Virus record (IMG/VR): IMGVR_UViG_3300025127_000137
Span: 1 to 31,600 of that record
Length of the DNA: 31,600 nt
DNA from: a virus
Strand: one strand, 5' to 3'
The stretch's first letter is position 1; each line of letters begins with the position of its first letter. This document shows positions 1-31,600 of this stretch, in pieces. Made by a program: the position numbers and the translations under genes. The notes under the pieces are model-generated. The model had not been told where the DNA came from. It saw nothing but the letters and a program-made list of their open reading frames with translations, and made no database searches.

Positions 1-2
1 GG

Positions 3-122
3 CCAGTGTCAATCGGTGTCATTACGCTCATTGTTGTGCTGGCTCGTATGCACTACAACATCGAAGCTCTTACGGAAAAAGTCAAAGTCCTGTTTGATTT
101 CCACAATAAAAGAAAGGATTAA
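3..122 (+). CDS. C-terminal end of a holin-like small membrane protein (partial)
   Basis: The reading frame is open from the left edge of the window to a TAA at 120-122, so only the last 39 residues are visible. They hold a hydrophobic stretch (VSIGVITLIVVLA) followed by an amphipathic, charged tail ending in NKRKD. One membrane helix plus a short basic cytoplasmic tail fits a phage holin or a single-pass membrane accessory protein. It lies 6 nt before a run of small late genes, which suits a lysis or late function. There is no family motif I can name, and the start is outside the window. Holin is an inference from topology and context only. Confidence 0.5.
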   Translation, partial: PVSIGVITLIVVLARMHYNIEALTEKVKVLFDFHNKRKD

Positions 123-128
123 ATAATT

Positions 129-215
129 ATGCCAAAAGGAAAAGGAACATACGGAACAACTAGAGGTCGTCCACCCAAAAAGGGTAAGATGGGCAAACGA
201 GGCAAATGTAAGTAA
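129..215 (+). CDS. 28-residue basic protein with an AT-hook-like core
   Basis: A 28-residue protein that is almost entirely Gly, Lys, Arg and Thr. Its centre reads RGRPPKKGK, which matches the core of an AT-hook (R-G-R-P flanked by basic residues), a minor-groove DNA-binding motif. The ATG at 129 follows an AT-rich leader with no Shine-Dalgarno. The stop TAA overlaps the next ATG by one base, so translation is probably coupled. Very short basic proteins of this kind are known from marine phages, but I know of no function. DNA binding is inferred from composition and the RGRP core. It is too short for statistics; the tight coupling to the next genes is the main argument that it is real. Confidence 0.6.
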   Translation: MPKGKGTYGTTRGRPPKKGKMGKRGKCK

Positions 216-385
216 TGCCAAAGAAAGCAAAGAGTGGAGGTAAGATATGTCCAGAAGGTAAAGCCTGGGCTAGACGTACGTTTGATACGTATCCATCTGC
301 TTATGCCAATATGGCTGCATCTAAGTATTGCAAGAATCCTAACTATGCAAAGAAGTCCAAGGGTGGTAAACGCAAGGGAAAATAA
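215..385 (+). CDS. Small Lys-rich protein with two cysteines (marine-phage type)
   Basis: 56 residues. The N-terminus is basic (MPKKAKSGGK), then comes a conserved-looking centre: CPEGKAWARRTFDTYPSAYA, then NMAASKYCKNPNYA, ending in a Lys/Gly tail. The KAWA(R/K)RTF..YPSAYAN..A(S/A)KYCK pattern resembles short proteins I recall from marine phages and large viruses; no function is known to me. Two Cys (in ICPEG and KYCK) could bind metal or form a disulfide. The start ATG shares its A with the upstream TAA and the stop shares its last base with the next ATG, making it part of a translationally coupled run. Confidence 0.7.
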   Translation: MPKKAKSGGKICPEGKAWARRTFDTYPSAYANMAASKYCKNPNYAKKSKGGKRKGK

Positions 386-627
386 TGGGTCAACTAAAAC
401 AATGGCGGGAACAGAACTGGGTAAGGATTGGAACTGATGGATCAATCAAAGGACCTTGCGGAACGTCGAAGGATAAGAAAAACCCTGACCGTTGCCTCCC
501 TAAAAGAAAGGCTCTCAGCCTGTCGAAAGCGGAAAGAGCAAGCACTGCTCGAAAGAAAAAGAAAGCAGGAGCAAAGGGAAAAACCGTAGTATCAAATACA
601 CCTAAAGCAAAAGTAAGAAGTAAGTAA
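385..627 (+). CDS. Small Lys-rich protein with GPCGTSKDKKNPDRCLP motif
   Basis: 80 residues, pI clearly basic. The N-terminus is a short aromatic segment (LKQWREQNWVRIGTDG), followed by IKGPCGTSKDKKNPDRCLPK with two Cys, then SLSKAERASTARKKKKAGAKGK and a Lys-rich tail. It belongs, from memory, to a family of short proteins shared by marine phages, bacteria and giant viruses (a DUF5872/DUF6321-type family; the number must be checked). Function is unknown. The Cys pair could form a small metal site and the tail could bind nucleic acid, but neither is shown. It starts on the last base of the preceding stop codon. Confidence 0.75.
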   Translation: MGQLKQWREQNWVRIGTDGSIKGPCGTSKDKKNPDRCLPKRKALSLSKAERASTARKKKKAGAKGKTVVSNTPKAKVRSK

Positions 628-629
628 CA

Positions 630-875
630 ATGGCAGACAAATCAAAGATGAAGTGCAACGTGCCACGCCGTGAAGTCCAGGGCGGGAAGAAGTTTGTCGT
701 AAAAGCTTGCGAAGGTGGCAAGGAAAAGTTGATACGTTTTGGTGATGCTAATATGAGTATTAAGAAAAATAGACCAGCCCGTAAGAGAAGCTACTGCGCC
801 CGTAGTGCTGGTATAAAGGGAGGCAAGGGCAAGATGTCCGCCAACTACTGGAGCCGTAAGGCTTGGGACTGCTAA
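630..875 (+). CDS. Small basic protein with four cysteines
   Basis: 81 residues with four Cys (KCNVP, KACEG, SYCAR, and a C-terminal WDC), many Lys/Arg, and the segment KEKLIRFGDANMSIKKNRPARKRSYCARS. I recall relatives in marine phages and giant viruses with the pattern K(L/M)I.FGD..M.IKK..PARK.S(F/Y)CAR...KLSA.YWS.KAW, currently a DUF family (DUF6321-like; to be checked). The C-terminus ...SANYWSRKAWDC fits that pattern, so the protein looks complete. Four Cys in a short basic protein suggest a structural metal site. It is the last of four such genes; the next gene starts on its stop codon. Role unknown. Confidence 0.75.
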   Translation: MADKSKMKCNVPRREVQGGKKFVVKACEGGKEKLIRFGDANMSIKKNRPARKRSYCARSAGIKGGKGKMSANYWSRKAWDC

Positions 876-1672
876 TGTCATTATCACAAAGAACAGACCG
901 CTTTAGCGGAGTAGGTGCAATCCTATCTATTAAACCAAGTTCAGGCACTCCGATGACCTCGGTTAATTCTTATATTGTTACGAGTCGTGGCATAGCACCT
1001 AATGTTATTCACGCTACTAACCCTATACACAAGCCAGGCACTACAACTGATTTGAACGCTAACTCAATCTTCTTTGAGCCAGATGTAAGCGTTGGTTCAG
1101 ACGGAGTTCCTACATTTTCTCAACTTGTTATTGATACATCAAGCACCGATGCAACATTAGGCGTAAGTCAATACAAAGAATACTTTACGGTAACTGACCC
1201 TGGCGTTATGGGCACTCAAGGATTTTACGCTATTGGTGGCAACTCTGGCGGTGCTTTACGAGTGCCTAGGGCTATTTCATTACCTCAAACAAGGAGAAGG
1301 GAGGGAACCGTTAATGTGTTTTTATCAACCTCTGAAGATACTGAAAGTGAAGTTGCTTATCAAGACGCTGGAGTTAATTGGTGCGGAATATCTTTTGCTA
1401 ACTTTTACACTGGTCAGACTAATTCAACTGCTTCTGTGTCTGGTTCTTACAGAACATTTAATAAATACTTAAGAACAGAAAGTGGTATTTACCCCGCGAC
1501 AGATGTGGCTTCGGCTAGCACGGCTGGAGTTTACGCTGCCTCATCTACATCAACAGCAACTGGCGATACGTCTTACACAACAACAGGTATATATCGATCA
1601 CAGACAGTTCCGTTTTTAAAGAAGATTGATGGAACTCAGACTTACCTAAAAACTAATGTAACATTTGCATAG
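875..1672 (+). CDS. Probable virion surface/appendage protein (265 aa)
   Basis: I do not recognise a family. The protein is rich in Ser, Thr, Gly and Asn with alternating beta-type patterns (e.g. QGFYAIGGNSGGALRVPR, WCGISFANFYTG) and a Thr/Ser-rich C-terminus. That composition is typical of phage fibres, decorations and other beta-rich virion proteins. I chose the ATG at 875, which shares a base with the upstream TAA as in neighbouring genes; an in-frame ATG at 863 would add four residues and overlap the previous gene. It is the first of three consecutive Ser/Thr-rich proteins of similar size and style, so they may form one appendage. No enzymatic motif is seen. Confidence 0.6.
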   Translation: MSLSQRTDRFSGVGAILSIKPSSGTPMTSVNSYIVTSRGIAPNVIHATNPIHKPGTTTDLNANSIFFEPDVSVGSDGVPTFSQLVIDTSSTDATLGVSQYKEYFTVTDPGVMGTQGFYAIGGNSGGALRVPRAISLPQTRRREGTVNVFLSTSEDTESEVAYQDAGVNWCGISFANFYTGQTNSTASVSGSYRTFNKYLRTESGIYPATDVASASTAGVYAASSTSTATGDTSYTTTGIYRSQTVPFLKKIDGTQTYLKTNVTFA

Positions 1673-1673
1673 T

Positions 1674-2468
1674 ATGGATGAAACCTTTTTATACCGAGCC
1701 GCTACGCAAGTTCGGCAAGAATCAGAGCCATCTATATCTGATATGTATGCTCAAGCTACATCTCTAAAATCTGACTTAACGGGAGGTTCTGACGAATACT
1801 TTGAAACGTCTGGTGCTAAAAATCAAATAGATGTCGGTGGCAGTGGTGGAGGCACTACTGAAGAAGACCAGGACATTAGCCCCACTACTCCTTTTTCAAT
1901 TACAGTTAACGGAAGCACTACTGAAAGCGGTATTCAAACTTCTCCGTTTACCTTAGATTGCTTAGGAGGAACAGGAGAGTACCCCGCAAGAACCACGGGG
2001 ACATCACCTCAGGTGGTTACATTTCCTTCACCTACTGGCTTATCTGTAGCTCCCCCATCGTCTGGAACAACAATGTTTGTTGTTTACGCAAAGGTTTCAG
2101 TAACTATGACGGCAACCGCTGGGGCTGATGTATCAACAACTGGAACAATTGTAATATCTGAAACATCTGCTGCGGCAGATAAGGTTGGATCAAATACTAG
2201 ATTTGTAAACAATGGTTTGAACTCATATACTTACTTCTTTCTTATAGGAAATGTTGCAGCATCTAGAAGGAGTGACGGCAGATACTCTGTTCGTATATCT
2301 CAAATACAAGAAGGCAACTATACATATGGAAATACTAAAAGCACAACGGCTACAGTTGGTGGTGTTACTGTATCAACTAAGGATGGGCTAAGAAAATTTA
2401 CAATTTGTATTAACGGAGAACCGTTTACAGCAGATATAGATGTATCTAATATTGTTAAGGTTACGTAA
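1674..2468 (+). CDS. Probable virion surface/appendage protein (264 aa)
   Basis: Unrecognised family. An N-terminal acidic/helical part (about residues 1-55) is followed by a Gly-Ser-Gly linker (GGSGGGTTEEDQD), then a Thr/Ser/Gly-rich, beta-patterned domain. The end reads KFTICINGEPFTADIDVSN, a style often seen at the C-terminus of phage minor structural proteins (C-x-NG-x-P). I chose ATG 1674, one base after the upstream TAG; ATG 1665 would overlap that gene by 8 nt. Linker plus beta-domain suggests a modular fibre or adaptor, by inference only. The next gene starts on its stop codon. Confidence 0.6.
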   Translation: MDETFLYRAATQVRQESEPSISDMYAQATSLKSDLTGGSDEYFETSGAKNQIDVGGSGGGTTEEDQDISPTTPFSITVNGSTTESGIQTSPFTLDCLGGTGEYPARTTGTSPQVVTFPSPTGLSVAPPSSGTTMFVVYAKVSVTMTATAGADVSTTGTIVISETSAAADKVGSNTRFVNNGLNSYTYFFLIGNVAASRRSDGRYSVRISQIQEGNYTYGNTKSTTATVGGVTVSTKDGLRKFTICINGEPFTADIDVSNIVKVT

Positions 2469-3469
2469 TGCCAACCGCAACTTCATTTGCAGCACTAGGA
2501 AGGGGAAACGGTCTTCCGTTTTGTGCTTATAAGGTAGATGTTACTGATCCAGGGCTTGCTCCGTTTGGGGTTACAATCCATTGGATGACATTAGGTGGAG
2601 TGTCCAGTGGAAGCGCATCGCAAGCACAAATAGATCTGTCTCTTAGAAATGCTATGAAGTTACTTTGGAATCTGCATTCTGTTCAAGTTGGAACATTTAC
2701 TGCTAGTAGCGAAATTACAGGCAGGACTGGTTTTTCGTCGGGCACTTATGGCACTATATCAGGATGGCCCAATGACTCAAGTTCAGCAAGTTTAAGCAAC
2801 CAAGAAGCTGTTATTCAAACTACTGAAGATGGTGCATTAGTTGACTTTCTTCCAAATCATAGAGTTTGCATTAATAGCTCAGGCACTTTCACGGGTGGAA
2901 TTTCAGGTTCCCGTCAAGAACGAGATCCATCGAGTGCAGCAGTTAATGACTCCAGTGTTGCGATTAAAGCAGATTTTGAAATTATAAGAATGTATAATGG
3001 AAGCAAAGATGATGAGTCTAATTTTGTAGGATATGGATGTATCCCTGGCGATGGAGATGTTCTGAATCAAATAAAAGGATTATCCGCTCGGTCTGGAACT
3101 GAGGCAAACGCTAGGTCAACTAATTCCGAAGTTTATATGAGAATGAAAATAAATGCTTCTTCAATACAAGCTGGAGACACTGACTCAGGTATAGACCCAT
3201 CATCTGGATTTGAATTTGCCGAAAACATTTCTAATGTTAATTTAGGTGGTATGCCCTTCGTAGCAAAAACTTTTATTGAGTCACGTACTCATGTTTCTTC
3301 TTCGGCAGATGTTCAAAATGTTACTAACACGCTCTCAGCATCTTCACTTTCTGGAACTGCGTCAAGTAGTTTTAGCGTAGATTTTAACGGCGATGGTGAG
3401 TTTACAGCAGCTGGCAACGGTTCAATTAGTGCAAGCATTACCGATCTTAACTTTTACACTTACAACTAA
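2468..3469 (+). CDS. Probable virion surface/appendage protein (333 aa)
   Basis: Unrecognised. It is rich in Ser, Gly and Thr with beta-strand-like alternation throughout (e.g. WMTLGGVSSGSAS, SGTASSSFSVDFNGDGEFTA). The C-terminal segment DFNGDGE is a D-x-N-x-D-x-E Asp-box-like stretch that could bind calcium. It starts on the stop codon of the preceding gene (TAATG) and ends 23 nt before the next ATG, a gap that contains a promoter. As third member of a run of beta-rich proteins it probably contributes to a fibre, spike or capsid decoration. There is no signal peptide or membrane segment. Confidence 0.6.
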   Translation: MPTATSFAALGRGNGLPFCAYKVDVTDPGLAPFGVTIHWMTLGGVSSGSASQAQIDLSLRNAMKLLWNLHSVQVGTFTASSEITGRTGFSSGTYGTISGWPNDSSSASLSNQEAVIQTTEDGALVDFLPNHRVCINSSGTFTGGISGSRQERDPSSAAVNDSSVAIKADFEIIRMYNGSKDDESNFVGYGCIPGDGDVLNQIKGLSARSGTEANARSTNSEVYMRMKINASSIQAGDTDSGIDPSSGFEFAENISNVNLGGMPFVAKTFIESRTHVSSSADVQNVTNTLSASSLSGTASSSFSVDFNGDGEFTAAGNGSISASITDLNFYTYN

Positions 3470-3477
3470 CCCCCTTA

Positions 3478-3486
3478 TGATATAAT
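3478..3486 (+). promoter_or_regulatory. Extended -10 promoter (TGaTATAAT) for the ejection-protein genes
   Basis: A perfect TATAAT at 3481-3486 is preceded by TG one base away, giving the extended -10 TGnTATAAT. No TTGACA-like -35 is present at 16-18 bp upstream. Counting seven bases from the hexamer puts +1 at about 3493, the A of the next ATG, so the mRNA may be leaderless. The same design appears before the scaffold gene and the small terminase. Confidence 0.6.
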
Positions 3487-3492
3487 ACAGCT

Positions 3493-5439
3493 ATGACTGA
3501 AGAAGAAAGACTAGAACTTGAACGCTTAAGACTAGGTGGTGCCAACAACTTATCTGAAGCACTAGACGTTCCTATGCCCGTAACAAACGTGGGTCTAATG
3601 GGTGAACCCCTACGCGAGCAACCAAGTGTTGAAGATATCAGAACCAGGACGGATCCAGACGGTCCCTTCGGCCGTGCTGGGGGTTACGCAAATTATCAAG
3701 AAAACCAGGCTGGGTTCCAGGGTTTCATGTCTGGATTGGGCCGCGTCTTTACGGATACAACGGGAAGTGATATGCGAGCTGAAAGATATGCCCCTAGAAA
3801 TCAGCCCATAGATATAGTTCCAAGTGGTAACACAATGCAGCCAGACACCCCGATGCTTGACAGTATCATGGAATCAGGTGTCGGTCCTTTCCAGCCAGGA
3901 GCAGTTGACTTCTCAAAGCCTCCTACAACCAATGTTCCTAGCGGGACTGCTCAACCTAGCGGAATTACAATGGGAGCCGATGGGGTCATTAACTTACCCG
4001 CTTTAACCAGGGATTCCTCATTAGCACCAGAAGCTACGTTCCTTCGGGCTGACGGAAGCATTGGTGAAATATTTCCAGGACAGCGTATAGGTGACGCGTT
4101 CCCAGGTAATCCCGATACCCCTTCGCTAGGCGGTCAGGTACAGGACGTTGACCTACCTGGAGGCACGGGCTTCGTTCGCGCACCTGAGGGTATGGTTAAA
4201 ACCATAGGCCCTGACGGTAGAATGATTTTTGCTACACAGGAGCAGGCTAATGCAATGGCACCTACAGTAACAGCACCCACAGTAACCGAACCTACAGCCA
4301 CAGCACCTACAACAGCAGGTCAGCAGTCAAGACTTGACGCGATGGGGCTAAATATGGAGTCACTTAAACAAATTGGACGAGATGCAATGAGTGGTCCAAG
4401 GGCGGCTTTTAGGTATCTTACGGATCCATCACAGCCATCTTTTGGCGAAGTCGTAAAGGACGTTGCACAGGAACAAGGCACTGGGTCTGGCTTTGAAACT
4501 CAAGGACAGTCAAGTGCTATACCACAAGGTCAACCAGGTTCAAGAATGATGACAATGGAGTTCAGGGATGCTAATCAAGATGGAATAGAGGATAGGTCAC
4601 AAGGGATATTTAGACCAGGTGATTTGGGAGGTGGGCCATTAGGCCCCGTCATGCTTCCCCGTGGATCGGGCGCTAACCTACCAACTATGGCGAGCGTTAA
4701 TGCCATGTCGGGAATGGCTCCACAGGGTCTCCCTGCCCTATCCGCATACGAGCAAGCAAGTATGGACAGGGAAGCTGGAATTGCCGCTAGGGACAGACTA
4801 CCAGGTGAAACCCAGACGCAAAGAGATACCCGTATCGCTCAAAGCAGAACTCAACGTTCTAGCCAGGGTGGACTAAGTCAGGCTGACGCTAGAGATTTGG
4901 CTCAAGGTATGGCTAAAGGTGCAACCGAAGGCGAAAAAATGAGAGCCTTACAAATACAATCAAGGCTAGGACTAGGTTCATTCCGACCAGGGACTCCCAG
5001 GGTGGACAAGTTGTCCCAGGCTACATCTATGGTTGACCGAATGATTTCTGGTGGTCAACTATCCCCAGAGAAAAGAAACGCAGCTATACAGAAAATCATG
5101 GGCGTAGGTTCTCTTGATAATACAGCTGGTGCCGCTGGCGCTGGTGTTATAGGAAGTGCGGAGTTCGACAGGGTTGCTTCCCAGTTACAAGAGGGTGGTT
5201 CCTTATACAATATGGGTATAAGGGTTGACCCATCTGTTGTGGACCCATTGACTGGAGCTGCTCAAATCTATCGTGAAAAACCAGGACTTGAATTTGGCCC
5301 ACCCGAAAGACTACCAGTATCCCCAGAACTATTGCAACAACTTCTTCCTTATGCTAGATCAGTAAGACAGGGTGGAACTATGACTCAGGATTTTACTAAC
5401 ATGGGAATGCAAGTAAACCAATTTGCTGGATCAAGATAA
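3493..5439 (+). CDS. 648-aa Gly/Pro-rich structural or ejection protein
   Basis: No family recognised. Composition is dominated by Gly, Pro, Gln, Thr, Ala, Met and acidic residues, with little predicted regular structure. Residues about 256-276 are a Thr-Pro-Ala tandem repeat (APTVT, APTVT, EPTAT, APTTA). Residues 359-367 read DANQDGIED, a D-x-N-x-D-G-x-x-D calcium-loop pattern like a thrombospondin type-3 repeat. The last 150 residues look more ordered (LSPEKRNAAIQKIMGVGSL). It begins directly behind an extended -10 promoter and ends 9 nt before the 2410-aa gene, so both are probably made together and ejected or assembled together, as T7-like internal virion proteins are. Virion location is inferred from position. 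Confidence 0.65.
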   Translation: MTEEERLELERLRLGGANNLSEALDVPMPVTNVGLMGEPLREQPSVEDIRTRTDPDGPFGRAGGYANYQENQAGFQGFMSGLGRVFTDTTGSDMRAERYAPRNQPIDIVPSGNTMQPDTPMLDSIMESGVGPFQPGAVDFSKPPTTNVPSGTAQPSGITMGADGVINLPALTRDSSLAPEATFLRADGSIGEIFPGQRIGDAFPGNPDTPSLGGQVQDVDLPGGTGFVRAPEGMVKTIGPDGRMIFATQEQANAMAPTVTAPTVTEPTATAPTTAGQQSRLDAMGLNMESLKQIGRDAMSGPRAAFRYLTDPSQPSFGEVVKDVAQEQGTGSGFETQGQSSAIPQGQPGSRMMTMEFRDANQDGIEDRSQGIFRPGDLGGGPLGPVMLPRGSGANLPTMASVNAMSGMAPQGLPALSAYEQASMDREAGIAARDRLPGETQTQRDTRIAQSRTQRSSQGGLSQADARDLAQGMAKGATEGEKMRALQIQSRLGLGSFRPGTPRVDKLSQATSMVDRMISGGQLSPEKRNAAIQKIMGVGSLDNTAGAAGAGVIGSAEFDRVASQLQEGGSLYNMGIRVDPSVVDPLTGAAQIYREKPGLEFGPPERLPVSPELLQQLLPYARSVRQGGTMTQDFTNMGMQVNQFAGSR

Positions 5440-5448
5440 TTAAAATAT

Positions 5449-8400
5449 ATGGCCGTTTCAAACGTCACTCTACCTAACGGCGAGCGTGTTAACATCTCCC
5501 ATGAGGATGATGCTAGTGAACTCGACGTCCTTAACTTCGCTTACCGTGAATACGTTACTAACACGGACCCTGGTAGCGCCTTTGGTAGAGGTATAAGGGA
5601 CGGCGTTGACCTCCTTCAGGCTTCCTATGGTTCAACCCTTGAGGGGATTGGATCATTGCTGGACTCAGAATCCCTACAACAAGTAGGTGCTGATGTTGTT
5701 GCTGAACAGCGAGGACAGATGGATGCGGAAGCATTCCGCCAGCAACGATACGGGGACCAGGACGAGGGTATAGTTGACTACGCCTTGAACCTAGCTGGTG
5801 CCTCCACTCCACAGATGGCATCCACATTTGCTGGAGCTGGTGCGGGGGCGGCTATTGGAGCTGGATTTTTTGGAGTAGGTGCTTTACCAGGAGCAATTAT
5901 AGGTGGCTTCTTGGCTAATATGCCTTACTTCTATGGTGACAATAGAGAGCGCCAGAAGGAGGCCATTGAGCGAGGGTTTAGGACTGAGATGGATGAAGGT
6001 GCGGCTGCGCTATATGCTGTGCCTCAGTCCCTTTTGGATGCTGCATTCTCCGCCCTTGGTACCAAGTTCCTGTCGTCGGGAGCGCTTAAAGCTGGAGGAG
6101 GTTTGCTTACACGAGCAACAAGGGGTGCAGTCGAGGGTGCTATTATTGAAGCTCCTACAGAGCTAGGACAGCAGTTCCTGAATCGATACCAGGCTGGATT
6201 GCCAATCGATAGCGACGAAGCTAAACTTGAATACATGGAGGCGGCCAAGGGTGGCGCTCTTCTTGGTGGTTTATTTAGTGGTGGTGGTAGGGCCGTGTTC
6301 GGTAGCAAAGAAGGACCCGATGCTATGCCTGCACCAGCAGAGGAGGAGACGGTCCAGATGCCCCCCTCGGTTACTGCACCCGAACCTTCGGTTGCTACAC
6401 CAGAAGGTGAAGCAGTATCTCCAGAGGTAGGAGATATCCTTGAAGCTGAACAAGCACCTCAGAGTGAATTAACACCTGAGGATGAGGCCGCTATTGATAC
6501 AGAGATTGATGCTACTACTCAGCAAGACCAGCAAGGTATCGGAGACAGGCGCTTTGAAGACAACGTAGCCGTTGAGGAGGCCGATTATATTTTACCCGAC
6601 GTAGAGCTTGACGACATTGCCAGACTTGACGTAGGGCAACTCTCTGACGAAGAACTCCAGAAGTTAATTGAATCGTATAATACATATGATAACACGGGCG
6701 ACAGGGTCCGCAACTTGGATTATCTTCAACAATTTGCAGAAAGGTTTAATCGTGATCTTGATAAGAACAATAAAAAATACAATGCAGAAAGAAAGCGCAT
6801 TGCACGAGCAATTAAGGAACGTGATGCTAGATCTCGTGGAGAGGTTAGCCAGTTAAGTGAAGCTGATTTTGATGCCCTTGCCGAAGAAGCACAACGCAAA
6901 CGCGGAAGAGGTGGTTCACCAGAAGCTCAAACGGAAGAAATGCTAACAGCACAGGAAGAGGCTGCCCTGGAAGCGGAGATGCAACGTGAATTCTTTGGGG
7001 AGGCAGTGCTAACGGTAGAGGACGAGGCTGCTTTGGATGCGGAGATAAGGCGAGAACTGTCAGGTGACACTACAACCCAAGAAGATCTGCCCGTAGCGAC
7101 CAGTAAAACAATAAAGGAGTTCAGGGGGATGACTCCTAAGCAGGTTGAGGAGGCTAGGTTCGTTGACGAGCAAGCCAAGTCAGCGCCCGTAACTGCCCCA
7201 CCCCAGGAGGTTGATTCCGAGGCAGTGAAGGAACAACAGGATACTATTGATGATGCTGAGTCCCGCATTGCTGACTTGCAGTCCGAGATAGATACTGAAA
7301 AGAGCAATATCAAAGAAGCCAGGGACAGGAATAAAAAAGAAATTGCTGCTGTCCGTAAGTCAAAGCTATCCAAGGAAGATAAGGCCGATAAAATAGAGGA
7401 CCTCAAGGCATCTCTTCAGGACGAGGTTGATGACATTAACGGAAACATTGGCATCTACAAGGAAGAGATGTCTAGTTTTAAGAAGGACCTACGCAAGGCT
7501 AAGAAGGAACTGGATAAATTAAATACTGCAGCCCAAGGGACTGTTTCTGAGGCTGAGAAGGGATACCGTGAGTATTTAGCTGAGAGGGAACTACGTAAGG
7601 CCAAAAAGAAGAACATAAAGATAACTGCAAAAGTTCTAAGCAACTTGCGTAAGACCGCTGTTCAAATTGCAGGCGCTGTAGGATCAAGAACTAAGGTTGA
7701 GTTAACTACATTTTATTCCAAGGACGAGGACCGTTCAGCGACTTTTGATGCAGTCAACAACGATGGTATGTTTGATATTGTTGATGGTAATGCAATCAAA
7801 GGAAAAGAACTTCCTGTCGGGACTGTTGTTGATGCAAGAATAAATAAATACGAGGGCGGTGATTTTGAATTGTTTGATTCCCGTGAGCTAAGGCTCAAAG
7901 AGGACGGCACCTGGGAAGAAGTTAAAGATATAGCTAGACTAAGAGAAGAAGCAGCTCTGCCAAAAGCAGAAGGTGCCTTAACGGAAGAAGAGCTTGTATA
8001 CATCCTTGGCCAAATGGACGGGGACCTAACCGTAGGTGCTGATGGTCGTATCATTCCATTTACAGACGAAGAAGCATTTGTAGCACTGCCTTCAAATCAA
8101 AAAGCTAAACATCTCCTGCATAGAAAAAACCCAATTAAAAAGGGTGCAGTAAGACTAAACTTAAATTCAAAATTTTATAAGAAGGATGGAGTAGTTAAAA
8201 AGTATAACGCCGAACAAGAAAAGGCGGGGATACCAAGACAAGAGGGTGCGGTCGGACCTTTGTTTGTTCAGACCTTGCACCGAATAAACCGAGCAGGAGT
8301 GCCAGAACACACCAAGGCTTACAGTTATGGTCGTGCTTTTACCATTCGGAACGCAACATTCTCTGTAAATCCATTTGCTAAAACAATTATTAGATCAAAG

Positions 8401-11400
8401 GCTAAGAACAAATACCCAATGGCCAGCGTCGATGGAGACATTGTTGCAGATGCAGAGCCTAACCTGGGGGGCGAGGTCCTGTCCTTCAACCCGTTCGTGC
8501 ATGATTCTTTTGTAGATAGCCAAGGCAGGACAGTGATAGGAGCCGACGAGATTACTGTATACGGAACAAAAGGTTATGCCAGGGGCAACATACAATATTC
8601 AGATACAGCACCTGAGGTTGTTACTGCATCAGAGATTCTTAGCCTTGCAAGGCAAGGCAAGAAGTACGTTCACCCTAATTTTCACCCAAATGGAATAGAC
8701 CTATCTAAACTTAGTAGCGCCGAAATTGAAGCACTTGAGGCCCTGGCCGCTCAAGAGGATCCAGATAGTGCGCCACTAACAGAACAAGATGTACAGGACG
8801 GAAAAGAGGGAGAGCAAGGGCTTGTCGTTGATACTCCTGTCACTGGTGACGTGGTTGCGGGGGCTGACTTAATTCAACCAGGCGGACCCGTAAGTGTGCC
8901 TAACGCACCAGTTATCTCCAGGTCTTCACTGCGTGATAAAAATGGATTTATATATTTCTCGGACCGCACAAGGGTAGGTACATACACTGGGCTGGACCCT
9001 GAGAGTAACATTAGTATTCCGCTACAAGGCGGCATGGGATATGCGTTCATTCCCCAGAATGTCGAAGCGGAGGCTGGCTGGGCATTTACGTCTGATAATA
9101 TATTTACTCGCTTTCGTGATAAGGTAAATCAAACTGACGGAATTGGATACGTAGCCTTGTACACCAAGGAAAACCTGAGGGCTAACGGGACTTTCTTACT
9201 AGCCTATATAGCGGAGGTTGAGTATGCACTCGCTTCTGGTAAACTAACAAGGGCTGACTTCCAAAATGAAATCAACGGACTGCGTGAAAGGTTCCTTGCG
9301 AAGAAAGTTAAAGATAAGGACTTTATTTCTAGGGATGTGGATTGGTATTCGCTGTGGAACAAGCAATGGAAAACACCAGCGGACCTTCAAGCTGCACTTG
9401 ATGCAGCGGGGTTTGAAACTAGAGCAGCGGCTTTTTCAGCTAAGAAAGCTACAACGAAAGGTGCAAAGCCTGGTGATTTATCTGGTGGTCAGCTAGCATC
9501 TAAACGATCAGTCAAAAAAGGTATGCCTGATGTCATACGTATGATTGATCTTTTTGCCGAGCCTGACCTAGCAAATAGAAAACGTGGTGAAATCATTGGG
9601 GCCGTTCAGTTTCAAAAGGGACAGCAGTCCGCTGTTACTGCTAGCGAGATCGGTTCGGATAATCATTTAAGTTACCCTCTTGTAATTAGGGGTCGAGGCA
9701 TTGGGGTTTTTGATAGCACGGTAAATGTACTAGACGTAATTAAAACTCAGAAAGCAAAGAACCAAGCACTGCGAAGTGCAGAGACTAGCTTCCCTACTTC
9801 GTCTGAAGTCGGGTCCGCAGAAGTAACGGCTGGGACCGACACTGGCCCTGAGATAGCTAACATAATCAACGAGGGTAAGACCTTTGAGAATGTTGGTCAG
9901 CTAGAGCGATTCATTAACAAAGTATTTGCACCCGTAGCTAGCAAGCTGGGAGTTAAGATCGTAGCTAACTATTCAATCATTAGGGCCTTGCAATACAATG
10001 TAACGCAGGGCGTTATTGAATACAATCCAGTCGGTCTAATCAACAACGATAGCCAGTATCTTACTGCTAGTATGCGCGAGGAATTAATTCACGCGGCGAT
10101 GCACAAGGTCCTGATTAACCAGAACAAAGGCAAGAGCAAGGTAGCGGCCTGGGTGGACTTCATGACCAAGCTCGGCCAGGATCTTACAGGAGATCAAAGG
10201 CAGGCCCTGTCCGAGGTTTATTTTAATCTAGGTAGCGACATGGATTTCGGGGCTGAGTACAGCAGGGCTGTCATACAGCAGGCCCTTTACGGGGACATCA
10301 CTGAGGTCTATGCTAAGGGTAAATCATTTGAAAAGATTAAGAAACTATTCCGTTCTATACAGGGATTCATCGCTAGGACATTTGGCTCCGAGGTATCTAA
10401 CCCAGAAGTAGCTGGTGTCATACGGGCCTCTGCTGACCTGCTTAAAGCAGTTGACCCATCAGTGCGCCCAAGTAACCAGGTAGTCGTAGGTGCCGCGATG
10501 AATAACTCCGTGGACCTGAACCCTAACTCGGAGATAACTTCTCAGGACGTTGTCGAGGCGGGTAAGCCGCCGAGTAAGCGTAAGGTTGATCTTAACTTTG
10601 CGGATAAGTATCTGTTCACGGTTAGTTACGTCCTCGGTAAGATACACCCAAGGCTCAAGGGTTTAATACGGAACTACTACGGGATTATACAAACCAAGGT
10701 CCTTGCCTACCAGACTGCGATGGCACCGTTCTTTGTGAAAATGCGAGGCATCAAAAATAAGTCGGACCGCCTAAGACTGAAGCAACTCCTTATGTATAGC
10801 CCCGTGGTTGCTGATGCAGGCACAGCCGAACAGGAGGCGCTACTGGCTAAATACGGTATGCTTGAGGACTACAATAACCTTGTGCGTCCATCTCTAGATA
10901 AACTTAGGGCTGACCTAGTGGCACGGGGCGTAGATGTAGGTGATCTGTTTGATTACTTCCCTCGTCGTATTAAGAACTTCAAGGCACTACAAGCGGTCAA
11001 GGCCGCGTGGGGTAATACAGTTGGAGCAAGTTTCAAGGATTTTATAAAAGCGAGAAACGACAGAATATTGAAGGTTCGTTCTGATATGTTGACTCTAAAT
11101 GAAGAGCTTGTAAAAGCTAGCGACAACAACGATCAGGCTGGTGTTCAAAGAATAAGCCGACAGTTAAAAGAGCTGTCAGCTAAGGACGACGTAATCATCA
11201 GTATAGGAAGCAAGGAGACAGCGTTACAAGAAGCTCAGGCGTGGGAAGAGTTCACATCAAACCTAGCTAGGACTAATCCCGATATGCTCCCAGGCAACGT
11301 CCGTGAACGTGCAATGAAGGACCAGATTCCTGATGAGTTATTACAATACTACGAGGACCCAGCCCAAGCTATGGAGAGTTACATCTTCAACATGGTATCC

Positions 11401-12681
11401 GCTGCGGAAACTATTAAATTAATAGGCAGTAGATTTGTTACCAACAAAGAGGGGACTCAGATGGATGAGGCTAGCGAGTTAGGCAAACTCGTGCAGGAGC
11501 TACGTGCTTCGGGTGCTATCATTGATGAGCAAGCGGATCGAACAATCCCTGAGATAATGAAACTTATACTTTCTCCTAAGAAAGGTGAGTCCAGGATCCT
11601 GCAGTTAGCTCGGTCATTTGGATACGGGACACTTCTAGTTGAGTTCACCTCTACCCTATCGCAGTTATACGACCTTCCGTTTGTGATGCTGGACAATGGA
11701 TTAATACCCACCTTCAGCGCAATGTTCAGTTCCGAAAGACTCAAGGGTTCCGCCTTCGGGATAGATACCGAGAAGATTAGCCAGGAGTTCGCGGGGGATG
11801 ACAAGTTCCTAGAGAAGGCTGTTCGCCTAGGTCTTCGTTCTACTGGCTTCACAAAGCTGGACCAGATTATGAAGGAGACTAACCTAACGGCTAACTACAG
11901 ACGTTTCCGCAAGTTGGCTAACCTTTACTACAAGGACAGGAGTGACTCAAGGATTAAAACATTTACTGCTGAAATGACCGCGCTTGGCTACAGCCGCGCG
12001 GAGCAGGACCAATTGATAGCTGACCTGAAGGGAGACAAGAAGGATTCGGCCCTTGTCCGTAGCCTGCTGTTCAACAAGCTGTCGGAGACACAACCCCTAA
12101 GCTCGGCTGAGATGGCTATGGGTATTGTGGGTAACCCGAACCTAAGAATCGCTGTAGCTATGAAGTCCTTCATGGTTAAACAACTGGTCTTCACCAAGGA
12201 CAGAATGCTCAACGATATTGTTAACCCAAAAAGCACCAATGCACAGCGACTAAAAGCGTCCAAGGATCTGGCCAAGCTACTGACCTTTATGCTCCTAATT
12301 GGTATTCCTGTTGATGCCCTCAAGGACTTCTTGGCTGGCCGCGTAGGTTATCTTGATGACTACCTCTTTGACGGTGTGTTCCGTATAGCTGGTGTCAGTA
12401 GATATACTGGATACAAGATTCGCTCCGAGGGTATTGGCCGTGCGGCATTTGATTACGCAACTCCAGTAGCTTTCCAGCAGGCTATGGATGCGACGGGTGA
12501 ATTACAGAAGGTAATGAGTGGAGAGAGAGCGTTTACCCAAAGTAAGTTCGTTGCATACGCACCGTACTCGGACGTAGTCAATCGTATGTTTGGATTCCAG
12601 AAGGTGAAGGAAAGAAAGACAATCAAACGTAAGGCGTCCGAAGGAGAGTTCCCACTGTTCATACCACCTGGCGCCCTGTAA
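5449..12681 (+). CDS. Giant 2410-aa internal virion / ejection protein (large polyvalent type)
   Basis: By far the largest gene. Visible parts: a small N-terminal domain (about 1-35); a glycine-zipper hydrophobic region about 118-165 (AGAGAGAAIGAGFFGVGALP) able to insert in membranes; a second Gly/Ala-rich segment about 265-290; an acidic low-complexity region about 300-560; a long coiled coil about 585-700; a conserved-looking domain near 1165-1290 with PLQGG at 1191-1195; EELIHAAMH at 1544-1552, resembling a zincin HExxH with the first His replaced; and a C-terminal domain with a hydrophobic helix about 2276-2292 (LLTFMLLIGIPVDAL) ending in FPLFIPPGAL. Size, membrane segments and late position match T7 gp16-like ejection proteins and the 'large polyvalent protein' class. 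No lytic transglycosylase or RNA polymerase motif was seen. It ends the rightward transcription unit. Confidence 0.75.
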   Translation: MAVSNVTLPNGERVNISHEDDASELDVLNFAYREYVTNTDPGSAFGRGIRDGVDLLQASYGSTLEGIGSLLDSESLQQVGADVVAEQRGQMDAEAFRQQRYGDQDEGIVDYALNLAGASTPQMASTFAGAGAGAAIGAGFFGVGALPGAIIGGFLANMPYFYGDNRERQKEAIERGFRTEMDEGAAALYAVPQSLLDAAFSALGTKFLSSGALKAGGGLLTRATRGAVEGAIIEAPTELGQQFLNRYQAGLPIDSDEAKLEYMEAAKGGALLGGLFSGGGRAVFGSKEGPDAMPAPAEEETVQMPPSVTAPEPSVATPEGEAVSPEVGDILEAEQAPQSELTPEDEAAIDTEIDATTQQDQQGIGDRRFEDNVAVEEADYILPDVELDDIARLDVGQLSDEELQKLIESYNTYDNTGDRVRNLDYLQQFAERFNRDLDKNNKKYNAERKRIARAIKERDARSRGEVSQLSEADFDALAEEAQRKRGRGGSPEAQTEEMLTAQEEAALEAEMQREFFGEAVLTVEDEAALDAEIRRELSGDTTTQEDLPVATSKTIKEFRGMTPKQVEEARFVDEQAKSAPVTAPPQEVDSEAVKEQQDTIDDAESRIADLQSEIDTEKSNIKEARDRNKKEIAAVRKSKLSKEDKADKIEDLKASLQDEVDDINGNIGIYKEEMSSFKKDLRKAKKELDKLNTAAQGTVSEAEKGYREYLAERELRKAKKKNIKITAKVLSNLRKTAVQIAGAVGSRTKVELTTFYSKDEDRSATFDAVNNDGMFDIVDGNAIKGKELPVGTVVDARINKYEGGDFELFDSRELRLKEDGTWEEVKDIARLREEAALPKAEGALTEEELVYILGQMDGDLTVGADGRIIPFTDEEAFVALPSNQKAKHLLHRKNPIKKGAVRLNLNSKFYKKDGVVKKYNAEQEKAGIPRQEGAVGPLFVQTLHRINRAGVPEHTKAYSYGRAFTIRNATFSVNPFAKTIIRSKAKNKYPMASVDGDIVADAEPNLGGEVLSFNPFVHDSFVDSQGRTVIGADEITVYGTKGYARGNIQYSDTAPEVVTASEILSLARQGKKYVHPNFHPNGIDLSKLSSAEIEALEALAAQEDPDSAPLTEQDVQDGKEGEQGLVVDTPVTGDVVAGADLIQPGGPVSVPNAPVISRSSLRDKNGFIYFSDRTRVGTYTGLDPESNISIPLQGGMGYAFIPQNVEAEAGWAFTSDNIFTRFRDKVNQTDGIGYVALYTKENLRANGTFLLAYIAEVEYALASGKLTRADFQNEINGLRERFLAKKVKDKDFISRDVDWYSLWNKQWKTPADLQAALDAAGFETRAAAFSAKKATTKGAKPGDLSGGQLASKRSVKKGMPDVIRMIDLFAEPDLANRKRGEIIGAVQFQKGQQSAVTASEIGSDNHLSYPLVIRGRGIGVFDSTVNVLDVIKTQKAKNQALRSAETSFPTSSEVGSAEVTAGTDTGPEIANIINEGKTFENVGQLERFINKVFAPVASKLGVKIVANYSIIRALQYNVTQGVIEYNPVGLINNDSQYLTASMREELIHAAMHKVLINQNKGKSKVAAWVDFMTKLGQDLTGDQRQALSEVYFNLGSDMDFGAEYSRAVIQQALYGDITEVYAKGKSFEKIKKLFRSIQGFIARTFGSEVSNPEVAGVIRASADLLKAVDPSVRPSNQVVVGAAMNNSVDLNPNSEITSQDVVEAGKPPSKRKVDLNFADKYLFTVSYVLGKIHPRLKGLIRNYYGIIQTKVLAYQTAMAPFFVKMRGIKNKSDRLRLKQLLMYSPVVADAGTAEQEALLAKYGMLEDYNNLVRPSLDKLRADLVARGVDVGDLFDYFPRRIKNFKALQAVKAAWGNTVGASFKDFIKARNDRILKVRSDMLTLNEELVKASDNNDQAGVQRISRQLKELSAKDDVIISIGSKETALQEAQAWEEFTSNLARTNPDMLPGNVRERAMKDQIPDELLQYYEDPAQAMESYIFNMVSAAETIKLIGSRFVTNKEGTQMDEASELGKLVQELRASGAIIDEQADRTIPEIMKLILSPKKGESRILQLARSFGYGTLLVEFTSTLSQLYDLPFVMLDNGLIPTFSAMFSSERLKGSAFGIDTEKISQEFAGDDKFLEKAVRLGLRSTGFTKLDQIMKETNLTANYRRFRKLANLYYKDRSDSRIKTFTAEMTALGYSRAEQDQLIADLKGDKKDSALVRSLLFNKLSETQPLSSAEMAMGIVGNPNLRIAVAMKSFMVKQLVFTKDRMLNDIVNPKSTNAQRLKASKDLAKLLTFMLLIGIPVDALKDFLAGRVGYLDDYLFDGVFRIAGVSRYTGYKIRSEGIGRAAFDYATPVAFQQAMDATGELQKVMSGERAFTQSKFVAYAPYSDVVNRMFGFQKVKERKTIKRKASEGEFPLFIPPGAL

Positions 12682-12691
12682 AATAAAACAA

Positions 12692-12733
12692 AGCCCTTGT
12701 AGGGCCTTATAGCCCTGAATCCTTGTGCAAGGA
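12692..12733 (+). terminator. Hairpins downstream of the giant gene (rightward termination candidates)
   Basis: Three short stems lie just after the stop at 12681: GCCCT/AGGGC (12693-12697/12701-12705), an alternative AGGGC/GCCCT (12701-12705/12712-12716) that excludes the first, and TCCTT/AAGGA (12720-12724/12729-12733). There is no good U-run, so efficiency as an intrinsic terminator is uncertain. Position at the end of a converging unit supports the role. Confidence 0.4.
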
Positions 12734-12740
12734 CGGGGTG

Positions 12741-12780
12741 AAATAAGAAGCCCCACCCCCCAATCAAAAAGGGTGAGGCT
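12741..12780 (-). terminator. Hairpin ending the leftward transcription unit
   Basis: AGCCCCACCC (12749-12758) can pair with GGGTGAGGCT (12771-12780) with one mismatch and a 12-nt loop. Read on the minus strand the stem is followed by a short T-rich stretch (TCTTATTT). It lies between the stop of the last leftward gene (12833) and the stop of the last rightward gene. The T-tract is imperfect. Confidence 0.5.
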
Positions 12781-12832
12781 AGGCATAAGCAGGGAATGAA
12801 ACAGGAGGCAATGATGGACCCCCCGCCCTGGA

Positions 12833-13165
12833 TTACTCCTGGGGCTTACCCAATTGTGCCTTAAATTCTCTTTTCCATTTAGTATAAGTAGAAGGAGCTA
12901 TGTCGCATAGCTCGGACGCAAGTTTAAATGAGTAACCCTCTTCTCTGAGTTTGTCAATCTTGAGAACTGTCTCAATCTTCTTGTCATCGCTCAAGTTCTT
13001 CGGGGACTTATTGGTTCTACTCGGCACGACGTATTCCGCTGTCCCGAACTCTTCCTCAAGTTCTTCGATGCGCTTCATCTCCTCAGCGATTTTATCATAG
13101 GCCCAGTCCACGAAGTTCTTCTCGGATCTCCTGTCGTTGCAAAACATATCGTTATTGAATTCCAT
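12833..13165 (-). CDS. Helix-turn-helix protein, last gene of the leftward operon
   Basis: 110 residues. The N-terminal half is acidic and helical (EKNFVDWAYDKIAEEMKRIEELEEEFG). The C-terminal half contains an HTH-like segment: KLREEGYSFKLASELCDIAP followed by STYTKWKREF, the pattern of transposase- or recombinase-type HTH domains (KxxEGxSxxxAAxxxGISxxTxxxWxxxF). No catalytic domain follows, so it is a stand-alone DNA-binding protein. I chose ATG 13165 because a strong Shine-Dalgarno (GGAGGT) lies 4 nt upstream and it avoids overlapping the previous gene; a start at 13204 would add 13 residues. It could be a regulator, for instance of the late switch, or a terminase-like subunit; both are guesses. 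Confidence 0.65.
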   Translation of the reverse strand: MEFNNDMFCNDRRSEKNFVDWAYDKIAEEMKRIEELEEEFGTAEYVVPSRTNKSPKNLSDDKKIETVLKIDKLREEGYSFKLASELCDIAPSTYTKWKREFKAQLGKPQE

Positions 13166-13167
13166 AA

Positions 13168-13446
13168 TTACCTCCACCCTTTCGCTCTCTTGGAATGCTT
13201 CCATCCATTCTTATCGATGCCCCAGCCCTGGATGTTTCCGATGTTGTGGTATTCACATAGCTCTCTTCTGATAGTTTTACCTAGCTTTGAGGCTTCTCGG
13301 ATCTGAACTGACACCGAGCAATTGTATTTATTATTCAAGAATTCTATAAATGCTTTCGGCGTTCTGTTCATAACGTCCCTCAAGTTTTTACTACTTCCTG
13401 TTTGAAAGCCCTTTGATGGTCTTCGATTTAATCCTTTATTCGACAT
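13168..13446 (-). CDS. Hypothetical basic protein (92 aa)
   Basis: Not recognised. 92 residues, strongly basic (RRPSKGFQTGSSKNLRDVMN at the N-terminus, KHSKRAKGWR at the end), with a central helical segment and a short Cys-His-Trp-containing part (ELCEYHNIGNIQGWG). It starts on the stop codon of the helicase gene (TAATG) and its stop overlaps the Shine-Dalgarno of the next gene. The position after the helicase makes a nucleic-acid role likely (helicase partner, primosome or recombination accessory), but no motif shows it. Confidence 0.55.
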   Translation of the reverse strand: MSNKGLNRRPSKGFQTGSSKNLRDVMNRTPKAFIEFLNNKYNCSVSVQIREASKLGKTIRRELCEYHNIGNIQGWGIDKNGWKHSKRAKGWR

Positions 13447-14777
13447 TATGCAAACCTCCCTGTGCAGTGATAGAATTTAAACAGTCCACCTACGTCCCTC
13501 TGCCCTTCTCGGTTCTTGGCTACGTTGTATATTAGCTCCGTGTAAGGGCCGTGACTGTCGTGACCCTTGGAGGATTCAAAGTCCCCCTTGGATGGATACA
13601 TGAGCAGGACTACGTCAGCATCGTTTTCAATATCGCCTGAGTCCTTGAGGTCATAGATTCTAATCCTTTCACTCTTGGCTCCCTCTCGGTTAACCTGTGC
13701 CAGTAAGATGACCGCGATGTTTAGGTCCAAGGCCATCTGCTTTATCTTGTGAGAGATGTCAGCTATGCCTTCGCACTTCCCCATCTTCTTGCTGTCGAAG
13801 GGTATAAGTTGAAGGTAGTCAATGACCACAAGTTTTACACCTTTCTTGCGGACCAAGTGACGGACCTGACTCGTGAGGTCGTCAGCGTTTCTAACGCTGT
13901 GAGATGTGTAAAGGGGAAGCTCGGCGGACTCCCTGGTCACTGTCTTGAACCTCTCCTCCTGTTCGGGGCTTGCGACTCCATCCTGAATGTTCATTACGTT
14001 AATGCCAGATATCGTCTGTATCATGCGCTTCATTAACTGCTTCCTCGGCATTTCAAATGAGAAGTAAGCCGTAGGTGTTTCGTCCTGCTTCATGGCCTTG
14101 GTTGCTATGAATAAAGCTAGTGCGGATTTACCGCAGGATGTAGGGGCCGCTAGTGTAAGCACCTCCCCTGCCGCGATGCCATTGTTACCAAGGTATCCGT
14201 CAAGTCCCCTGATGTTAGTCTTTACTACGTCTGGGTTAAAGGTGCCGTCCTGCATCTTCTGGATGTCATCAAGGATCTCTTCGGCGGAGTCCACTACCGA
14301 GAACGTGTCCGTGCCCAGGGTATCAACCTTAAGTATATCATTCTCCAGGGATGCTCTGATCACCTGGGACTCAGCTGATTCGGACTCAGCTTGTTCTACA
14401 GCAACTCGGCACCCGCGAATGAGGGACCGTAGCTTACTCTTCTCGGCTACCAGCTTGGCGCAATACAGGGCCTGCAAGGGGGTCTCAGCCTCCTGCATTA
14501 CGGAAAAGATACCAGCCATGCCTCCGACCTCGTCGAGGCCCTTAGAGGCTTTTAAATCCTCCATCAAGGAGATCTCGTCCAAGGGCTTACCCTTCTCTAC
14601 GAGGGACGCGATGGCTGTAAATAGTAACTTACCCTTGAGGGTATAGAAATCGTCGGGTGTAACAATGACGGATACTGTGTCGTATACGGAGTAGTCCCCA
14701 TCCAGGAGACAGCAGGCAATTAGTTTGTATTCAGCTTCTTCGTTATGCGGGGGCGTTTTTGTTTCGTTCGTTATCAT
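13446..14777 (-). CDS. dnaB-like: Replicative DNA helicase, DnaB family
   Basis: 443 residues, the usual DnaB length. The N-terminal DnaB-type helical domain is recognisable (HNEEAEYKLIACCLLDGDY; PLDEISLMEDL). A RecA-type ATPase follows, with Walker A APTSCGKS (211-218, catalytic Lys217), the SFEMP motif at 240-244, Walker B LVVIDYLQL (316-324), LLAQVNR (358-364), DLKDSGDIENDAD and the C-terminal KNREGQRDVGG...FYHCTGRF. This hexameric enzyme unwinds duplex DNA 5'-3' at the phage fork. The best start is ATG 14777; an in-frame TTG at 14783 would add two residues. The first 35 nt overlap a small upstream gene. No helicase loader, primase or DNA polymerase is seen in the window, so these must come from the host or from outside it. 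Confidence 0.95.
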   Translation of the reverse strand: MITNETKTPPHNEEAEYKLIACCLLDGDYSVYDTVSVIVTPDDFYTLKGKLLFTAIASLVEKGKPLDEISLMEDLKASKGLDEVGGMAGIFSVMQEAETPLQALYCAKLVAEKSKLRSLIRGCRVAVEQAESESAESQVIRASLENDILKVDTLGTDTFSVVDSAEEILDDIQKMQDGTFNPDVVKTNIRGLDGYLGNNGIAAGEVLTLAAPTSCGKSALALFIATKAMKQDETPTAYFSFEMPRKQLMKRMIQTISGINVMNIQDGVASPEQEERFKTVTRESAELPLYTSHSVRNADDLTSQVRHLVRKKGVKLVVIDYLQLIPFDSKKMGKCEGIADISHKIKQMALDLNIAVILLAQVNREGAKSERIRIYDLKDSGDIENDADVVLLMYPSKGDFESSKGHDSHGPYTELIYNVAKNREGQRDVGGLFKFYHCTGRFA

Positions 14778-14919
14778 TTTCAAGTATGTCTAGCATAGCA
14801 CGGAGGCATTGGCCTATGGCGTTGTGCTTGATTAGTATGCTTTTAGGAATCCCTCTCGTGTCCATGTCGTTGTACAGGTTGATTGTGAGTTCAGTGGCTT
14901 CCTTAATTTTATCGTTCAT
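14743..14919 (-). CDS. Small hypothetical protein (58 aa) overlapping the helicase start
   Basis: ATG at 14919, TAA at 14743-14745. The 58 residues are mostly helical and amphipathic (MNDKIKEATELTINLYNDMD ... IGQCLRAMLDILENDNERN). It overlaps the helicase start by 35 nt in another frame, a typical arrangement for coupled phage genes, and fills an otherwise empty gap. No family recognised and no Shine-Dalgarno visible. The amphipathic helices would suit a small protein-binding factor, which is a guess. Confidence 0.5.
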   Translation of the reverse strand: MNDKIKEATELTINLYNDMDTRGIPKSILIKHNAIGQCLRAMLDILENDNERNKNAPA

Positions 14920-14950
14920 GTGCGCTATCTAATAATTTTATGTAGTAATA

Positions 14951-14983
14951 CTTGACCCCTCTGCACCGTGCAAAAGGGCCAAG
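14951..14983 (-). promoter_or_regulatory. 33-nt near-perfect hairpin between two leftward genes
   Basis: The sequence folds on the minus-strand transcript into a 15-bp stem with three G-U pairs and a 3-nt loop (CTTGGCCC... pairing with ...GGGGTCAAG). It lies 17 nt after the stop of the gene ending at 15001. It is not followed by a U-run in either direction, so it is not a standard intrinsic terminator; an RNA processing, stability or translation-control element is more likely. Confidence 0.55.
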
Positions 14984-15000
14984 CATTCTATCATAAGGAG

Positions 15001-15336
15001 TTACTCCTTCTCAGCTCTTTCGAGCATCCCTATGGCTATCAATGAGTAGCCAATTAGGTCACGGAATATGTCCTTGGATTGATCGCCTTTAGTAATAACT
15101 TTCAGCTGACCATCCGAACAGAAAGCCTTAGCTCTCTGGAATTTGTCCTGCATCCTGATGCAGACTCCAGTAAGAGGGTGAACCCCGAACTCGGTTGAGT
15201 AATCAAAGTTAGCGAATGGGTTTTCGCAACTCTCACCTCCCGTATAGTCCGTGTTCTTATTAGCAGTCATATCCAATATGGATTTAACTTCATCTCGGCG
15301 GAACTGATCCCACCATATCTTATCGAAGTCCCCCAC
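15001..15336 (-). CDS. Nmad1/DUF1599-like protein
   Basis: 111 residues. The diagnostic stretch is NKNTDYTGGESCENPFANFD, followed by GV.P..G...RM.DKF.RA and a C-terminal SKDIFRDLIGYSLIAIGMLE. This K(N)xDYxGG....NPFANF ... R..DK..R ... D...DL..Y..I pattern is, as I know it, the DUF1599 / 'nucleotide modification associated domain 1' family common in phages and structurally related to all-alpha NTP pyrophosphatases (MazG-like). The acidic and Asp residues in the last helix would sit at the metal site. A role in nucleotide pools or modified bases is likely but unproven. It is 3 nt downstream of the SSB-like gene. Confidence 0.7.
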   Translation of the reverse strand: MGDFDKIWWDQFRRDEVKSILDMTANKNTDYTGGESCENPFANFDYSTEFGVHPLTGVCIRMQDKFQRAKAFCSDGQLKVITKGDQSKDIFRDLIGYSLIAIGMLERAEKE

Positions 15337-15339
15337 GAT

Positions 15340-15603
15340 TTAGAACGGTGCGTCGTCTATGTTTGGGGTGCTAGTAGGCACTGCCTCAGTATTCTGAGTT
15401 GCCTCCAGCTGTTTATCCTCAGGCGCGTAATCAGCGGCCAGGGATAGCAATGGTTGGCCACTGCGTCCTTGTTTCTTCCACCCCTTGAGGTAGTACAACC
15501 CTGGCTTACTGACGAAGATACGTCCGTTATAGTCAGGGTGGTTTTCTTTCTGCTTGCGGTCATTGATGCCGAGCAGTCCTGTGTTTTCTCTGTATGTTGC
15601 CAT
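15340..15603 (-). CDS. Small SSB-like protein with an acidic DDAPF tail
   Basis: 87 residues. The N-terminal 55 residues look like one small beta domain (GLLGINDRKQKENHPDYNGR, FVSKPGLYYLKGWKKQGRSG). A disordered Thr/Pro-rich linker follows, and the last residues are NIDDAPF. Bacterial SSB proteins end in an acidic tip with Pro-Phe (DDDIPF) that recruits replication and repair proteins, and this ending imitates it. The gene is next to Erf and upstream of the helicase, where an ssDNA-binding protein is expected. The beta domain is short for a full OB fold, so DNA binding is inferred, not seen. The leader is AT-rich without a Shine-Dalgarno. Confidence 0.6.
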   Translation of the reverse strand: MATYRENTGLLGINDRKQKENHPDYNGRIFVSKPGLYYLKGWKKQGRSGQPLLSLAADYAPEDKQLEATQNTEAVPTSTPNIDDAPF

Positions 15604-15624
15604 ATGTATTATTATTATTGCGGG

Positions 15625-16071
15625 TTAAAATTCAACGGATTGATTAACGGCACGAGGACTGTCCTTGCCGTGCTTGTTGGTTGCATCAGGGTCCTTGGTA
15701 TCATCGATAGCAAAGAGGCCGTTCAAGGCGTATTTACGTGCATAGGAACTAGCGGAGCCAGTAATCTGTGCTTCGTCCATACCCTTCTTAGTCTCAGCTT
15801 CACGAGCAAAGGCTGTTGTTACAGCTATGGGATCGGAGTGCGACTCGGTAACAGTAGCTGTTGCCTTGACGTATACCCTACCCCCTACCTCAACGATCTC
15901 GTCGCTGACTGTAAGGAAGCAATCGTATTTATTCAATAAAGGCTTAACGGCCTCTAGTATATCTTCGGCGGATCTGTAGGAATACCCACCGAACTTGTTA
16001 GTCTGTCCCTTCGGAGCCTTAAGCTCGGACTGGATGGACTGCATTATTTTTACTGGTTTTTTATCTGTCAT
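15625..16071 (-). CDS. erf: Erf-family single-strand annealing recombinase
   Basis: 148 residues. The ERF-domain signature is clear: KFGGYSYRSAEDILEAVKPL near the N-terminus, then VKATATVTESHSDPI and the hallmark MDEAQITGSASSYARKYAL with NGLFAIDD. These proteins bind ssDNA and anneal homologous strands for phage recombination and end repair (PF04404). The length is at the short end for the family, but all core motifs are present. It overlaps the endonuclease VII gene by 11 nt and precedes the SSB-like gene, a natural annealing/resolution set. Confidence 0.92.
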   Translation of the reverse strand: MTDKKPVKIMQSIQSELKAPKGQTNKFGGYSYRSAEDILEAVKPLLNKYDCFLTVSDEIVEVGGRVYVKATATVTESHSDPIAVTTAFAREAETKKGMDEAQITGSASSYARKYALNGLFAIDDTKDPDATNKHGKDSPRAVNQSVEF

Positions 16072-16507
16072 AGCTTTGTTTTATTAATCTACGGTAAAGT
16101 TGGGAGCGCTGATTTTGATTAGAGCAGTCATTGATTTCGTCCTCAGTTGCGCCAATGGATTCAAGTTCTAAGACCTGCTCTTGTGCTGTCAACTTGTTTT
16201 TGAATTTGTTTGTAAGTTGTATAAGTCCCACGGGGTGAAGGACATCCAGGGTCTCTTGCTCAAGGTAAGCGGCCATTGCATCAAGCACACCAGGCAAATG
16301 TTCCTTGTCCCCCTTGCACATTCTCATGTAGAAGTTCTCTACCTTTCCGAGAAGACTGTTCGCCTGCCTGGATATAACACCTCGGACCAACCCAGTCTGG
16401 TGGTCGTGGTCCAGGACCCAATCATCTTTCTTTGTGGCCAGGATAGGACAGCACAAGGGCTTGTTCTTCTCCCTGTATTCTTTTATTTTATTTTGCGGAA
16501 GATACAT
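16061..16507 (-). CDS. Recombination endonuclease VII (His-Me finger)
   Basis: 148 residues. The His-Me finger core reads WVLDHDHQTGLVRGVISRQA with NSLLG after it, i.e. the D-H-D-H-x-T-G-x-V-R-G...N..LG signature of the T4 endonuclease VII family, which resolves branched DNA such as Holliday junctions before packaging. H34/D35/H36 and N50 are the expected catalytic residues. Oddity: the usual zinc cysteines (CxxC before, CxxC within the LC..CN segment) are mostly gone: the first pair is CCPIL and the second is SRQA, so the fold may be stabilised without zinc. The C-terminal half is helical. It overlaps both neighbours, so it is tightly coupled with Erf. Confidence 0.88.
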   Translation of the reverse strand: MYLPQNKIKEYREKNKPLCCPILATKKDDWVLDHDHQTGLVRGVISRQANSLLGKVENFYMRMCKGDKEHLPGVLDAMAAYLEQETLDVLHPVGLIQLTNKFKNKLTAQEQVLELESIGATEDEINDCSNQNQRSQLYRRLIKQSYDR

Positions 16508-16673
16508 CTAGTTCTGTGAGTAAATTTTTAAGGGCGTTCTTTTCCTGGGTCAGTTGCTTACGCTGCTCAAGCATTCTCTCCATCCTAAAGGACAGAGTCC
16601 TGGACTCCTGTCGGATCATGTCGATCCTAGTCTGTATTCGTTCGACGTTGCTCTCTATTTGTGTCATGCTCAT
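16488..16673 (-). CDS. Small coiled-coil protein (61 aa)
   Basis: 61 residues, almost all predicted helix with heptad-like spacing (ESNVERIQTRIDMIRQES ... LEQRKQLTQEKNALKNLLTE). No family recognised. ATG at 16673 follows an AATACA leader; an in-frame ATG at 16667 is also possible. It overlaps the endonuclease VII gene by 20 nt and follows the nuclease gene by 4 nt. A coiled-coil adaptor for recombination proteins is a plausible but unsupported role. Confidence 0.6.
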   Translation of the reverse strand: MSMTQIESNVERIQTRIDMIRQESRTLSFRMERMLEQRKQLTQEKNALKNLLTELDVSSAK

Positions 16674-16677
16674 TGTA

Positions 16678-17169
16678 TTATTTTTCTAGTATTTGTATCG
16701 GTAGATTTAAGATATCACTCATCTTTACGATTGAAAGTAAATCGCTACGGCCCTTCCTCGTGTATCCCTTATACAGTGCGTCCGACCCACGGCTGACCTT
16801 GTCATCCAGGTTGCACTTCTTACTGGCCATCTCGTAGAGATACGCCCTCTTGATCAAAACAAAATCATCCTGCCTTTCAAAGGCGATGAAGTCCACGTTG
16901 GATGCTAACCACCCTCGGTCACCCGCAGTGTTCTTGAACTCCAACCATACGAGTTCGTCTTGCTCGGAGCTATCGCTCCTATTCACCCTCTTGCGGGCCT
17001 TGACATCAATCGTCCCTCGGTCAGTGACGTAGTCAAAGTGCTTGTATTGCTCCTCAAGGGTCGAGCGCCTGTATTCTATACCTCGCCTATCCAAGATGTC
17101 TTGGAAGGACGTCTCGACGCTCTGGCCTCTGTTCCAACTAGGTGTATCAATAAAATCAAATGTCTTCAT
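16678..17169 (-). CDS. PD-(D/E)XK-type nuclease (163 aa)
   Basis: 163 residues. The core reads YKHFDYVTDRGTIDVKARKR (residues about 42-61) then ELVWLEFKNTAGDRGWLASN (72-91) and VDFIAFER. D46 or D55 with E77-x-K79 forms a PD-(D/E)XK active site: an acidic strand residue, then E-x-K on the next strand, followed by a Gly/Trp loop. I recall phage proteins with the same HFD...DVKARKR...VW.E.KN..GD.GWL pattern that are unannotated or called restriction-endonuclease-like. Probable role: DNA degradation, recombination or host-DNA cleavage. The gene is complete and 11 nt downstream of the preceding small gene. Confidence 0.75.
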   Translation of the reverse strand: MKTFDFIDTPSWNRGQSVETSFQDILDRRGIEYRRSTLEEQYKHFDYVTDRGTIDVKARKRVNRSDSSEQDELVWLEFKNTAGDRGWLASNVDFIAFERQDDFVLIKRAYLYEMASKKCNLDDKVSRGSDALYKGYTRKGRSDLLSIVKMSDILNLPIQILEK

Positions 17170-17180
17170 GGTGGGGTAGG

Positions 17181-17378
17181 TTAGTGCTGAGTAACTTCTT
17201 GGACGGAAAGTATTTTACCCGAACCTCCGCGCTTGAAGACGCAGGTGCCAGTCTTGTCGGGGTTCTTCTGTAGTAATAGTTTGACCGCTTCGCTTGAGCT
17301 GTGCGCCCACTTAGATGTATCACCCACGTATCCTTCTGGCATATCGTTGCGGGTGTATCTAATCCTGTATTCAGTCAT
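17181..17378 (-). CDS. Small hypothetical protein (65 aa)
   Basis: 65 residues: MTEYRIRYTRNDMPEGYVGD, then a helical segment (SSSEAVKLLLQKNPDK) and two short strands. The beta-alpha-beta-beta pattern with an initial YRIRY strand is common in small phage proteins of unknown function. ATG 17378 overlaps the preceding gene by 8 nt; a TTG directly upstream is the alternative. Not recognised; no motif for function. Confidence 0.6.
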   Translation of the reverse strand: MTEYRIRYTRNDMPEGYVGDTSKWAHSSSEAVKLLLQKNPDKTGTCVFKRGGSGKILSVQEVTQH

Positions 17379-17628
17379 CAAATACTACGGTAAATCCTAC
17401 GCCTGCATTGGTGCCGATGACATTGAAGTCAATCCATTCCATTGCTTCGATATCAGTCATGCCGTCACGGGACATAAAGATGTCCACCATCTTGCTGTGC
17501 AGGTAGCACAACTGTCCTTCATGATCCACGCCAATGACCGCCTCGTCGAGGCCGTCGAATCGGATTGCCTTCGGGTCACAGCAGTCCAAGTAGTATTCTA
17601 TATCCTGAGTATTCATTGTATTCATCAT
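17371..17628 (-). CDS. Conserved small phage protein (GLDEAVIGV type, 85 aa)
   Basis: 85 residues with AIRFDGLDEAVIGVDHEGQL, LCYLHSKMVDIFM and MTDIEAMEWIDFNVIGTNAG. I recall this pattern (FDG.D.A(I/V)IG...G.L.YS...(M/I)..I...MT.EEA.E(W/Y)..FN..G) from very many phages of unrelated hosts, where its function is unknown. The first codons are repetitive (MMNTMNTQD), resembling the MNTE starts of three genes further right. The leader is AT-rich with no Shine-Dalgarno. It overlaps the downstream gene by 8 nt. Confidence 0.8.
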   Translation of the reverse strand: MMNTMNTQDIEYYLDCCDPKAIRFDGLDEAVIGVDHEGQLCYLHSKMVDIFMSRDGMTDIEAMEWIDFNVIGTNAGVGFTVVFDD

Positions 17629-17633
17629 ATTTA

Positions 17634-18395
17634 TTACATTCTTAGTAACCAGTAAAGTTCAGCGCACTTCTTTGCTATCTTGATGCCGTTCTGCATCTCA
17701 TCCTGCCTCCACTCCCTGTGGTAGTGCTTCTTGGTATCGCAGTCAACGACCACTGAAATGCAGGACGGAAGGTAATCAAGGTTGTGTTCCTTCATTAACA
17801 TAAATGCTTCTACTGCAAGCTGTTGGCAATCCTTATCATAGGTCTTAGCCTTACCCTTCGTGTTAGTCCTGCACTTGTAGTCCGCTAGAAAAACTTTGCC
17901 CTCGGAGTCATGGCCGATGAAGTCCACGCTCCCCGCAATCTTGATGCGGTTATTAGCTATGATGCGCTCGCAGGCTATTGGCTTAACTCCATTGTCCCGC
18001 ACCCACTCCACGAATGGCATCGCCCACTCGTCCCACGGGCTAGGTTCTGGCCGATCCTCGGCGCCCAAGAATTCGTATTCAATATGATCCTCAATAACCT
18101 TGTGAACGGTGGTGCCGAACTCAGAGGATTCAATTGTGTCCCCCGTGATCGGGTGCGTCCTCGTGCCGTAGGTCAATCGTTCAATGTCCTGCCAAGCTAA
18201 GATGGGATGCTCCCTCGCTAGGGATGTAATCATCCTGGGCTTGTAGATGCCGTCTAAGAATGCATCCTTTACTATCCCTAGGACGGTGGTCACCGAAGGG
18301 TAGACCTTGTGTTGCTTTCGCGCCCTTGCAGGGGTCTCAATATCTGGTTCAAATTCTGGGTTACGGATGTCATTGCAATTGTAGAAGTGAGCCAT
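17634..18395 (-). CDS. PD-(D/E)XK nuclease, RecB/Cas4-like
   Basis: 253 residues from ATG 18395. Motifs of the RecB/Cas4 nuclease clan: YPSVTTVLG (32-40), FGTTVHKVIEDH (93-104, H98), CERII with E143, GSVDFIG with D158, LADYKCR with D172 and K174, and QLAVEAFML carrying the motif IV Gln. All catalytic elements are present, so it is likely an active exonuclease; with the annealing protein Erf it could form an exonuclease/annealase recombination pair. An open frame continues upstream to a TTG at 18473, but that part would translate a terminator hairpin and is rejected. A strong intrinsic terminator ends 12 nt before the ATG, so its expression must depend on read-through. Confidence 0.88.
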   Translation of the reverse strand: MAHFYNCNDIRNPEFEPDIETPARARKQHKVYPSVTTVLGIVKDAFLDGIYKPRMITSLAREHPILAWQDIERLTYGTRTHPITGDTIESSEFGTTVHKVIEDHIEYEFLGAEDRPEPSPWDEWAMPFVEWVRDNGVKPIACERIIANNRIKIAGSVDFIGHDSEGKVFLADYKCRTNTKGKAKTYDKDCQQLAVEAFMLMKEHNLDYLPSCISVVVDCDTKKHYHREWRQDEMQNGIKIAKKCAELYWLLRM

Positions 18396-18406
18396 AATAT
18401 TTTTTG

Positions 18407-18443
18407 AAAAAAAAGGGTGAAGGGCTATCCAAGCCCCCCACCC
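18407..18443 (-). terminator. Strong intrinsic terminator / possible attenuator before the replication module
   Basis: On the minus strand a 12-bp stem (GGGTGGGGGGCT with AGCCCTTCACCC, two G-U pairs) closes a 5-nt loop and is followed at once by eight Ts: a textbook Rho-independent terminator. It lies between the gene ending at 18470 and the nuclease ATG at 18395. No promoter fits between the T-run and the ATG. Confidence 0.85.
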
Positions 18444-18469
18444 TCTCGGTGTCAACCCCTTTATTCCAA

Positions 18470-18847
18470 TCAAATTTCCTCTTGGTCCAAGATATAATTA
18501 AGCACGTCACGCAGGGCGTCCAAGTCAGAGCATTCATTTGTATCGTACTCGTGCTTGGATAGCTCCGAAGAATCCGACGTTAGAATGAATACAGTTCTGA
18601 ACTCTGGCTTTATTATATTGTCCAAGTAGACTGATTTAAGATGCCTGTGCGCCATCAGAGCCAGTAGCTCCGTGTCAGTTCTGGGCGTTAGTTCGGTCTG
18701 GATCGGCATGATGTACTGATCCCCCGCTTCAAGTTGTCCGACGTGAGCGTCAGAGAATCTGCCACGGAGTCCCACGGCTGATACGATTTCATCATGGGGC
18801 AAGCGTATGGCAGGCCCATGTGGGTAGGTGTGTATTTTTATTTTCAT
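18470..18847 (-). CDS. Hypothetical protein (125 aa)
   Basis: Unrecognised. 125 residues from ATG 18847 (MKIKIHTYPHGPAIRLPHDE...), two bases after the stop of the upstream gene; the ATG at 18892 would overlap that gene by 43 nt and is less likely. The first 30 residues look like beta strands; the C-terminus is acidic (NECSDLDALRDVLNYILDQE). No motif or membrane segment. It is the last gene before the intrinsic terminator, so it closes the early accessory block. Confidence 0.6.
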   Translation of the reverse strand: MKIKIHTYPHGPAIRLPHDEIVSAVGLRGRFSDAHVGQLEAGDQYIMPIQTELTPRTDTELLALMAHRHLKSVYLDNIIKPEFRTVFILTSDSSELSKHEYDTNECSDLDALRDVLNYILDQEEI

Positions 18848-18849
18848 AG

Positions 18850-19107
18850 TTATTCTGGTTCGTTGAATACTTCGTCTTGGCACTTCTGACATAGTCCAGA
18901 TATCGCGTATTCGGTAACGGACAATGCATCAGTGAACTCGTTTGCCTCCTTCTTGCATACAGCACAGATGCCAGTCTGCACCGCCTGCTTGGGGGAGATT
19001 CCATTGAGGGCTTCTAAGAAAGCCTCAAGCTCTGGGTGTCGCTCAACTGGTTCTACCACTAGGATGCGCTTACCCTGTGGGGCGTCGTCATCAATTCTGG
19101 ATATCAT
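18850..19107 (-). CDS. Small two-CxxC zinc-ribbon protein
   Basis: 85 residues. Two Cys pairs: CAVC (about 48-51) and CQKC (73-76), separated by KKEANEFTDALSVTEY, with GLCQKCQDEVF at the end; probably one zinc ribbon. Very similar small proteins ending in (E/D)F.D.LS..E(F/Y).ISGLCQ.CQD..F are, from memory, common in phages with unknown role. The N-terminus contains a basic/acidic linker (VVEPVERHPELEAFLEALNG). A Shine-Dalgarno (AGGAGA) sits about 5 nt before ATG 19107. It may act in protein-DNA or protein-protein contacts. Confidence 0.75.
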   Translation of the reverse strand: MISRIDDDAPQGKRILVVEPVERHPELEAFLEALNGISPKQAVQTGICAVCKKEANEFTDALSVTEYAISGLCQKCQDEVFNEPE

Positions 19108-19115
19108 AAGTTCTC

Positions 19116-19457
19116 CTATTTGATTAGTAGGTCAGTTAGCTTGTCGATATTAGCGTGATCATTCACACCAGAGAAAAGGGCGAAGCCTATCTCACGACCG
19201 ACCGCGTCCATCGGCTTCCCGTATTCCATGTGACTGAACGCACCCCAACACGGGATGTAGTAAAGCGTCACGGAGTTATCGGACACCTTGATCGGTTTGC
19301 CGTTAGGCGTGACTGCTCTCACGAACTCACCCGTCACGTTGCCAATGTTAGCTAGTGAAACGAAGGCGCGGAACGGGTTAGCGTCCACGCACCATCCGTG
19401 AGGTGCTGTGACTAGGTAGATGCCGTCACGGGCATTTGTATTGTGCATTTTTTTCAT
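19116..19457 (-). CDS. Hypothetical protein (113 aa)
   Basis: Unrecognised. 113 residues with mixed beta structure (GIYLVTAPHGWCVDANPFRA, FVRAVTPNGKPIKV, SVTLYYIPCWGAFSH) and a helical end (NIDKLTDLLIK). The ATG overlaps the preceding stop in ATGA; a second in-frame ATG three codons on is possible. It sits among small accessory genes likely expressed early. Confidence 0.55.
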   Translation of the reverse strand: MKKMHNTNARDGIYLVTAPHGWCVDANPFRAFVSLANIGNVTGEFVRAVTPNGKPIKVSDNSVTLYYIPCWGAFSHMEYGKPMDAVGREIGFALFSGVNDHANIDKLTDLLIK

Positions 19458-19720
19458 CGTTTTTTTCTTCCTTGGTAGAATTGAACCATGCTCTGGACGC
19501 TGTCGGACAGCTTGTCGAGTATGTACTTGGGGTTAACGCCCTCAGCTATCTTGAGATTGTCGAGGATCTTGTTGTCGGACTCCCGCCTGCCAAGCGTACG
19601 ACCGAAGCCGTAACGCCCGTCAGTGAAGGCGTAGCGCCCGTATGAGATGTCGATTAATACCATCGGCCTACCTTCTACGAGGTATGCCTTTCCGATTTGT
19701 AGGTTAGGTTTTGTTGTCAT
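19454..19720 (-). CDS. Hypothetical protein (88 aa)
   Basis: Unrecognised. 88 residues: the first half forms short strands (GKAYLVEGRPMVLIDISYGR, YAFTDGRYGFGRTLGRRES), the second half is helical (LDKLSDSVQSMVQFYQGRKKR) with a basic tail. The pattern of a small barrel followed by a helix is compatible with nucleic-acid or protein binding, but nothing is diagnostic. Its start overlaps the small gene upstream by 17 nt; its stop overlaps the next start by 4 nt. Confidence 0.55.
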   Translation of the reverse strand: MTTKPNLQIGKAYLVEGRPMVLIDISYGRYAFTDGRYGFGRTLGRRESDNKILDNLKIAEGVNPKYILDKLSDSVQSMVQFYQGRKKR

Positions 19721-19871
19721 ATTTATTTATGTGTCGGTTTTCTAGTTCAGTGATGGAGTCCTGCATTTTAATTAAGTCCTCCTTTGTTACGTCCTCTGGT
19801 TCGTCGAGTAGACAGGCTACGTCGATGGAGAGGTCAGATATTATTTCGGTTATACTCTTTATGCTTTTCAT
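19704..19871 (-). CDS. Small hypothetical protein (55 aa)
   Basis: ATG 19871 to TAA 19704-19706. 55 residues, mostly helical and acidic (MKSIKSITEIISDLSIDVAC, LLDEPEDVTKEDLIKMQDSI). It starts 2 nt after the 42-aa membrane-protein gene stops and overlaps the next gene by 17 nt. The tight packing argues that it is translated. No family recognised. Confidence 0.5.
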   Translation of the reverse strand: MKSIKSITEIISDLSIDVACLLDEPEDVTKEDLIKMQDSITELENRHINKYDNKT

Positions 19872-19873
19872 TG

Positions 19874-20002
19874 TTATAGGTAGTGCATGATGATTGATAC
19901 CGCTAGCAGTATGCCACCAACGATGATGCTCCAGAACACGATGAACGCGCTCTCCTCTTGCTTGTCCGTTTTGACTAGCTTGTTTGGCTTATGTATTTTC
20001 AT
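19874..20002 (-). CDS. 42-aa single-pass membrane protein
   Basis: ATG 20002 to TAA 19874-19876. A basic N-terminus (MKIHKPNKLVKTDKQEESAF) is followed by one hydrophobic helix, FIVFWSIIVGGILLAVSIIM, then HYL. A strong Shine-Dalgarno (GGAGGAAG) lies about 4 nt upstream, stronger than most genes here. The ATG overlaps the previous stop in ATGA. Small early membrane proteins often alter host membrane functions or exclude other phages. It could also be a small holin-like protein, although it lies far from the lysozyme. Topology is clear; function is unknown. Confidence 0.6.
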   Translation of the reverse strand: MKIHKPNKLVKTDKQEESAFIVFWSIIVGGILLAVSIIMHYL

Positions 20003-20301
20003 TGAACTTCCTCCGTGTTGTATCCGTTTTCCTTCAGCAGTTCTAGGACTCCAGAAGGTAGAGAGAAGACGCCGTCGTAATCGGTGACTTCCTTGTTGTC
20101 GAACCAGAGTCCACCCTCCGCGTGCCAGTCATCTCCGCCCGATTCCTCGTCGTAGATTTCAAACCACCCGTAACAGTCGTTCTTGATTCCTAGAGTGCAG
20201 TTAAGTTTAACCTCCTTCTGCTCTCTGATTACTCCGAATGAGTTCTCGTAAGTGAGATGCTCAGTCGTGGTCTTGGTGTATTGCTTTGTTTCTGTATTCA
20301 T
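19999..20301 (-). CDS. Hypothetical protein with MNTE start (100 aa)
   Basis: Unrecognised. 100 residues: beta-rich first 70 (EVKLNCTLGIKNDCYGWFEI, DEESGGDDWHAEGGLWFD) then a short helical end. It resembles a small beta-sandwich or barrel with an acidic loop. The first four codons encode MNTE, shared with two genes to its right, and 12 nt of the start region are identical to theirs. The start overlaps the upstream stop in ATGA; the stop overlaps the 42-aa gene by 4 nt. Confidence 0.55.
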   Translation of the reverse strand: MNTETKQYTKTTTEHLTYENSFGVIREQKEVKLNCTLGIKNDCYGWFEIYDEESGGDDWHAEGGLWFDNKEVTDYDGVFSLPSGVLELLKENGYNTEEVQ

Positions 20302-20522
20302 AGTATTGATTTGTTATGTGTTATTTCGGCGATATACTTTTCTTGCCATTCAATGGGCAGATCGGTTGTCTTAATGAACTCCTCGCCCTGCTCAAGTTTG
20401 AAGCCATCATTAAATAATTCGATGACTGATTCGCTTGCGTAGATTATGTCTAAGGATTCGACAGGCTTGTTGTCTTTGAATAAGACATAATCGGTTTTGT
20501 ATAATTTAACTTCTGTATTCAT
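20298..20522 (-). CDS. Hypothetical protein with MNTE start (74 aa)
   Basis: Unrecognised. 74 residues, MNTEVKLYKTDYVLFKDNKP, then ESLDIIYASESVIELFNDGF and KTTDLPIEWQEKYIAEITH. A mixed alpha/beta small acidic protein. Its start region (20511-20534) is identical over 24 nt to that of the gene starting at 20740, although the proteins diverge straight after MNTE. No Shine-Dalgarno; the leader reads CCAATACAAAT. Confidence 0.55.
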   Translation of the reverse strand: MNTEVKLYKTDYVLFKDNKPVESLDIIYASESVIELFNDGFKLEQGEEFIKTTDLPIEWQEKYIAEITHNKSIL

Positions 20523-20534
20523 ATTTGTATTGGT
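20511..20534 (-). repeat. Repeated translation-start region, copy 1
   Basis: 24 nt identical to 20729-20752. It spans the leader ACCAATACAAAT, the ATG and the first codons (ATGAATACAGAA, MNTE). A 12-nt version occurs at 20290-20301 and a fragment near 20759-20768. Confidence 0.85.
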
Positions 20535-20536
20535 GA

Positions 20537-20740
20537 TTAGTTATGCTTTACGATAATAGAAGTTTCCCCCGTGCGTATATCGGTAGCGATGAAAACGTCA
20601 TCATCGCATCCTAACTCTTTTAAGCGTTCTAGTTTGTCGGCCTCACTCATCCCTTTAGTCGGTTGGCAATAGACGTTCTCTAGGACTTCAGTTATTGAGG
20701 CGTGTTCTGTGCTATCTGGGTGTAGTATTTCTGTATTCAT
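20537..20740 (-). CDS. Hypothetical protein with MNTE start (67 aa)
   Basis: Unrecognised. 67 residues, MNTEILHPDSTEHASITEVL, then a helical middle (GMSEADKLERLKELGCDDDV) and FIATDIRTGETSIIVKHN. A small acidic alpha/beta protein. The start sits in the second exact copy of the 24-nt start repeat, with no Shine-Dalgarno. Upstream are a broken third copy of the repeat and one of the two-hairpin elements. Confidence 0.55.
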   Translation of the reverse strand: MNTEILHPDSTEHASITEVLENVYCQPTKGMSEADKLERLKELGCDDDVFIATDIRTGETSIIVKHN

Positions 20741-20752
20741 ATTTGTATTGGT
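20729..20752 (-). repeat. Repeated translation-start region, copy 2
   Basis: Exact 24-nt copy of 20511-20534. Just upstream on the minus strand (20755-20790) the leader motif (TAATCAATACATG) and GAATACAG recur in degraded form, as if a further start region had been duplicated and broken. Confidence 0.85.
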
Positions 20753-20795
20753 TCGCGCCTGTATTCAGTGGCGCATGTATTGATTAGTGTTGATC

Positions 20796-20853
20796 GTAAG
20801 CTGATTGCTTGCACCCAGAAAGCCCGCACCAGATGGACTGGATACGGGCTGTG
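20796..20853 (-). terminator. Composite two-hairpin element, copy D
   Basis: Minus strand, right after the stop of the gene at 20856: CACAGCCCG...CGGGCT stem (20845-20850 with 20821-20826, extended inside by CCAG/CTGG), then TTTCTGGGT, then a second hairpin with GCAAGC/GCTTAC arms (one C-A mismatch). It shares its frame with three other copies at 21530-21583, 21842-21907 and 22174-22227. Confidence 0.75.
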
Positions 20854-20855
20854 GA

Positions 20856-21065
20856 TTACTCCGCGTGGAGCCTGCTTGCAACGTCCTTAGCGGACGCCTG
20901 CCATGCTTCCCAACTGACTAGACCATTAGTCCAATTGTCGGGCTTCTCATTGAGTCCTGCGATCTGCTCGCAGTATTTCTCAATGGCGCTTAGAACCACG
21001 ATCTGGTTCAAGGGCGAACCCCATTCCATCGCGTCGGTTACTTTTTCTACGTTTGTTTTACTCAT
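20856..21065 (-). CDS. Hypothetical protein (69 aa)
   Basis: Unrecognised. 69 residues, helical throughout: MSKTNVEKVTDAMEWGSPLN, QIVVLSAIEKYCEQIAGLNE, WTNGLVSWEAWQASAKDVAS. The W-rich segment resembles small helical phage proteins that bind host factors, but no family is identifiable. The ATG overlaps the upstream stop by 8 nt. The stop TAA is followed within 2 nt by a two-hairpin element. Confidence 0.55.
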   Translation of the reverse strand: MSKTNVEKVTDAMEWGSPLNQIVVLSAIEKYCEQIAGLNEKPDNWTNGLVSWEAWQASAKDVASRLHAE

Positions 21066-21504
21066 AGTTTACTCTCTGTTGGTTTTCGTCGATGTGGATC
21101 ATTATGATCTCTTTCTCTACGTTTGAATCGTCGTCGCCCAGTTCAACTCTGATAGAATACTTCGGAGGCAATTCCGTTTCGTATTCCATCCAGAGATAAA
21201 ACTCTGGGTCTAAAAACAAGTCTCGTTCAGTCAAGTCCTGCTTGCTGTCTGGCATTGCATCTGGGTCATCCCATAGCTCCAAGTCGATGACCGTATGGTT
21301 GCGGAGTTCATCGTAGTGGATATCATCTATACTGGTGTCGCACCAGTAGCTCCTGCCGTCCTTTTCGATGTCCAGACCGCCGAAACTAAGTTTGTCATCA
21401 TCAAGCAGAACCCTGTCTTCCTCCTTCCACTTGCGGGTGAGGTCTCCCTCCGCTATGACACGGATGGAATTCAAAGTTGCGTTTTCAATAGTAGCTTCTT
21501 TCAT
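21058..21504 (-). CDS. Acidic hypothetical protein (148 aa)
   Basis: Unrecognised. 148 residues, very acidic (WDDPDAMPDSKQDLTERDLF, ELGDDDSNVEKEIIMIHIDE), with an N-terminal strand/helix mix. Such acidic early proteins include DNA mimics, but charge alone does not show this. It begins behind the conserved leader (AATCAACCAATAAAAATATG), which follows a two-hairpin element. It overlaps the downstream gene by 8 nt, the only pair in this stretch that lacks an intervening element. Confidence 0.55.
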   Translation of the reverse strand: MKEATIENATLNSIRVIAEGDLTRKWKEEDRVLLDDDKLSFGGLDIEKDGRSYWCDTSIDDIHYDELRNHTVIDLELWDDPDAMPDSKQDLTERDLFLDPEFYLWMEYETELPPKYSIRVELGDDDSNVEKEIIMIHIDENQQRVNYE

Positions 21505-21529
21505 ATTTTTATTGGTTGATTGTTGATTC

Positions 21530-21583
21530 GACGGGACATCCGTCTACCCAGAAAGCCGTGACCCCGAAGAGCCACGGCTGTGG
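21530..21583 (-). terminator. Composite two-hairpin element, copy C (UUCG tetraloop)
   Basis: Directly after the stop of the gene at 21586: an 11-bp stem (21569-21579 with 21554-21564, two G-U pairs) closed by a C(UUCG)G tetraloop, then TTTCTGGGT, then a second hairpin GACGG/CCGTC (21530-21534 with 21540-21544). The stem sequence differs from the other copies while pairing is kept. Confidence 0.8.
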
Positions 21584-21585
21584 TG

Positions 21586-21816
21586 TTAACTGATTGTCGC
21601 AGATGTAAACTTCGACGATGTCCAAAGCCATTCGCCGTCTGCGTAAACATAGAGGTCAACGCTCTGATCGGTGTATTCGTCCGACAGCTTTTCGAGAGCC
21701 TTTTCAGCTACCTCTAGTGACTTGCAAGCCACCTTCTTTTTATAGTGCGGATACTTGCCTGCGGTTACGATATACTTCATGTCTTCGGCGATTGTTCCTT
21801 CGTTATAATTACTCAT
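21586..21816 (-). CDS. Hypothetical protein (76 aa)
   Basis: Unrecognised. 76 residues: MSNYNEGTIAEDMKYIVTAG, then YKKKVACKSLEVAEKALEKL and SVDLYVYADGEWLWTSSKFT. The beta-alpha-beta-beta arrangement (YIVTAG strand, helix, VDLYVY strand, EWLWTS strand) is a frequent small-phage-protein fold. It lies between two hairpin elements and has its own leader (ACCAATCAAATATCATG), so it forms a complete cassette. Confidence 0.6.
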   Translation of the reverse strand: MSNYNEGTIAEDMKYIVTAGKYPHYKKKVACKSLEVAEKALEKLSDEYTDQSVDLYVYADGEWLWTSSKFTSATIS

Positions 21817-21841
21817 GATATTTGATTGGTTATGTGTTAAA

Positions 21842-21907
21842 TGTAAGAGATCAGAGATGACCTGCTTACACCCAAAAAGCCCGTAGCGGTTAGGCTACGA
21901 GCTGTGT
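21842..21907 (-). terminator. Composite two-hairpin element, copy B
   Basis: After the stop of the gene at 21914: stem AGCTCGTAGC/GCTACGGGCT (21894-21903 with 21878-21887, one G-U), loop of 6, then TTTTTGGGT, then a longer second hairpin with TGTAAG/CTTACA (21865-21870 with 21842-21847) and an inner GGTCA/TGATC stem. The inner stem pairs fully (with a G-U) only on the minus strand, so the minus-strand RNA is the structured form. Confidence 0.8.
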
Positions 21908-21913
21908 GGATCG

Positions 21914-22147
21914 TTAATACAATAAGTTGCCTTGGCAGTCGAGGCGACCTAGATACTCGTCTTCATCTCGACGGTCTTGAACCTCCTGTGGAAGCGCCTC
22001 AAACCGAAGCTCGACTGCTTTAGATTTAGGGTTTCCGTTAACATCCCATCGTTCGCCATTGGCGAGCGTGACCTCGTAACCATATTCGGTCGAATGCCAC
22101 TTTTGGATGTCTAATACTTCACCTGTTTCTGCGTTTTGATATTCCAT
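21914..22147 (-). CDS. Hypothetical protein (77 aa)
   Basis: Unrecognised. 77 residues from ATG 22147: MEYQNAETGEVLDIQKWHST, EYGYEVTLANGERWDVNGNP, ELRFEALPQEVQDRRDEDEY. Small beta-rich N-terminal part and acidic/basic helical end. An upstream in-frame ATG (22195) would include the leader and hairpin sequence and is rejected. It has the standard cassette leader (AACAATCAACCAATCAAAATT) directly before the ATG and a hairpin element on either side. Confidence 0.55.
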   Translation of the reverse strand: MEYQNAETGEVLDIQKWHSTEYGYEVTLANGERWDVNGNPKSKAVELRFEALPQEVQDRRDEDEYLGRLDCQGNLLY

Positions 22148-22173
22148 AATTTTGATTGGTTGATTGTTAATTT

Positions 22174-22227
22174 GAAGCAGTGTGCTTCTACCCAAAAAGC
22201 CCGCACCTTGTGGGGTGCGAGCTGTGG
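22174..22227 (-). terminator. Composite two-hairpin element, copy A
   Basis: After the stop of the gene at 22229: stem AGCTCGCACC/GGTGCGGGCT (22214-22223 with 22198-22207, one G-U), 6-nt loop, TTTTTGGGT, then second hairpin GAAGCA/TGCTTC (22174-22179 with 22183-22188). The five T residues make this copy a good intrinsic-terminator candidate. Confidence 0.8.
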
Positions 22228-22228
22228 G

Positions 22229-22513
22229 TTACCAAGGTAGCAGTGAAGCTCCGAGTTGGCGTTGGATTCGTTGGACATTAGGGCTGACCTTCGGCACCTG
22301 CTTGGCTATAAAAGCCTTGCCGTAGATGTCTGCGTCTGGGGCTTCCTCGGTGGCTTTCCATCCGAGTTTGATGCCCCTGTATCCTTCGTCCTTCCATGAG
22401 TCCCGCATCGCCTCTAGCTCGTATTCAGCTTCGGCTTTGTCGTATGATCCATAGAGGGTTTCTGTTGCACCGTCGAGTTTGGCAGTGATTTGGAAGTACT
22501 TGAATTCAGTCAT
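22229..22513 (-). CDS. Hypothetical protein (94 aa), first gene of the leftward unit
   Basis: Unrecognised. 94 residues: MTEFKYFQITAKLDGATETL, YGSYDKAEAEYELEAMRDSW, then a helical/disordered end (VPKVSPNVQRIQRQLGASLL). N-terminal strand, strand, helix arrangement. It is the rightmost convincing leftward gene, so the early promoter should lie in the following 1 kb. It carries the same leader style (AATCAACCAATAACCAATCC) as the cassettes to its left. Confidence 0.6.
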   Translation of the reverse strand: MTEFKYFQITAKLDGATETLYGSYDKAEAEYELEAMRDSWKDEGYRGIKLGWKATEEAPDADIYGKAFIAKQVPKVSPNVQRIQRQLGASLLPW

Positions 22514-22845
22514 AATTTGGATTGGTTATTGGTTGATTGTTGGTCTGTATTGCGGGCTTCCAACCGTCTCAGAATTGAGGCTACATTACCAATCTATGTC
22601 CCACTTACTACGTCATCGATGGTGCCGTCTGGCATCCAATCTCTCCACTTCCTGTTCTATTTGGCGCATCTGTTTCAATGCACGGAGAGACCATCTGGTG
22701 TATCTCACCAGAGTCGGTAGCGTTTGGACTGAGAAAGAACGGGAACTGCGATGTCATACTGGACTGGGTCACAAAAGGGGTCAAGCACTAAACGGAAGAA
22801 AAGTGCCAATTTCTTCAAATAGATCCTTTTTCTGGGAGGTCAGTG

Positions 22846-22864
22846 CGGTGGAATAGGGGATAGG
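22846..22864 (+). repeat. 19-bp direct repeat, copy 1
   Basis: CGGTGGAATAGGGGATAGG; 18 of 19 bases match the copy at 23028-23046 (A to G). In the same relative frame both read Val-Glu-TAG-Gly-Ile-Gly. Confidence 0.8.
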
Positions 22865-22891
22865 AAATCTTTTCGGCCCTCAAGATTCTGA

Positions 22892-23038
22892 TTCATCAAC
22901 AATTGGATTCTACCCCGAAGTCATCCCATTAAATGCATCAACTCATATGACCATCTTGGCGTTGGTATCGTCTGGCACCCGTGGGCTACATATCTACTAC
23001 CTCACGGGGAATTCATGGTCATCCAGTCGGTGGAGTAG
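22892..23038 (+). pseudogene. Coding-like tract without a start (possible gene remnant)
   Basis: Open for 48 codons between a TGA (22889-22891) and a TAG (23036-23038), without an early start. The translation looks protein-like: ...SYDHLGVGIVWHPWATYLLP... ending HGEFMVIQSVE. A different frame further left (22579-22791) contains the similar GAVWHP. This suggests decayed or recombined pieces, but chance cannot be excluded without codon statistics or a homology search. Confidence 0.2.
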
Positions 23039-23046
23039 GGGATAGG
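23028..23046 (+). repeat. 19-bp direct repeat, copy 2
   Basis: CGGTGGAGTAGGGGATAGG, matching 22846-22864 at 18 of 19 positions; it runs straight into the 12-bp iterons. Confidence 0.8.
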
Positions 23047-23092
23047 TGCAGGTAAAAGTGCAGGTAATGGTGCAGATAACAGTGCAGATGTT
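23045..23092 (+). repeat. Four tandem 12-bp iterons (RGTGCAGRTAAN)
   Basis: Units GGTGCAGGTAAA, AGTGCAGGTAAT, GGTGCAGATAAC and AGTGCAGATGTT follow each other with exact 12-bp period; GTGCAG is invariant and occurs again at 23198-23203. Tandem iterons in a gene-free region between divergent units are typical of replication origins or regulator-binding arrays. In one frame they encode a GAGK/SAGN/GADN/SADV peptide repeat, so decayed coding sequence is the alternative. Confidence 0.75.
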
Positions 23093-23104
23093 GAATCAAT
23101 CTGA

Positions 23105-23212
23105 ATGCATTACGCTTTCGCAGAAGAAAAGGATACCTCACGCGAGGCGCTCTATGCTAGGATACAAGCGGGCTACAGGGCAATGGTGCATACATATGTG
23201 CAGATTCGCTGA
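23105..23212 (+). CDS. Possible 35-aa peptide gene after the iterons
   Basis: ATG 23105 to TGA 23210-23212: MHYAFAEEKDTSREALYARI then QAGYRAMVHTYVQIR. One amphipathic helix-like peptide. It has no Shine-Dalgarno and no coupled neighbour, and it lies in a region with other coding-like tracts in the same frame. It could be a real small gene, a remnant, or chance. Confidence 0.25.
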   Translation: MHYAFAEEKDTSREALYARIQAGYRAMVHTYVQIR

Positions 23213-23253
23213 GAATTAGACATAAGATATATTGTGCCGTCCAGATAGTGATG

Positions 23254-23276
23254 CCCCTGCTCGCGCATGACAGGGG
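23254..23276. repeat. G+C-rich inverted repeat
   Basis: CCCCTG (23254-23259) and CAGGGG (23271-23276) form a perfect 6-bp stem with an 11-nt loop; no U-run follows. It sits between the iterons and the CTTAAGG palindromes. Confidence 0.5.
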
Positions 23277-23332
23277 TGGAGGGGGTCAGCGCGCGCGCCA
23301 ACGCTAGATACATGTATCTTCAATCGGGGCTT

Positions 23333-23356
23333 AAAAAAAAGTGCCTCTCAAGGCGC
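23333..23356 (-). terminator. Leftward terminator-like hairpin with T8
   Basis: On the minus strand GCGCCT-TGAG-AGGCAC (one C-A mismatch) is followed by eight Ts. It would stop leftward transcription that started right of here, or terminate a short leftward RNA. The stem is short. Confidence 0.45.
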
Positions 23357-23371
23357 CCCTCCTGGCCCTCT

Positions 23372-23476
23372 CCTTAAGGTTCCTTCCTTAAGGTCCCCTT
23401 CCCTTTGGGTTCTCTTCTTAAGGCCCCCTCTACTTTTTACAAAAGTACTTACATAAAGGACGAGTGTTCCTTAAGG
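23372..23476. repeat. Four CTTAAGG palindromic sites
   Basis: CCTTAAGG at 23372-23379, 23386-23393 and 23469-23476, and CTTAAGG at 23417-23423, within pyrimidine-rich DNA upstream of the small-terminase promoter. Spacing between site starts is 14, about 31 and about 52 nt. They could be binding sites for a dimeric regulator or for the small terminase (pac). Confidence 0.6.
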
Positions 23477-23558
23477 AAGAGGGCAATGAAAAGACCTGTC
23501 AAGTCCGTAGTCACATATTTTTTTACCTATGGCTCATTAACTTGACGGATCCTCGATA

Positions 23559-23567
23559 TGGTATCAT
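23559..23567 (+). promoter_or_regulatory. Extended -10 promoter (TGgTATCAT) for the packaging genes
   Basis: TG at 23559-23560, one base, then TATCAT at 23562-23567. A TTGACG at 23542-23547 is only 14 bp upstream, too close for a normal -35. The predicted +1 is near 23574, 3 nt before the ATG at 23577, giving an almost leaderless mRNA. Confidence 0.5.
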
Positions 23568-23576
23568 TGATTGGTA

Positions 23577-24125
23577 ATGGCTACCAAGGAGGAGTTAATC
23601 AGTCAAATATCGGATTCGATCCAGGAGATCGTAAAGGAGAAGGAGGCCATCCAGGCTAGAAGCCTGAGTCGGCATAACCCCGAAAAGGTGGCCGAGATAC
23701 TTTACCTATACAGCACGGGCAGTTCACAGACCAGGATCGTCAAGAAATACGGAATGGATCGGGGGACGGTTATTTCTGTCCTCACGGATTACGCGGACCA
23801 CCTCGGTAAGTTCAGGGACCTGTCGGGCAAGATCGCGGCCCAGAACTATCTGAACCTCTCTAGTTTAGAGGAGGACCTCATTGAAAAGGTCAGGGACAGG
23901 ATGGAGAATGACCCAGAGATGGAAGTAAGTTTCAAAGATCTCAAGGAGCTGTCCATAGCTAAGGCTAATGCTTCTAGAGAAGCGCTTACTGCACGGGGCG
24001 AGGCTACTCAGATAACCGAGGACAGGAAGGTCTTTACCCAGGATGACTACGAGGCTACGATCAAGGCAGCCAGGGAAAGGATCCAGAAGGCTAAGGTAAT
24101 AAATGCGGAGGTAAAGGATGCCTAG
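23577..24125 (+). CDS. terS: Terminase small subunit
   Basis: 182 residues from ATG 23577; a TTG at 23571 lies upstream of the predicted transcription start and is not used. An HTH domain covers about 45-80 (STGSSQTRIVKKYGMDRGTV then ISVLTDYADHL), a helical oligomerisation region follows (LEEDLIEKVRDRMENDPEME), and the basic/acidic C-terminus ends in KVINAEVKDA. HTH plus coiled region plus position two genes before the large terminase identify the DNA-recognition subunit that selects phage DNA for packaging. Its target could be in the repeat-rich DNA just upstream. It overlaps the next gene by 8 nt. Confidence 0.8.
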   Translation: MATKEELISQISDSIQEIVKEKEAIQARSLSRHNPEKVAEILYLYSTGSSQTRIVKKYGMDRGTVISVLTDYADHLGKFRDLSGKIAAQNYLNLSSLEEDLIEKVRDRMENDPEMEVSFKDLKELSIAKANASREALTARGEATQITEDRKVFTQDDYEATIKAARERIQKAKVINAEVKDA

Positions 24126-24366
24126 GTCAGTCATAGATGATAGCTATGACCCCATCTACGACCAGGTTCGGGGAATCCTGGGAGAGCATTTTGAGAACTA
24201 CTGCTTCATAGTAATGAACTCCGAGGGAGAACTATTCTATGACTACAACCATCTCCCAGCTGGTAAGATGCTTATAAACGAAATGCAATACGAGATACGG
24301 GAAGATAACCTGGAGATTGAATGGGACTTCGGTGTTGACCCCGATGACCTGGAAGAAGAGGAATGA
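24118..24366 (+). CDS. Small acidic protein between the terminase genes (82 aa)
   Basis: Unrecognised. 82 residues: IYDQVRGILGEHFENYCFIV, MNSEGELFYDYNHLPAGKML, and an extremely acidic tail (WDFGVDPDDLEEEE). A Shine-Dalgarno (GGAGG) lies about 7 nt upstream. The pattern (helix, FENYCFIVMNSEGELFYDY strands) resembles small proteins found beside terminases in marine phages. It overlaps both neighbours (8 nt and 4 nt), so it is made in step with the terminase subunits and may be a packaging accessory. That role is inferred from position only. Confidence 0.6.
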   Translation: MPRSVIDDSYDPIYDQVRGILGEHFENYCFIVMNSEGELFYDYNHLPAGKMLINEMQYEIREDNLEIEWDFGVDPDDLEEEE

Positions 24367-26009
24367 CTATTGAGTTCACAAAGCACCCAATCCTGGAGTC
24401 CCCTACTGACGAAGAGATTGTTATATTAGGTGAAGCGGACCCCAAGTTACTAGCTTCTTTGCACGAAGCTCACGAGGGTAGAATACTGGCGGCGGAGACG
24501 GACCCCTTGCGTCATGGCTTCGACCTACCAGGGTGGGGCCGTATGCGTGACGCCATGCGGGACTACGACGAAGTCATAACCTTCGGGGGAAATAGAAGTG
24601 GTAAAACCACTGGCTGTGCTAAGATGCTAATGGAGGCCGTTACTAGCAACCAGGACGGACACGTTGTGTGCTTCAGCCAGAATGCGGACACCTCAGTAAA
24701 GGTGCAGCAGGCTGCGGTCTGGGAGATGATGCCCAAGGAGTTCAGGAAGAAGACCAAGAGTATTGAGGGTTATATTAACTTCAGTATGCAGAATGGCTTC
24801 ACTGGATCTAGTTTCATCTTCCCCGATACCAGGACCCGTGTAGATTTCAAGACATATACGCAGTTCAGTAATAACCAGACTATACTTGAGGGTTTCGAGT
24901 TCGGGTTCAGAAAGGCTGATAGCCTGAACATAGGTGCATGGCTGGACGAATACCTAGGGGATGCGGCCCTGGTCAATACCCTTAGATTCCGTCTAGCTAC
25001 CAGGAACTCCAAGATGATCCTGGGCTTTACCCCTATTGATGGCTACACGCCCTTCGTAGCTGAGTACTTAAAGGGCGCGGAGACGCTTGAGACTAGGAAC
25101 GCTGAACTCCTGGATAAAGCGGTCCCAGTAAAGCAATACAGCCCTGAACGGGATGCTGGTATTGTTTATCTGCACTCGGACGAGAACCCCTTTGGCGGTT
25201 ATGACCGTATAGCCAAGGACCTCAAGAACTCCAGCCAGGACACAATAATGGTCCGCGCCTACGGTCTACCCACGAAGTCAATGACTTCATTGATACCTAA
25301 CTTCAGCCCTGAGGTGAATGTTTTATCCGATGAACCAAACAAATACGGAATGACCTTCCCTCCCGTGGATTCACTGACCTGGTATCAGGTAGTGGACCCA
25401 GCCTTTGCTAGGAACTACGTCAGTATCTGGGCGGGTGTTTCGGAGGCAGAGAATATATATATTAGAAAAGAATGGCCCGACAGGGACACTTACGGAGAGT
25501 GGGCGCTATTCGGGGACCCGAAGTGGAGATACGGCCCAGCGTCCAAGAAGGTTGGCTACGATGTTGAGAAATACGTAGAACTATTTCACGAGATAGAGGA
25601 CGACATGGGTATAAAGGTGATGGAGAGGATAGGGGACTCCAGATTCTTTGCTAAGGAGAATGAGAACAACGTGGACCTGTTTACAAGTTTCTATGACCAC
25701 GGGATGAGCTTTATACCATCCGATGGACAGACGGAGGCCGTAGGTGCCACAGCTTTGGACGAATGGTTCTTTTATAACCATGACTACGAAATTGACGAAG
25801 CGAACCAACCCAGGTGTTATGTGCATAAGGATTGCGGAAATTTAATAGAATCAATTATTAGCTATAATTCATCAGGTAAATCAGACGAAGCACTAAAGGA
25901 CTTCTTTGACGCATTGAGATATTTAAGAATGTCCAATGCTGGAATGGGTCCTGACTATTTCTCGGACAACAGTATGGAAACAACCATGAAACATAAAGGA
26001 GGGTACTAA
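24363..26009 (+). CDS. terL: Terminase large subunit
   Basis: 548 residues. ATPase: Walker A GGNRSGKT (75-82), Walker B IGAWLDE (190-196) with the catalytic Glu, coupling motif GFTP (221-224). RNase H-like nuclease domain: VVDPA with D345, a later acid in ERIGDSR (D425) and DFFDALRYL near the C-terminus. This motor cleaves concatemeric DNA and pumps it through the portal into the prohead. The length is typical. The start overlaps the previous stop in ATGA; the next gene begins on its stop codon (TAATG). Confidence 0.95.
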   Translation: MTIEFTKHPILESPTDEEIVILGEADPKLLASLHEAHEGRILAAETDPLRHGFDLPGWGRMRDAMRDYDEVITFGGNRSGKTTGCAKMLMEAVTSNQDGHVVCFSQNADTSVKVQQAAVWEMMPKEFRKKTKSIEGYINFSMQNGFTGSSFIFPDTRTRVDFKTYTQFSNNQTILEGFEFGFRKADSLNIGAWLDEYLGDAALVNTLRFRLATRNSKMILGFTPIDGYTPFVAEYLKGAETLETRNAELLDKAVPVKQYSPERDAGIVYLHSDENPFGGYDRIAKDLKNSSQDTIMVRAYGLPTKSMTSLIPNFSPEVNVLSDEPNKYGMTFPPVDSLTWYQVVDPAFARNYVSIWAGVSEAENIYIRKEWPDRDTYGEWALFGDPKWRYGPASKKVGYDVEKYVELFHEIEDDMGIKVMERIGDSRFFAKENENNVDLFTSFYDHGMSFIPSDGQTEAVGATALDEWFFYNHDYEIDEANQPRCYVHKDCGNLIESIISYNSSGKSDEALKDFFDALRYLRMSNAGMGPDYFSDNSMETTMKHKGGY

Positions 26010-26392
26010 TGCCTAAGGTAAAATTAACTGCACTATCTAATGAATACGAAGTAACCTTTGAGGAGGCTATAGGTATCGTCCTAGAAAAGATCCCTGAGGA
26101 ATACATTACTGGCAGGGGTAAGAACACCTGGATCTCCGAAGAAGGCCAGCAGATCATAAAGGAGGGTCTATTTATAGACGAAATAATCCCTAAGAACTAT
26201 ATAGGCAAAGTAATTGCGGAATGCCCGAATCCGAGGTATAATTTTGTATACAACAAGGATATAGGAAAAAAGGTACCAGTAATGATTCCCCGAAGGTTAC
26301 AAGGCAAGTTCATAGGAAAGATGATTGACTTTGAGGCCATTGAGGATATAAAGGGTGTAAGTTATCGGTATGTCAAAAAAAAGCAAAGTTGA
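26009..26392 (+). CDS. Hypothetical protein (127 aa) between terminase and portal
   Basis: Unrecognised. 127 residues: MPKVKLTALSNEYEVTFEEA, helical WISEEGQQIIKEGLFIDEII, then strand-rich NFVYNKDIGKKVPVMIPRRL with a basic end (YRYVKKKQS). A winged-helix-like layout (helix, helix, then FVYN...VPVMIP hairpin) is possible, which would make it a DNA- or RNA-binding protein, but this is not certain. It starts on the terminase stop codon and overlaps the next gene by 23 nt. Confidence 0.6.
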   Translation: MPKVKLTALSNEYEVTFEEAIGIVLEKIPEEYITGRGKNTWISEEGQQIIKEGLFIDEIIPKNYIGKVIAECPNPRYNFVYNKDIGKKVPVMIPRRLQGKFIGKMIDFEAIEDIKGVSYRYVKKKQS

Positions 26393-26585
26393 TAACACTT
26401 TGGACCAAAAGTGGTGCAGGGAGAACTCAGATAGACTGGCGTCATTTGAGATACTCAAACGCTACGTCAAGCACGAGACCAAGGTTCCTATGTCCCACGA
26501 AGACCTGTATGATAAAATAGGCGTCTCTAAAACGCAATGGTGGAGACTATTACAATCCCTAAAAGAACGACTTAATGATAAGTAA
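26370..26585 (+). CDS. Small HTH-like protein (71 aa)
   Basis: 71 residues. The C-terminal half, HEDLYDKIGVSKTQWWRLLQ then SLKERL, has the spacing of a helix-turn-helix (YDKIGVSKTQWWRLL). The N-terminus is basic (MSKKSKVDNTLDQKW). It overlaps the preceding gene by 23 nt and the portal by 11 nt. A transcriptional or packaging role is possible; no family recognised. Confidence 0.6.
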   Translation: MSKKSKVDNTLDQKWCRENSDRLASFEILKRYVKHETKVPMSHEDLYDKIGVSKTQWWRLLQSLKERLNDK

Positions 26586-28659
26586 CAATATTTCTGAAGC
26601 ATTAACCTACCTGTCGGATGAACCCGACGTAAAGGCACTGAACTTAGCATACGACCAAACGGTCACTGAGCTTGAGGCATATTTTGACTTATGCAGAACG
26701 TCTTACGACGAACGAAGAAACTTCTGGCCAGGTAAGTCCAGGGATCACCGAAAGCACGGATCCGATGCATTTCCCTGGGAGGGAGCATCTGACATTGAGT
26801 GCCACATCATAGATGAGCGAATTACTCGGCTAGTAGCATTGTTCATGTCCTCACTACGTAGGGCCAACGTAAGAGCCTTCCCCGTAGAAAGCGGCGACAT
26901 AGCACGAAGTAAATTAGTCTCAGGTTTTCTTAAGTGGATGGTTAGCTCAGGGTACATCCCTCGCTTCTACAGAGAGATGGAACTGGGCGCTAACTATATG
27001 CTGGAGCGCGGTATATTAATTACATATGTCGGGTGGCACAGGGAGGACAGAACCTTTAAACAACTGATTGATTTGAATCAGATTGCAGAAATAAGCCCAG
27101 AGGCCGCAATGGCTATACAGTCAGGGGACTCGGACGAGGAGTTAATACTCCTTCTTCAAAACACATTTGATGGAGTAACAGAGAAAAGAGCTAAGAAGGC
27201 ACTGAAAGAACTGAGAAAGAACGGGGTTACTGAACTACCGATTGTAAAACGGCAAGTGAATTCTCCCGAAGTTAAAACACTGGCACCCGACGGCGACTTC
27301 TTTTTTCCTCCATATGTTACCGATCCTCAGCGAGCGCCTTATTGCTTCTGGAAGACTTACTACACAGCACAGGAGTTACAAACAAAAGTATCTACTGATG
27401 GATGGGATGAGGACTTCGTTGATTACATTATATCTAAATACAGGGGCGTCAATATTGATAGCATTGAGCGCGAACAGGAGGGTAGGCGCAGCATAAGCCT
27501 TACGGACAATGCATACGAAGCGGACGAACTTATTGAAATAGTTTACGGATACCAGAGACTGATTGACGAAGAGGATGGATCCGAAGGCATTTACTGTACA
27601 GTATTTCACAAGGAATTCAGCGGTAATGAAATTGCCCCTGGTTACGCTAAGTTTGAATTACTTAACGGATACGAGGACTACCCAGTCGTAGTAACTCGAC
27701 TAGCTGAGGATACGAAACGTCTATACGATACCCAGACTATCCCCGACATTCTCCGTGGCATACAGAACCAGGTAAAGGTAGAAAAGGATTCCAGGATTGA
27801 TCGTAACAGCCTCGCTACCCTACCCCCGATTCTTCACCCAGTAGGACAGGCACCTACGGACTGGGGACCAGGTCGAATGATTCCATATCGCCGTAAGGGT
27901 GATCTGGACTTCGCTCCAACTCCTGCATACAATCAAGGTTCCCTTGAGATGGAAACTACCCTAACGGATCTTGCGGATCGACTTGTGGGTTTGGATGAGC
28001 AATCACAGATTAGCACAGTTCGACAGCAGTTCCTTGTGGACAAGTTCCTTAGCCATACAGCCGAGGTTCTCAGGATGTCATTCAAGTGCTTCCAGCGATT
28101 CGGTCCTGATGAAATATTCTTCCGAGTAACTGGCATCCCTGACGCACAGGTGTTTAACAAAGGTAACCCCGATGAGAACTTTGATATATTAATTAACTTC
28201 GATGTCCTTAATGCGGACCCAGAAAATGTTCAGGCAAAGCTCAAGCAGTTCGCTGAACTGACGCAGTTCAATACTAATAATAGAATGAGCATGGACAACT
28301 TCCTGGACATTGCGGCCAGTGCGGTTGACCCCGTCATGGCGGATGCTATTCTTCAGCCAGTTGAAAGCGCTCAAGAAGAAGTGGTCAAGCAGGTTACCGA
28401 TGACTTAGCCAAAATATTTGCTGGTATCGAAATGCCAGCTAGACCAGCAGGAGCGCAGATTGCTATGCAGGTCATACAGGAATACGCCCAGCAGCCCGAT
28501 ATTGCACAACGTGCAGCCACCGATGAAGCCTTCTCTGCAAGATTACAGAAATACATTGGACAATACACATTCCAGATGCAACAAGCCCAGAACGCTCAGA
28601 TTGGTAGAGTCGGCACGGCCCCTGCACAGATGGGTGCTGTTAATACTCAAAATATGTAG
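26575..28659 (+). CDS. Portal protein (podovirus type, 694 aa)
   Basis: 694 residues, the size class of P22/SU10-type portals. Recognisable N-terminal features: RRNFWPGKSRDHRKHGSDAF followed by PWEGASDIECHIIDERI, the conserved DxFPWEGASD segment that I associate with portal proteins of many podoviruses. A central helical/stem region follows, then a long Gln/Ala-rich C-terminal helix (about 600-694, e.g. MQVIQEYAQQPDIAQRAATD), like the barrel or crown of P22-type portals. It forms the dodecameric ring for packaging and tail attachment. Position right after the terminase genes and before scaffold and capsid agrees. The start overlaps the previous gene; the stop is TAG. Confidence 0.88.
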   Translation: MISNNISEALTYLSDEPDVKALNLAYDQTVTELEAYFDLCRTSYDERRNFWPGKSRDHRKHGSDAFPWEGASDIECHIIDERITRLVALFMSSLRRANVRAFPVESGDIARSKLVSGFLKWMVSSGYIPRFYREMELGANYMLERGILITYVGWHREDRTFKQLIDLNQIAEISPEAAMAIQSGDSDEELILLLQNTFDGVTEKRAKKALKELRKNGVTELPIVKRQVNSPEVKTLAPDGDFFFPPYVTDPQRAPYCFWKTYYTAQELQTKVSTDGWDEDFVDYIISKYRGVNIDSIEREQEGRRSISLTDNAYEADELIEIVYGYQRLIDEEDGSEGIYCTVFHKEFSGNEIAPGYAKFELLNGYEDYPVVVTRLAEDTKRLYDTQTIPDILRGIQNQVKVEKDSRIDRNSLATLPPILHPVGQAPTDWGPGRMIPYRRKGDLDFAPTPAYNQGSLEMETTLTDLADRLVGLDEQSQISTVRQQFLVDKFLSHTAEVLRMSFKCFQRFGPDEIFFRVTGIPDAQVFNKGNPDENFDILINFDVLNADPENVQAKLKQFAELTQFNTNNRMSMDNFLDIAASAVDPVMADAILQPVESAQEEVVKQVTDDLAKIFAGIEMPARPAGAQIAMQVIQEYAQQPDIAQRAATDEAFSARLQKYIGQYTFQMQQAQNAQIGRVGTAPAQMGAVNTQNM

Positions 28660-28681
28660 TATTGCTTTATTAACCAATACT
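28658..28681 (+). promoter_or_regulatory. Hairpin between portal stop and lysozyme start
   Basis: AGTATTG (28658-28664) and CAATACT (28675-28681) form a perfect 7-bp stem with a 10-nt loop. It begins inside the portal stop codon and ends 6 nt before the lysozyme ATG, covering the usual ribosome-binding region. It may limit lysozyme translation. Confidence 0.5.
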
Positions 28682-28687
28682 TGCAGG

Positions 28688-29215
28688 ATGATTGAGAATA
28701 AGACACCCTCACAATTTGCCTTACAGCGAGTTCGTGATCAGCGTTCACAGAGTTACTATGATATGCTTTCCCTTAATGAGGGCAACAAACCTAAGGTCTA
28801 CAAGGACAGCAAGGGTAACCGCACAATAGGAATTGGCTTCAATCTTGAAGACGCTGGTAATAGAAATTTCCTAAAGCAGAAGGGTATTAACATCAATGAA
28901 TTGTTCGCTGGAAGGGAGTTAACCGACAGGGAAACAAAAACCCTTTACAATCATAGCCTAACCCAAGCGTTCAGGGACGCTCAGTCATATGACCCTAACT
29001 TTGCCAAGAGACCCGAAGCAGTTAAGATGGCGCTAGTGGATATGGCTTTCAACTTAGGTCTAACCAAGTTAAATAAATTCGTGGAGATGAAAAAAGGTCT
29101 TATGAATAATGACTACAATGTTGCAGCCGATGAGATGGTTGACAGTAATTGGTACAAGCAGGTAAAGTCCAGAGGTCCCAGGATGGTTGAAGTAATGCGT
29201 TCAGCGGCACGATAA
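28688..29215 (+). CDS. T4-type lysozyme (GH24 muramidase)
   Basis: 175 residues from ATG 28688. The catalytic triad of phage T4 lysozyme (E11, D20, T26) appears as E31, D40 and T46 with identical spacing in SLNEGNKPKVYKDSKGNRTI followed by GIGFNL. The C-terminal half matches ALVDMAFNLG...F..M...(x)n..AA.E...S.WY.Q...R...V....R, also as in T4 lysozyme. It hydrolyses the beta-1,4 bond of peptidoglycan. There is no signal peptide or membrane helix, so export would need a holin, or the enzyme is packaged in the virion. The open frame continues upstream to 28418 but overlaps the portal, so that extension is rejected. Its location inside the head-gene run is unusual. Confidence 0.95.
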   Translation: MIENKTPSQFALQRVRDQRSQSYYDMLSLNEGNKPKVYKDSKGNRTIGIGFNLEDAGNRNFLKQKGININELFAGRELTDRETKTLYNHSLTQAFRDAQSYDPNFAKRPEAVKMALVDMAFNLGLTKLNKFVEMKKGLMNNDYNVAADEMVDSNWYKQVKSRGPRMVEVMRSAAR

Positions 29216-29434
29216 ATGAATATTCAAGAAGACATAAAGGCTCTTCAAGGTTACGAGTCCTTTGCTAGGTTCATAGATTTAATTCACTCCCTCAGGGAGG
29301 AAACAATTTCGGAGTTACACGAAGCTCCATCGGACAGGATACAACAGATATCGGGTCGTATAATTACATATGACCAGGTACTCCAAATGTGCGATTGGGA
29401 GAAACTTCAAGCAACTTTTAAGGACAGGATGTAA
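29216..29434 (+). CDS. Small helical protein (72 aa)
   Basis: Unrecognised. 72 residues, all-helical: MNIQEDIKALQGYESFARFI, HSLREETISELHEAPSDRIQ, ITYDQVLQMCDWEKLQATFK. The pattern resembles the many small phage proteins (about 70-90 aa, helical) found between portal and scaffold genes in marine podoviruses, which are unannotated. It starts on the base after the lysozyme stop and is followed by the scaffold promoter. A head accessory role is plausible only by position. Confidence 0.6.
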   Translation: MNIQEDIKALQGYESFARFIDLIHSLREETISELHEAPSDRIQQISGRIITYDQVLQMCDWEKLQATFKDRM

Positions 29435-29441
29435 CCACCTG

Positions 29442-29450
29442 TGCTATAAT
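29442..29450 (+). promoter_or_regulatory. Extended -10 promoter (TGcTATAAT) for scaffold and capsid
   Basis: TG at 29442-29443, one base, then TATAAT 29445-29450; no -35 like TTGACA upstream. Predicted +1 near 29457, about 33 nt before ATG 29490. It separates capsid genes from the packaging/lysozyme unit and suits their need for high expression. Confidence 0.6.
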
Positions 29451-29489
29451 CCAAACATCGCAATCTCTCGGCGTAAATGAGTGGCTATT

Positions 29490-30581
29490 ATGACAGATGA
29501 AATAACGACTGCTGACTCTGGGGCAGACACAAAACCAGTGGCAAATACTAATATATCCGTAACGGATCTTGCAAATCGTCGATTGGGCGAGATGACTTCT
29601 GAGCCAAAAGCTGAGGAAGAATCCAATCCAATTGCTGATGAATCAGTTGAAGAGAACTCAGAAGAGGCTGTTGAGGAAACTCAGGAAGCCGAATCAGAAA
29701 ACTCAGAGGTTGATTTAGATTCCGAGGATGTTCTTTCACAGATTGACTTGGACACCATGTCCGAGGAGGAATTACAGGAGTTATCCGAAAAGCTAGGCAG
29801 TAAGGCTGTTGCTAGATTTGGTGCTTTGACGGCAAAACGCAAAGCGGCAGAGGAGCGACTAGCAGTACTTGAGGCAGAACTCAAGGATAAGAAGAACCCT
29901 CTTGATACCCAAAAGAAAGTAGAAAACAACCCGTTCAGTTCATTGGAAACAATTGAACAGTTGCAGAGTAAATCTGCGGAGGTTGATAATATTATCGAAT
30001 GGGCCGAGGACTTATTATTTGAAAGTGATGGCTACGCCGCTGACGATGTAATAACAGAATTACAAGGAAGCGAGTTAACCAAGGCCGATGTTAGACGATC
30101 ACTACTCCAAGCCAGAAAGGCAAGTAAGACATTTTTACCTGACCAACTGCGTAAAGTAGAAGCCCAGATAAAGGGTACTGAACTTGAAACCGCATTTGAT
30201 AAACGGGCAAAGGATGAACTATCTTGGCTAAGTGGCGATGACAATGATACTAGGAGACAATACGAATCCACAATATCTGATCCAAGGTTCAAAAAACTAA
30301 AGGAGATTGTTAAGAGGGAGACACCTGAAATATCTGGTCAACTTGATTACTTCTTTGCCCATGCTGCTAATAGCATCTATGGCCGCAAGGCGGTGCCTCA
30401 GGGCAAATCAGGTATGACTATGAATCCTCCTAGAACTGGGCCAACTGGCTCCGCTAAATCGGATAAGTCACAGTCAAGAACTGCTAAGGCCATCAAGGAC
30501 TTGCAAAGTCAATTCCATCAATCGGGTAACGCTCGTGATTTCGCTGCACTTAGAAAACTACAAATGGCTTCACGCCGTTAA
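29490..30581 (+). CDS. Capsid scaffolding protein
   Basis: 363 residues from ATG 29490; a GTG at 29481 would add three. The N-terminal 90 residues are very acidic and Ser/Thr-rich (EESNPIADESVEENSEEAVE), followed by a coiled-coil segment (about 105-135) and a helical, charged middle; the C-terminus is basic (SDKSQSRTAKAIKDLQSQFH and ALRKLQMASRR). Acidic front, helical middle and basic helix-turn-helix-like end directly before the major capsid gene is the standard design of scaffolding proteins, which guide prohead assembly and then leave. There is no protease domain. Confidence 0.85.
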   Translation: MTDEITTADSGADTKPVANTNISVTDLANRRLGEMTSEPKAEEESNPIADESVEENSEEAVEETQEAESENSEVDLDSEDVLSQIDLDTMSEEELQELSEKLGSKAVARFGALTAKRKAAEERLAVLEAELKDKKNPLDTQKKVENNPFSSLETIEQLQSKSAEVDNIIEWAEDLLFESDGYAADDVITELQGSELTKADVRRSLLQARKASKTFLPDQLRKVEAQIKGTELETAFDKRAKDELSWLSGDDNDTRRQYESTISDPRFKKLKEIVKRETPEISGQLDYFFAHAANSIYGRKAVPQGKSGMTMNPPRTGPTGSAKSDKSQSRTAKAIKDLQSQFHQSGNARDFAALRKLQMASRR

Positions 30582-30613
30582 CTTAACTCATAAATAATTA
30601 ATCATTAAATACA

Positions 30614-31600
30614 ATGTCATTCTCAAATACATTCGATACTACTAATACAGGATCGGGCGTTTCTAACCGCGAAGACTTGACTGATGTCTTGACTATCCTC
30701 GCTCCAGAAGAAACTCCTATCCTTTCATCTGCTAATAAAGAACGCGCATCCTCAACATTTGTTGAGTGGACTGTTGATAGCCTTTCGGCTCCACAGACTG
30801 CTGGCATCTCTGAAGGTGCTGACGTTACCGCATTCACTGACCAGTTTGCTGGCCGTGCAAAACTTGGTAACCGCGTTCAAAAATTCCGTCGTGACTATAT
30901 GGTTTCCGATATGCAAGAAGCTGTCGATTCTGTTGGTCCCGCTAAGATCGCTCAAGCTGAAGCTAAAGCTATCCGCGAACTAAAGCGCGACGTTGAAGCT
31001 ACTATTGCTGGAACTCAACCCTCTGCTGTTGAAAACGGTGCTGGCACAGCCAACGCACTTCGTGGTCTTGGTAGCTGGTTAACTGGTTCTACTGGTCCTT
31101 CTGACGTTCCTGCTGCATTCCGCACACCTGATGATAGCGTCTACACAGCCGCAGAAGCTGCTGCTGGTGGAACTGGCCCATTCAGTGAATCAACTCTTAA
31201 CGGCATTATCAGTTCTATCTTCCGTGTAACTGGTTCAGCTAACAACCTTATGCTTGTTGCTGACACTGGCCTACGCCAAGTTATTGCTGACTTCGCTCGC
31301 GTTTCTTCTGGCTCTGACAATGTTCGCTCCGTGAACTACGACGGTGGTAGCGGTACTATCAAGTTATCCGTTGACCTCTATGAGTCCGATCATGGTGTTG
31401 TATCCATTGTTAACCAAAATCCTGACTGCGCGCCTAACTTTGGCGGTAATACAGCTACTGGTTCTGGTTACATCGTGAACCCAGAATACTACGGTATTCA
31501 CGAGCTTATCCCAATGGGATCAACTCGCCTTCCAAATCTTGGCGGCGGTGAGCGTGGATTCGTTGACTGTGCATTGACTCTCGGAGTGTACCATCCTGGC
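30614..31600 (+). CDS. Major capsid protein, SU10/DUF5309 type (partial)
   Basis: 329 residues visible; the C-terminus lies beyond the window. Motifs of the SU10 major-head/DUF5309 family (HK97 fold): NREDLTDVLTILAPEETPIL near the start, then TFVEWTVDSL, ISEGADVTAF, GRAKLGNRVQKFRRDYMVSD, and the long spine-helix region AQAEAKAIRELKRDVEATIA followed by ALRGLGSWL. Later parts (LNGIISSIFRVTG, LMLVADTGLRQVIADFA, VSIVNQNPDC) form the P/A domain. The protein builds the icosahedral head. ATG 30614 follows an AT-rich leader (ATTAAATACA) without Shine-Dalgarno. The family is known from podoviruses such as SU10 and from many marine contigs. Confidence 0.92.
   Translation, partial: MSFSNTFDTTNTGSGVSNREDLTDVLTILAPEETPILSSANKERASSTFVEWTVDSLSAPQTAGISEGADVTAFTDQFAGRAKLGNRVQKFRRDYMVSDMQEAVDSVGPAKIAQAEAKAIRELKRDVEATIAGTQPSAVENGAGTANALRGLGSWLTGSTGPSDVPAAFRTPDDSVYTAAEAAAGGTGPFSESTLNGIISSIFRVTGSANNLMLVADTGLRQVIADFARVSSGSDNVRSVNYDGGSGTIKLSVDLYESDHGVVSIVNQNPDCAPNFGGNTATGSGYIVNPEYYGIHELIPMGSTRLPNLGGGERGFVDCALTLGVYHPG

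Follow-up and report, generated by a model that had tools for sequence, protein, structure and literature searches.

How are genes expressed that lie behind a series of terminators, with no visible promoter between them? This testable question is raised by the window, the whole viral contig of 31.6 kb that was analysed. Its early region is read leftward, from about 23.5 kb to 12.8 kb, and codes for an exonuclease, an endonuclease VII, an Erf-like annealing protein (15625-16071) and a DnaB helicase; the terminase and other genes of the window are read rightward. Where the early region begins, copies of a composite two-hairpin element lie between small genes; after the last copy, the exonuclease, endonuclease VII, Erf and DnaB genes follow on the same strand without more copies. 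A helicase gene is also found downstream of the array, on the same strand, in 10 of 10 long carrier contigs (by coordinates; two were read as circular). The reading favoured here, held with moderate confidence and drawn from sequence comparison, is that the element is a cassette seam opening the early operon, in which the terminator of the upstream gene would be fused to a structured 5' hairpin of the downstream gene and at which recombination would occur.

Four copies of a covarying two-hairpin element

The element is laid out as CCACA, hairpin 1 (9-11 bp), TTTYTGGGT, hairpin 2 (5-7 bp, usually with a 5-nt loop), an A/C-rich leader and ATG; the window copies can also be read as CACAGC, a stem, GGCTTTYTGGGT and then the second hairpin. 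A preliminary description of the window had placed two-hairpin copies after four leftward genes, and all four were found, on the minus strand (Table 1), whereas the element pattern had no occurrence in 100 shuffles of the window. The range of 6-11 bp given there for the first stem had to be narrowed to 9-11 bp, and, as for the second hairpin, that of copy 2 is longer, in a form that recurs in other contigs, and that of copy 4 contains one C-A mismatch. Minimum free energy (MFE) folds contained both hairpins in each of the four copies, with z between -3.4 and -6.5. A covariance model (R1) was built from 39 distinct copies of equal length, with the structure supplied.

Table 1. Positions of the element copies, their parts and the neighbouring genes in the window, and of the mini-tmRNAs in related arrays
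Feature	Position	Strand	Support or remark
Copy 1, element	22226-22190	-	R1, 84.5 bits
Copy 1, hairpin 1, GCTCGCACC/GGTGCGGGC	22199..22222	-	pattern, R1, MFE fold
Copy 1, linker TTTTTGGGT, U-tract and GGGT	22190..22198	-
Copy 1, hairpin 2, GAAGC-ACACT-GCTTC, unpaired A before	22174..22189	-	covariation, R1, MFE fold
Copy 2, element	21906-21870	-	R1, 61.7 bits
Copy 2, hairpin 1, GCTCGTAGC/GCTACGGGC	21879..21902	-	pattern, R1, MFE fold
Copy 2, linker TTTTTGGGT	21870..21878	-	pattern
Copy 2, hairpin 2, long form TGTAAG-c-AGGTCA/TGATCT-CTTACA	21842..21870	-	MFE fold
Copy 3, element	21582-21546	-	R1, 69.7 bits
Copy 3, hairpin 1, GCCGTGGCTC-TTCG-GGGTCACGGC	21555..21578	-	pattern, R1, MFE fold
Copy 3, linker TTTCTGGGT	21546..21554	-	pattern
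Copy 3, hairpin 2, GACGG-ATGTC-CCGTC, unpaired A before	21530..21545	-	R1, MFE fold
Copy 4, element	20853-20813	-	R1, 55.9 bits
Copy 4, hairpin 1, GCCCGTATCCAG..CTGGTGCGGGC	20822..20849	-	pattern, R1, MFE fold
Copy 4, linker TTTCTGGGT	20813..20821	-	pattern
Copy 4, hairpin 2, GCAAGC-AATCA-GCTTAC, one C-A mismatch	20796..20812	-	R1, MFE fold
First cassette gene, 94 aa, family F8	22229..22513	-	stop 6 nt ahead of copy 1 hairpin 1
Second cassette gene, 77 aa	21914..22147	-
Third cassette gene, 76 aa	21586..21816	-
Fourth cassette, first gene, 148 aa	21058..21504	-
Fourth cassette, second gene, 69 aa, family F3	20856..21065	-
First gene past the last copy	20537..20740	-
Mini-tmRNA	L049 11453-11519	-
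Mini-tmRNA	L216 8486-8552	-
Mini-tmRNA	L219 12078-12144	-
Mini-tmRNA	L230 5403-5469	+
Mini-tmRNA, further contigs	L214, L043, L204, L090, L065, L098, L209, L123

That the stems vary in sequence while their pairing persists, as had been claimed, was borne out in the 39 distinct elements. Paired cells amounted to 95.9% (76.0 in the shuffled set) and double-changed cells, over both helices, to 96 against 31.1; changes on both sides were seen in 9 of the 15 pairs. The covariation score was 0.527, compared with 0.175 for the shuffled set, and the signal was lost when partners were slid (0.104 at most). A chance repeat is ruled out by this covariation together with the empty shuffles.

Helix 1 is fully paired in 39 of 39 sequences and, read on the minus (coding) strand, is rich in G-U pairs and free of A-C mismatches; it is therefore an RNA structure of the message. 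The earlier proposal that G-U pairs favour the minus-strand RNA thus holds for helix 1, but not for the core of helix 2, which pairs almost without G-U and leaves the strand undecided by that measure. When 148 copies of hairpin 2 were set in a fixed register, the third pair stayed A-U and the fifth G-C, and the loop kept an A in its first position and a pyrimidine in its fourth, whereas pairs 2, 4 and 6 alternated among the standard pairs. A dimeric DNA operator is an unlikely identity for hairpin 2, as its arms vary with compensation and its loop is asymmetric. An outer helix, (CC)CA/UGG(G), encloses hairpin 1 in the MFE folds of all four window copies; as helices of at least 5 pairs were only moderately enriched (37%, against 17% in shuffles; 141 copies), it was kept out of the core model.

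Putative terminator, linker and leader

Hairpin 1 has the layout of an intrinsic terminator, a GC-rich stem-loop with a U-tract at once after it, and mostly starts 6-8 nt past the stop codon. Over 203 copies, its median dG was -16.8 kcal/mol and the median nT 3.8, and about 88% of the copies had a d'Aubenton-Carafa score of d > 0 as terminators. The U-tract is just 4-5 U long and is followed by GGG, and among the three window copies scored (copy 2 left out) two were borderline or below threshold, with d = 5.6 and -3.0. The annotated T7 terminator TE (NC_001604, position 7588), which according to its annotation works with the E. coli RNA polymerase, was matched by R1 with 18.4 bits. It resembles the element in its succession of stop codon, CACACT, GC-rich stem and TTTCTGCG (a TTTCTG tail) before the next gene, and differs in that it is annotated only once, behind the ligase gene, and has a TTCG loop, a TGCG tail and no conserved second hairpin. 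From its sequence, hairpin 1 would be an intrinsic terminator of the T7 TE type that belongs to the upstream gene. The GGCTTTYTGGGT block is kept beyond what a terminator needs, which in part reflects ascertainment and hints at a further role.

A GGC-TTTYT-GGGT-R-like block stood before hairpin 2 and leader, at a constant distance, in 106 of 107 copies, a conservation that is somewhat overstated because the loci were mostly found through that block; TTTCTAGGT and TTTTTGAGT are exceptions among the linkers. One hairpin 2, in contig L204, is free-standing, with neither hairpin 1 nor the block. The next ATG mostly lies 50-53 nt past hairpin 1. The leader before it is A/C-rich with almost no G (about 2% at most positions from -22 to -4), lacks a Shine-Dalgarno (SD) site, and its position -3 is A in 99%. 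A leader shared by the downstream genes, also part of the preliminary description, is present; yet AACCAAT..AAATATG is also found ahead of genes without the element (20740, 20522); it is therefore not specific to the element and represents the general SD-less start context of the phage. The view of each small gene as a cassette with its own terminator and a conserved 5' hairpin agrees with the terminator scores, the covariation and the R1 matches.

No promoter had been visible between the copies, and none appeared in the motif searches. Sigma-70-like sites were not above chance and were absent from the elements on the minus strand, TATAAT-like sites in the leaders were as frequent as in shuffled sequence (0.358 vs 0.362), and TAnnTTTG was not found in the elements on the minus strand. 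A bacterial promoter in the seam was rejected, the sigma-70-like and TAnnTTTG motifs being absent there or not enriched. In the intergenic stretch that precedes the early genes, the minus strand has a single TAnnTTTG site, TACTTTTG (23440-23447), which matches the promoter core of Bacteroidota. This match and the SD-less starts with A at -3 hint at a Bacteroidota-like host. At 23330-23480 (minus strand), between the divergent early and late regions, there is a cluster of CCTTAAGG / CCTTAAG-type repeats, a possible binding array for a regulator.

A promoter of another kind was considered, in which hairpin 2 or the GGCTTTYTGGGT block would be the start site of a phage-type RNA polymerase, by a T7-like GGG start or an N4-like DNA hairpin. 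A hairpin directly behind a T-rich stretch and GGG would suit such a site, as would the almost strictly Watson-Crick pairing of hairpin 2. However, the exact block is confined in the window to the four hairpin 1 copies (one extra match to its 11-mer, at 12224-12234, lies within a gene), and the free-standing hairpin 2 has no block. Nor were polymerase families matched among the window proteins scanned, including one of 2410 aa, or by a Pfam RNA_pol search of ten carriers that was silent on its controls too. With no polymerase found in these sets, such a promoter was set aside as very improbable. The 2410-aa protein (5449-12681, plus strand) gave only weak family matches (L5 gp82 domain, DUF6861) and contains a readable EELIHAAMH stretch that resembles a metalloprotease motif.

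Carriers and reassortment of cassettes

The preliminary description had proposed a covariance search, in which a lack of further copies would have counted against it; the outcome was the opposite. R1 recovered all four window copies and, at E < 1e-4, gave 247 matches; these lie in 76 other viral contigs, some of them duplicates. The simple element pattern is present in many viral contigs among the matches listed; a stricter composite pattern matched 66 viral contigs and found no match in the 257 Gb GTDB genome set, in which no relative of the terminase was found either. A looser script gave 174 distinct copies in which the second hairpin could be parsed; a few of these copies are chance matches in unrelated contigs. 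Contigs contain up to 8 or more copies. When 80 contigs were picked by their helicase alone, 17 full-length R1 matches above 35 bits were obtained, all from four contigs with helicases that share 92-97% identity with the window's; relatives with helicases below 70% identity gave nothing above 17 bits, many of these loci stopping short of the early region.

Where a terminase is present, those of the carriers form one family (54-88% identity), and the carrier helicases are diverse (26-80% identity). A single copy is carried by some contigs, L018 and L014 among them, in which no terminase of this family is recognisable. The carriers are a family of uncultured, mostly marine phages. No family of Rfam 15 matched the composite element at gathering score, and the element thus represents an abundant RNA without an Rfam match. 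It was not found in Phage C75C1, the nearest annotated relative (terminase 71.5% identical), in which the one early gene boundary inspected has a plain terminator and no hairpin 2. This boundary fits an addition of hairpin 2 onto an ordinary terminator.

The genes flanking 203 copies were sorted into 100 families, almost all of them below 150 residues (median 81 aa); a Pfam scan of representatives of ten flanking families gave only DUF7417 above cut-off. The same gene families adjoin many different neighbours, with differing hairpin alleles: family 4 was found downstream of six distinct upstream families, and family 7 of five. In pairs of copies sharing only the upstream gene, the full hairpin 1 was identical in 17.2% (1.5% in unrelated pairs) and hairpin 2 in 3.6% (1.0%), whereas in pairs sharing only the downstream gene hairpin 2 was identical in 5.3% and hairpin 1 in 4.4%. 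Hairpin 2 is thus linked only slightly more to the downstream than to the upstream gene. The allele of hairpin 1 tracks the upstream gene, and so hairpin 1 forms the 3' end of the cassette and exchange falls inside or near the seam. Since gene neighbours and the alleles of each hairpin come in different combinations from phage to phage, the copies are seams between shuffling cassettes; their suggested role as boundaries for cassette swapping agrees with the many neighbours of the same families and the reassorted alleles.

This shuffling of genes and hairpin alleles is what repeats serving purely for recombination or spacing, with no role in gene expression, would also give. Such repeats would not explain the strong covariation in both helices, nor the single orientation and fixed place between a stop codon and the following start, and they are a most improbable account of the element. 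Under the favoured reading as a cassette seam, recombination would be directed to the seam because it is nearly identical everywhere. Small genes would be gained, lost and reordered there, in a phage that has an Erf-type annealing protein, and an incoming gene would arrive with a fitting start and stop. The seam marks points at which new small genes are inserted and can be used for mining such genes, which are likely to serve in host takeover and counter-defence.

The promoter early stem-loops (PeSLs) of T4-type phages reportedly combine a terminator stem-loop with an early promoter and take part in gene shuffling. They are the closest known system: both are repeated composites with a terminator stem-loop at the boundaries of small genes and with modular gene shuffling. 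The element is nevertheless not a PeSL, because a promoter was looked for and not found; a covarying second hairpin takes the place of the early promoter, and the carrier phage is not T4-like. The terminator-based seams of T4-type phages have an analogue in unrelated small phages, with a conserved RNA hairpin replacing the promoter half.

Proposed readthrough and a possible role of hairpin 2

In the mechanism that we propose, RNA polymerase would come in from an early promoter region upstream and would stop, in part or entirely, at each hairpin 1. Hairpin 2 begins where the terminated transcript would end and would act as a 5' element of the downstream gene. For polymerase passing hairpin 1, the next section of the message would begin with hairpin 2 and an unstructured, A/C-rich, SD-less leader. 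Strong termination at every hairpin 1 would silence the replication genes unless a readthrough mechanism existed; if several terminators do precede these genes without promoters, readthrough, partial or regulated, must occur. It could result from leaky terminators, with a short U-tract broken by GGG, or from something that aids the passage of the polymerase, for which hairpin 2 is a candidate signal. Most likely, hairpin 2 would mark the RNA for a protein or for the RNA polymerase during terminator passage, or else shield the 5' end.

A rival reading is a regulated antitermination in which hairpin 2, with or without the linker, acts like nut or put and makes the polymerase resist the terminator that ends the same cassette, so that expression of the replication genes would wait for the factor. 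It would account for a series of terminators that precedes the replication genes and shows no promoter motif in between, for the conserved stem and loop identities and asymmetric loop of hairpin 2, as expected of a recognised RNA, and for the hairpin 2 at the cassette start that goes with each window hairpin 1 after the first. However, the first cassette gene of the window ends in a hairpin 1 without a preceding hairpin 2, a whole operon is normally served by a single nut or put site, neither a boxA-like sequence nor an N-like protein was identified, and the architecture of put RNA is different. We regard this explanation as unlikely, though still deserving some weight. That it would constitute a new kind of relay, each cassette carrying its own 5' 'pass' hairpin and 3' terminator, is likewise doubtful; if true, any reshuffled array would stay under one timing switch controlling access to the replication genes.

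The HK022 put RNA, to which the pair of hairpins had been likened, is a single, promoter-proximal element of which both stems jointly bind RNA polymerase (PMC9378689). Like put and the lambda nut site, the element is about 70 nt long, has two stem-loops and occurs in early transcripts, with early genes behind terminators. However, put lies after each early promoter, once per operon, whereas the element recurs after most small genes, with four copies in the window, and its first stem resembles a terminator where the put stems together bind polymerase (PMC9378689). A put-like reading is not supported in these details.

The two stems could instead form a processing or stability module, cut in the U-rich linker, with hairpin 1 guarding the 3' end and hairpin 2 the next 5' end. 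In all copies a U-rich linker of constant length does lie between two stable stems, a layout that supplies every gene with a 3' and a 5' hairpin. No RNase was identified, however, the outer helix predicted in the four window copies would partly close the linker, and the linker sequence is conserved beyond the needs of known cleavage sites. Such processing is thus an improbable, if not negligible, function of the element.

Repeats ahead of start codons are also known from the cluster K mycobacteriophages, in which the SAS is a conserved 13-bp start-site sequence (GGGATAGGAGCCC) and the ESAS has conserved 17-bp arms (PMC3203893). They resemble the element in preceding a subset of non-structural genes and, in about half, in including an inverted repeat with a variable spacer (PMC3203893). 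In the element, by contrast, the arms vary with compensation, the leader is SD-less and a terminator is fused in front; no asymmetric 13-mer of the SAS type was seen at the start codon, where the leader is A/C-rich.

Other structured RNAs were also observed. On the minus strand of L204 (about 9260-9120), the second hairpin, which comes after a CCGTGGC hairpin 1, contains an insert of about 130 nt with more stems (GACGGAC ... GTCCGTC). The same insert start was seen in L028, L037 and L117, of which L037 has another hairpin 1 allele; the insert probably represents a further structured RNA that takes up the slot of hairpin 2. A type II hammerhead was found in L212. The leader of the window's first cassette gene contains a RAGATH-24 RNA (22735-22596, minus strand, 66.1 bits) and, directly behind it, a twister-P1-like motif (22592-22537, minus strand) whose 25.5 bits do not reach the gathering score. 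Further RAGATH-24 RNAs are present in L065, L043, L098, L123, L216 and L230, and the same twister-like motif is readable in L204, beside the GATGACGTAGTAAG..GGGACAT end.

Related arrays, but not the window, contain a 'mini-tmRNA' of 66-67 nt (Table 1) that matches the Rfam tmRNA family with 53-70 bits, above the gathering score. Only both ends of tmRNA are matched, and 3 nt replace about 310. The RNA includes an acceptor stem bearing G3-U70, a T-arm and an encoded CCA; its middle stem is short and varies with compensation. The 3' part of the mini-tmRNA was found in 35 viral contigs. By its sequence it resembles a tmRNA reduced to its tRNA-like domain, the message part being absent, and it may possibly be an alanine-accepting decoy of trans-translation. 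In L049, L216 and L219 it stands right after the hairpin 1 linker, replacing hairpin 2.
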